Below, piece by piece: positions 1 to 64,000 of a DNA stretch of 64,000 nt. The first letter of the stretch is position 1; each line of letters starts with the position of its first letter. Origin of the DNA: Thuidium tamariscinum (taxonomy: Eukaryota; Streptophyta; Bryopsida; Hypnales; Thuidiaceae); the NCBI GenBank assembly GCA_947034885.2, contig OX344751.2, positions 3,534,001 through 3,598,000 on the forward strand, given 5' to 3'. The notes under the pieces are model-generated. The model had not been told where the DNA came from, ran no database searches, and saw only the letters and a list, made by a program, of their open reading frames with translations. A program made the position numbers and the translations under genes.

Positions 1-702
1 ATTGAAAGTGACTACATCATGAAATGTACACTCTTGGTATATTGAAGAAAGCAAAATGCACCTCTATGTCATATGATTCTTAGAGCATGGAAGCTAGGAG
101 ATTGTAGATTGTAGTGTGTAGATTGGACATAGAATTTCAAACCATGGACAATGTAAACTTGGAAGTATGGTGTAAGAACTCATATCATATGGGTTTTTAT
201 GAAATTCCTTGTGACTAGTTTAGAGAAAATGTATTTTCTCTGCTAGTTTGTTCCAATTTCTGTGTTTATTTGTGTTCTAATGTCATAGTGAAGGGATCAT
301 CAAAGAATTCATGTACAAAAGAAAGTAGTGGGTTTTCCTTGCGAGGATTTTTGTAATTTCTCTCCAAATGCCCTCTATGCAATCCAAATTGGTAAACTTA
401 ATAACACATTGGAACATCTTGTATTTCAATGTTGTTTCCATTTAATATTTGATAGATTTTATAAATTGCAATTGTCCCATATTGATTGTCAAAGGTAATG
501 TTAGGTAGGACACATAAGTGTTGTATGTTTTGTTAACCTATAAGGCATAGTTAATCTAAATATAGAAATCTATCAATTCTTGAAATTGCTTATTCTAGAA
601 ATCTAGAAAGTTTTTTAGAAAGGGGAATTTGAAAATGTTTGTAGAATTGAAATCTACGTATTACCTATATTTCAAACTCTTGAAATCTAAAAAGGATCTA
701 TA
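1..702. other. AT-rich intergenic DNA
   Basis: No open frame, RNA gene or paired repeat end is recognisable here. The stretch has the general AT-rich composition of the intergenic parts of this window. Confidence 0.5.
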
Positions 703-1547
703 TTAACCCCTAAGCGCTCAAGCAACCATTTTCTGGTCGCTGCCTGACTTCGGGCAGAATTTTCAAGAAAAAAAAAACTTTTTTCAAAATTTTTTTTTTT
801 CAGTTTTGAAAAAATTGGGTTTTCTTTCAACATTGATATTCAAAACTAAGATCAGTACGGTCAAAAAAAAGTTATAGCAAAAAAAAGGAGAAATAGTACA
901 AAGTGTCTAAAATTGCTTAGTGTTGAAAAACTTACTATTTGGGGGAATTACTGATGCTCTCTTTAGTAAATACTTTTTATTTTTTACAAGTCAATAAAAA
1001 CCATAATTTTGACCAATCAAAAAAAATTTCAAATCATAAAAATAGAAATTGTATTTTTGGTGAATTTTTGAAGTTATATCTTCAAAATTCATTTGAAGAG
1101 AATCTATAAATATTTTTTAAATTTTGATCATATGTATACTTTCTACTTTTTGTGCTTTACATTATCTTCTTTGATGCTAACTTCAAAAAAGTTGTAAAGC
1201 TTATATTTTATAACACATTTGTATTTTGTCTTAATCCCTTGGGCTTTTAGAGGTTGAATATTTTGCATTTTTCTATAAATCAATAAAAAAACACAATTTT
1301 GACCAATCAAAAAAAATTTCAAATCCTAAAAATAGAAATTGTATTTTTGGTGAATTTTTGAAGTTATATCTTCAAAATTCATTTAAAAATAATCTAAAAA
1401 CATTTTTTTTACTTTGACTGTATGGACACTTTCTACTTGTTGTGCTTTACATTATCTTCTTTGATACTAACTTCAGAAAAGTTGTAATTCTTATATTTTA
1501 TAGCACATTTGTGTTTTGTCCTAACCCCTTGGGCTTTTAGGGGTTAA
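703..1547. mobile_element. TTAA-flanked piggyBac-like non-autonomous element
   Basis: The segment starts with TTAACCCCTAAGCGCTCAAG and ends with CTTGGGCTTTTAGGGGTTAA. The two ends are inverted repeats matching at 17 of 20 positions, and each contains TTAA at its outer edge. It has no coding capacity. Its interior is mostly a 290-bp direct repeat listed separately. TTAA target sites with CCC-starting termini are the hallmark of the piggyBac superfamily. That assignment is an inference, since no transposase is present. Confidence 0.6.
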
Positions 1548-1550
1548 ATA
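985..1550. repeat. Tandem direct repeat, period 290 bp, two copies
   Basis: The block around 991-1260 is repeated at 1281-1550 with about 90 percent identity by eye. Landmarks are GACCAATCAAAAAAAATTTC at 1011 and 1301, and the closing CTTGGGCTTTTAG-type motif near 1245 and 1530. The second copy runs into the right terminus of the surrounding TTAA element, so the duplication arose inside it and duplicated a sub-terminal motif. Confidence 0.8.
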
Positions 1551-2638
1551 TTCTAAAATATACAAATCAATGAGATTTGAAATTCTAATTCTATACAAAA
1601 GATGGATATAAACCTTTGAAATCTATAAGTTGTATTTATTTTGCACATTGAAATCCACACCAAAGTTAGATTTTAGAAGCATAAATCTACATTTGAGAAG
1701 ATTGAATTTTATAAATTGAGGTGATTTGGAGGTGGGGACATCTTCACAAATTCCTCGTCTCACTTTTACTTGTGATGGCTACATTTCTTGTATTTGGTAA
1801 AAACAAAGTAGTTCTTGCAAGGAATTACCATTACTTTGGTTGCAAGGGTTACTAAAAATGCTCCTTGTGTAATTTATTCTTCTATGATTTTTCTTGCAAT
1901 GTTTACTGAATATATTCCTTGAGTAACTTATTCTTCCATAAATATTATAAGAACAGGCTCTTAAATTGAGTGGTCATTTTGAACTGCCCTACAAAGGCAA
2001 AGGGCTATGAAACAAAGTACATCCTTTGCAAAATGAATAAGTTTTTTTGAATCCAAGAAATGCATTGGAAGTGAGTGGTTTCAATATAGTTAGTAGTCAA
2101 TGTGGACAACCATTATTTGTAGTGTATGACTTAGTACACCCAATTGAATAGCTTGAACAAAAATTTAGATGACAATAAAAGCAACATGAAGACGTGTTAA
2201 CTTGTCAAGTTTAGGCCAAATGAGGAGACACATGTGTCTTGCTTGTTGTTTTGTTTTGTTTTTTTAAGCAAATGAAATGGAATTATATTGCAATAAAAAA
2301 TTGCTTTAGTTTTTGACACTTCTATTGGTGCATGAGTAGACTTTGTTGAACACTCACAATATCTTCTAAATTGATTTCTAGATTCTTCTATTCTGTTAAA
2401 AGCCACCCCTCAAGTGATCATTAATGATGCCTATGTACATAAATAGCGCCCTACGCTCTTTTGCCTTCTAAAAATTGTTTTATATTTAGTCAAGGTGAAA
2501 AATTCACCAAATTTTTTGTTGTACCTATATTTTCCTTTCCTCCATCTACCAAAAAAATCTAAAATGTTTGGACAAACATCCTAAACTTAAAGATCAATCT
2601 TTTTTCTTAGATGGTCAATAACTGAATTACTTACCTTA
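1548..2638. other. AT-rich intergenic DNA
   Basis: Nothing recognisable was found. The short open frame on the minus strand near 2197-2406 has no domain-like sequence or gene context. Confidence 0.5.
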
Positions 2639-3213
2639 AGGTAGCGTGCTTTAAAAGCAACCTGACTCTAAAAGCAACCTCTAATATAAAGGTACATTTT
2701 TCTTTCTTCAATGTACAAATAGTCTATATATCAATATGGGGGCACTTTTAGAAACCACTACATTTCAACTTCAAAAATTTGTAACTAATTCCACAATGGT
2801 CAAAAAAATATGAAACTACTCAGGTTGGATAAGGTAGGTACATCCAAAATGGCACCTGGCCTTAAAGCACCATCTACAATGTGCATACATTTCCAAAATT
2901 AGTCATGTACCCAGACTGTAGATGGCGCTTTCAAAAACAAACTTTGACTGTTATTAACTTTTGCATACAGTATCCAAATCCTTTATTCTTTGGTGCATTG
3001 AAACATGCTTTCACTTGCCAACAAGACTATAAAAATTTGAACAACATGATACAGGAACTAGACATAGTAAGAATAAGTGGCACTTTTAGGTGTACCCACC
3101 TTACCAATTCCATATTTCTTCCCATAAAAATTTACTGAAAATTGTTTTAATGAGTTTAGCTTCCTCCAAATTGTGATCAGCTCTTAGAAGGTCGCTTAAA
3201 GAGCACACTACCT
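2639..3213. mobile_element. TA-flanked MITE, AGGTAG family, long copy
   Basis: The left end AGGTAGCGTGCTTTAAAAGC and the reverse complement of the right end, AGGTAGTGTGCTCTTTAAGC, agree at most positions. A TA dinucleotide abuts both ends. A shorter relative lies at 46548-46844 and shares the termini and several interior blocks, for example CACTTTTAGAAACCA and TTCAACTTCAAAAATT. TA duplication suggests the Tc1/mariner (Stowaway-like) group. No coding capacity is visible. Confidence 0.6.
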
Positions 3214-3549
3214 TAGTGCATGTACCTTTGACCTGGCCCAATTTGCACCAAAGCTAAGAATATCATAAATTTTTATTTTATTTTGTTGATCATGCATCAA
3301 TACAGTAACTTACCTTGAGTCTCCAAACAACCTTGCCTAACCTTTTAAGAAGCCTGTGATTTTCTATGTTTACTTTCTCAATCTTGTCATTCTTTCTAGC
3401 GATCAGCCATTGTTAAAACTTACAAGATCATGGCGTACTAAAGACCTCTCGGAGTATTGAATTATAATTAATGCTTTTTCTAACTACCCAATATAATAGT
3501 GACAAATTTTCCTTGGAAACTGGATTAGGCATTATGTTTTTTTCAGCTA

Positions 3550-3860
3550 AGATAGAACCACCTATAACCAACCATTATCCCATAGCCAATTTGTCAATGG
3601 ATGTATTTCCAACCAAGGTTAGAATGTGTTTTATTCTCCTTTTCAAAGTTGAGGCTATAAGTTCATGGCACGTGTCCCATGGTAGTATGCAAGAAAGTAG
3701 GAAGGATAGAATAAAAAAGTAGTTTTTTGTGTGATCAGAATCAGAAGAGTTCATAGATTGGCATTTGATCTAATGAACTTTTTGCCTATCAAAATTCATA
3801 GTAATCTCAATTCATGTGATAAAATTACCAAAGTTTTTGCAATCACCATCATTTCTATCA
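3550..3860 (-). repeat. Dispersed repeat fragment (inverted relative of 40025-40365)
   Basis: Read on the minus strand this segment matches 40025-40365. Shared stretches include GAAAGTAGGAAGG, TTCATGGCAC, and CTTTTTGCC followed by TCAAAATTCATAGTAATCTC. A third, more diverged relative lies at 44990-45290. It is probably the interior of a TTAA-type element, because the 39861 copy starts at such an end. Confidence 0.6.
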
Positions 3861-4099
3861 TTACACCTCAAAAATATTTGCTTTGTTTTGCACTATACTA
3901 GATCATATTTAAAATACCTAAACTGATTAGTTGTAGGAGGGAGGTTCTAGACCTTATGTTTGGAGGAAAGTATTCTATTTGATGTAAACCACCTACCAAA
4001 TTTTGTTTTTATTGTACAAATAGTAGGCAAAAAGTAGGTGAGTAGCATGTCTAACAATAATTATTTGAAAAAAATTAAGCCAAAATTATTTTGAGTGTA

Positions 4100-4742
4100 T
4101 TAACCCCCAACTACCTAATCGACCATACATGGTCAATCTAAAATTTATGTGGGCAGTTAAATTCTTTTGACTATTTTCAAATTTTTTGGGGCAATTTTGA
4201 CGATTAAATACTGAAAACTTTCATTTTTCAGTGAAAAAAGTGCATAATTGATTATTGAAAGGTCTTCAAAGGCATGTATGTACTATAAGTAGAGTGTAAA
4301 GCTTGCCAATTTTACTTCATTTCCTTAAAGTTTGGCAATTTCACTTGATTTGAGATCTAAGAAGTTGCACTTATCCATTTGCTTTGACAATGGGCCCAAT
4401 GAAAAGTTTAAAGTCTTTTCATAGTTTTCACCATTGAAAATTTCAACATGCAAGTGTTGATATGAAGTTATTTTCAATTTCTACTTATAAAAAGAAATTG
4501 AATTTCAACAATTGCAAGGTACATTGTGTAATGCGTTTGATGTTTTTTCATGTGAAATTAAGTTTTCTAGAAGTGCGTTTTAGTGTGCAAATATTCTTTG
4601 TAGTTGTTCACATTACCTCCAATCCCAAAAAACTTTTAAATGTAATTTTTTAAAACATTGTGGACTCAAAATTGGTGTGCGTACTAATAAACAAGTTGTT
4701 TAAACATCTATATAGTTATATTTGGAAAAAAAATACAATTTA
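4100..4742. mobile_element. Left part of a TTAA element, related to 30059-30847
   Basis: It begins at TTAACCCCCAA (4100) and aligns closely with 30059-30740. Shared landmarks include TGGGCAGTTAAATTCTT, TTGATTATTGA, TCTTCAAAGGCAT and CAATTTCTACTTATAAAAA. Homology stops near 4742, before any right terminus, so this copy is 3'-truncated. The short frame at 4462-4653 lies inside it and is not a gene. Confidence 0.6.
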
Positions 4743-5935
4743 GGTATCTATTACTTTATATGGAGTACATGATTTAGAAATCAATATTTGTTTCTATTTG
4801 TTTTTTTCTTGAAGGTATTTTATGTTTAGAAGTATTTTCAATTGGTTTTGATAGTGGTTTGTAATTCAAACTAGTTTGTGTTTTGAAAATGTTTAATGTT
4901 TGAATCCACTTTTGGTTTCAAAGTAGTTTATCTTTAGAACTAGGTGCTTTAATTTCCTACTTCTTATTTTGTACATCATTTTTTGTTTGTGCAATTTTCA
5001 AAGATGAATTTCTTTATAATCCCACTAAGTATTTGAAGAAAATTTGCTACTATTTTGTATTTTTGATGAATATAGGTAAAGATAGCCCTATCAAAATTTA
5101 CAAAATTAACCTATGGAACCCCCATGTAATAAAGGCTTGATCACATGGTGACAAAAAACACCATATATAGTACACCTCCAAGAAAAATTTGGTCACATAA
5201 TGTTTTCAAGTCCTTTGCATATACCATAATATCCTTCAATCACATTGCAAAATAGTCAAATACCATGTTTTAATAGCTAAATTTTTAAATCTAAGTTAAG
5301 ATATTAAATAACAATCTTTTGTGTGTTTATTAAGTGAATTATAAATGGTCTAAAAATTTTATTTAGTTTTGTCAAAAAATGTCATTGTTATAATTTTATA
5401 GTTAAATGTGAAAATAAATTAGTAAATATAGCAAAAATAGTATGATTAATTTGAAACTTTTTCAAAAAACATATGTAGCAATGAAGAGTAGTACAAAAAA
5501 TATTCAATTCATTGTTTTATTTCTACACCCAAAAAAACCTTGGCAATGACATTCAAACTAAATTTATCCTATTATATTATTTATTTATAAAAAATTACTA
5601 ATATTCACTTGTGAAAAAAATGTGTTTCTTTGTTGAAACTCATTTTTAATAAATTTTGACAAAAAACCAAAGTAATCATGATTTTTTTTGAAGTAAAATA
5701 TGGAAATGTAGTAATATAAATTAGATTAATTGGGGATTTTTACCATAAATGAAGGTTAGATTTTTTTTAATGAAGGTTATAATGAAAAAAGTGTTTCTAT
5801 AATTACATATTAAAAGAAGAAAATTTGAATGAACTATATACGATACAAACAATATTATATTGTGTAATTTGGATTCCAAAGTCTTGTTTAGAGCTTGGAA
5901 CTGCAATAATTTTTTCAATTTTTGTTTATTCCAAA
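4743..5935. other. Very AT-rich intergenic DNA
   Basis: No gene or paired repeat end was seen. The minus-strand frame at 5721-5918 is a chance opening in AT-rich DNA. Confidence 0.5.
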
Positions 5936-5939
5936 AATT

Positions 5940-6090
5940 TTAAATGAAGTAGAATCAAAACTTGTTAAGTTTCATTTTCTCAACTTAAAATTTATGCCCA
6001 AAACGGATATGTTGAAAATTACAATCAAGGTTAACCAAGGCCCATGCCATAAATAGATGCATGAACTTTTAGGGGCTAATGATTTGAATC
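5940..6090 (-). repeat. Dispersed repeat end, related to 27085-27235
   Basis: On the minus strand it starts TTAGCCCCTAAAAGTTCATG and continues like 27088 onward (GTTCATGCATC, CCTTGGTTAACCTTGATT, GAAAATGAA, TTAACAAGTTTT). The outer CCCCTAAA resembles the TTAA-element termini elsewhere in the window. Only one end is recognisable. Confidence 0.5.
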
Positions 6091-6962
6091 CTTTTTGAAA
6101 TATTTTTGAACATTATTTCTTGCACTACTATACAAATATATTGATTGAATCAAATATATAATAAAGTTTGGTATACACTACAACAAAAAAGTATTTTCCA
6201 AGGTTCTTTTTTTTTTCATTCCAAAAACTTTAGAAATAATATTTTTCAAAAAATTATAACATATATTCGGTTGGTGGTATTTCTATTAAGGAAGGTTTAC
6301 CTATATTGAATCACAAACTTTAGTTGCCATCAATAGTATTTATTTTATTCACTTATTTATTAAGAGGGGGTTTGTAGTTTTGTAATGTCTCTTCCTCTAT
6401 CGACATTGACAAAATTTTAATAAATAAAATAAAAATCTCTTCCTTGCAATACAATCATTGATAATTTTACACAACAATCCAAACCCTACAATAGAACCTC
6501 CTGTAATGTGGAAGAACCTCAAAACATTAATATAAGTAATTTAGCATAGCTACAAACACCTTTACAAAAATCAATAGTCAACAAATCAAAGTTAAGTATA
6601 TATCCTTCAAATGTGTCATTGAATGAGACTTGAACATTTAGAGGACACATTAATCAAAGTCTAGGAACACAATTAGGAAAGTCTAGGATACAAGAATGGA
6701 AATAAATACATTAATGGTGTTTTTATATTAACTCTCAATTTAATGCAATTTGGCATAGTTGGAGGCATTTTTACCAAAACAATTAATTTTATGATATTGA
6801 AAATTGAAAATCTTTAATTAAAAAAAATGAATAAGGCATCTAATTTCTATGAATCTTCAAAGTATTTGAGCTCCCTAGGACACCTTCAAATGCACTTTGT
6901 AAAACTAACCTTGGTTCTTATACCAAAATCTAAAAGAAAATCCATAGCCTACCAACCATAGA
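6091..6962. other. AT-rich intergenic DNA
   Basis: No gene was found. An isolated CACTA-like end (CACTACAACAAAAAAG) occurs at 6176, but no matching opposite end was found nearby. Confidence 0.4.
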
Positions 6963-7583
6963 TAATTCCTAAATGCTCCAAGGCACTAAAATTTGGTGTT
7001 TGCAAAACTTTGAAGTTAAATAAAACCTAATCAAGTTGCTATTTTTAGTAGTTTGTATTTTTTTGGAGAATTCTTTTCAAAGTCTACTTTGAATTCCTAA
7101 AACTTGATCTTGAAAATGATTGACTATGATTTTTCTATTCAAGATTTTGTACAAGGGTACCCATTGCAATCTTGACTTTTTCTAGTGATGAAGTCTCTTG
7201 GAAACAAGCCTCAAGACACTACATCTTGGAGAAAAAGTTACATTTGAAATTCATTCAAAAAAATTAAAGAGTAGATTTTGAGAAGCCATAAATTGATTGG
7301 AATTATGTATGTAAGGCCCTTTCACAACTTGAAAAAAGAGGAGTAAAAGACTTCACATCACTTTTCCAATTTTAACACCCTCATCATCAAACATTATGAT
7401 TTTTCAATCCTTAAGTGTTATTGGTGTGTTTTCTTTTCCTAAGTAATCTATGACATATTTAGTTTGAATTTGTATAGTTATATTTTAAAAAAATTGATAG
7501 AGCTCATCATAAAGTTGATTTTTTGGTCACTTTAGAGCAAATTCCTAAAAGCTCAAAAAAAATCTTGGACATTTAGAGGTTAA
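6963..7583 (-). mobile_element. TTAA element, inverted copy of 48493-49145
   Basis: Read on the minus strand it aligns over its whole length with 48493-49145. Shared blocks include AACCAAGTTGCTATTTTTA-type sequence, GATTGACTATGATTTTTCTAT, ACCCATTGCAATCTTG and TCTTGGAGAAAAA. The intact end at 7580 reads GACATTTAGAGGTTAA. The end at 6963 is eroded (ATTCCTAAATGCTCCAAGG). There is no coding capacity. Confidence 0.65.
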
Positions 7584-7683
7584 GTATGAAGATGATTTAA
7601 TGACATTTTTAGGGGATAGTTTAAGGGAAATTTACTATACTAGAATGGATACATGGATAGTATTGGGGGTTTCTACTTCACGG

Positions 7684-7912
7684 TTGTTAGTGTGTGAGCA
7701 TAGAAAGTGTGAGCTTGTGAATTTGGAATTCTATACACCTATAGTATAGGTATTCATATTATAGACACCTCAATAGTTATAGTGTATCTATGTTCTAAAT
7801 CCCTATATTATAGGTGTTTATGTTATAAACAGCTTTAATGAGTATATGATACTTACTTATACTTAGGCTTAAGGCTCATAGGCTCACACTTCTATACTCA
7901 CATATTAGCATT
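7684..7912. mobile_element. Small MITE with long imperfect inverted ends
   Basis: The left end GTTAGTGTGTGAGCATAG followed by AAAGTGTGAG matches the inverted right end GCTAATATGTGAGTATAG followed by AAGTGTGAG. A half copy of the right side is present at 43805-43897 (TTATGTTATAAACA..., TGCTCACAC, GCTCACATA). Target duplication is unclear, so the superfamily is not assigned. Confidence 0.5.
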
Positions 7913-8099
7913 GTTGATTTCTACTTAAATTATTTGAATTATTTTCCGCCCAACCTCTCCTACATCTACTACTATACGTGATGTTGATGGACTTTGTCAA
8001 GGGAAATTGTAAAATATATAGCAAAAAACATTATACAATGAGGTTCCACCGTCATTTTCCTTACAAACACAAAAATATGTGCAATTCCTTCCGTCGTCC

Positions 8100-8643
8100 C
8101 CAAGAGAGGGAAGAGGTCCGGGGGACTGCCTTGGTGTCCGTTGCAAGCCAAGCCGGCGAGCGCGCCAGCTCACCAAGAGCGGCTCTGTTTATCCCCGTTT
8201 AAGTTAGGTCGCCGAGGTTCACGACATAGTCGAAGCTCTGCCTCCATTCAAACTCCCAGCCACCATCTTGCCGTGTCCCCAGTCTGCCGCCCTCTTGCTC
8301 TCAGCTCCTCAGTACGCCATTTTCAATTTCTCACTTGCGGTCTTCTTCTCCTCTTGCCTAGGGTTTTTTACCCGCACGATTTGATCACGATTTGGTCTTA
8401 TTTTCGGTCTTTTTCTGGTCTTGTATGATTTGTGTCAGGGTTTGGTTTTGATAGCTCGTGAACAACTCGCATGCGCAGGTAGGAAGGACTGAGAGATGCT
8501 GAAGGACGGGGCACGATTAGCGCATTTGTGACGAGCTCGATTTAGGGGTCGTTTTAGGGATCGTTTTAGGGATCGATTCGAATTCGACTTGAGCTCGATT
8601 TGAGGATTGATTTGGAGTTGGTGAGTAAGAGGACGCTGGCACA
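8100..8643 (+). promoter_or_regulatory. GC-rich promoter/5' leader of the CAS/CSE1 gene
   Basis: Base composition changes sharply at about 8090 from AT-rich to GC-rich and stays so into the coding region. The leader contains short upstream ATG frames at 8425-8451 (8 codons), 8471-8482 and 8496-8531 (11 codons). If all lie in the mRNA, they precede the main start. No TATA box can be fixed, and the transcription start is unknown. Confidence 0.5.
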
Positions 8644-11600
8644 ATGCAGTACTCGCAGGAGACCTTGAAGTCTCTCTCGCAATGTTTTCTGCAGACGCTG
8701 GCTCCGAATCCGGAGCCGCGGAAGCAGGCGGAGGCGTTCCTGAATCAAGCGGCGGATCAGGCCGGCTATGGGATGGTGATCATGCAGATTGTGTGTGAGC
8801 CGACGGTGGATGAGCAAGTTAGACAAGCCGCAGCTGTGAATTTCAAGAACCATATCAAGTTTCGATGGGAAACGCCGGACGCCGACTCTCCGACGTCAGT
8901 CGTTTGTATCCAAGAGGCGGAGAAGGAGCAGATCAAGGGAGCGATTGTGAACCTGATGCTATCCACTCCGCCTAAAATTCAGTCGCAGCTGAGTGAAGCC
9001 CTAGCTATAATGAGTCAGCATGATTTTCCAAGGAAATGGCAAACGCTTCTGCCGGAGCTTGTGAAAGGTTTGAACGCTGCGACTGATTATACTGTTATTA
9101 ACGGTATCTTACAGACAGCCAACTCCATTTTCAAGCGGTTTAGGTATGAGTTCAAGTCGAATGAGCTTTTCACGGATTTGAAGTACTGCCTTGACGGGTT
9201 TTGTGTGCCGCTTACCGAGATTTTCCAGAAGACTGGGGCTATCATAGCTGCGAACGCGGAAGCACTCGTTGTTCTGAAGCCGGCGTTAGGGTGCCAACGC
9301 TTGTGTTGTCGAATCTTTTATTCTCTCAATTTCCAAGACCTTCCTGAGTTTTTCGAGGATCACATAGCTGAGTGGATGGGAGAATTCCATAAGTATTTGA
9401 CATATACAAATCCTTTATTGGCCGAAACTGATCCCGAAAAAACAAGCGTAGTTGATGAACTTAAGGCGGCGGTCTGTGAGAATATCAATTTGTACGTGGA
9501 GAAGAATGAGCAAGAGTTTCAGCCTTTCTTGAGTCAGTTCGCAACGGATGTGTGGAGCTTGCTCATGACCGTGTCTCTGTCTCCTTGCCAAGATCGATTG
9601 GCAACAACTGCTATCAAGTTTTTGACCACAGTGAGTAAAAGTGTTCACCATCAGCTTTTTGCCGATCCTGCAACCCTAAAACAGATCTGCGAGAGTATTG
9701 TCATTCCAAACGTGAGGATTCGAGATGAAGATGAGGAGCTTTTTGAAATGAATCACGTTGAATACATCAGGCGGGATGTGGAGGGGAGCGATCTGGATAC
9801 CAGGTACGATATCTGTTGTTACCAGGCATAACTTTTTTGTTGACACTTTTTGTAGTGTGAAGTTGCGCGGGTGCTTTTCTGCTTTTATTCCTATTGAATG
9901 CATTTGTATGACGTTTGGACAATCTGTTAGGCATGGGTGGCCTCATTCCAGTAGATTTTCTGTATAAGTACGCCGGTCAGATATAGGGTGACGCGTGTAC
10001 TTTGAACCAGAATGTTTTATTATCTATTATAGTGAAGCGCCTTTTAACATTTTGTGTATGTCAACAGGAGGAGGATGGCTTGTGAACTTGTTAAGGGGCT
10101 GTCTACTCACTATCGAGAACAAGTGACTGGAATGTTTAATGGGTACATACAATCAATGCTACAGCAGTTCGCAACTAATCCAACTCAGAATTGGAAATCG
10201 AAAGACTGTGCAATATACTTGGTGGTTTCGCTTGCCCCCAAACAAGCATCAACAGGAGCAACTGGAACAGACTTAGTAAATTTCGAACAGTTTTTCAGCT
10301 CTCAAATAGTGCCGGAATTACGAAGCCAAGACGTTAATTCCAACGGCCTTCTGAAGGCTGATGCACTGAAGTTCTTGACGTCATTTCGCTCCCAGGTTCC
10401 CAAACATCTGGCTCTGGAGTTGATGCCGAATTTGATCGGATTTCTGGTGGCAGAGTCTAATGTTGTACACTCTTATGCGGCCTTGGGTATCGAGAAACTG
10501 TTGGCTATAAAGGATGGAAAGCAGACCCGCTACACTGCATCGGATCTTTCCATATTTTTACAACCTCTTTTTGCAAATCTGTTCGGGGCTCTGAAGCTTC
10601 CTGAATCTCAGGAGAATGCATATGTCATGAGGTGCATCATGAGGGTTTTATCAATAGCTGATATTGGGCCTTTTGCTGCTCAATGTTTAGGCGAACTCAC
10701 TAATATTTTAGCGGAAGTGTGCAAGAACCCATCCAACCCGAGCTTCAACCACTATCTTTTTGAGGCAGTTGCGGCATTGTTGAGGAATTCTGGCGAGAGA
10801 GATCCAGGGCAGGTTGCGACCTTTGAGAACTTATTGTTCCCCGTCTTCCAGACTGTGTTGGAGCAAGACGTGACGGAGTTTGCACCTTACGTTTTCCAAA
10901 TCATGTCTCAATTACTTGAAAGTCGGAGTCCGCCTATACCTCAAACTTATATTGCGTTTTTTCCACCACTCCTTACTCCGATGTTGTGGCAAAGGCAGGC
11001 CAATGTTCCTGGTTTGGTTAGGCTTCTTCAAGCTTACTTGCAGAAAGCTCCGCAAGAAATTACCCAAGGGAATCAGTTGACGCAAGTTTTGGGCGTATTT
11101 GAGAAGCTTGTTGGCTCGAAAAACACTGACCATCAGGGCTTCTTCATCCTGAATACTGTTGTGGAGAATCTGAGTTTGGAAGCCCTTTCTCCGTACATGA
11201 CGCAAATCTGGAACATCTTATTTACACGACTCCAATACCGTAGCACCGTGAAATTTATCAAGTCCCTTATTGTATTCGCTTCTCTCTTTGGTGTGAAGCA
11301 CAGTCCCGGAAAAGTCATAGAGACCATTAATTCCGTGCAACCTGATCTGTTCAGCACCATCTTGGACAAAATCTGGATCCCAAATCTTGTCTCAATAAGT
11401 GGGGATATTGAGACAAAGTTATGTGCTGTTTTTGCAACAATGCTTGTTGCACCACTGTTCCAGATGTCAAAGGAGATATATGTTGGGAAGCTGATGAATA
11501 GCGTCATGACATTACTAGTAAAGCCCGAAGAGGAGCGGGTAGAAGATGACAAGGATGTACCTGATATGGACGAGGTAGCAGGTTATGTGGCTGTTTACGC

Positions 11601-11799
11601 TCAACTACATAATGCAGCAAAGAAAGAAGAGGATCCTTTGAAGGATATCAAAGACACCAAGGAATTTGTGGTCAAAACTCTAGCAGGAGTCTCTCAGCAG
11701 TATCGAAATTTGTCGACTGTGTTACAACAGGGATTGGAATCTAGCAACATGACAGCCTTGGGACAGTTTTGCAGCGTATATGGAGTTACTTTAGCTTGA
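8644..11799 (+). CDS. Exportin-2 (CAS/CSE1), importin-alpha re-exporter
   Basis: The coding sequence is exon 1, 8644-9803, joined to exon 2, 10068-11799. The 264-nt intron begins GTACGA and ends CAACAG, and splits an Arg codon so that the protein reads [16 protein letters not shown] across the junction. The product has 963 aa, close to the about 970 aa usual for plant CAS. It belongs to the importin-beta superfamily and returns importin-alpha from nucleus to cytoplasm in complex with Ran-GTP. The N-terminal importin-beta domain is visible at about residues 23-100 ([32 protein letters not shown]), the Cse1-type HEAT repeat body follows ([20 protein letters not shown] near 235), and the conserved C-terminal CAS region ends in [10 protein letters not shown]. 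The start is the first ATG of the long frame, after a GC-rich leader. No frame breaks are seen, and the identification is secure. Confidence 0.95.
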
Positions 11800-12560
11800 G
11801 GTTTATATCTCGATACGAGAGGTATTTAGGGAAGAAACTGTTCGTTGTCCCACGTTTTCCAGAGCGATTAATCTCTGACAGATATTGACGATGGCATCAT
11901 GTAAGTCCAGGCAGAGCGTCTAAAAGTGATAGATAATGTCAAGCTGTACGACGAGTACCTTAGTTGTGATCATATCTGACTCTTCATTGTTTGTGTTTGC
12001 TTACCTCTATTTCATGCTGAGAACACAAGCTCCACAGAAGGAAAAGACTATATTGGTTACCTTCAACCATCTTTGGCATCTGCTGACAAGGAAAGCTGTT
12101 GGAGAGACGAATTTTCGGCTTTCTAATTTGGTTCCAACTAGTTCCAACTATATAAGGGATTGTGGACACTCTTCGACCGTGTTTACCAGAGGTTTGTACC
12201 GATTGTTGGTTTTCTTTCTTTACGTGCATCTGTGGGTGTTACTTGTATTGTTTCTATTATTCTTCAGTGGTGGAGAGCCTCTTGACCTGATATTGTTTTT
12301 TTTTAATGTTTCCAGGAGTTCTGGTCAGCGTGTGCTTTTTCTGCAGTGCTCTTGAAGAAAGGATGAACGGATGATTAGTTTTGGCATGGAATGTGACTAG
12401 ATTTGAGGTTATCACTGCGAAGTCTTTGGGTGTTGCTATTACTTGTCATTATTCCAAGTAATTTCAAATTTTTGGAAGCCCTCTATATTCTTTATTTATT
12501 TGCTGTAGACAGAACTTATATTCGTATAGTGATACAGTGAGGTATTGCCTTTAGTCCTCA
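11800..12560 (+). other. Probable 3' untranslated region of CAS/CSE1
   Basis: Sequence after the stop codon keeps intermediate GC content to about 12.5 kb, then falls to the intergenic level, as expected of a 3' UTR. The open frame at 11936-12355 starts inside this region and shows no recognisable domain, so it is not called a gene. No clear polyadenylation site can be chosen by eye. Confidence 0.4.
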
Positions 12561-13974
12561 TTTTCCGGTTTTTGCTGTGTTGGTGTGGATTCTAGTTGCT
12601 CATTATGGACTAGGTAATGTGAAAGCGGAGCTGGGAGAGGCATGGCATGGAATTTCGCACAATGAGGCCTTGTTTTCACAATATTGGACATAAACTCCAT
12701 TTTGAATGGTTGGATCTTGGTCAACTACGATCAATCAAGGGTCTAGAAAGAAAGGGCAGTAAAAGGAAAAGAAGCCGCACGTTATGAAAAAGAACGTACC
12801 AATCTTCATTCAATGAGAGATAGTTGTCTGGTTGGAAATGGATTCAGTTGAGTTCATGCCATGATTTATACTAGTGCAAGCAAAATGTCTTAGATTTTCT
12901 TTTGCATTTTTTGGACAGACAAATAAACTAAAAAATTAAGTTCTGAGAATGAGTGTAGCGTTCACAAAACTAGCTAAATTTCGCTCCATTGCTTCTAAAT
13001 AATTTCAGTAGCTAAATCTCTATAGGAAAAAATCTTTGAAAAAATTAAATTTTAGCTAAGATTTCAACAACCAATATGATAGCCAATTTGTTACTTACTC
13101 TACATTGGAATTAGCATCTCTGTAGTTAGTTATGAGTTTTAGTACCTTTATCCTTTATAACTTGCGAAATCCTTTCTTTTCTAATTTTTTTAATGTCACT
13201 CTCTCTCAAGATAGCCAAAGTTGATGCTTATTTATCTTGAAAGTAGCAAATTGCACTAAATCATCTAAACTAGGTAGCATATTACACTAAATTTTATAAA
13301 CTAGTTCTAGGATCATTGGTGTCAACCTACTTGACATTGTCATGAATACATGGAGGATATTTTGTACAAAAATCTATAGCGGTTGGATTTGAAAGGGATT
13401 ATAACTTGGTGTGACAATGTCATAATATGTACAATGACCTTCCCTCATAATAATTGTAATCTATACCAAAAGATATATGTTTGTTTTGTTTTGTTTGTTA
13501 TGTTGAGATCTTTGGGACTGTGTTGTCCAATCACTTTCTTGCCACCATCGGAAAACTTTTAACAAGGGGTGCACAAGCTTTGTTGTTTCGTGGCATTCCA
13601 AAGGACAATGAGAAAGTTATTGAATTTCAAAGTTTTCATGCATTGGAAAATTGAAAAATTACTTTTATTTTTGTTCAGGGTGTGGCAATAGTACATGGCA
13701 CACTAGCATCTAACCATGGTCTTTGTACTTTGAAGTCCAGTTTTTGGATTATGATTTGAATACTCAATGCAAGGAGAAATGTCTTCATGTAAGAAAATTT
13801 CATTCATTACAATAATGTTTGAATAATTGACAATTGCACTTTTGTATGGCCAATTTGATGAAATTGAATAAAGATTTTTTATTTTTTATATTACAAGTGA
13901 TTAATGAGAGTTACGAGGAGTCTTAGTTTGGGGGTAGTTTGAAGGTAGTTATAGAATTTCTAATCTACAAAAGA
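12561..13974. other. Intergenic DNA
   Basis: No gene-like frame, RNA gene or paired repeat terminus was found. Confidence 0.5.
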
Positions 13975-14534
13975 AGTTTGAAATCCTTTATTTATTTCAA
14001 TTTCAATGTTCTTGAAAAAAAAAAAAACATTGGGTGAAGATTGTTTATTACAATATTAGAACCATTGGAGTTGGGCGATGACATTTTTCATTTCCATAAA
14101 TAAATTATTCACAAATTAGTATTTTGATTCATTTTCTATTTTTTCTACTTATTATTTTTTTCCTATATGTTGTACAATTTCAAATGATTTGAAAATTTTT
14201 GAGCATATAGACAACTTGCATTGAAGGATGAATCCATAGAGTAACCACCATTTTGAACATTTTTTCATATAAATGTGACCTTGTGAATTGCAACTACCCA
14301 AATTTTTGTAGGGATAAAAAAAAGGACTTTTGTCAATTCAAATGTTAATATCTTGCGATTTACAAGATGGAATTTTTTGAAATTTTTTCCACATCTTTTC
14401 AAACCATCTTACTACAAGATTCTATAGTTTCACGTGTCAAAAAAATGTTTTTTTTTTAGAATTTTACACGTATTAGAAATCACAATTTTGGAGTGTTTTT
14501 GGTGAAAACATAGTCAAAGACCTATAGGTTTTAA
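13975..14534 (-). mobile_element. Truncated TTAA element (same family as 60662-61609)
   Basis: Read on the minus strand it matches 60662-61220 closely. It shares GTGAAAACATAGTCAAA next to the terminus, the block about CAAACCACCTTACTACAAGAT, and GTAACCACCATTTTGAA. The outer edge is TTAA at 14531-14534, with a mutated terminus (ACCTATAGGTTTTAA). The other half of the element is missing. It directly abuts the LINE remnant that follows. Confidence 0.65.
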
Positions 14535-17500
14535 TAGACCATGTAAGATTACTAGCAATCATGACAAATCTAGGCTACCCAACAAAGGCAACCAAACTTG
14601 TTGGAAATATCTACACCAATTCTACCATAAGATACATTTAGGAATTTCTTTGGTACAACAAAACCTATACACATCCAACAAGGATCCATCCAAGGGGATA
14701 CACTTAGCCCTTATCACTTCTTATTGTTCATAGAACCACTACTATTGAGATGGCTACACAAAAATCAACTTAAATATACATTTCAAACATCAAAAACACA
14801 AAAAGTTCAAGAGCATATGTATATGACCTAACTAATTAATAACAAACAAATGAGAATTCTTACAATTTCAATTAAATAAACTACAAAAATTCAACCATTC
14901 AGCAAGAATAAACCTTAGCATTTCTAAATGTACAATCACAGGATACCTTAACAATCCACATCTAAATCGGAAACCTTTAATGTACAATCACAGGATACCT
15001 TAACGATCCACATCTAAATCGGAAACCTTTAAAGCCATACTACAATCAAAAAAGATATCACACAACAAGCAACTAATTCTAGTATTACACCAATTGAAAA
15101 TGAATCCTACAAATACTTGAATACCCTAACTCATTGCATCTCTAACCACACTAAAACAAAAAATAATAATATAGTCAATATGGTCCTCAAAACTAGAGTA
15201 ACATACAACTTCCATGGAGTACCTTGTTCAATTGCTAATACTAAGAAATTAGACAAACTTATAATATCAATTACAAAAACAATATGCGTCTCACTAAAAA
15301 GCACTCCTAACATTGCTTCAGAACTCCCCTACAAACTATTTAGCATAGAAGCCTTCTCATTTTAAAATGCATACATCAAATGTATAGAAGAACAACTTAG
15401 AGATGCTTTAAATGATAAAGTTAGACTAGGAAAAATTTATCGAGGACTAACAAGATATATTATGGCAAAGCACAATGGATCAACAATTCTTACAAAAATA
15501 ACAAATGCATCATGCCAATACTTTCCAATAACCCACACAATAGCACTCCTCAAAGAAAACATCTACATTAAAAGCTTTTATACAACCTTCCCATTAGAAT
15601 AAACCCAACTAGAAATAATATGGAAAGAAAACAACTATAAACTCAATAACACACAACAACAACAAAACATTACTTTATACTAAATAAAATATTTACACTA
15701 AACATCCACACCCTTGATCAACTCACCATTGAAAATGGCAAGATTTTAATAGACCAAGCACAATTGAAACAACAAAATGGTATATGGACACCACTAATAT
15801 CAAATGCATTGTATTATAGTCAAATTATGTTTTGCCACTTACACCAATGCCAACAAAATTGCTTGCATCAATGAAGTACTAAATACCTTCAATATGAGAA
15901 CTACCACTCTACAATTTCCACTACAAGTATCAATAAACAATGCTCATACAAGATATTCTCTCACGCCTAAACACATATACACAAACCAACAAAATCACCC
16001 TATAGATGCAAAACTAAATATAAAACCATACACAAAAAAAACAATACAAAATTCAACAAATCATAATGCAATATCTATAGAAATGGATATTAACAAATAA
16101 TGTCACATATACAAAATGGACACTAGAAAAACATTTTTTTCCATTTATCCAACAAAATATTATCCAATATAGCAATAAAATATTAAAAAAATACTATAAA
16201 CAAAAGCAAAAGAGATACTTTGCTAATATGATCTTCTAAAGTTTTTGCCAATCACAACACTGAGATACAAGATTTGTAATTCCACCTACACACCTAACCT
16301 ATATATACATATCTACCAAAGAATGTAATCATAATAAAGATATTAAAACAACTAAGTAGACAACCCATACCACATCAAAAAACACAAAATTATATGATAA
16401 TTCAGCCAACATATACACACAACTCAATACTTGAATGCAATGGCTATGGAACCAATACCAAACATTTCCCCAAACATTCCACAACTTAGAAATTCATGAG
16501 GCCCTAATACCAAACAATTCTACAATAAATCACGTAGACACAACTACATACACATCCAATACAACAAATATAACATTAAAAAGTATAGCAAACTTGTAAC
16601 TATTATATAGATGGATCATACAACCTACTTCAAGAACAAGAAGATGGAACAACAATAGGAGACACAACCAAATATGGAATATACAACAAACCAAAAAAGA
16701 TCAATATATCAAAAAAACTTCCGTGGCTTCAAAGCATACTAAGAGAAAAACTAAAAACCATTCTAGAAACACTACAATTATTAGAAAAAGACAAAGAAGA
16801 TACATATATCTTCACAGACAATCTCAACTCACTGTACCTTATAGATACACAATTGAGACATCCCATAATACAATAGAACCACCAAGACAAACTAATACTA
16901 GAAGAAATTTCTAAAACATTGAAAAGACAAATCAAACCACCATAGCTACATAATTCAAAGCACATGTAAATATATATGGTAATGAAGAAGAAAATAAATT
17001 AGCAAAAGCAGAAGTTGAAAAAACTCTAAAAGAAATCTCAATAATCTATCAAAATGCCCATACAAGCCCATATTGGCTACAAAGAGCTAAATCCAACAAC
17101 TCAAACAAACCTTGGAAAGACCCCATACACAATTTCAAAAAAACCTACATGAAGAAGAATATATTCAACAAAAAATCAATGCTATAAATTACAAATAAAT
17201 AGACAAATGGATAAAGAATAGAAAATTAGACCTTAATGCATCCAATAATTTTTGGAACAATCCAAAAATTATAGACAAACAAATAACCCAATTAGTCAAA
17301 TTTAGATATAAACAATATATGAGCAATGCTTGCAAACACCTCTTTTGGCCCAATGAACATACCAATATTAATTCTAAAATTTGAAATATATAGAATATAT
17401 ATACATGGCCACATTTTCTTCTAGCATGTTCAGAATTAAACATAAAAAGTTTGAAAACAAAACTATAGAATAATGTTGTCTGGTTATTACAAAATGATCA

Positions 17501-17815
17501 TAAACAACAAAACTTCAAGATGCTTCAATCTCATCAATGCAAGAAAAAGAATAGTCAAACTACAAGAAAATATGATACCTCCTTGGTTATTAGCCTACCA
17601 TTGCATAGACCTAATACATAAATGTATTTGTGGAGCAAAACTAATAGTATGTCTATGTGTGATTGCAAATGGTTGATCAATTTTGCCTATAGGATTTTGA
17701 TTCAATTCAATAATGTTAGAAGCATTATTATAAATATAGAATTCAAGTTTCCAACTCATACTAATGAAGATGGAAGTATAGACATGTGGCATTCTTCCAT
17801 ATATTAGTAAACTTT
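14535..17815 (+). pseudogene. Dead non-LTR retrotransposon (LINE) with RT and RNase H remnants
   Basis: Several frames read in order like one LINE polyprotein. About 14537-14600 gives DHVRLLAIMTNLGYP, and about 14690-14760 gives YTLSPYHFLLFIEPLLLRW, a reverse-transcriptase motif. At about 14815 the catalytic YADD appears as AYAYD. A thumb-like segment with LKSTPNIASELPYKLFSIEA lies at 15290-15355. An RNase H-like domain lies at 16600-16890 (YIDGSY, then a helix with LREKLKTILETLQLLEK, then YIFTDN). A C-terminal region at 17290-17810 contains TWPHFLLACSE. Many stops and frameshifts interrupt it and the 5' part is missing, cut by the TTAA element at its left. The C-terminal part may once have been a zinc-knuckle/endonuclease domain, but this is uncertain. 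Confidence 0.75.
14929..15032. repeat. Tandem duplication, 52-bp unit, two copies
   Basis: TGTACAATCACAGGATACCT starts the unit at 14929 and again at 14981. The two units are nearly identical (one A/G difference in TAACAATCC versus TAACGATCC). The duplication lies inside the LINE remnant and must be more recent than the decay around it. Confidence 0.9.
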
Positions 17816-18162
17816 AGGGATTTTTTAGGCAATTAAATGCCCAATTTCCTCAAAAAAATTGGCAACTTCAAGCCTATAGAAAAAAATGAGGGTAATTGTG
17901 TTAAAAAATGCGAGGCTATAATAAAGGCCCTCTACGCTATTGCCAAACAGCTTCTAAGACCTCATTTTATCCATCATACAAAGCCAATACATACAAAAAT
18001 TGCATACAAAAAATTACATATTCAATATTGTGTACTCAAAATATGCATCCTTCAATTAAAGCCCCCCAAACAAAGGAGCCAAACAGCTTAAAACCTTCTT
18101 GAAAGGAAGGCCATATGACCATTTGTCCAAAAACCAAGAAAAAGAACCTCGTAAGCTTCGCT
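17816..18162. other. Intergenic DNA between LINE remnant and palindrome
   Basis: No function is recognised. The two short frames at 17837-18102 overlap each other in different frames and look accidental. Confidence 0.4.
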
Positions 18163-19190
18163 ATGTACAGTGGGGTCCCAATCAAAATGGCGTTTTTGAA
18201 ATCGCAGTGAAGGAAATTTCAATGCAACCGACTTTGAGAGCCTCTCAAGAGCTGAAAAATTGGTATTTTACCACGAAATTTTTACCACAGCATCATCTTT
18301 ATGTTAATAACATGTGTGCTAAATTTCAAGGCCAGAAGATTCACCATAGAAAAGTGATTCAAAATCTACCAACATGGGTAGTAGTGAGAAACATTTCACT
18401 ACTTTCAACTTTGATACCTTCTTAAGGATTGAGTTTTTTTTCTTTTGCCATGAAATTTTTGTCATGAAACAATCTCTATGTTTTTAATATGTATAAAAGA
18501 TTTCAAGTTAAAAACAAAATTTTTACAAAGATATTTGAAATTTCCCAACAGTTGAATAGACAAATTTTCAGCCCTTGGGAGGGTGTCAAAGTTGGCAATA
18601 GTGAAAATTTTCTCACAACTACACATGTTGGGAGATTTTGTATATCTTTTTTTTGGTAATTCATTTGAAATTGAAATTTGGAGCACATATTATCAGCATA
18701 GAGATGACTTCATAAAAAAATTCATGGTAAGAAACCAAATTTTCAACCCTTGGGAGGGTGTCAAAGTTGGCAATTGTGAAAATTTTCTCAAGACTACACC
18801 TGTTGGGAGATTTCAAATATCTTGTAAAATTTTATTTTCTTACCTTGAAATCTTTTATGCATATTAAAAACATAGAGATTGTTTCATGACAAAAATTTCA
18901 TGGCAAAAGAAAAAAAACTCAATCACTAAGAAGGTATCAAAGTTGAAAGTAGTGAAATGTTTCTCACTACTATCCATGTTGGTAGATTTTGAATCACTTT
19001 TCTATGGTGAATCTTCTGGCCTTGAAATTTGGCACACATGTTATTAATATAAAGATAATGTTGTGGTAAAAATTTCGTGGTAAAATACCAATTTTTCAAC
19101 TCTCGGGAGGCTCTCAAAGTTGGATGCACTGAAATTTCCTTCACTGAGATTTCAAAAACGCCATTTTGATTGGGACCCCACTATACATTT
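18163..19190. mobile_element. Long foldback element built of about 176-bp modules
   Basis: The left arm 18163-18551 and right arm 18800-19190 are inverted copies of each other with high identity. The termini read TACAGTGGGGTCCCAATC at the left and the complement of TATAGTGGGGTCCCAATC at the right. The right side consists of about 176-bp modules in tandem starting at 18579, 18754, 18930 and 19107, each beginning G(A)GGGTGTCAAAGTTGG or a variant. The left arm holds the same modules in the opposite orientation. The short frames on both strands here arise from the symmetry and are not genes. TA next to CAGTGGGG hints at Tc1/mariner-type ends, but the superfamily is unproven. Confidence 0.7.
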
Positions 19191-21162
19191 GTTTTTTGAC
19201 AAGAACTCCTCTAGCCTTTGTGGGTCAACTTAGTGATGGAAATATAATGCAAACATAATCACTAATTATGTGTAATGGGTTGAATTAGGTCAAAACTAGG
19301 AATTGAATGCCTTTCACATTGTTAGAGATGGGCATGTTGACTAGAGTTTGGATTTTCTTTGGGTAAAGAAATTTGTTGGCTTGGCATTCAATGTTTTCCC
19401 ATGGAAATTGTAGAAAATATTTGTATTCTTTCTAATCAACCCATTGCATAACTTTTGTTTCAAACCTTCAAAAGACTCCATTATATTGGCCATCATTTAC
19501 TAGTAACAAACATGTAAATGCATACTAGTGATATAATCATAAATGTTAACTTATTGCAAATGCTAATACAAGATTATTCATGCCTCAAGTATTGACTTGT
19601 TATGTGTGCTCAAGTATCCAATATTTTACTTTAGAACTATTTTTTTCAATTACCAAATTTGCATCAATGATAGTAGAGTCTCATAACTTTTCATATGTGA
19701 ATATTTCAATCTCATACAACTCAATTCTAACCACTTCCTTTTCTTTTTTTCCATGTGACAATGTCATTGTTTTTGCCACAAGTTTAAATTAGGTCAACTA
19801 AAATCCAATCATTAATTAAGTATTTTCTTTCGAAAATCTTATACAAATATCATTTAATTTCAAATCTATAGAAAGCCATAACCTTTCAAATTGTAACTTA
19901 CCATACAAAATTAAAAGGTTTATTATTAGTTTATTACAAAAGTGCATGTTTTAATGCAATAAGCATTGTTTTAAAATCCAAAAATAAAATCTAAAATTTA
20001 CAATAATTTAATTCTTTGAGAATATTCAAGAAATAGATAACATAAAATTCTACTCATAATCTCATATTCTCTACATAGCATCCCATGGCTTCTTCCAATA
20101 AGGTTCACAATCATTGTTTTTTTTGTTAATGTTTATAATTGATTATCTACAAATATTAATAACATGATTATTGAAAAGAATCCAATTCAAAGCAATTAAA
20201 AAATTACAGACAATAATAAAATCAAAAATGCATATAACAATGGCCACATGTTGTTAGAGAATAATAGATATAAAAATATGAAGTTCAAATCATCAATTAT
20301 TTCAAGATTTTGGTATAACTTAAGTACACTTAGTGCACCTTTTGATTGGATTGGTATGAAAATTCATAAGAGAACAAACTGTTATGACTTCTCTAAATTA
20401 CAAGCACAACACTCAAAAAGAAGAAAGAAAAATTGTACATTGCATCAAATGTGTCAAAAACATGTGCCAAAATCTTATAAAACAATTTATGAAAATAGAC
20501 AAAACTACATTAAATCTAAATAATGATTTTTATATAAAAAGTACAAAATGACCTTTTGACATAAATAATGATTATTTTATTTTAATATTTGAAAAAATCT
20601 ATGCACTTTACTTTGGCCCACCTATGGCTTCAAGTAAAGTCCTACCTTCTTTATATGTAGTTGGTTCGTTTTTGTTTAATACCTTCTTTTAGTTTATTAG
20701 ATCCTCTGATTCCAAATATGAACTCAAAATTTACATTTGTATTTTATACTTGAATGATTAAATAAGTATTATTTTTACCAAGGAATAGAGCATGGGGTTG
20801 AAATTTCCTAATCAACACCAAAAGAGTTGTTGTTTTTTAACCAAAGCTAAAAGATTTATATGAAAAAAATCCATAGGCTTAACTATTTTGATCTCTCAAA
20901 AAAACTATCCACTATTTTGTAGATAGTTCCTCTGATTTAAGGATGTCTTCAATTCCAGAAAATAATATAAAATTTCCATTTGTGGTAAATTAATACTAAA
21001 GCTAGTGTTTTTATCATAGGGCTAAATTTGTAAAATAAATTCTGCATGCTCAAGAGTAAAGGGAAATTCTTCTAGGCTTAAGAAAAAAGTTTGGACAAAC
21101 CAATCAATACATTATTACAATTGGCTTAGGAGACCACTCTAGTTTTCTTTACGTATAATTAC
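19191..21162. other. AT-rich intergenic DNA
   Basis: No gene, paired terminus or structured repeat was recognised. Frames at 19580-19792 and 20248-20523 have no domain-like features. Confidence 0.5.
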
Positions 21163-22068
21163 TTAATCCCTAAAATTTCAAGGCCTTTTTATCTCAAAAA
21201 ACACTCAAAATTGCCATTTCTAGTGTGAAGAGCAATTTTTTCACATTTTTTTACACCAATAACTATAGAATCTTAAAATAGATTAGTATGAAAAAATGAA
21301 TTTTTTTTAGAAACTTTGACCATATAAATTGAAAGATATTTGCATACGAAGTCAAAGAATAAACAAGACATGGTTTTGGAGTTCAATGGCAAGCCACTTT
21401 ACAAGACTTTGAATCTTCTTAGTATTACTTTTGAATTAATGATTGTGAGTTAAAAAAATTATTACAAATAAATGAGTTCAAAGTCAAAGAAAAATATTCA
21501 AAAAACAACAACATGATATCCATGTTGTAAAAAATTGTTATGCAAAGTAGATTTAAGATTGGTGAAAATATTGGATTATTAATAACTTTGAGATGAATTT
21601 TAAAAAAAATACTGATTCAAACATTGAGATTGTTCTAACAATAAAAGTTAACCTTGCGGAACAATTTTTTTTGGAAAATATGAAAATTGAGCTCAAAAAC
21701 AAATCCAATATATTATTTTATTAAAAAAATACTTCAATTGCTTGCAAAAACAAGATGCTACACAATTTCTCATTGTTTATCTAAATGAATGATCCCCAAG
21801 CTTTCCAAGTAGACAAAAATACAATTTACATTAAAAGAATTTGAATTTTTGAATTTCAAGTTTTTTGTGGATTACTTTTGCTTCCCATCAAGTTGAAATT
21901 TGTGCTTAGGGTAGCATGGTCTTGTGCATTGAATGGAATAAAAATTATATTTTCCAAAAGCTAATGCATTTTTCTATCTTAGAAAAAAATTTCACCATAA
22001 TTGAGATTATAATAACTTGTTTGAACTTTCATTTGTCTTTGAGGGAACAATGAGACTTTAGGGATTAA
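21163..22068. mobile_element. TTAA-flanked piggyBac-like element
   Basis: It begins TTAATCCCTAAAATTTCAAG and ends GAGACTTTAGGGATTAA. The inverted ends share TTAATCCCTAAA plus several further bases. After the left end comes GGCCTTTTTATCTCAAAAAA and AAATTGCCATTTCTAG, the same sub-terminal arrangement as in other TTAA elements here (for example 60662). There is no coding capacity. Confidence 0.55.
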
Positions 22069-23080
22069 TTTTTCATTTATCTACTACTACTACTCATGCT
22101 AATAGTGAGGTAACAAACTAGTATCATCTAGAAAATTAGTATTGGTACAAAATTTTATTATTGAAGAAATTGTTACATTACAATAATACTCCAACTTGCA
22201 CTAATTTGGCTTTGTTATATTAATGTTATTTGCACTCACCAATTGTACAAATCAATGTAGCTAAGGAAACTATACTTAATTGGTCCAAAAAAATGATTCA
22301 ATATTGTTTCTTAATATATTGTCTAATTCTTAGTAGGACCTTGTTGGAAGTCAAAAGAGCACTATCAGATTCTTTTTTTATACATTTATTGGATGCAAAG
22401 ATGAATAAATTGTGAATTCTAAAAGTATTGAAAAATAAGTATTTTCAGAACTGATCCCAATTCTTCTAAATAATATAAATATAGAATAAATTTTAGGCCA
22501 ACATCTATAGAGGAAGGTCTAAAAAGGGGTTTGAATTAGGTTCATACACCTAAATTAAAAACTCAAAATTCAAACATGAACCCAAAATCCACTAGAAACA
22601 AAGGAATCCTTGGAGCAAATCTTTATACTTGAAATAGGCTACTTTACCTTGCTATGAATTTGTTGGGTTTATTCTCTCTATGTACATTTGAAATTTTTTG
22701 AGCTTTGTTGGCTATTTTTCTTACAATTCTTGTTAGGTTTTTTTTTTCATATTTGAAGAAGTGCCATAGTGGCGATATCAAATGTTATAGTAGTGCTCCA
22801 AATTGCAACATTCACCTACTTATTAGATGTATAATATGATTTTCATCCATGATTAGACGATTTCATCCAAGTTTTTTGGCATTTTTGGTAGTGTTTTTTA
22901 GCCAGATTATTTTTTTCTGGTGCAATCTGGCACTAGAAAGCCAAAAAAACAAACAAACCCTGGTTCCTACAATCATTCTGGTTACTTTATCTAGTAAAGA
23001 TTCTAAAAAATTTACTACGGTTACAGATTTTTTACCGTTCCTTACCCCGCTTTCAAAATCCAACCGGTAACTTTCTCATT
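22069..23080. other. Intergenic DNA leading into a GC-rich promoter
   Basis: It is AT-rich up to about 23060 with nothing recognised, then GC content rises abruptly. Confidence 0.5.
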
Positions 23081-24558
23081 TTCACCGGCTCACTTTCCAC
23101 GGACCGCCGATTTTTCCTGAATGGTCCAGAAGCAATCCACGAACCGCACTGGCTGGAGGTCCGACGGCGGCGATGACGTCCTCGACCTCGACCACGACGA
23201 AATCGAGATTGACGTGACCAGGACGCGTCGTTCCCGTTCCGTCCGTCCGTCCGTCCGCTTCTCGCCTCTTCCTTCTCTCTCTTTCTTCTTCTTCTCCGCT
23301 GTCTGTTCTTGAACCTCCATTTGCAGGAGCGCTTGTCAGCATTTGTTTGTTTTTTCCTCCGCAAGTGCACTTGCGCTCCTCACGGCACTACTCGTAGATC
23401 GTCGTCTTCTTCGTCTCTCCCACGCGCGATTCACGCTCGTTGGTCACTTAGCGTGTTGGCGACGGAGGCCGGAGCTTGAACACCACGAGCGACGACTGGG
23501 CGCTATCACCGTACCTCGGAACGACGAACCGGTTGATGCAAAGCACCTTTGAAACCCTACGCTCACGTTTGTTGAATTCTCGGGCGCCAGGAGGATTGCA
23601 CGAAATTTTTGATTGCAGAGCGGGAGAGAGTGTAAGGGGCGACGCTTTGGATTTACGAAGCGCGATTGGGAGATTTTGATTTGCGTCTCGAATTGGAGAC
23701 CTAATCGGGAGTTGTTTGCTTTCGGCGTTTGAACGGGAGAGTTTCCGTTTTGGCGATCTTGGTTTGTGTGCGGAGGTGGTGAAGGCTCTTGTGCGCCGGG
23801 TGAGGCGGAGGGTAAGAGGTTCGAATTTGTGTGGTGAAACTGCCTGAAAGTGGTTGAGTGTGTTGTGTGACGTTGAAATTCGCGGGGAGTGTTCGGTGAC
23901 GGACGGTTCTGGAAACCCTAGACGGACGTGTTTCCTGTGGCTGTGCGAGACGGCGTCCGAGGAGGGAGTTGTGGATATTGGATGGGCGTGGAGATATAAT
24001 TGGTCGAAGGGCTGTTTGGAGCCCTAGACGACGTAGTGTTGTTTTTGGCTGGTTCGGGGTCACTGGTTCGGAGAGGTAGAAAATTTATTTGAACAAGGCT
24101 GCCAATTTGCAGTGCGCTCGTTTTGCGAGATCTAGCAGGTGATTGATTTTGATTTTAAATTTTTGATTTTTGATTTTTGATTTTCGGATGAGATTGCATG
24201 TGTTTGAGAATTGGATGTCGTGTGAGCTCGTCGTTGCGTCTTTGTAAAGATTAGTTGGCCGATATTACGCATCTCTTGTAATTGTGAAATGGTGAGGGAG
24301 TAGTTTGGCGATCGGAACTTGGCACTATGTTTTCTTTTCAGGTGTGAATACGTGTGTATAATGGCTTGTCAGAGTATGATATGTTGAAAATGGCGTGTAG
24401 CATGACGCTGTACGTGAAGTCGCGTGAACATTCCCATATGGAGTGGGAGATAGGAATTGGTGTATATTGCAAATGTTTGCGAGTTCACGTTAGTTCGTTG
24501 TCGACGACATAGACATGTGATTTGACGTTGACGTGATGGGAAACAATGTGGGAGCAGG
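23081..24558 (+). promoter_or_regulatory. GC-rich promoter and long 5' leader of the DUF1644 gene
   Basis: This GC-rich block has a CCGT microsatellite (23240-23259) followed by a pyrimidine tract rich in CTTCTT/CTCTC (to about 23305), typical of plant core promoters and leaders. A candidate 5' UTR intron runs 24139-24341: donor CAG/GTGATTG, acceptor TTTTCTTTTCAG/GTG. Upstream ATGs lie at 24361 (short frame to 24387) and 24536. The latter opens a 71-codon frame overlapping the main start. Several GC-rich open frames on both strands are by-products of composition. Confidence 0.5.
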
Positions 24559-25689
24559 ATGCCGAAGGAGTCGCGCAAACATCTGTCCTCCGGCTCCCAG
24601 GGTTTACGCTACAAGCCTTACTCTCGCTACGGTCAGAGTGTGTCCCAGGAGACTTGTTCCACAGATGGCGAGGATTCTGCTGAGCGGAAGGAATGGGAGG
24701 AAGCCACCTGCCCCGTGTGCATGGAGCATCCCCACAATGCCGTGTTGTTGATCTGCAGTTCTTACGGAAAGGGATGCCGCCCTTACATGTGCGACACGAG
24801 CTATCGCCACTCGAATTGCCTGGACCAGTACCGAAAGGCTCACGAGCTTCGGGATGCCTTACCATCTCTCAACACCCACAGGTTGCGTGAGACAGAGCGT
24901 GCAGTCGTGAACAGAGTATCAGATTCCGAAGACGAGAGAGCTCCCCCACGTGCTTCCGAGTACGAAATGGACGCCGTTGGAGAGGAAACAGGTTTTGGTC
25001 AAGTGTCTGTAGTTGTGGGCAGCAGTGATGCCGCCTCTGAAACCGATGCAGGGGAGCTTCTATGCCCGCTTTGCAGAGGGAAAGTGAAGGGGTGGAAAGT
25101 GGTGGAAGCTGCTCGCAGTCACCTCAACCAGAAGCTCCGTTCCTGTGCACAAGAGGCTTGCACCTTTCACGGGCCATATGAGGAGCTTCGAAAGCACGCG
25201 CGGTGCACACACCCCTCGGCTCGACCATCAGAGATTGATCGCAGTCGACTAGACAAGTGGATGCAGCTAGAGCGCCAGCGTGAGCTCGGAGACGTGCTGA
25301 GCACCATGCCGGGTGCAACAGTGTTGGGAGACTACGTGATTGAGGGCGACGACGGTGGAGACGAAGAGGAAGGCGATGAGACGGATTACCCTGGGGATGA
25401 TGGCAACTGGTGGACGGTGTTTCTGCTGTTCCAAGTGTTTGGGCAGCCGTCGATGGCTGGAGGACGAGGGCTGCCAGGTTCACTGGTTCGAGGACGGTTC
25501 CATAATTCATCTCGTAACAATGCAGCGCGAAGTGCTCTGTGGGGGGAGGCTATGGCGGGCAACAATGCCAACAGGTTGTTGGGACCTAGTCCTCCAGCTT
25601 CAAGTAACGAGAATACCGGTGGAGCCATTGGGTCCAGGAGTCACCGGCGCCGGAGTCGGGAGCGTGGAGGAAGGGGACATGGTTTGTAG
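24559..25689 (+). CDS. DUF1644 family zinc-finger protein
   Basis: This is a single-exon frame of 376 aa. Two Cys/His-rich blocks typical of plant DUF1644 proteins are present. The first is at residues 51-91, with CPVCMEHPHNAVLLICSS then GCRPYMCDTSYRHSNCLDQY. The second starts at 169 with CPLCRGKVKGW and continues to LNQKLRSCAQEACTFHGPY, ELRKHARCTHPSARPSEID and VLGDYVIEGDD near 260. A very acidic stretch follows (about 262-283), and the C-terminus is rich in Gly, Ser and Arg. Members in rice are linked to salt and stress responses. The molecular function is not settled, and the fingers could bind nucleic acid or protein. The start MPKESRKHL lies just before the family's basic N-terminus. No intron is needed in the coding part. 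Confidence 0.9.
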   Translation: MPKESRKHLSSGSQGLRYKPYSRYGQSVSQETCSTDGEDSAERKEWEEATCPVCMEHPHNAVLLICSSYGKGCRPYMCDTSYRHSNCLDQYRKAHELRDALPSLNTHRLRETERAVVNRVSDSEDERAPPRASEYEMDAVGEETGFGQVSVVVGSSDAASETDAGELLCPLCRGKVKGWKVVEAARSHLNQKLRSCAQEACTFHGPYEELRKHARCTHPSARPSEIDRSRLDKWMQLERQRELGDVLSTMPGATVLGDYVIEGDDGGDEEEGDETDYPGDDGNWWTVFLLFQVFGQPSMAGGRGLPGSLVRGRFHNSSRNNAARSALWGEAMAGNNANRLLGPSPPASSNENTGGAIGSRSHRRRSRERGGRGHGL

Positions 25690-26600
25690 CAGCAGGAAAG
25701 AATTGATGAAACAGTGGGGCGGGAGTCACCACTTGGTTTTTATGGAGGGGAGCGTCAGTGAAGTGTTCTCAACTTGCAGATGAGGTAGGTAGCAAGTGCA
25801 GGGAGCTCGGATTGTCTGCCTGGAGTAGCGCAGGGAGGCCATGGCGTCTTCAAGTTCCTGTCTCGGTTAAGGAGAGACGTAAAGCCTATGACACCCATTT
25901 GACACCCATTGACACCCCATGACACCCTGGATGAGAGCATGATAGCCTTCATGCTGTGGGCGTCTCTATTATTGGTTGAGTACAAAGGGGGCGAAGTAGA
26001 GAGAGTCATGTAGCACTTGACTGGATGTGAGCTGAGCTGTGGAACGGGGCAGTTCTGTTTGAATGCAAACCAGTAGACTCATTGGTTAAATTGTATTAGG
26101 TTGACTACCCCACGTTAACACTGACAGGGCTCCAGAAATACTGTTGGTAAACTTTTCCAGACATGTAAACATTTGCAGTAAACATTCCAGTATGTTTCAA
26201 GTATTGACTACACTTGGGGCTGATAGTGTCTATTTTGTGCAGCGCATTTATGATTGAGATCTAGATTGAAGATGCGCTAGGTGTTGCAGATATGCAAACC
26301 GTCAATTCCTGTTTAAACCTCAGATTTGCTGCGACTAATAAATTGCTACAGTGTTGCGACGGTTTCGAGAAGGTCGGCGGGGACTGTAGGGGGTTGTAGA
26401 TGACATATGGGTTCATTTGGGTTTGGTGTAGTGAAACTAGATATATGTATGTGTAGAACTTACGGGACTGGGTGGATTAGAACTGGTCATTGACGTTCTC
26501 AGGACATTCCTGATGGTACTGGAAACTCACAAAATGGTTCTGAAGCTTCGCAAGTACTACGTATTAGTTAAATTTAGACCCGGGGGACTACCTAGTCTAG
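25690..26600 (+). other. Probable 3' UTR and downstream flank of the DUF1644 gene
   Basis: Intermediate GC content persists for several hundred bases. A small direct-repeat cluster of GACACCC occurs four times between 25889 and 25930. The open frame on the plus strand ending at 25783 overlaps the coding sequence in another frame and is a shadow. No downstream gene is recognised. Confidence 0.4.
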
Positions 26601-29600
26601 AAAATTTGGTTGTTTGATTTTTGTATAAATTGATCCTGGGTTAATTGGGCAGATGTGTGTTTCTGTTTTTTCATTTTTTGAATTGTAGTCGTGATTATTT
26701 TTTATCAGTCGGAAGTGGAGTATCTCAAAGAGTGATGAACTCTTAGAAGGACGGTTGTTGCCGGTGGAAAGTGTTATCGTCGTTTTTGACTTCTGAGGCC
26801 CACTTGAATTGTTCAGTTTTTTCAGTTTTAGGATCTTGTAAGTTTAATGGTATGGTAGTTCCATGGAATGATGGATCTAAAAGCTAAACAAGCCATAAGA
26901 CTCCTCAAAATACATTTATATTTTATTTCAAAATCATGAAATGATGGACTCCAAATCAAATATGTGGTTACAAGGTGTTGCTTTCACTCGTGCTACGTTT
27001 TCTTTGAACTTTCATTTTCTTACTATAATGAGAGTTTTTTGGAAACCTTTTGGACAAGTTTAGGTTGTATCTTTAACAACACCACGGACTAACCCTCAAA
27101 GGTCCATGCATCCAAAAAGTAGATGTGCCTTGGTCAACCTTGATTCTAACTTTTAGTATAACTATTTTTGGTATTTAACTTAAACTAAGAAAATGAAGCT
27201 TGACAAGTTTTTTTTCTATTGCAACTTGAAATTTTGAAAAACTTCAGAAATTGAAAGAGTTATTGCAATTGCAAGATCCATGTGTTAAAATCCAAAAAAC
27301 ATAATATGTTGTGTTTTTCATTCATATTTTTTTCTTTTAAAATGAATTTTCAATTAAATTACAATATTAAGTTTTTCATTTGAATCTTCATTAATGGCAA
27401 ATTTTTTTGATTATTCTAATATATATTATAATTGATATAATTTTTTGAAACCTTTAATACTTAAAAATCTCATTAATTTGTAGATTTCATAAAAAAATTC
27501 AAAAAAAATAGAATAAGTAGAAAGTGCAATTTTGCACTAGTAAAAAACATCAAAATTTTGTTCATCTACTAAATAAAATATTAAATTTGATTTGATAGCC
27601 AAATTTGACTTTATAGTCTTTGTTATTTTCAAACAAAGATGGTATAATTTAGAGCAATAAGGATAAAATTGTACATATTTCAATTGTAATAATAAATTTC
27701 AAAACTAATAACTACATTGCATTGGAGAATTATTGCTATGTATTATGCATGACATGATGGACTTGACATGTTACATAGAAGGTGCAATGATTGAATTAAT
27801 AATAATGTGACATGTAATATTCATAGTTTAATTATATTTTGACAGGACATCTTGGATTGGAGAAAAATTAGAAGTTATTTGATGCTTGGGACTAGTTTAC
27901 TAACATCATCTATGTTAAACACAAAGTACCACAAAATCTTGTTACCTTTTCATCTTGTCACATCGCCATTCATTCATTGATTAATTCATAATTGGAATGA
28001 ATATTGTGGAGAATTTTTATAACCAATCTTCAATTCAAACTTCATTATATTTAATATTTGGAAAGAGCAATCACTATCTTTTTTTTAGTAGAGATTGTTA
28101 CAAATTTTGTATGTTTTATAGTTGTGTGTTAATTCTTTTGAGTCATATATGGTTTTATGTGTCAAATGCAACAATTGAAGTCAATTAATTCATTTTTGTG
28201 GAATTTTTGAGCCTTTGTAGCCTACATAGCAAGACAAAAGAGGTAAAAAAATCATTTAAATTCTATGACCCTTGTAATCCATGTAGCAAGACAAGAGAGC
28301 TTGGAAACCATTTAATTTTATATAGATGAATTATGTCAAAAATTTGAATTTAGTACAAAATAATGAAATTTATTCAAATCCAAACTTTGTTTAACGTACA
28401 AATATGAGGTTCAAAGAGAAAGAGTGTTGTAACAATTATGATTACTTAGAGGCAAATGAATGAACAATTCATGGTTCCAATAATGTTGATTGCAAATATC
28501 ACTTCTTAAACTTTTATTGAGATTTAGACTTCCATCAAGAGGAGTCATCCTTTGTCAATTGTTCAACATTTTGAGTATCATCTTCAAATATATACTCGTG
28601 CTATACAACTTATTTAATGTGACATGCAACAACAATATCTTTGCCTAGATGCAAATGACAAACTAGCAAGAAAACTTGAAGGATCATGCTTTAGATTTTG
28701 TTTGTTGAAGGAAGAGTTGAGATTGCATAGGCATCTTTGATAGGCATTCAACAATTTGTCTAGGGCTAAAGATTTTGGAACTCACATACCTCACTTGGTA
28801 GGGGAAGAGGTCTTTGGAAGCAACAAGAGAAACTTGAGCCTTTTGATTAGTTGAGAAAAAAACTTTCATTGCCTAGACAATGTGAATTGCTTTCAACTCT
28901 ATATTCAAATCCATTCTATGAGGATAAAGGGATAGTCTTCCAAAGGTGTGAGAACCTAGGAGATGAACAATGCACCATATGTCTCAAAAGCTTTAGAAAG
29001 CAATTTTGACACATCAAAGTTGCACATTTCAAGGATAAATCATAAATCCAACAATAAATGTCAAAGTTCAAAAATCGGGTTTGAACATCAAGTGTACATC
29101 AAAAATCATTAAGGAACCTAAAGGAAGACCAATTCCAATTGATCACAAGAAAAACTTGGATTGTATAGTCATGAGGAGGTGGTGGCAAACTTTTGGTTAT
29201 GTATAGATGCTATATAAAGGAATGGATAGGAAATTGATCATTAATTGGTTAGTTTTACAATGGACATGTTTCCAATTTACACATGCATGTGATTTAGTGA
29301 ACATGGGCATTTCAACAATCAAAGGTAGTCAATAGTATGATTGCAAGCAATTGTTCCACCTCTTTAGGTACTTTGATGAGTTGAAGTATTTTTTAGTATG
29401 AGCTAGGATCATTGAAGTTCAAGAACATCCATGGCTTGGGTTGTCTAGATAGTTCAATAATAATATATTGTTTAAAAGTTATTGGGTGTGAAACACCCTA
29501 AATGATACATAGTGAAGTACTTCTATGCCTTCAATATTTGATTATGTCTTCAATTACTTATTTTGAAGTGACCAAATATTAATGGAGACCTTTGTTTAGA

Positions 29601-30058
29601 AATTTTAATTCAATTGGAATTATAATTTGTTCTCATAAACAAAAATTCCATATCAATATCTGCAAGAGAAAATTCAATTAGAAACTTAAAACCATAGTCA
29701 TAGAATCTAAAGTGATTCTATAATCACATGTCCCATAAAAAATTTAAACAAATAAGTTTTAAATTTTTTTCTTTTATTTCTCCCTATTTTTGAAAAATCT
29801 ACAAAAGTTTGATGTTAGGAATTCTAAACTCATAGGCTACATGCTTAAGGCTCAACAACTTACTACTTTAGAATTGAGTGCTAGCATTATTTGTTGAAAT
29901 TTAGAAGTTGTTTAAATTTATTCAACCCTTTGTTTACATGTTTAACTTAAAATTTTTATCATGAAAAAACATGAGGATAAATGAAATAACATGTATAATA
30001 ATATTCAATTTATCCTTGTTCAAAATTTGCTTTATAAACTTTATAAAAGAATTTGTGA
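26601..30058. other. AT-rich intergenic DNA with decayed repeats
   Basis: One recognisable fragment (27085-27235) is listed separately. The part 28600-29060 has somewhat gene-like stretches on both strands, with a CTICLKSF-like segment at about 28971, but stops break every frame and no family was recognised. Confidence 0.45.
27085..27235 (+). repeat. Dispersed repeat end, related to 5940-6090
   Basis: CTAACCCTCAAAGGTCCATG begins a block that matches the minus strand of 5940-6090 through GCCTTGGTCAACCTTGATT and AAGAAAATGAAGCTTGACAA. The opposite end was not found. Confidence 0.5.
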
Positions 30059-30847
30059 TGTACCCAATCGACCATATATATAATCGATCTGAAATTTCAA
30101 GCCCATTTCTGAATGGGCAGTTAAATTCTTGTGACCATTTAAAAAAAATTCAAGCAGTTTCAAGGGTTAACTATTGAAAACTTTCATTTTTCACTAAAAA
30201 AAATACATATTTGATTATTGAGAAGTCTTCAAAGGCATACATGTACCATAAGTGAAGTGTAAAGCTTGCCAATTTTACTTCATTTCCTAACTTTATGCAA
30301 TTTCACTTAATTTGAGATCTAAAAAATTGTACATATCCATTTATTTTGAAAATGGTCCCAATGGAAATAGGAAAGTGTTTTCATGATATTCACCATTGAA
30401 AATTTGAACATACAACTATTGATTTGGAGTTATTTGCAATTTCTACTTATAAAAATAATTGCATTTCAACAATTGCAAGGTGGATTGTGTAATGAATTTA
30501 ATAGCTTTTCATGTAAAATTAAGGTTTTTAGAAGTGCATTGAGTGTGCTAACACTTTTTGTAGTTGTTTATGTCACCTCAAATCCCCCAAAAAATTCATA
30601 TGCAAATTTGAGAAACATTGTGGGAAAAGGCAACATACTAAATATAGAAAATGTACTCTTCTTCTGTTATAATCTCACAACTCCAATGCAATTTTGTGCT
30701 TAGAATTTGTGTACTTACTAATAAACAAGCTCTTTAAACATCTATGTGGTTAGATTTTGGAAAAAAATCAATTTGCTTCACTAGGGGTCCATGCACTTTT
30801 TTCATAGTCAAAACACACTTGAAAAGGCTTGGGCATTTAGGAGTTAA
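30059..30847. mobile_element. Right part of a TTAA element, related to 4100-4742
   Basis: It aligns with 4112-4742 and then continues to an intact right terminus, GGCTTGGGCATTTAGGAGTTAA-like (30826-30847), ending in TTAA. Its left terminus is missing. Together with 4100-4742, which has only the left terminus, it shows that one family has both ends. The frame at 30383-30703 is inside the element and has no recognisable domain. Confidence 0.6.
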
Positions 30848-31124
30848 GTCTCATCTCCAAACATAAAAGATCAAGTTATGCAATGGACCTCAAAACATGG
30901 AAAATTGAATAGAAAAGTCATAAAAACTTTTTCCCACAAAGACTTGAATCATTGTTCATCTAAAAATGAACATGCTCAAAATGCAAAAAAGTAGGTAGAA
31001 TTCTCCTTCGCTTCAAAATTTTGTGATGTTTCAAAGACCTTTAAATAAAGTTAAAGAATGCATTAATACATATGAGTTACCTACAATTTGTTCGTACTTT
31101 CATTCAGTTACCAACAAATGAGGT

Positions 31125-31720
31125 GATGCTTGATGGTCAGGTAACCATTGGCACCCTCGGTGAGGCTGGCCGTAGTGACAACGGTTGCATGGATGGCCTT
31201 TTGGCTCCCCTCCAATTCCACGTCGCTTTTGGTGACCAGCTCTCCGATTTCGTGCATAGAAAGAAGCAGCATTCATGGAGCCTATTGAGCAATCTTCCTG
31301 GCTTTCGATTGTTTGTTCCTCTCACTGTCCATGCTCTGGAGATACCTTGCAATGGTATCTCATGCCAAACGTTGTGATTCTCTGATGATTGTAATTTGAT
31401 CTGGGGCAAACCATGGTGCAAGGTGCATTGTCTTCTCCAGATACGGTGAGAACCAAGGTGGCAACAACAGCGCCCAATTCATACAGAGAGAAACCCACGA
31501 ATGGAGCACACAATCCAAGAAGCTCAAGCATGGGTGGAGGGTTGGGGGATTTCCCGGCAGTGGGGCTTCCTCCCAGCTTCTTCAAGACAAGCTTCAGTTA
31601 CGTCAGCCCGTTGCGAAGCTTGCACTCGACGGCTCCGGTGGACGCTGTGGCATCTGCTGCCATTAATCCAGGTCCTTTGCATGCACTCATATCATCTCAA
31701 ACTGTTTGCTGTCATGAACA
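31125..31720 (-). pseudogene. Possible protein-coding remnant, family unknown
   Basis: This is a GC-rich island directly upstream of the rhomboid gene. On the minus strand one frame reads as a plausible protein, including LEKTMHLAPWFAPDQITIIR, SMDSERNKQSKARKIAQ and MHEIGELVTKSDVELEGSQK. It contains three in-frame stops at about 31295-31375, two of them TGA where Trp would fit. The plus strand is also open over 31413-31727. I do not recognise the protein. It could instead be upstream exonic sequence or promoter DNA of the rhomboid gene. The coding call is tentative. Confidence 0.3.
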
Positions 31721-31794
31721 CAAATAGGCGTCAATCACGAGCTTGAGTACAGTATTGCAAACCCTAACTGGAGATGAAATACTAGTACTTATGT

Positions 31795-33539
31795 ATGTTG
31801 AGATGGTACACATTAGGTCATCACTACACAACTGCCGCAGACCTCGTAATGAAGATGCGTCAAAGATACGGACAGAAGTTGTCGAGGGAGGCTGAACGAG
31901 GTCGGACACCATGGATCATCCCAGCTCTTGCATTGATTCACCTGATTGCCTTCATCTTGGCCATGTCACACAACAATTGCGACAGGAAGGACGCCAACGG
32001 TGGGGAGAGCGAAGACTGTATCTTCACCTTTGTGAAGAGGTTTCCATTCCAACCTCTGAGAGAGAATCCTCTGTTGGGGCCGACGGCCATCTCTTTGTTG
32101 GATTTCGGCGCACTTGAATCGGAGCTCGTTAGCGAGGCCGGCCAAGAATGGCGTCTCATCACCACTTTGACATTACATGCTGGGATGTTCCACTTGGCTG
32201 GAAACCTTGCCTGTTTACTTTATGTTGGTGTCCAGCTGGAGAGAGAATTTGGATTCCTGAAGGTATGAACACTACAATTAATTTACTTGCCTTTCACCAT
32301 TGTCAAAAACCTTAAACAAAAGTGTGTAGGGTTATAAACTTATTCCACGGTGCTTCGTGGAATAAGCATCTGCGACGAGGGCATTAGTCTGAATTGTGGC
32401 TGTGGGTGCTTGTTCCCATGATGTCCTAGATGCTTTCCCCGCTTAAAGGACTCTTAGAAATTCATTGGAAGAAATTTGGCATACAGTGTAATTCCTAAAC
32501 ATATCCCTCAAGGATGGGATTCTTGCAAGTAAGCCAATTCAGAGTATAAGTGGTAAGTACACATAGTTCGTTACTCTACCGTTATCCATAATCATAAACA
32601 CATACGCACGTAATCACTTAATCACATAATGTTTGCTGCTCGCAAAGGGTTAACTTATGGTCTTCCTAATTATGATCTTTATGATCAGATGCATTCAAAG
32701 GCTATTTCCACAGGTTGTGTTGATTTATTACCTGGCGGGATTGGCTGGGGCTCTAGCCTCAGTGCTCTTCGTGCATGGCCGAGTGTCTGTGGGTGCTTCA
32801 GGAGCCTCCATGGGCTTAGTCGGTGCTAGACTTGCAGAAGTGCTCATGAACTGGGGTGCCAGCTCTCCGCACCAGCGCGCTCGGTTCATCGTCTCCGCTT
32901 CCTTGTTCTTTGTCAGTTCCACTGTGTATGGGCTGTTACCCCTCATGGACAACTTCATGCATCTGGGAGGGTTTATTGCCGGTTGGTTTCTGGGGAACGT
33001 GTTGCTAATTCGACCCCAAGCTGACTGGGTGAAACCGCAGCAGCAGCTGCGCTGCTTTCCAACTATCATTTACGATGTGGACGACTTGCCGGTCACGTCG
33101 AAGCACTCGCACTGCCAGAAGGTTATGTGGATCGTCTCGCTCAACCTTCTCGTTGCAGGCTTTGTTGCAGCTCTTTTCGCACATTTCACAGGTGGGCTTA
33201 CAGTCCGGCTTTACTCGTCTTTTTCGCAAAGTCAAAAGCTGTTTCTAATGTGTAGTTTATCGACTAGAACAGCATTTGCTGATTGAGACTGACATTGAAG
33301 CGTTTCTATGTGCAGGTGCGGATGCAAGAGAAGGGTGCACTTGGTGTCACTACATGACATGCCTTCCAACAGACTTATGGAAATGCTATGGCGATCGAAA
33401 TATTGTATGCGACTCTTCTATTCGATCCAGCCTGAAGCAAGTCGATTGCCTGGGTCCCCACCTGACAAAACCGAAGACCAGTATAAGAAATGGGACTGTC
33501 CAAGATATCTTTACCCACTGCATCAGAAGTTGCTTATGA
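31795..33539 (+). CDS. Rhomboid-family intramembrane serine protease (plant RBL type)
   Basis: The exons are 31795-32262, 32714-33191 and 33316-33539, with GT-AG introns of 451 and 124 nt, giving 389 aa. A first membrane segment lies at about 40-58 (PWIIPALALIHLIAFILAMS). It is followed by the luminal-type segment NNCDRK and FPFQPLRENPLLGPTA, then EWRLITTLTLHAGMFHLAGN with the family's HxxxN. The catalytic serine is in SVGASG (S185) and the catalytic histidine in DNFMHLGGF (H239), so the dyad is present. The tail GCTWCHYMTCLPTDLWKC is typical of secretory-pathway plant rhomboids. The last roughly 50 residues after it are not conserved in what I know of the family. The start is the first ATG of the frame (an overlapping out-of-frame ATG sits 4 nt upstream), and an extra upstream exon is possible. 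The gene is convergent with the 5-phosphatase gene. Confidence 0.9.
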
Positions 33540-34654
33540 AGAAAGTCGAGGTTATAAATGTCATTGATGTCACGCTACTACACCGTACAGAACGAACTTA
33601 TTTGTATAACGCGAACAACTTACACCAAGACGGTGTCCAGCAAAGACACAAGAGTAAGTGTTTATTGCTGGAGTTCATTTAAATATTGATATGCACAGAG
33701 AAATCTTACAAAGTGTTCTGATACACTTACATATCAGTTGTGCCTACCACGCCTCCACGCTACTAGATCTGTGACTAATTCAACTGATCACGACCGAGAT
33801 CGATTGGATATAATGATCACAATACTCAAGGTTTCATTCTTAACGCTACATTGGCAGGGCTTTAGTTTGAGCATCGAAGGGCCTTGGCCAGGGGCCATTG
33901 GATGGTCACTGTATCTGAAATTGCTTGGCCGATGCTACATGAGGTTGAAAAAGCTACGGCAATGCAGTGCTGTCCTTGATTCTTCAAAGACATAAAATTC
34001 TGTGTAACAAGAGCAAACGTCAGAGGTTTCCACAGATTCACTCGTTAATCTAGCTGAATTGAGCTTGAGTACGAAGTATTCACGGTACGATTCAGAGTTC
34101 TAAGGTAAGTATCCATAGTGTTCGGTCTATGAGAAGATAATTCAATATGCAAGGATAGTCCATAAGAGATGCAGTATTCACCATGGTTCGAAGCAAACTC
34201 ACCACCAACGCGAATATTGTAGGCTGATTGTAGAAGCTCCTCAATCTTGGATGGGTTAGAAGGAGCGTGGTCTGACTGGGTCTCTTCCATAATATTTAGT
34301 AGCCATGTAGTTCTGCTTAGTTCGTGCAGTTTTTAAGGTTGTCGTATAGAATGCGCTTTTAATGATCATGATGAATAATAGCACAACCTTGAACACCTTG
34401 TAGACTTTCTCTGTCCAAGCATATCGCACGGAAACAAAGTTGGGTCGGAGAGTTTCAACTTTGGCCACACATTTGAACCCGAAATATTCCTCCAACCCTA
34501 TTCTCACGTCAGTAAAGATGTAAGGAATCACTTCATTTTACCAATACAGTGCAAGTTGATATAACTGCAAAAATCATAGTTTTAAACCAGACATAATTCT
34601 TGCAAGCCATAATATAACCTCTGAATAGTTCACTGGACATAACTTCTGCAACTC
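33540..34654. other. Region between convergent rhomboid and 5-phosphatase genes
   Basis: It should contain the 3' UTRs of both genes. Composition is intermediate. Open frames at 33738-33995 and 34256-34531 show no recognisable domain and are not called. Confidence 0.4.
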
Positions 34655-37600
34655 CTACTCACGGAATGAGGAATACCTTGGTGCATCTCCCCTCCAGGCT
34701 CGAGCACTTGAAACAGAGAATTCCGGATACACAAAATTATTTGCTCTTGCAAGATTTCGAAACCTCTGTGCTCTTTTGACAGGAACTTCATTCTTGAATG
34801 TGCCTGTTTTTTCCTGCGCCAAAATTGTTTCAATAGTCTCCGCTGTGGTAAGGGTGAATAATTGCAGCACACGGAATGAGAATGAAAAGGAGTTTCGGCC
34901 TACCATACAAATTAGAACTTCAAAGAATATACCTCCACTGTCTCCAGATGATCCAACATTATGTTTTTCGGGTAATTGCATGCTTTCTTGAGCTTTCTGT
35001 GACTGATAACTTCTACCTCGGCCGTGAATGTTGCAGATACTGAACGATGGTCAGACAACTTCGAGCTTCCACGTGTGTAAGCTACTTGCTTCATGCCTTT
35101 TCCGTACCATAGAATCCTGTCACACCTGCAGCGTGAAACTTACCACCAGTCAGGCCATATACCTCACGGTCTCTAGTCAAATGTCATTTTTCAGTCTCCG
35201 ATCCCCAGGAGGTAACAAGCAGATGATGGAACTTGCCAAGCAGGTGATCGTCGCTTCTCCCCAGTGCTTGAGGACTCGCCAGAAAACTGATCTGTCCCTT
35301 CCTTGTACTTATAGGTCGGAGAGAAATATATTGGACCTTCTTGCCAATCCTTGAAAACTCGACCCTCTCCTTGCTCCAGCTTGAGCTGCTCGAACACGCG
35401 GATGTAAGAAAAATATATTTAAGATTGCAAAAATCCACACTCCAAGAAAATCCTGAGATGGTGGCGACCAGTATTGTGTCCTTCAATTGAATCGAGTGGA
35501 CTTGTGTTAATCACCTGATCCTTGCGCAAGAGATACTCCCAATCGCTACAGCTGACTAGTCTCCATATCTCTTTGTCGGGAAGAGCAAGCCGATAGTTCA
35601 AATCTCCTAGCCAGATGACTCGACTGCCATGTGAAGAAGACCAAGCGTTAGAAGAAGCTAAGAAAACGTACTTAACGTAAACAGGATGCGAGTATGCGAC
35701 ACAATAGCATTTTACTAAGGCTACGGTATGCAGCAATGTCTGTAACAGTGTCGACTTCTCTTGATGCAGCCCGAGCTGGCAGTACATAAGTATTACTCAC
35801 TCATGTGCTAGAATGACTTCAGGCAGCTCAACACCAAATAACTTCACCAAGCGCGGAAATTTTGTTCGGCGCAGAATTTCGGCGACATCTGCATTTCGCC
35901 GAAGCTGGTCCCCATCCTTGTCACCTGAGGTCAAATGGGAGCACACGAAACAGAAACTCGTGTGGTGAAGACACATACTCACAGAAACGGATCCCTGCAT
36001 TCATTCCAGATACCAAGATCAGGATACACGCTTAACACCTCGGAGCATGTACAACGATTCAAGTAATGAGAGATGGGATAACAATGTTATACTTAGTGAG
36101 CTTATGTAGTACTGACAATGATGCTTGGACACAACACAGCTAACTAGGGCCATCTGGAAAGATGAATCACTACCTTATTTCCGAGGTAACGCATGAGGCC
36201 AAGTCCAACGGCTGACACCTTCACGTTGTGGACATGGCGCCAAAGCTGAGAGCGAACCCACACTGTTATGAAAATCCCTACCATTTGCTTACTCGCAACG
36301 CACGAATATTTATGTCGAACGACAGTGGGGGAGTAGCATACAGCTCCAGTTGAAGATAGCATTGGGGCTACAAGATTAGCTTTCTCTGAGAGTAACTCAT
36401 CAGCCATAGCCGCCTCTCGCAAATCGAGCGTTGTAACGTCCGAAGTTGCAATTGCCAACGGCCACTCACTATCGTTGAGGACCTTTTCACCATAGCTGGT
36501 CCTATCTAATGGCCACTCTTCAATTTGGGTAGGCAGATTTTTCTCATAATTTAAATAATTTCCTTCAGCAGCTAAAAAGGCAGTTTCCAGATTCTTCCCA
36601 CTCACGCATCGACCGAGCAATTTCTCGACATCGGAAACCTCAGAAACAGAGATGCCCATGTCTTCACTGGGAGGTGAGGATGGTGCACTACGGCTCAGAA
36701 ATGGATCACTCTCTTTGCGGAGGTCCTTATTATTCAGATACTCACGGATTTTGGCTTCCCATCTGGCTGCTGGCTCTCGATCTTCGACACACAGGACATT
36801 GTTTGCGTTCAATGGAACGATTTCTTGAAAGCTGCAGCAAATGACATATGAGCAAGACAATCTGGTATATCTTCAATTAGATACTGCTGCAAGTTTGGTC
36901 ATCCTTCTTAAAATTGCAATTTGGAATCAATTTGGGGAGGTGTACCAAGCACGGAAAACGTACCCAAAAATGTAAATATCAGCTGGCTCAGAATCATTTA
37001 TCCATTCATCCAAATCCAAGTCCTGGGGAGGTGGCTTCCCAGCAACATTCCAGGAATGTACCGCTACTCTGCTCACCATGGTAATTATAGGATTAAAACC
37101 TTCAAACGGAGTAAATTGCGTTATCGTAAAAAGTAATCACACCGTTGTTAAGTTACCCAATACCCGCCCCCCCCCCAACATAATAACAACAGATTGCTGT
37201 GTACCTACAAGTTACACTGAGCACAAGCTCCAAGATATTATATACTTTTTCAATGATTAAGGAAGAGAGTAGAAAGTACCGAAATTCATGACCGTCAACA
37301 AACTGCTGACGCAATGTCTCGGACTGTCCTCGCAATAAGGACAGTGGATTTGATGGCGGAGCAACTGGGAGACAGACATTTTACATGAGTAACTTCGGCC
37401 TATCATTCTCTACTCTCTAAACACAGATTGAAGTATACTCATCAAATTCAAGAGGCGAGGCCAATCAAATGCAAGAAATTGTTATAACAACCATGGCTTT
37501 TACCTTCAACGACATTGAAATTTACATTGGCGTGAAGGTTCGATATGTCGACGTCGAATTCGTCTCCATTCTCGTCTAAATCTGCAAGCCCAGCGCAAAT

Positions 37601-38079
37601 TAAGGGCATGGATCAACACAGAGGCAGAACAAATACATGAGCATTACAAGAATTAATTATTGGATTTCAGTGAAGCCACCAGATGATCTTTGGAAATGTG
37701 GAACTATTAACGTAAGGCCATGATCAGAGCTGTGAGAAAATTCATAGAATCTGCTTACCACCGTTTACTTCGGAGTTATCCTTCGCATCCATGTCGGTGT
37801 CCCGTTTGAAGCTGAGGTTGCCGGTGTGTCTCAAGTTCAGCCATTTTTTTACCAGCTGGCGTGGCCAAAACTGCCGCAAGGTATTCGTTGAACATTAACA
37901 GAAGTGTTCATTGATGAGTTATAAAATGAAAACAAAAATGAACTCAATACAACTGCAGTTAGAACTGTAAGAAAATTTCTATTTGTGAATCCAGTAAAGT
38001 TTCAAGATATTAAACACCGGGGAAGAAAATAGTTGAAACCGCGTACCTCTGGCCGTCCTCGAGGAGATTCTATCACCAT
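34655..38079 (-). CDS. Type I inositol polyphosphate 5-phosphatase
   Basis: Eleven coding exons on the minus strand: 38047-38079, 37759-37870, 37504-37581, 37280-37364, 36964-37068, 36174-36831, 35801-35994, 35515-35623, 35237-35385, 34933-35125 and 34655-34837. Reading phases agree at every junction, giving 632 aa. It removes the 5-phosphate from inositol phosphates or phosphoinositides. The plant N-terminus is RGRPE/FWPRQLVKKWLN. The domain begins RVAVHSWNVAGK (about 103), then GFQEIVPLNANNVL (about 138). A low-complexity plant insert follows (SRSAPSSPPSED). Next come SKQMVGIFITVWVRSQLWRH and NKGSVSVSMC (about 357). Catalytic motif 1 is RVIWLGDLNYR (about 423) and motif 2 is RRSPAWCDRILWYG (about 503), then SDHRSVSATF. 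The intron after exon 9 starts GCAAGT, not GT. The last exon (60 aa) is the least certain. The exact substrate and the plant 5PTase number cannot be fixed. Confidence 0.92.
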
Positions 38080-39162
38080 GTTATCCCAGTAATTTCAGCG
38101 GGGTTTCAGGTGGTCCGTGCCAAGCCTGCGGTGACCGCACAAAAAATCACTAAGCTATTGGATGAGCACCGAGCAGCACAAAGGAAAGAATTCTCAACAT
38201 GCAACTTCGATCAATTCTTACGACAACTGTCATCATGGAATGCAATGTCGACCAGTGAATAGTACTGTTAGATAGGAGAGCGCTCAGATAACTTACGCGA
38301 ACGCTTTTCAGAATCTATTTATCATTGTTCACCATTGTCACTCGAATATCTAAAGGCGACAGCTCCTTTTTACATCACCTACCAAGTCTTGCTCTACGGG
38401 ATAGCTGAAGCGAAGAAAAACCTAATTACAAACCGTCGACAAAAGAGATCATCTCGTCCTGTTTCGCAGAGACTTCAAGTATCGCTGTCTCGTCTTTCTA
38501 AAATCACTACACTGACTCGTAAGTATTGCAAAGAACTTGTAATCGATATATTTCAGCAACTAGGAACATGTTATTACGAAACCATAGCTCACCTGCTTGT
38601 GACCACTTTCAGGTAACAACAAAAAAAATTAGGTGTTGCAAAGCTCCAAAAGTTTAGAATAAATAATTACATCAAGCAAGTAAAGACACTGTAAACTGCA
38701 TTGTAAGCTCTACTAAATAAGCTGACAGAGGATCCAGATTACACAATTCATCACATGTCAACTACTAGCGACATTCCTTAATATTGCATCTGACAAATAT
38801 ATAAAGGATCTAGCATAGCGAAAAGACTCTCGAACCGACGATTTAAAGAACGAGCTGACGAACAGCCTGAGTTTCAAGACCACCGATTAAGAGAATGCTT
38901 CGCTGTTTGAATCACAGCTTTAACTGAAGCTCGCATTGCTGGCTCCTTCACTTTCACAGAGTACATCATGACTTGACAATAAACGAAGAGCTGTACAGCT
39001 GAAATTGTACGTCAAACGCCATCCTGATGGAAACAGAACTCATTGTACCTCGCGATACTTGAAAGCGCAGTCCGTGAGTGTGCCAATTTTCCCCCGGGTA
39101 CGCCAGCTGCATGCAGCTCGCTGAACCTTAGCTATTCGAGTCACAAACAGAGGAGCTAGCTC
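38080..39162 (-). promoter_or_regulatory. Upstream flank / 5' leader of the 5-phosphatase gene
   Basis: This region lies directly 5' of the start codon on the minus strand. Composition is intermediate and no other gene is recognised. The plus-strand frame 38335-38616 shows no domain. The leader may contain untranslated exons, which cannot be resolved without transcripts. Confidence 0.35.
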
Positions 39163-39840
39163 GTGTCCTTCCTCTCCCTCGAAAGCAAGCAAAACGTCCA
39201 CTCTCCACACTCAACAAAGAGTCGAGCTCACAATCTCACCGCGACGAACTATAAAATTCTCCTTCACACTCGAATTTCACGCTCTCAGCTCGTTATCAAA
39301 CGGATAATTCGAATTCGGACGCGCTCTTCAATTCAACCTCCAAGAAAAAAGCAGATCAAGATTCAAGAAAGAACGAAGAGCGAGCATTAAGACGCTAGCT
39401 CCAGCAATAATGATTCTTCGAGCACAGAAAAAGCGAAAGCAGAGAATGAGAATGAGGAGAGGAGGGACCCGCAGATGTCTTGGGAGGAACTACTCGCTAC
39501 TGTGCAGGGGAGCTGCTGACAATGGCGCTGATCGTGCGGGGCAAGTTCTGAGAGGTGCTGCACTGGGAACTGCAGATGGCGGAGGCAGAAGTGGGGACAG
39601 GCGATTGTCCGCCTTTGCCGGGAGTCTCCTGCTTTGGTCTTACAACCGCGACTTGGCCCCATTCCCGTGAGTAACCTGTGGAGTACTGCCACTTGGCACG
39701 CTCTTCGAGCTCAGCAGTGGATTGGACGGATGTTCAGGCTGGTTGTACTCGATGCTGGCAGTGTGGGTGCCAGGCAGAGCACTGGAATGTCCGTCAGGAA
39801 AACCTTGGGAAATGCTCGGTAAGTTACTTCAGGTAGAATT
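39163..39840 (+). other. GC-rich, coding-like island of unknown nature
   Basis: Frames on the plus strand have gene-like composition but are broken. About 39385-39510 reads NNDSSSTEKAKAENENEERR and MSWEELLATVQ before a stop. A shifted frame continues as ELLTMALIVRGKF, stop, EVLHWELQMAEAE (to about 39590). A GTAAGT donor-like site occurs at 39820. It could be a shared promoter/leader, a first exon cut off by the TTAA element at 39861, or a pseudogene. I do not recognise the protein. Confidence 0.3.
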
Positions 39841-39860
39841 ACGTTATCTAAAATCATTAA

Positions 39861-40400
39861 TTAACCCCTAAATTCCAAGGCCTACTATAGCTTTTTTGGG
39901 TTTCAAAACCATTCAAAATTGTTTGTAGAAAAATTCAATTGTAGGATCATGCAGTACATTTGTAGAAGACCATGTGGTAAAAAATTTGCAAAGTATAACC
40001 TTGTAGATTGGAACATTTGGAAGATCCACATGTACCCAACCATTAAAGGTATTCTAATTTTTAGAGGTGCCATGATAGAAATGACCAATGGGGATTGCAA
40101 AAATTTTGGTAATTTTATTTTATGAATTGAGATTACTATGAATTTTGAAAGGCAAAAAGTGTGACAGACCCATTGCCAATTTGTATACTCTTCTAATTCC
40201 GATCTCACAAAAAACTATTTTTTTATTCACTCCTTCCTACTTTCTTGCACACTACTTTGGGACATGTGCCATGAACTTTTGGTGCCAATTTTGAAAAGGA
40301 GAAAAAAAAAACATTCTAGCCTTGGATGGAAATACGTCCAATGATAGGGGTGGTTCTACCTTAGAAGTTGATGATAAAGTTTTTTGGGAAGAATTTCAAA
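39861..40400 (+). mobile_element. Left part of a TTAA element
   Basis: It begins TTAACCCCTAAATTCCAAGG, followed by the sub-terminal pattern shared with the 21163 element (GGCCT..., then runs of Ts and CAAAATTG). Interior blocks match the minus strand of 3550-3860 and, more weakly, 44990-45290. No right terminus was found. Frames on both strands at 39903-40208 are accidental. Confidence 0.5.
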
Positions 40401-40928
40401 TGACTTACACAATTATTTATGGGAAGTTTTTATACTATGGATTTTGAATTTAAGAATCTATTGTACTAAAGACCATATGAAGCATATTTCCAATTTCCCA
40501 CTAATTTTCAAAGATAAGAGAGACATGGAACACCTCTAGTAAAGTTCTAAAAATAATGCCAAGATGTGCTTAGAATTCACAATACAATATTTTTTTAATT
40601 TGGAAACGCTCTTTTTATTGCATAGTTTTTTAAAACAAAATTTTTAAGGTTGGATTGAAATATTTGCAAACTCTTCAAAAGCAAAAAAAGAATTTAATTA
40701 CAATCAAATCTTCTAATTTTTGGAGAATGTAGAACAATAATGCAAACATCCAAGTGCTTAAGACATTTGGTGTCATTGAATAAAGGGTCTTTTTATGTTT
40801 CCCTTCTGTTTACATCATGTTTCTCTTTAGTTCTTGACTAAAGTTTTCTACTTTGAGAATATCTAAAATCTTTATAACAGACTTTGAAGGTTTCATTTGT
40901 TCTCAAATTTTTTGAATTAGGAAACATA
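40401..40928. other. AT-rich intergenic DNA
   Basis: Nothing recognised. Confidence 0.4.
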
Positions 40929-41131
40929 CACTATAAGATAAAGGAGTGTTTTAAGTATAGTCCTAGTAGTATAGTCTTTTAAGTAATGACCTTTACGTAA
41001 AAAATTTACTAAAATTTTACTAAAAAGCTTGTATTTTTAGTAAAACTTTATTAAAAAACTTACTTAAAGGTCATTATCTAAAAGACTATACTATTGGGAG
41101 AATACTAAAAACATCCCTTTTTCTTGTAGTG
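40929..41131. mobile_element. CACTA-type foldback MITE, 203 bp, TSD ATA
   Basis: Left end CACTATAAGATAAAGG, right end CCCTTTTTCTTGTAGTG. Extended inverted sequence includes AAAGACTATACTA and TAATGACCTTTA against their complements. The 3-bp direct repeat ATA occurs at 40926-40928 and 41132-41134. CACTA ends with a 3-bp duplication define the CACTA (En/Spm) superfamily. Confidence 0.85.
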
Positions 41132-44100
41132 ATATTTATATTGTTGCAAGCACATTTTTTGAATACCTTTCTAATTGTATATTATATATTGAATTTGAAG
41201 AAAAATCGCCCTTGCAATTTGTTGTCAAAGTTTTCTTGTCAATATCATGTTAAGGCCTTACATCCTTTCAAATGTCTTCACCCATTGCCTTCTTCATGAA
41301 CTTCCCCTAGCCCCATTTATTTCACCCTTTAGAAGTCAAGGAATGGTCTCATGCAATTTTTACCCCATGAATTTCCATTTTGTAAAAAAAAATGCTTTAG
41401 CCCCTAAACCACAAGTCCAATTTGCATGAAAATTATATACAAGCAAATCTCTTTGGATTTTGCACCTTTCTAAACAAACTCAAAAAATTGTAGCAAAAAT
41501 TGAAACAACAAATAGGAGTCTATCTAAAATCCACTTTGTCCCCAAAGAAAATATTAAGGCTTTAGAAGTTAAGATCATTCATATAGTCAGTATTACAATT
41601 AAAGAATGTTTCCCATTTTATAAACCAATGAAAATTATAAATTTTCAAATTTCTGTAGTTTTCCTATACCTTTGAAGTCAAGATTTGAATAAACTTTAAC
41701 CCTAAAATGATAGGCCTATGTCAAATTTTTGAAACTTCAAAGATTTTTAATATATGCCGAATTTATAACTATATATTACTGGAATTTTTATACTTAACTT
41801 TAAAAGATGTAATCACAAAACTTCTAGAATTCATTGAAATTCAAATTTTTTTGTGAAAAATTGATATTACTATTTTTGAATGAATTTTTTTAATGCATAT
41901 CAAATATAAAATAAGATTTAAAATTTTGAAATTTTCTTTATAAGTATGCACTATAATGTATTTTGCATAACATTGTTAGTAGTAAAAATTAATTATAGTG
42001 GCATTTTGAAATTTAAATATTAAGACTTCATGATTATAGGCCCAAAATTAAAAATAAAAAATAATTGATAATTAATTTATGAAATTGAAAAATGCCAATA
42101 TATACCAATGGTTGCAATGTTGTAATAAACAATCTGCATCCTATGATTGTTTTTTAGGCCCAAAGTTTTATAGGCCCAAAGTTTTGTATTTTCCATATTA
42201 TAACCTTGGTCCATCTTTGAATGCTCTAGGATAATTTACACAGTTTTGCCCTCTACTTAAGTTGGTCTATTATTTATAGAAATTATATGCAAACTAATAA
42301 ACAATAGGAATTTTTATGAAAAAGAAGTTATTTGTATTGATGAAATAGATGATAATGATATTTTTTTTATAACCTTTGATTCTTACACAAACTATTTGTT
42401 TAGTTTTAGCCAAAAATTATGAAAAGGGTCTATGAGAATTGGACAATTAAATGTAAAAAAGTAAAAAATCTAAAGATAAGACATCCTTATCTTCACTTGT
42501 AAAATATGTATAAGAACTTTTAGATTCAAATTTTTTATCATTTTTAAGATCTAAGTATTCAAAGTAATTTATTTTTCTACAACATGCTATAGTTGTCCTT
42601 CAACTTCAAATTTTGCTAAAAACTAGATGATGAGTAGATGAGAAGAATTGACCTTGTAAATCTTTGGTTTGGTACACATGCTTAGATTGAAAATTAATAC
42701 TCACAACAAAATTAAGAATGTGGCTTCACTTTGTGAAAAAAGAATACACATTTCATTTCCATGCCCATGTTGTAAATATTAAAATATTTCTTATCATGAA
42801 ATTCTTCACCCGAATTTAACCTAATAATTTCTTATAGTTAAGGATAAACAATTCAAACAATGGCTTGAAGAATTGTAATAGTACAAAGTTGTGGTAGAAG
42901 GAAAAAATGTTTATAGCATAAAAATCAAAGAATTTATAGCCTCTAAACAAAAGAATTCTTATTCTATGATATCCCTAAGATTCTTTGGCTATATTTTCAT
43001 CAAAATGCTCGAAAACTACCATACATTTATGGATACATGTAATCAAAGGATCTTGCATCATGTTAGTTTGAAAAGATGTGGACAAAAATCCAAAAATTAA
43101 TTTCCACTATTTGGATTTCAAAATATTAGCACTTGAATCAATAGAAATCCTTTTCTGGCCCTACAAAAATCAGAAAAGCTATAGTAGTAAAATCTTGGAT
43201 GAAATTGCATGCAATTGATGAAAATAGAATTATAGATATGACATATGTGCTAATGTAATATTTTCTATCCAATATGTGGATGAATGTTGAAATTAAGAGC
43301 ACCACAACAACATTTAATGTTGCCACTTTGGCACTTAATAAAAAATTAAAAAATTCTTGATGTATATTGTTTCTACATTGTTGGTGCAATCAAATAGAAA
43401 AATGTACAAATAGAGTATAATTTAGGAAGTCAAATGCTTCTAGCATTAGAACACTTTATAGACCTTGTACTTTAACCTTGTAACACCATTATGGATACTA
43501 AGTGTCTAATGGATGATAAAAAATCCTTTCATGTGAGACAAAAATGCAATTGCTCATCTTTGGAATTTTGTGTAAAAAAAGGGAGGTCTTGCACAATATT
43601 ATGACCTCTAATGAATTTTTTTTTAAATAGATGATTTGCACAATTTCTAAAAGGAAGATTTTCATAGTGACACACCAATAACTAGCTCTGTCCAACCCTC
43701 AACATGTAGCAATGCAATATTTCTAATCAAGGTAAGAACAAATTTTCCGACCAAAATTTTAATTGCATTTTTTTTAACCTTTTCAAGATTGAAACTAATA
43801 AGGTTATGTTATAAACACCTTCAATAGTTGCATGATGCATACTTATATATATGCTCAAACATGCTCACACTTTCATGCTCACATAGTAACACCGTTGCAT
43901 CATTGGCCATCACTTAGTTTGTTGCCATTTTAAAATTAGATATATTTGAAAAAATATTTATTTATTTTTCAATGATCAAGTTACATGTCTTCTATACTTC
44001 ACAGAACTTTGAGATTTTTTGGAGGTAAATTGATTTTTCTGAAAATTTTTGAAGAAAAAATGAAGAAAAGCAACATAAAACTGAAAATTATCTCAAAAAA

Positions 44101-44484
44101 CATGAAATTTTCACCGTATGTGTATATTACAATGAGAAACATTTTGGTGTAAGCTCAAATTTTGTGTCATTCTATAATGCAAAAGGCATTGAAAATACAC
44201 CCAAAGTTCTAATTGCAATAATATATTTAATATTACAATTTTTTTGAAAATTACAATTGGAATATAAACTAGAATGGATAAACTTCATTTCATTAGTTGG
44301 GCTCAAACTCAAAAAATATTGTTTTTCATAGGCCTTTAAATCTGTCTCCTGAAATGGAACAAGCATGATAAAATTTGTGTTATCTAGGGATAAAACTAAA
44401 AAAAAACTATTTTGTGCCATATTTTTGGATATCTTCTTGACCCCTTTGAACTAATTTGGAATCTCTAATTGAAAATATAATTTC
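41132..44484. other. Intergenic DNA with small repeat fragments
   Basis: No gene is recognised. A fragment at about 42050-42190 resembles the TTAA family of 60662 (GAAATTGAAAAATGCC, CAATGGTTGCAATGTTGTAA, AACAATCTGCA). A half MITE at 43805-43897 is related to 7684-7912. A solitary TTTAACCCTAAAATGATAGG at about 41693 resembles another TTAA terminus. Confidence 0.45.
43805..43897. repeat. Right half of the 7684-7912 MITE family
   Basis: GTTATGTTATAAACA and TATGCTCAAACATGCTCACAC followed by CTCACATAGTAACA correspond to the right side of the 7684-7912 element. The left half is absent. Confidence 0.5.
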
Positions 44485-44816
44485 CACTATAACAAAACAT
44501 GGTCAAAAATATCACACTCAAAATTGAGTGCGGTTTTTTTTGCCACAATTTCGTGCATGCCGACTACACGTGTAGACATCGTTTTTTTGCAATTTTTCAC
44601 TACAATTTTTGGAATTTTTGAGCATGTAATATACCATTGTAAAGGTATTAAAAATACCTTTGCAACGGTATATTACACGCCCCAAAATTCTAAAAATTGC
44701 AATGGAAAATTGCAAAAGAAGTTGATTGCCTACTATATGCGCATGTACAAAAACATGGCACAAAAACCTGCACTTGATTTTGAGGGCGGTTTTTTTTACC
44801 CTGTTTTGTCATAGTG
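44485..44816. mobile_element. CACTA-type foldback MITE, 332 bp, TSD TTC
   Basis: Left end CACTATAACAAAACATGGTC, right end complementary to CACTATGACAAAACAGGGTA. Inverted similarity extends about 60 bp inward and resumes around a central hairpin at 44630-44690 (GTAATATACC... against GGTATATTAC). TTC is duplicated at 44482-44484 and 44817-44819. Frames on both strands at 44518-44814 come from this symmetry and are not genes. Confidence 0.88.
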
Positions 44817-44989
44817 TTCAGAATTTGCAAATGAAAACTAGCCCACCAATCCCACTTTGTGTGACGAGTTTATAGTAGAGGTACCTATAGTAGATCACTT
44901 AAGCAATTTTCAAGCAAATTGTGAGCAATATGAGGTAAGTGAAATTTTTTTCCAAGTAGAAAGATAGGAAATATGGAGACTACAAATTT

Positions 44990-45290
44990 TTCAAAATTTT
45001 GTTCCCAAAATTGAAATTGTTGTGATTTTTGGAAGCCAAAAAGTTGTTTAGACTAATAGCCAATGTCTAAACTCTTCCATTTTTAATCATAGACTAAGTA
45101 CTTTCCTGCTTACTACTTTGAGACATGTATCATGATCTTATTGGGCCCAACCTTGAAATGTAGGAAAAAACACATTTCAAGCTTTTGGTTAGAAATATGT
45201 TTTAGCCTTGGTTGGAAATAGCTACACTCTCTACATTGGGTATGGGTCCCTGGTCAGGAATGGGTACCTCTACCTTAATGGCCTCCTTGT
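44990..45290 (+). repeat. Diverged relative of the 40025-40365 repeat
   Basis: It shares TACTTTCCTGCTTACTACTTTG-like sequence, GACATGT..CATGA, GAAAAAACACATT and GCCTTGGTTGGAAATA with the repeats at 40197-40340 and, inverted, at 3550-3860. Confidence 0.5.
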
Positions 45291-46547
45291 TTTTGTAGTG
45301 AATTTTCAGATTTAGACCAAGGAGCAACAACTTCCCGAAATTCACTGAAAATAGCATATTTTGTGATCCATTTTTTTACTAACTTCTCATTCATGTGAAG
45401 ACAAATACTAGCAAAACTACAAATTTAGTTAGGTACTCTTCATAACCCTCCATGAAAGGTCAATAAGCAAAACATGAATGAAAAATTGCTTTCAATCTCT
45501 CCATATCCCACCTCCTTGTCATCCAAACGCCACAAATTGGCACCGCCAGTGTTACTGGGTTAAATGGTTGGTTACTGATGCTTCAATCTTAAGTTTGCTT
45601 AGAAACTTGTGACATTCCGATCAGTCGTTTCTTCAAATGTTTCTTTTCTTTTCTTTTTAAAATGCCAAATGAAAAATTTGACATTGGAGGAAATTTGAGG
45701 TCTTCAAAGGGCTGTTTCATGGTTGTTCCCCGAAACTATTCCCGTAATTGCTGGCCGCTTTCAGGCCAACGTTTCAATTCAAAATAAATAAATAAAATTT
45801 AAAAAATAAAAATAAAATTGGGGTCCTCAAATATGAAAAAAGTTTTTTTTTTTTTAATAAATAAAATTTAATGACCTGGCACCCTCTTGACCACGTAGAA
45901 TTCATGTTCACATGGCAGAAACTGCATTCCCGCAATCTAGGAACCTGCAGTCTTCCAATGGCCTCAAAAATCCCCTAATGTTTCAGGCAGTTCACTGCAA
46001 AACAGTGTGACAACAAACACAAAATAATTGTATGGAATTGTGTTTGTTGCAGTTTTCATAAGCAGAGTGTGTGTGAGAACTGGTCACACATGAAGCTTCA
46101 ACAACTACAGTACCTCCAGTAACTTACAGGTACTGATCCTCAAAATCTCAAAATCTGATTGGTTGAAAAGTTGAAACTCCGACCTGTGTTTTTAATTCTG
46201 GATACCAGTAAGATAGGTTAGTACAGAAAAAGATCTCCCCTGCCTCACTGGAGTCTCATATCCATGGGCATGCTTGAAGAATGTAAAGTATGAATGAAAG
46301 TTTGTTTATTTGTAAACTATGGATCAAAAGAATGCATCCTGCAGTGCAACAGCCGGCATCTCAAGATTTTGTATCCGCAAAAGGTAGACAAGCCTATTAG
46401 CACCCGGATTTGCAATCTGACTATGTTGGGGCCAATCTCAAAGAGTGTATATTTATTCAAAGGTGTGTGTGTTTGGTTCATGAGTCAAACTCATGTGGAA
46501 TTATAATTTTCCGATTGGAAGTGTAAATCCTGTGAGTTTTTGACATA
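45291..46547. other. Intergenic DNA, slightly GC-richer than its surroundings
   Basis: No gene is recognised. A small hairpin lies at 46011-46049: CAACAAACACAA, 15-nt loop, TTGTGTTTGTTG (12-bp perfect stem). The frame at 46294-46506 shows no domain. Confidence 0.45.
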
Positions 46548-46844
46548 AGGTAGGGGGCTGTAATTGTTGCAACCCTGTCTCTAAAAGCGATCTGGTAGAT
46601 TTTGCCTTTAACATATACCAGAAGTGTACATTTCAGGAGGGGGTCACTTTTAGAAACCATCGTGTTTTCAACTTCAAAAATTCATAACTAATTCCATGAA
46701 GGTCCAAAAAATATGAAATGACTTGGGTTAGATGCCAATTCCATTTTTCTTACCATGAAAATTTACTAAAAATAGATTTAAGGAGTTTAGCTTCTCCAAA
46801 ATGAAAATTAGCTAGTAAAGGGTCGCTTTCACAACCCCCTACCT
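46548..46844. mobile_element. TA-flanked MITE, AGGTAG family, short copy
   Basis: Ends AGGTAGGGGGCTGTAATTG and the complement of AGGTAGGGGGTTGTGAAAG, with TA on both sides. Interior blocks CACTTTTAGAAACCATC, CAACTTCAAAAATTCATAAC and GAGTTTAGCTTC match the longer copy at 2639-3213. Confidence 0.7.
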
Positions 46845-47410
46845 TATATAGTTGTGAAACAACTTAACTGCCCATAGAGTAAAGTCATGAATATCCTCTT
46901 AACAACCCATAAGTACTTTTTAATGTATCTAAGGTAGCCAACCTATTTCCAATCACTTAAGCAATTACACATAGTTAGAGTGCAGTTTTTTTTTATTGCA
47001 AAGTTTTTTCCATGTACAGAAATAGAGTTTGAAAAGATAGTATATTTTTCTAGAATTTTATTACATAAAGTGTAATTACTATAAATTTTTTAGTAGAAGA
47101 TTCTTCTTGATCTATATTGGTAATATGGATCTTATTAATTCAGACTATAGGCTGATTACAAAATCGACCAAGGGCTGATTGCATTTATGAGAGCCTTACA
47201 ACCAATCCTAATGTGCCACAATTGCTTCGGGAGCTGCACCACAACTTCACGGAAAAGAAGCTAACTATAGATTGGAAATAGAAGGGGGGTGATCGGAAAT
47301 GGATTGGCTACTTTATCAATATCTAAATATTTACCAATCGTGTATTGACATGTTACCCTTAATGACAATATTGCACTAATTTTGTCAAATTTCTACATTG
47401 CATAGGGGAT
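46845..47410. other. Intergenic DNA
   Basis: Nothing recognised. Confidence 0.4.
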
Positions 47411-48342
47411 TTAACCCCTAAAGGTTTTTGACTATGTTTTCACCAAAATTGCTCCAAAACTGTCATTTTTAGGATAACTATCAAATATTAGAAAAAAAAC
47501 ATTTTTAGAATAATGTAACCGTAGGATCTTAGAGTACACTAGTTTGAGAGCATGTACAAAAAATTTCAGAAAATTCCGCCATGTAGATTGTAAGATAAGA
47601 GTGTTTGAAGTTACAAAAATCCCTTTTTTACCACTGCGGAAATCCGGGCAGCTGTACTTCAGAAGGCCACATTTGTATGAAAAAATATTCAAAATGGTTG
47701 TTACTCTTTGGATTCATTCTTCAATTCAAGTTGACTACATGCTCAAAAAATTTCAAATCATTTCGAATTGTACAACATGTACAAAAAAAATAGTAAGTAG
47801 AGAGAAGTAGAGAATGATTCAAAACACTAAATGTTTAACAATTTATTTATTGAATTGAAAAATGCCAATCTCAATGGTTCAAATGTTGTAATAAACATTC
47901 TACACCCAATGTTGTTGTTGTTTTTCAAAAATATTGAAAATTGAGTAAAATAAAGGACTTCAAAGTTTATTTTAGAGTAGAGAATCCATAACTATCCGCA
48001 AACTAAAATTCTTCATAACTTTTGACTCATTAATCCAAATGGAATGATTCAAAGATTTCCACATATATATAAATCTATAAAACCAATTAAAAATTTTGGT
48101 TTCCAAAAAAAGTGATTTTTTTTAATCTGCCCGAACTGCCCGAGTTGAGAAACAAACAACATATTATGCAATAACTTTTCAACCATGTAGTCAAAAGTCA
48201 TGAAAATTGTTGGGCTTGAAAGATACTCCTCGTCCACACCTTCTATTAAATTTTGGTTCTGAAATATAGAAATCTCTAGTCACACGTACCTGCCCAAAAT
48301 CGCTATGTTGCCAAAAAAGCACTTTGGTCCTTTAGGGGTTAA
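47411..48342 (+). mobile_element. TTAA-flanked piggyBac-like element, 932 bp
   Basis: It begins TTAACCCCTAAAGGTTTTTG and ends GTCCTTTAGGGGTTAA. It is co-linear with the copy at 60662-61609, sharing ACTATGTTTTCACCAAAA, AGATTGTAAGATA-type and CAATGTTGTAATAAAC-type blocks and a right half with AACTTTTGACTCAT and CTGCCCGA. No long frame survives, so it is non-autonomous. Short frames at 47432-47810 are incidental. Confidence 0.75.
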
Positions 48343-48492
48343 GGGGACCAAAAAATTGAAGGGACTTATTGTAGAAAATAGTAGATGTTGAAAATAGGAT
48401 GTACAACAGCCAAACACTTCAATAACTATTGATGTATATCAAAGGTAGATGTTTACACAGTGTGAAATGTCAATTAATTAGTATGGATTCCC

Positions 48493-49145
48493 TTAACTCC
48501 TAAATGCCCAAGGCCTTTTTTGAGCTTCTAGGATTTGCTCTAAAGTGAACAAGAAATGAAAACTTTAAGATGAGCTTTATCAACTTTTTAAAAATTTAAC
48601 CATACAAATTCAAACTAGACATGTTAGAGATAATTTTAGTAAAGAAAACACAAAAATATCACTTCCAGATTGAAAAGTTATAATGTTTGATCATAAGGGT
48701 GTTAAATTGCAAAAGTGATGTGAAGTCTTTTAGTTCTCTTTTCACAAGTCAAATCTAAAAAGTTGGTGACAAAAAAAATATGAGGTGAAAGGGCCTAACT
48801 TACATAATCCCAATCAATTTAAAGCTTCTCAAAATCTAGTCTAAAATTTTCTTAAACAAATTTGTAAAGTGATTTTTTCTCCAAGATTTAGTGTATTTGA
48901 GGCTCATTTTCAAGAGTCCTCAACACTAGAGAAATCCAAGATTGCAATGGGTATCCATGCACAAAATCCTAAATAGAAAAATCATAGTCAATCATTTTCA
49001 AGATCAGGTTTTTGATGCTTAAAGTAGACTTCCAAAAGAATTCTTCAAAAATACAAAATATTAAAAATAGCAACTTGGTTAGATTTTCTTTAACTTCAAA
49101 GATTTGTAAACACCAAATTTTGGTGCCTTGGGCATTTAGGAGTAA
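48493..49145 (+). mobile_element. TTAA-type element, 653 bp
   Basis: Left end TTAACTCCTAAATGCCCAAG at 48493, right end GCCTTGGGCATTTAGGAGTAA, with the last TTAA mutated to GTAA. The terminal inverted match is about 18 bp. The inverted copy is at 6963-7583. It lies only 150 bp from the previous TTAA element. Non-coding. Confidence 0.7.
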
Positions 49146-50335
49146 AACCTCCTATTTGGTGTAAACAAATTTGGTTGCTTGAATGAATGGAATTAGGGCC
49201 AAATATAGGGTGACAAAAAATTGAGTTGGAGATAGAATTAGGTTGGTTTATCTTAACAATTTCATTCATTGAGAGAGGCAATGTATTTGGTTATATATTT
49301 TATTAAATATTAAGAACATCAATTTTGAATGGATTATTTTCTTCTTAATAATAACCTTGACTCCAAATTGATTAAAAAAAAACTCTCAACTCAAAATTTA
49401 AAATTATAAACACTAATAAAGCTCCACATTAAAAGAACAATTATTCCAAATGATGCTTTTGTATTGTATTTGAGCCAAAACTAACACAATTGTACTTGGA
49501 ATTATCCAAATCTAATACAAAACCATCATCTAGAATGTCTTTGTAGTATAGATTTCAAATAACAAAATTTGTAAACCATTTTCACTTTGAAAACACAGAA
49601 TTCATAAATATTTGATAATAAAAATTTATACCATTTTTTATACTTATTTGAACTTTTCAACCACCATGTGTTTGATATTAATTTGATGTAGTATAAAATG
49701 CAAATCTTCTACAACTTCGTGTGGGTCTTTTGTGCAAGATTTGTGAATTTTTTATATTTTGAAATCAAAGGTCAAAAGATATCATTCTATTCAGAGACTT
49801 TTAATTAAGGATTATAAAAGTTGTGTATTGTACTGGTCTTCAATTACAACTACAAAAGCAGAGGCAAAGTAATTGTGCTAATTTTACATATTTTACAAAA
49901 AAAATTGGAATTACAATGTACTTTCTATTCCACCTTCAAGGACCATAATTGGATGTTGTTAATACAATACAATATATACACGGATCCCACTTCAAAATGC
50001 TTCTTCTTTTACAATTGGATACACCAAATCTCTAATTTCTAATAAAAAAGAGCAAACTTATGCAAGTTATGACTTAAAAAACTTGTATAGTCAAGAACTA
50101 ATTGAAATCAAGCCATATGAAGCATTTAGAGGCTAAACCAAGCTATTTTTGTTGTACAATTTGAAATGCGATTTGAAATGCAAATAGGACATACTTTATT
50201 TGATATGTCTACAACTAGAAACTATAGGCTTCAATGTCATTGTTGTTTTTACCATGTATCAAAGGATTTACCATGGTGATTTTCTACTTGCTTACAATAC
50301 ATTCCTTCTATTCTACTAAAAAACTCCATTATTAA
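49146..50335. other. AT-rich intergenic DNA
   Basis: No gene or paired repeat end was recognised. The frame at 49821-50042 shows no domain. Confidence 0.5.
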
Positions 50336-52340
50336 ACTTGATTGTTGAGACAACATTAAGACTGTTGATTACAAAAGAGCTTGTTGTACGAAACAACTTC
50401 ATCAAGGCAAGTGCAGTGACCGGGCAACATTCCTCTCCTTGTAGTTTTTCACTTGCTTATATGCAACACCTTGTACTTGTTGTTCTCATTGTTTTTAATT
50501 GTTTGAACAATGCATTGCTACAAGGTGAGAAAGCTATTGTTTTGAATTTCTTGACTTCAAGGTCTTTGAATGTTGTAACAATGAGATCATCAAGCACATT
50601 CAAATATAGATTGTTTGTATGTCAAAACTTAAATGAGATGTCAAATCCATCTTTCTTGAAATCATTGATCAACTTAGTCTTATCCAAATATAGTCTTGCA
50701 TTGTCGAATTGCATATAGATCAAGTTGCTTGTCTTGCATGTCTAATTCTTCTACTATTTTTTTCACATAGGCAACAACATCTAGTCATGTATCATGTTCT
50801 TGATTTGTAGCTTGTCTAGTCATTGAGTGCATTTTGTTTCCATCGTGCCCCTTAGACATTAAATTCCTACAATTGCATTGTATTGGCTCTTAAAAGGCAA
50901 ATGGCCAAATGTCAGTCTTGCCATTCAAAAGGTGATTAGAATAAGTGTCATGTCAAGGCTAAGCAGTAGGGTTGTACATCACCTTTGTGATGAACCACTT
51001 ACTCTTGGTAGTGCAGTGACACTCTTCCTGACCATTGGCTAGGTGAAATTGTCTCCACAGGGAGGACACTCTCACTACATTTGGGGTACCCACATGCGGA
51101 AAAGTGATTTTTTGACCCCCTATTTACTTTGGATTAAACTATAATTTCATCCTACAATTTTGAGCTTTGTTTAAAAATGACTAAAGGTTTATATTGACAA
51201 AATTTTCAATTCCAAATAACATAAGATATGTTGTTTAGAAAGGGTTGAAAAATGAACTAAAATGACATGTTTTTCAACTAAAATATTTATAGAGATCACA
51301 TGAAGATGACTATTGCATCAATATTCAACCAAATTTAAACTTTCAATAGAAAGCTATTCTATAGAATTTTTTTTCATTTTTCAATTTTTTTTCCTTATAT
51401 AATATAGGGGTGTGAAAGTTATTTTCAGCTTTACAATGTATCTTTTTTCTTTAAAATTTATAACTAATTACTATTAGCATAAAAAAATACCAATAATTCA
51501 AAACATAAACTTTTAAAGTAGCCCAATCTATTCGTAATTTTTTTTTTTGGAAAAAAAAATTACATTTTAGGATGTATTACATGTATTACATATTCTACCG
51601 CACGTATGGTTCTAAAACACGAGGAGTGTCCCCCTTGTGATTGTCTTACATTCTTAGTGATATAGAACCACTTAGTCTTGGTAGTGTGGTGATGCTCTTC
51701 CTAACCATTGGCTAGGTGAAATTGTCTCACATTCTTAGTGATATAGAACCACTTCTTGTCCCAGTGGATGTTATATAGTCATCATGAATTCAAATTGCAC
51801 CGTCTAATCTAAGTGCAATATACAATAGTGTACACATTCAATCTCATTATCATTCTTCAAATAAGGCTTAATTGCATTTGAATGAGGTTTGATCACCTTG
51901 TCATCCCTAATTATGTGGTGAACCATGGTTTTATTCATGTTTATATGGTTTGCGAGTGACGAAATTTGTAAGCAAGATGGCCTTTACAAATTCTAAATCT
52001 AACTAGTGATTGCTTCTTTCTTTGAGCTTGACCATACTTGTATATTGATACATTTGCCATGAGGTTTCTTGCTTCTTAAGACTCCTATCCAAGCTTGAAA
52101 ATCTAGTAGATTGCTATAGGATCCATATGGAACTTTAATTAAGGTGACTTCTTGTGCCACACTTGGGATGAACTTGTTGTGATCATTAGTAGAACATTTT
52201 GTCAATAAGACCTCCTATATTACTTTGCATTGATCATTCATCAATTTGGACTTTTGTATGGAGATTGCAACATCTCCACCAATAATGTTGGAGCTGATAG
52301 GGACACCTTTGATCACTTCAATGCATTTGGTATTAGGCTC
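50336..52340 (-). pseudogene. Dead plant mariner-like transposase
   Basis: Pieces in order on the minus strand match plant mariner-like transposases. At about 51900 it reads MVHHIIRDDKVIKPHSNAIK. At about 51745-51780, YNIHWDKKWFYITKNV retains the first catalytic Asp. At about 50650-50690, IYMQFDNARLY retains the second. At about 50590-50620, NNLYLNVLDDL stands where SPDLNVLDL is expected, so the third Asp is lost. Stops and frameshifts are frequent. It carries a tandem duplication of about 84 bp (51648-51752) and is split by an inserted element at 51056-51639. The frames at 51999-52205 (minus) and 50338-50718 (plus) belong to this remnant or are its shadow. Terminal repeats were not located. 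Confidence 0.75.
51056..51639. mobile_element. hAT-like non-autonomous element, 584 bp
   Basis: It begins CACAGGGAGGACACTC and ends GAGTGTCCCCCTTGTG, inverted with one gap. A second inverted block (ACCCACATGCGG against CCGCACGTATGGT) lies further in. An 8-bp direct repeat ATTGTCTC/ATTGTCTT flanks it (51048-51055, 51640-51647). Removing the insert restores the mariner sequence seen in the tandem copy at 51720. CA...TG ends, CAGGG and an 8-bp duplication point to hAT. Confidence 0.8.
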
Positions 52341-52486
52341 CATTGGAGTTCCCGCATCTAATTCATGAAGGTCCACTTTGAAAATCATATATTAAGATTT
52401 CTTTGATAGCATTCACAAATCTATGCTTAAAATGATACTTTTGATATAAATTTTGGTGCCAAAACAAAGTTGTTTAAGCGAGAGAA

Positions 52487-52678
52487 CACTAGTAGAAAAC
52501 GTAGGAATTTTGACAAAATTCTGTTGATTTGGTCGCGTTGTTCCGGTCACTATTTTGTTGATTTCAACAGAAATCTGTTAGAATTAACAGATTTATGTTG
52601 AAATCAATAAAATAGTGACCGGAACAACGCGACCAAACCAAAAAAACTCTGTCAAAATTCCTACGTTTTCTACTAGTG
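52487..52678. mobile_element. CACTA-type foldback MITE, 192 bp, TSD GAA
   Basis: It is a nearly perfect palindrome with ends CACTAGTAGAAAACGTAGG and its complement. Arms share TTGACAAAATTC..., GGTCGCGTTGTTCCGGTCAC and GATTTCAACA. GAA is duplicated at 52484-52486 and 52679-52681. The low divergence between arms suggests recent origin or strong constraint by symmetry. Confidence 0.9.
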
Positions 52679-53417
52679 GAATTTTAAATAAACCTAACAT
52701 ATGCACTAAGGAAACTTCATCTTATGATTTGTTGGTGTACAAATGAAAAATAGATATAATCCCTTGAAGGAAAGATTTTTAGGAGCTTTTTAGTAGGGTA
52801 GAGGGAGTATTGGATAAGTAATTTGCATAGTCTCCATAAATTTCTCTAAATTCATGTACATTTCAATAGTTTCAATGATATTTGTCATATATAGATGTAC
52901 ACTTAAGAACTTTTGGTTTTAAATGTTTATAGCAAGACTTAGGTAAAGAATAAATATGTTGTGTTGTCATGACACATTGATATGAATTAGATGGTTGTTG
53001 CTAATGTAGCAACAATAAAAAAAATCAATTACTTTTTACATAAACCAAAATATTCAAACCAATTGGGATAATCAACATATATTTAGAGTTTTTATGTAAA
53101 AACGGACACCAAATTTTCTTATATTGTGTGTAATTTGTCAACATGAAGAGCATGGCTAGTAAATCCTAGCATGTAGGTTGAAGTAGGTATCACTATAGTT
53201 TCTATACATTATTCATCAATAGTTACAATGTCTTTTCAATGTAAATAGAATTGTAGTCTAAAGTCGTTATGTCAATGCCAACTTGCCAAGAACAATACCA
53301 AAAGTAATATTGTAGCGACATTATATTAGTATTTATTATATTCATAAAATTTTAGTACAAACAACAATGAACATTTTAGTGGTCATTTTTTCATTGATTC
53401 AATGCTCAAATTGCATG

Positions 53418-53422
<5 letters not shown>

Positions 53423-53470
<48 letters not shown>
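53423..53470. repeat. (TA)24 microsatellite
   Basis: Uninterrupted TA dinucleotide run. Confidence 0.98.
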
Positions 53471-53471
<1 letters not shown>

Positions 53472-54603
53472 TACTACTAAAATAGTGTGGAGCACTACAT
53501 TTATTTAATCTAATATCAAAGTTCAAACTTGTTTTGGAATTTTCAACTTAAATATAAGTGGAAAATTGGATGCATTTAGGTGTAGATACCTTAAAGTTAG
53601 AAGTTCACTAGGGCACAATCAATGAAATTGAATGTTTTACAATTGTGTATATATATATAATCAACAAATAAGTCATAATAAGGAAGAATTTGACATTGAC
53701 AAGTTAATTAAAAAGATATCAAAACAAAGAGAAGGAACCTAGATAATTTCTTTATTATATGGAAATATGGAAAAACTTGAATTATTTTTCTTTGCATGGA
53801 TTCAAATGACATCTTGCTTTCATTCCTAAGTTATTTTGTATGAATCACAAGAAGTGAATGAATAATAAATTCACTCATCTACACGAGGTAGAAGGAGGCC
53901 TTTTACTCTATACAGACAAAGCCTTTGACTATAGTGTCTGACCTCAAAGTCAATCATTTTGTTAGTTCATTTTGGCCAATAAACATAAATAAAATTTAAT
54001 TTGGTTTCAAAAATGAAACCACCAGTCTTCCATTTGTCATGAAAATTTCAATTTCAATTTTTTTTGGAAATATTTGAAATTGCAATGGATTTTTGAAAAA
54101 TAAATAAATAAAATCACTATTAAATTCAAAAGAAATTCAAAATACCTAAAAAAATTCACTGTTGGTGCAAATTACAATATCAAACATTATTGTGAATAAA
54201 AATGTTGTACCACTTTATATTCAAAAACTTGTCTGTAGATTTTCAATTTCAATATACAATAAAACAATTATTTTTAAGATTTAAAAAAATTTGAAACAAA
54301 ATAGAATCTAAACTTGAAAAGCTTATTTTAATTTGGTTTTAAAAGGAAATGAATTATTTTGAATGAATCAAATATTTTAAAGCTAAATTGCATTGTAAGT
54401 AACCAATATAATCTATACAAAATATGCAATGATACTATCTTCTTAAAAGATGCAACCACCCTAGTTTGCATTTGCACCCCCCCTCCCCTTCTCCAAAAAT
54501 TTATAAGTCGTTGATATTTTTTTTTAAATAGTGATCTTCGAAATCACCATTGATTTCTCAAAAAAATCACAATCCGTTAATCTTGTGAGATTTAATCTCA
54601 ACC

Positions 54604-54700
54604 GTCCAAATATGGATACAGATATAGTACTAAATACATATACAGTACACATCCAAATACGGATATAGTACTAAATACACAGACTGTATTGAATACATAT
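54604..54700. repeat. Imperfect tandem repeat, period 47 bp
   Basis: GTCCAAATATGGATACAGAT at 54604 recurs as ATCCAAATACGGATATAGTA at 54651, both followed by TAGTACTAAATACA. Further degenerate pieces follow to 54760. Confidence 0.6.
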
Positions 54701-54932
54701 AGTGAATATGTGTATTGAACACATGTACTGAATAGATATACGGATAAAACCCATATTGATTGTCCATCCTATAACCTTCTAGAAATTATAAGAGGTGTGT
54801 GTGTGTGGGGGGGAGATGCAAATTTTAAAATTTTTAATTTTTAATAAATTTTTTTTTTTTAAATAGTTTGTTTGGGAGTGGGGTCGGGGGGGGGGTTGAG
54901 TTAATAATTAAAAAATTAATTAATTTAAAATT

Positions 54933-54979
54933 CTTTTGGGTGGATAGTGAGGCATGATGCCTCACTATCCACCCAAAAG
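54933..54979. repeat. Perfect 47-bp palindrome
   Basis: Two 23-bp arms, each CTTTTGGGTGGATAGTGAGG plus CAT and its complement, meet around one central base. No mismatch is present. It is not flanked by an obvious target duplication. Confidence 0.95.
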
Positions 54980-55022
54980 ATGGCACTCACTATAATTGTG
55001 TCTATCTTTGTAGCATTGCCAT

Positions 55023-55241
55023 CACTAGAAAAAAACCATGTTAAAATCCCTGAAAACACGTCACGTAGTTTATGTTGAGTTCCTGTATCGAAACGCAGTC
55101 AAAATGCAAAAAAACACAAAAGAAATGCTTTTTTAGTTGTTTTTTGCGTTCTGACTGTATTTTGACTGCGTTTCAAAATAGGAACTCAATATAAACTACA
55201 TGACGTGTTTTCAGGGATTTTAACATTGTTTTCTTCTAGTG
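55023..55241. mobile_element. CACTA-type foldback MITE, 219 bp, TSD CAT
   Basis: Ends CACTAGAAAAAAACCATGTT and the complement of CACTAGAAGAAAACAATGTT. The arms continue with AAAATCCCTGAAAACACGTC and GAGTTCCT..., and meet near 55130. CAT is duplicated at 55020-55022 and 55242-55244. Confidence 0.9.
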
Positions 55242-56186
55242 CATATTTTTACAATAAGGTACCTCAAACTACCTTATAAATAGCTTCTATTGGAACAAAG
55301 CCTCTTTTCCTTTGATTTAGAGTCAATAACTAAAAATAATAATTGTTTGAGATTTAACACAATTGTCATCAACAAAAGTTGTACAAAAATATAAGAGAGA
55401 CCATACATTTTTTTTAAATAATAATACTTTGATCATTTGGGTTTTAACAACATTATTAGCTTTGAAGCTGTAACTTGGGTTGTAGGCTCATTCATAGAGT
55501 ACTTTAAACTAATATTTATAAGTGTTTACCTTTGGATATATAAAAATCAAAATAATAATCTACTCATTTGGGGTTGAATGTAAAATTTGGCTTCTATTCT
55601 ATGTTATTCATAACATTGAATAACCAAGCAATGGTCTTCTTCATGCTAAGAATGTATTATGCCTCCCTAGATGCCCAATAAAGAATTGTTCATTAATGCA
55701 AGGATTGGAGTTGGCTATGGAGCAATATAAGACAATTTTGTTTGATTTGGGCATCTTCTTTTCAAGAATGCAAAAAAGACCCTTATCTCATTAGTAAACA
55801 ATGCAAAGATTCTATTACATGAACCTAGAATTACAAATACACGAGTATAGAAATTAATAAACATCTTTTAATAGATTGTAAGGTATCTATTTATTCAAAT
55901 ACCTATACTCCATCCCATAGTCCATAGGCTTACATTACCATACTCAAATGCTAGTGTCTTTGATAAACCATATCATGTTTTGTTTGTATTTCCAACGTAC
56001 TTTAGAGTCTTCTATTAGAGTAGTTTGCATACAATAATTTTTTGTTTTTTTCCTTAGATAAAAAAGATTACTAATTTTTTTTTGACACAAATGAGGCCAA
56101 ACTCCATTGCAAAACATTAAAGTACAAACTTGCCAATCACATAAGGTAATTTAGAGCTCCAAATTTTTAGCACCATAAGCTTAAGG
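55242..56186. other. Intergenic DNA
   Basis: Nothing recognised. Confidence 0.45.
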
Positions 56187-56846
56187 TAGACTAGCCTAAT
56201 TCTGTTTGCAACCCATTTTTGTCACCCTATATTTGGCCCGATTTCCACCCATGCCACCATCCAAATTTGTCGAGGAGTGAGCCAATTCTCTCTAGAAATT
56301 TGACAAAATCAGTGCATATATGTCATTTAGGGTAACATGACAATAGCTAATTAGAAAATACTTAGATGCTTATAGAGACATAAGAAGGTTCATGACCCTA
56401 GTCTTGAGCACTTTGTAATTTAGGTCTGTACACTTCAAAAATTCATAGAAATTACAATTTCAATCAGAAAATTATAATTCTACTTGGATTCGATTCGTAA
56501 AACATGTGCACCTCTAAAAAAAAGTAGACCAACCTTATTCCGTCTGCAATCCATTTCCATCCCCAAACATTTGGCCCCATTTTCACTCATTCCACCATCC
56601 AAATTTGTCCAGAAATGAGCCAATTCTGTCTAGAAATCTGACAAAATTAATGCATTTATGTCATTTAGGACAACGTGGCAATAGTTGATTGGAGAATACC
56701 TAGATACTTATAGAAACATAAGAAGGTGGTTATGGGTGGTTATTAGGATGTTCATGACCCTAATCTTGAGCACTTTTGTAATTTAGGGCTGCACACTTCA
56801 AAATTCACACAAATTACAATTTCAATCAGAAAATTATCTTGTGGCT
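56187..56846. repeat. Tandem duplication, 338-bp unit
   Basis: TAGACTAGCCTAATTCTG at 56187 corresponds to TAGACCAACCTTATTCCG at 56525. Both units contain CCACCATCCAAATTTGTC, GAGCCAATTCT and CAATTTCAATCAGAAAATTA. Divergence of perhaps 10 percent and small indels show that it is not recent. Confidence 0.85.
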
Positions 56847-56908
56847 GGTGCCTTGTACCTTTATTTCTAGCAATGAAATTCCGTTTCATTTGTTTCAAAA
56901 AAAAAAAA
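56838..56908 (+). mobile_element. 5'-truncated SINE-like retroposon with poly(A)
   Basis: A 59-nt body ending CAATGAAATTCCGTTTCATT plus TGTTTC and a run of 12 A is flanked by TCAGAAAATTAT on both sides (56826-56837 and 56909-56920). The unoccupied site survives in the first tandem unit near 56460 (TCAGAAAATTATAATTC). A related tail is at 57590-57637. Confidence 0.8.
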
Positions 56909-56920
56909 TCAGAAAATTAT

Positions 56921-57062
56921 AATTCCACTGGGATTTGATTTGTAAAACATGCACGCACCTCTGGAAAAATATGTGTCCCTCTTAGAATTGTGATTCCACT
57001 GGGATTTGATTTGTAAAACATGCACGCACCTCTGCAAAAATGTGTGTCCCTCTTAGAATTGG
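56921..57062. repeat. Tandem duplication, 71-bp unit
   Basis: AATTCCACTGGGATTTGATT at 56921 recurs as GATTCCACTGGGATTTGATT at 56992. The two units are almost identical, with CATGCACGCACCTCTG and TGTGTCCCTCTTAGAATT. Confidence 0.9.
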
Positions 57063-57589
57063 CCCCAAGATCACTCAGTCAGATTGCAAGTCAGGGTGGT
57101 AATAGGGTGTTCTACCTTAGCAACATTTGAAAAGAGTCAAAGTTCTCACTTCACAGGCAGGGTCCCTTGTGTACTGGCACCTGGCACCATTGAATCGCAA
57201 GTGAAAGGGGTCCTGGTACACTTTCCCTCCAACTGTACTGATTTGCATATTATCATCTTCTGCAAAAAAAAAATTTATATTAATTTTAATTTTAATTTAA
57301 TTTTTTTAATTTTTTTTGGGGGGGGGGACAAGGCCAGTGGGGGAGGGACGGTGACCAATAAGGAAAGAAAAAAATCCAAAGGGAAAAACAACCCATCTGG
57401 TCCTCTGGGTACTACTGTAGTCCTGCAATTTTGTAGCCAGTACAGCAAATTGAGAGCAATTCTCACACTGGTTTGACTGGCACAACCGACTTTGACTACT
57501 TACTTGAGTCAGGGCTGTTCAACTGAATTAGGAGGAGGCAGTTACTGTCACTATGATATGTCCTCAAGAAAAAAAAATTGAAAAAAAAC

Positions 57590-57637
57590 TGATTTTACTC
57601 TGGCAATGAAATTTCATTTCATTTGTGCCAAAAAAAA
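57590..57637 (+). repeat. Second SINE-like 3' tail
   Basis: CTGGCAATGAAATTTCATTT and CATTTGTGCC followed by eight A match the end of the retroposon at 56838-56908. Flanking duplications could not be assigned with certainty. Confidence 0.55.
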
Positions 57638-58354
57638 TTATTTCTTTCTTTACCCCCACCTTACCCTGTGAGCTGAAAAAATGACATAAATTAAATTAAG
57701 ACAAAGTCACTCTGTATCCTACCTTATTTGTAATTTTCAGGTGGGATGGGGTTTGACATTTGATATGGGATATATCCCAAAGTTCTTATCTGTGTCCATA
57801 TTGTATAGTATTCTATATTCATATGTAGTCTCCAAGTTGTTTGATGAGATCAACAACATTGGAAGAGGCTAAGGAGTGTTTTTAAAACAAAAAAGCAACA
57901 TCTCTCAATTTTTGGAAGACAGGGGTGGAGGTGGGGGAGGAAATGGCACGATAGGATGTGTTGCCTCTTTTCGATACATAGGACATAGTTAGTCAATTGA
58001 ATGGCTTTCAAGTTTTTTGTTTGATTATTGGTAAAGCCACATCCTCCCCAGAATATATCATGTATGGAATGAAAAAATATGGGCAGGATGTTAAGTTAAT
58101 GAAAGTAGTCATTGTTCATGTGTTTTAAATCAAAAAAAAAAAAAAAGTGTTCATTTGAAGTCAACATTTTTACCCTTGATGAAACACTCGAATTTTCTAT
58201 TTGCCACCCATAATAAAAATTTTAATCCAATTTTGATTCTAGAGGTTCCAATTTAGTCAAGAGTTAAAATGAATGTAGGACACTAAGCAACCATAAAATA
58301 GAGGTAAATGTTTTTTTAAGTCAATCCTTAGTTGGATGTAAAACTTTGAATGAC

Positions 58355-58398
58355 AACTTTATTCCCTAAAGTTTATTCAAAGTTTAGGGAATAAAGTT
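58355..58398. repeat. Perfect hairpin, 16-bp stem
   Basis: AACTTTATTCCCTAAA and TTTAGGGAATAAAGTT are exact complements separated by 12 nt. The CCCTAAA core recalls the TTAA-element termini, but no TTAA flanks it. Confidence 0.85.
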
Positions 58399-60155
58399 TG
58401 TAAAAACATTTTTATATTTCAAATAATGAATATATATATATATATATAACTCTATATGAATAGAATAAATCAAATTTCAAAAATGAGTATGCAAACTATA
58501 TTTGTCTAAATTTCAAGTTATGATATACTACAAAGTTCCCAATTTTAAAGATTTGAACATCTCAAATATTTATATTTACTATAGTTTATTAAATCTTTGA
58601 AAAATTTCAATTGAAAAGCAAACTAAATAAGAAACTTCTTAAATATTTTTTCAACCTATATTCAATACAAAAACAATTAATATTGAAGATTTATTATTGC
58701 CAATTATAACCATTAATTACAATAGCAAACAAGACGTCTTAGAAAATCAAGCTACAATGTGTAAGAATATGGGTCCTAAGACCCATATAGGCACCAAATT
58801 CTGGCCTTTACATGCCTTCAGAACCATAGCTCATGCATTGCATTTTGGTGCTTCAAGATTTATTTTTTAGTAATGATATTTATTGAAAAATGTCACTTCT
58901 AAAAAATTAATAGAAATTTGTCTATGTACATTATACTAGAAAGGAATGTATGTGCAACATCTTTGAGCCAAAAATAACTTATTGGTTACATTTTGCCTAG
59001 GATTATTGTATAAGTCTAACAATTCTAATATATTGTACCTCTAGCTATTTATTGTAGAAAACCTTTGATTTACTTAAATGTTTGTTTTTTGCAACCCAAA
59101 AATGGATGCATTTTAGTTAGATTCAAGTGATAGTGTTTAATTACTAGAACTCCTTCAAAGCCAAAATGGACTTATAAGAAATTTGGCCATTAAAATGATG
59201 TACCAGAATTATTTTTCTCTATTTGTTCTTCTTAAGATTAGAGAAGCTTCTAGAAAGTTAAATTTTTATAAAGATATAACATATGAAAAAAATTATGGTT
59301 CTTTTTGTTTTAGGCCCCAACTCAAGTAGTGGAGAGTATCATTGGCAACTATTTTTTTTTTAAATTGTTTTAAAATTTTGAATACATCTTTGTCTATGAC
59401 TTCAATCATTTTAAAAGTCCATGGACCTTTTTAAAAATAGAAAAATTCGAGTTGAGAATCTTGAAGTCTTTATAAAGCCATGTTATCAAAAGTTCAAATA
59501 ATCTTGCAAAAAATATTTTCCTGTACTTTGTAGATTATGCTCTCACACATAATTACATCACCCTCCAATTCCATCTTTTTTACCTCTAACTCCATACTTG
59601 TTAACTGAATAAGGCTTTAAAGTCACAAATTTTAGAAAATAATTGAAGTGTGATTAATAATCCCTAAAAAGTGGTTAGAGAGGGTTAGTTTTTGACAATT
59701 TCATGAATATTTTCCAATTTTTGACTCATCGATCTTTAGGGTCAACTAGATGACATGTATCCAATAGTATTGACCCCCTTTGCAAGCATCCTCCTAGTAC
59801 TTTCATTTTAAAAGATATTATTACGACTTTAGTTAGATGATAAAATAATGTTAAAAAAATGTACTTATTGTTGATATCAACAAATATTAATTCTAATTAA
59901 AGCATTATATATTCATAATTTTCAATTGAAAGCTAGCGTGTTTTCCAACTCAAGTGTACACATCTCCCTAGCATTTTTTCAATACATTGCATTCATAACC
60001 AAAACACAAGATATATATGATACAAAAAGAATCTATTACTACAGATGGGTGACGCAAATAAAAGCTATGCATGTAACATGTAACATTGCAATGAAAGAAA
60101 TTTGTTCTAATAAGTGATACTTACATTTTTCATATGAAACTAACTTTGTAACTAA

Positions 60156-60583
60156 GAGAATCGCCACGGAGACTTAGCAAGTGTCGCATACTTAGCCAAT
60201 GGCCGTGTCCTGCCACACAGTTTGCCCCACGAGAGGCACTGCCAAGCCAAGAAAGTGGTCGGGCACGGCTAAAAATGGAGAGGAGACGGCCAAATGGTGG
60301 AGCCAACTTGCGGCACGATATGTCAGAGAATACATTCCTTGAGATGAGGAGCCCAAACTTTGAAACTTGTCTCCACATACAACACGGACTTTGGGGATGT
60401 TCACGTCACTTTTGTGTGGACATGGCACACTGTCATTCTCAAATGGTGTGTCCAGCTCCCTTTATAGTGTGATCTCCCCGTTTTCCTATAGGTCAAAAAA
60501 CAAGTAAGTGCCCGCCAAGGGAATTCAACACGGCAAGCATCCCGTGGCCGCGCCTCTCTTTTACGCAGCCCGTGGGGATGCTC
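60156..60583. mobile_element. PIF/Harbinger-like MITE, GC-rich, TSD TAA
   Basis: Left end GAGAATCGCCACGG, right end complementary to GAGCATCCCCACGG, with TAA on both sides (60153-60155, 60584-60586). GAGCATC-type ends with a 3-bp TAA/TTA duplication are known for plant PIF/Harbinger elements. The interior is much richer in GC than its surroundings, which explains the minus-strand frames at 60130-60601. No transposase similarity was seen in them. Confidence 0.7.
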
Positions 60584-60661
60584 TAAGGGAGAAACATCCA
60601 TTCCCGAACATGTCCCTTGCAGTGGATTGTAGACTCATCCAATTGCGTCAGTAAAGTTCCC

Positions 60662-61609
60662 TTAACCCCTAAAGGTTTTTGACTATGTTTTCACCAAAAA
60701 TGCTCCAAAACTGCCATTTCTAATACAAGTGCAATTTTTTTTAAACATATTTTTGACTCATGTAACCATAGGATCTTGTAGTAAGGTGGTTTGTAAACAT
60801 GTGGAAAAAATTTCAGAAATTTCCACCGTGTAGATTGCAAGATATAAGCATTTGAATTGACAAAAATTGTTTTTTTATCCCTGCAAAAATCCGAGCAGCT
60901 GCACTTCACAAGGTCACATTTGTGTGAAGAAAATTTCAAAATGGTGGTTACTCTTTGAATTCATACTTCAATACAAGTTGTCTACATTCTCAAAAAATTT
61001 CAAACCATTTGGAATTGTACAACATAAAGGAAAAAATAAGTAAGTAGAAAGAGGTAAAAAATGAGCCAAAATACTAAATTGTGAACATTTTATTCATGGA
61101 ATTGAAAATTTTCAATCCCAATGGTTACAATGTTGTAATAAACAATCTACACCTTCTGTTTTTATTTTTTTCCAAAAATATGAAAAATTGAATTAAATGA
61201 AGAATTTCAAACTTTTTTTGTACTGTAGAGATTTTGTAACTAGCCGCAAACTACCCCAAACTCAAAATCTTCATAACTTTTGACTCATCGATCAAAATGG
61301 ATTGATTCAGAGCTTCACATGTCTGTATAAACCTAAAGAACCAATTTGAAATTTCACTTTTTTTTAAAAGTTTTTTTGAAGAAGTTTTTCAGCTACCCGG
61401 TTTGCCCGCCGAGTAAAGAAAACAACATATCCTGCCATAACTTTTTAACCGTGAAGTCAAAAGTTATGAAAATTGTCGCGCCTTAAAGCTACTCCTTGGG
61501 CACACATTGTATCAAAATTTCAAAGAAATAAAATAAAAACTCCATTTGTAGTGAGCTGCCCAAAAAATTTATAATCTCAAAAAACGTTGTTAAGGGCTTT
61601 AGGGGTTAA
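60662..61609 (+). mobile_element. TTAA-flanked piggyBac-like element, 948 bp
   Basis: It begins TTAACCCCTAAAGGTTTTTG and ends GGGCTTTAGGGGTTAA. It is co-linear over its length with 47411-48342, and its left half matches 13975-14534 in inverted orientation. The frame at 60691-60939 (minus) is inside it and is not a transposase. The best-preserved member of its family here. Confidence 0.78.
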
Positions 61610-62295
61610 TGTGTTAGCTACATGCTTGATTTTAATCGGCTCATGCATTTCAAAGACACATATAAATATTTGATTGGTGCACTATTGATTTTAGCAAGGT
61701 TTAGTTTTGGGAGCACCTATTGTATAATTTCACTGCCAACACTTTGAAAAAATAGAGAAATTACATAAAACATCTCAAAAATATAATTTATTTTTAATAT
61801 TCATGATTTTCACTCACTAATACTAGAAAAATATCATTTTTAGAGAAAACTGCCTCCAACTATGCTGAATTCGCTATTTGGACGTTTTTTGGGTGCTTCA
61901 GTTGCATCGTACTTATGTCACGATATCAAACATACTAGGGTGGCCGTGCCGTTGCCACGGTCTAATTATTTTTAATGTATAGAAACTTCAAAATTCAATA
62001 ACTTTCATGCCATAGGTTGGAACACCATGAATCAAAGCCCGTGCACCCCTCCTCGCCGAGGGCTTTCCGACGGTACCAAACACGCACCCGGGGGACTCAC
62101 AGTTTGGGAGATCTCAACGTAACAAACAAAAAAACAAACAACGTATCTTCATAGGGGGATGCTCTTACACTATTTAGTGGATGATGCTCATGTAACCCAT
62201 TAACCCATTAGGAAGATTTCAACCAATTGCAATGCATGAAAATTAGTGTAAAACCAATATGACTAGGGTGGAGTAATCTCCTTCACAAAATCAGG
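61610..62295. other. Intergenic DNA, possible second PIF-like element
   Basis: A right-end-like GGGGGATGCTC followed by TTA occurs at about 62153-62166, and TTAGAGAAAACTGCC at about 61839 could be a decayed partner. A GC-rich patch with cytosine-rich sequence lies at 62040-62100. The pairing is too weak for a firm call. Confidence 0.35.
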
Positions 62296-63272
62296 TTAAC
62301 CCCAAAGTGACATTCAATTTTCAGGATTCAAAAACATCATTGCTTTTGAAGCTTTATGGATTTGAATGTCTTCATGTTATTCAAATCTCAACCGTATAAT
62401 CTTGTAATTTACATGTTGTAGATGACATGTACAAAATTTGAAGTCATTTGACCACAAAGATTGCAAGATCGTAATGTTTTGATGTTGAAAATGGATGCTG
62501 AAATTTTCCTAAAAACACATTTGGAGGTGAAATCTGATTTCTAAACCTACTCAAATGAAAAAACTTTATCCTACAAAATCATTCAAAACTAGTATACAAA
62601 CACATTGGTGAAAAAAAAATTCATTCAATTGACTCATTGTGTCTACAAAACGACTTTGAAATGTCAAAAATCAGCAAGAAAAATTGCAAAAAACACATCT
62701 AAAGTAGAACCTCCTTCTACTAGATTGCTTCTCAGTCACTCATTAATTCTTGGATTAGCATGAAATTTTAGCCACACAAACAAGACTATTATGCACAACT
62801 TTTCCAAAAAGAATTATTGAAAATGGCCTTTGTATGAAGGAGAAACAAGCCGCCAAAGTTCATTGTACTCGAATATTGGCAGGATGTTGAACTTTGAATC
62901 GCTCCAAAACATTCAAAACAACTTGGATTGATATGAAAATTTTATTACAATAAGAAGACTTCAAGGGGAACAAAACCCATCAAATTTTACTGAAAACAAA
63001 CATTAGATGAAGTAGATACAAGCCCCCGAAGTTGCAGCCCTAAAATGCAGTTTGGTGAAATCAAATTGAGCTGTAAAGTTCGATTGGCCACTAAAATTTC
63101 ATTATAACTTGGATTGATTTGAAAATTTTATCACACAAACTAGAAGATATTGCGCAACTTTTCCAACAAGTTTCATTGAATTTGGACCTTGGATGCAAAA
63201 GTTACAGCACTTTGAATTGGACTTGAAACTCTATGAGGACACTTTTTGTCCTCTTTGTCATTTTGGGGTTAA
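62296..63272. mobile_element. TTAA-flanked element, CCCCAAA variant, 977 bp
   Basis: Begins TTAACCCCAAAGTGACATTC and ends TGTCATTTTGGGGTTAA; the inverted ends match at 16 of 17 positions. The interior has at least three degenerate units sharing ACTTGGATTGATATGAAAAT-type and CGCAACTTTTCCAACAA-type blocks (about 62750, 62920, 63110). The block GACCACAAAGATTGCAAGAT at 62450 resembles one in the 60662 family. Confidence 0.65.
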
Positions 63273-64000
63273 ATGAAATTTAAAGCAGGACATCAATAAA
63301 TGTGGATCATTTGAAGCCAGTCTGCAGTTTCATCCCCTTGGAAAATACCGAAATTTCTTCATTAGCCACCCATGATAACTTAGAATTTGGAATTTCAAAT
63401 TCAAATTCGGATTCAAAGTCTCCAAATTTGCTACTCTCAATAGGAAAATCAAGGGTTGAAAATCTTATTCTATTGGGCCAAGCTTGTAAGTAAAGCAAGA
63501 CGTTAAATCAGTCGCACAAAGTGGCTCCAGAAGGGTAAAATGTGTCTCCAGCAGGGTAAAACTCATTTTACTAGGGATTGATAAAGGTTTGGGATTTATG
63601 TTTTTTTGGGTTTTTTTTGTTGTGTTTAACCCCTCCATATTCGAATTCAGGGTCTCTGATGTCAAATATAAACTCAAAATTTGAAAAAAATAAATTATGC
63701 AAGAAATAAAAAATTTCAGCGTTTACCCCTGTGGTAAACTCAGGGATTTTGTGGGACCGATTCAATGTCATGCATAAGTAAATTGAACAATGGTACAGCA
63801 GGTCATCTATGCTCGGTAATTGGGTAAGCTTGTGTTGCAGCAGGATGTTAAAATCCAGCCCACAAAGTGAGCCCAGAAGGCAGGATTTACTCGAACTGGG
63901 GAAAATGCTGAAATTGTTTATTTTCCACATACGATAAAGAGTTTGTAAATTTTGGATGCATAACTTATTTGCAATCAGAGACGACCCCAACTACATCAGG
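63273..64000. other. Intergenic DNA with a diverged duplication
   Basis: AGCAAGACGTTAAATCAG...CACAAAGTGGCTCCAGAAGG (63497-63535) resembles AGCAGGATGTTAAAATCC...CACAAAGTGAGCCCAGAAGG (63840-63880), about 343 bp apart. The minus-strand frame 63571-63990 has no recognisable domain and spans this repeat. The window ends inside the region. Confidence 0.4.

Follow-up and report, generated by a model that had tools for sequence, protein, structure and literature searches.

The element at positions 60662-61609 is almost certainly a non-autonomous, non-coding transposon of the piggyBac superfamily, presumably moved by a transposase of the same genome and belonging to a family that expanded in one burst. 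We directly observed TTAA flanks, empty paralogous sites, transposases with the catalytic triad, and large and small elements with matching ends. The window, that is the whole 64-kb stretch of DNA analysed here (G000:C3:3534001-3598000), belongs to a 363-Mb assembly of 19 contigs. The initial annotation had already proposed a piggyBac identity, and this proposal is supported by TTAA duplication, C-rich ends and PF13843 transposases in the genome. The elements and element ends of the window are the following.

60662-61609, forward strand: non-autonomous element assigned to piggyBac, family F1; 948 bp including both TTAA, 13-bp inverted ends, non-coding.
47411-48342, forward strand: F1 relative, TTAA-bounded; 932 bp, 77% identical to 60662-61609.
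13909-14534, reverse strand: incomplete F1 copy in inverted orientation; decayed terminus at its TTAA end, 14531-14534.
21163-22068, forward strand: divergent F1 relative; 906 bp, TTAATCCCTAAA ends.
703-1547, forward strand: non-autonomous element of family A, TTAA-bounded; internal tandem duplication of about 290 bp, ends matching a transposase-bearing element.
48493-49146, forward strand: family F2 element; 654 bp, one TTAA, the other end decayed to TTTA.
6962-7583, reverse strand: family F2 element; 622 bp, decayed ends (ATAA, TTAACCTC).
62296-63272, forward strand: element with TTAACCCCAAA ends; 977 bp, TTAA-bounded.
30064-30847, reverse strand: family F3 element with a single defined end, TTAACTCCTAAATGCCCAAG, clear at 30847.
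39861-39872, forward strand: lone element end TTAACCCCTAAA, an end motif with no partner assigned.

The boundaries described initially for 60662-61609 were recovered exactly: the element opens with TTAACCCCTAAAGG and closes with CTTTAGGGGTTAA, with TTAA on each side and 13-base inverted ends. The same is true of its co-linear relative at 47411-48342, which has identical boundaries and aligns at 77% by BLAST across 47411-48254, and of the inverted partial copy ending at the TTAA at 14531, which is 81% identical to 60662-61609 over 629 columns and whose decayed terminus reads TTAAAACCTATAGG. Further TTAA-bounded segments had also been announced; they are present at 703-1547, 21163-22068 and 62296-63272, and those at 48493-49146 (TTTA) and 6962-7583 (ATAA), which are 80% alike in inverted orientation, have one end decayed each. 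The element at 21163-22068 shares 68% with 60662-61609 over the first 190 bp, in an alignment that begins one base ahead of the TTAA. Both ends of the 60662 family are CCCCTAAAG, which gives it inverted ends starting with CCY as in piggyBac; departures from this start are seen in family F2, which begins with CTCC, and in 21163-22068, which begins with TCCC. A relative of the right end of 62296-63272 adjoins a transposase element in locus L031 (78% over 120 bp).

The search of the genome by DNA with 60662-61609 gave 7,290 first-look candidates, 40 of which were scored. All 40 are near full length, with identities of 94-95% except for the window's own copy. In family F1, 28 copies are more than 90% identical, lie at a distance of 1.9-3.5% from the consensus and differ pairwise by 3.2-6.0% (mean 4.75%), and such low divergence between the sequences fits a single burst of expansion. 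The longest stop-free stretch of the 951-bp consensus is at most 92 codons. Subterminal repeats are present in insect piggyBac; here, an inverted repeat between the two subterminal regions did not rise above the shuffled null (27 vs 36), and the left subterminal end scored 46 against itself in the same test.

The abundance of these elements is illustrated by the exact end motif TTAACYCCTAAA. It occurs 8 times in the window against 0.06 expected, a count reached in none of 100 shuffles. The initial annotation had suggested scanning the whole genome for the termini and had remarked that an abundant non-autonomous population would be notable; the scan yielded 21,583 exact ends (10,809 + 10,774) and 366 occurrences of the reversed pattern (180 + 186), an approximately 59-fold excess. 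Among the first 100 genome places listed, neighbours within 1,200 bp form 16 convergent, 2 divergent and 2 same-strand pairs, and 12 of the 16 convergent pairs are 915-952 bp long. The signal lies in the specific motif and not in TTAA by itself, and the two looser scans that follow are too weak to stand by themselves. Single ends matching a loose profile number 55 in the window, within the range of 33-61 in 30 shuffles, and their pairs are in excess (42 vs 4-21 in 30 shuffles). Generic TTAA-anchored inverted pairs show a slight excess (24 vs 8-23 in 20 shuffles; 8 vs 0-3 with at most two mismatches), and the AATT-anchored control gives 43 pairs with twice as many sites as TTAA. The 20-base end pattern had no match in viral contigs. 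We also observed that piggyBac-type ends often abut: two divergent ends stand on one shared TTAA in locus L039 (181-184), and ends lie a few bases apart in L031 (150-160) and L033 (4008-4013). The TTAA of an older copy may be a preferred target for new insertions.

The genome encodes piggyBac transposases. The search with PF13843 (DDE_Tnp_1_7, the piggyBac transposase domain) gave 659 first-look candidates, and all of the 116 that were scored lie above the Pfam cut-off, the best with 275.7 bits; 30 loci were returned. The domain had no match in 14 control genomes, but those named are archaeal, and therefore this zero says little about plants. One transposase family comprises at least 11 near-identical loci (L040-L050) with 99-100% protein identity, and outside this group most of the 30 loci compared share approximately 25-70%. 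Two of the 11 loci were taken whole: both elements are 5,096 bp long, 99.96% identical, begin and end with an exact TTAA and sit in different flanks. Their ends are TTAACCCTGAAACGCCGG and TTAACCCCTAAACGCCGG, and in the one copy that was read the frame is open over 1,009 aa. The second transposase-bearing element (C7:5357160-5363105; 5,946 bp) ends in TTAACCCCTAAACGCCCAAGGGG and TTAACCCCTAAGCGCTCGAGCGACCATTTTCTGG; its domain stretch is open for 527 aa, and since a stop separates it from a 312-aa stretch upstream, this copy may be defective. As a separate observation, the piggyBac transposase in locus L060 (3446-6475) has about 500 additional N-terminal residues ahead of the conserved domain.

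Comparison of both transposases with the PDB by sequence returned piggyBac (6x67) and piggyBat (9c0f) as the sole chains at E 0.001. A Foldseek search with a low-confidence model of the 527-aa protein (mean pLDDT 59.8) gave three matches under E 0.001, two chains of piggyBat and piggyBac, with E values of 2.6e-15 for 9c0f and 5.1e-15 for 6x67. In the alignment of 10 transposases, picked from 31 for their open frames, D190, D277 and D393 are invariant in 10 of 10 and most of the C-terminal cysteine set is kept. These three residues stand opposite the aspartates of the piggyBac DDD triad, which we take to be D268, D346 and D447.

The initial annotation had also called for a search for a piggyBac transposase gene with the same termini as the small elements. 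PF13843 transposases do occur in elements ending in TTAACCCCTAAACGCC; for the 60662 family the correspondence concerns the terminus only, and its parent was not found. Neither of two long (5-kb) exact-end pairs matched either transposase. The connection is closest for the window element at 703-1547, which shares 22 of 23 bases with the C7 element at the right end and 91.7% over 48 bp at the left end. Both ends being shared, this element is tied directly to a transposase-bearing piggyBac. With the C7 element, the 60662 family shares its terminal 12 bases and, further inward, short stretches of 28-36 bp in the subterminal regions. One could argue that piggyBac is limited to the large elements and that another transposase moves the 60662 family, using the same termini by convergence; the missing parent and the two unmatched 5-kb pairs are what this argument can draw on. 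The 12-base terminus, the target and the genome are nevertheless all the same, and even the subterminal similarity to the C7 element, weak as it is, speaks against it, which makes convergence very improbable.

Both 5-kb pairs were considered as autonomous copies and rejected: one is a 47411-type element with a 4.1-kb insert whose ends are TGTGAGCGCT...CTCACA, and the other consists of separate small elements at the two ends. The 4.1-kb insert in the 47411-type element of locus L063 (822-4931) has ends TGTGAGCGCT...AGCGCTCACA with TCTGC on either side and is probably an LTR element.

Elements of the Kolobok type share the TTAA duplication and are known from a chlorophyte and red algae, but there is next to no chance that they account for the window elements: according to the accessible text of PMC9587614 their termini are 5'-RR and YY-3', a pattern already contradicted by the CC, CT or TC of the window termini, and the transposases with matching ends carry PF13843 and match piggyBac structures.

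The piggyBac identity is further supported by the target site. Flanks were read for 28 of the 40 scored F1 copies and for two divergent copies contained in the sequence around them, 30 in all. TTAA is present on both sides in 27 of the 30, and beyond it the flanks have only an A+T bias in common. Three copies deviate: L007 has TTAT on each side, L008 has ATAA on one, and a copy in L021 is decayed. The copy in L007 (1501-2448) occupies a non-canonical target and has a clean 4-base direct repeat, TTAT, on either side. An inverted terminus would give TTAT and ATAA; thus the direct repeat indicates a duplicated 4-base target.

Empty sites were sought by comparing the joined flanks of 36 elements (these 30 and six more window elements) with the window and 28 loci. 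Five of the 36 (L002, L004, L011, L015 and L022) matched across the junction, and the best match of each has a single TTAA, ATAA, TGAA or TTGA, with no extra duplicated bases in any case. The host sequence of L004 is a relative of the window element at 47411 and has a single TTAA there, with TGAA in two remoter relatives; L011 lies within a tandem array whose matching monomers have a single TTAA in 6 of 6; the L015 site reads ATAA, at 96% identity; the L002 site reads TGAA in 3 of 3. The five alignments of the L022 site read TTGA (two), TCAA, TTAA, and TGA with one base missing. The remaining 31 joined flanks had no junction match within the window and 28 loci, a sample too small to weigh either way. 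The expectation of empty sites with a single TTAA, set out in the initial annotation for orthologous positions, is borne out at sites that are paralogous repeats rather than orthologous positions, with TTAA or a one-base variant in the best match of each. Taken with the flanks of 27 of 30 copies, the five empty paralogous sites show a TTAA target duplicated on insertion, as in piggyBac.

That the elements could instead be Tc1/mariner (TA) or PIF/Harbinger (TTA/TAA) transposons with a chance preference for TTAA is barely conceivable: TA, TTA and TAA all lie within TTAA, so a shorter duplication could hide there, and these superfamilies are the usual sources of plant MITEs (PMC12550479, in its accessible part), but an outer T and an outer A that hardly vary on either side make a four-base boundary, the TTAT repeat of L007 is not what a duplicated TA or TTA plus an inverted remainder would give, the ends are common to elements with piggyBac transposases, in none of the five empty sites is TA or TTA alone kept amid unrelated bases, and neither the 3-bp TTA/TAA duplication of PIF/Harbinger nor the 2-bp TA duplication of Tc1/mariner was found.

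For the piggyBac reading we propose the following course of events. A piggyBac transposase encoded elsewhere in the genome would recognise the CYCCTAAA ends, excise the element, presumably in a seamless manner through hairpins, and join it to a TTAA target, which would leave TTAA on both sides. The small elements would be mobilised in trans by the enzymes of larger relatives with shared ends. As the copies are near-identical, transposition may be recent or even continuing.

The window harbors other repeats as well. Four near-palindromes starting with CACTA (e.g. CACTAGTAGAAAAC), at 40929-41131, 44485-44816, 52487-52678 and 55023-55241, look like CACTA-type MITEs. The long inverted repeat at 18163-19188 is a foldback-like structure, with 392-bp arms that are 93% complementary, a 242-nt spacer and more repeats inside. 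Another repeat is present at 56183-57118 in two copies with a spacing of 338 bp, and its relative at 46381-49256 is broken by the elements at 47411-48342 and 48493-49146, with 150 bp unexplained between them. The repeat at 56150-57300 was considered as an exact empty site for 47411-48342, being interrupted in the right area, and was dropped: its copies agree to no more than about 77-84%, and the 150 bp are not accounted for. The wheat element Mariam was likewise dropped as an identity, being described in the accessible part of its source as without TIRs and with a 9-bp duplication. Visual inspection of the window open frames of at least 110 aa, six of which were also run on Pfam, revealed no transposase; shorter remnants may still be present in the window. 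The Rfam search of the window gave no match. Pfam found DUF1644 in the window, a domain that to our knowledge is plant-only. The genome also contains IFT57 (279 bits), which as far as we know is lost in flowering plants and conifers. Together they point away from flowering plants, to a putative land plant that has swimming sperm or to a charophyte alga.

According to the accessible text of PMC12732532, the superfamily belongs to animals, fungi and protists, and plants, red algae for instance, contribute only occasional cases. Plant genome engineering borrows the animal piggyBac (PMC10794571; PMC8525353; both in accessible part). The initial annotation held the superfamily to be rarely reported from land plants. 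This statement holds, and "never" would be wrong, because the portion seen of a C-fern repeat table contains a small PiggyBac class of 1,230 copies (PMC6890710) and PiggyBac is named in a review as one of the MITE superfamilies of angiosperms (PMC10004981, accessible part). Among the open-access matches listed, that table was the only one for fern piggyBac, none dealt with piggyBac native to a bryophyte, lycophyte or charophyte, and the sole moss match contained merely the word "piggybacking". The survey of 207 plant genomes in PMC12550479 distinguishes five MITE groups and one special group, and the accessible main text has neither "piggybac" nor "ttaa".

We face what is probably a native and diverse piggyBac community of a seed-free plant lineage, active recently or even now, with many transposase families, one of them at no fewer than 11 near-identical loci, and non-autonomous copies that would number in the order of ten thousand, given the 21,583 exact ends. 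If so, this would be a natural plant piggyBac system and not a relic or a stray annotation. The mechanism is already known; what is new is that a plant-like host carries a rich and diverse population, part of it intact. Such a population, probably mobile in recent times, would redraw the host map of the superfamily, would pose the question whether it is an old presence or came by horizontal transfer, and would offer transposases already adapted to plant cells.

In comparison with known systems, the elements follow the piggyBac superfamily as represented by Trichoplusia piggyBac and bat piggyBat in the TTAA target and its duplication, the C-rich ends, and the PF13843 transposase with its DDD triad and C-terminal cysteine-rich segment; they differ from it in their plant-like host and the diversity of their families. 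Beetle piggyBac ends start most often with CCCT and the beetle proteins have 500-725 aa (PMC12732532, accessible text), whereas one transposase described here has a long extension at its N-terminus and reaches 1,009 aa. Like the plant MITEs of the PMC12550479 survey, in so far as its accessible text describes them, the small elements are short, non-coding, high-copy and bounded by inverted ends. Contrastingly, they are TTAA elements.
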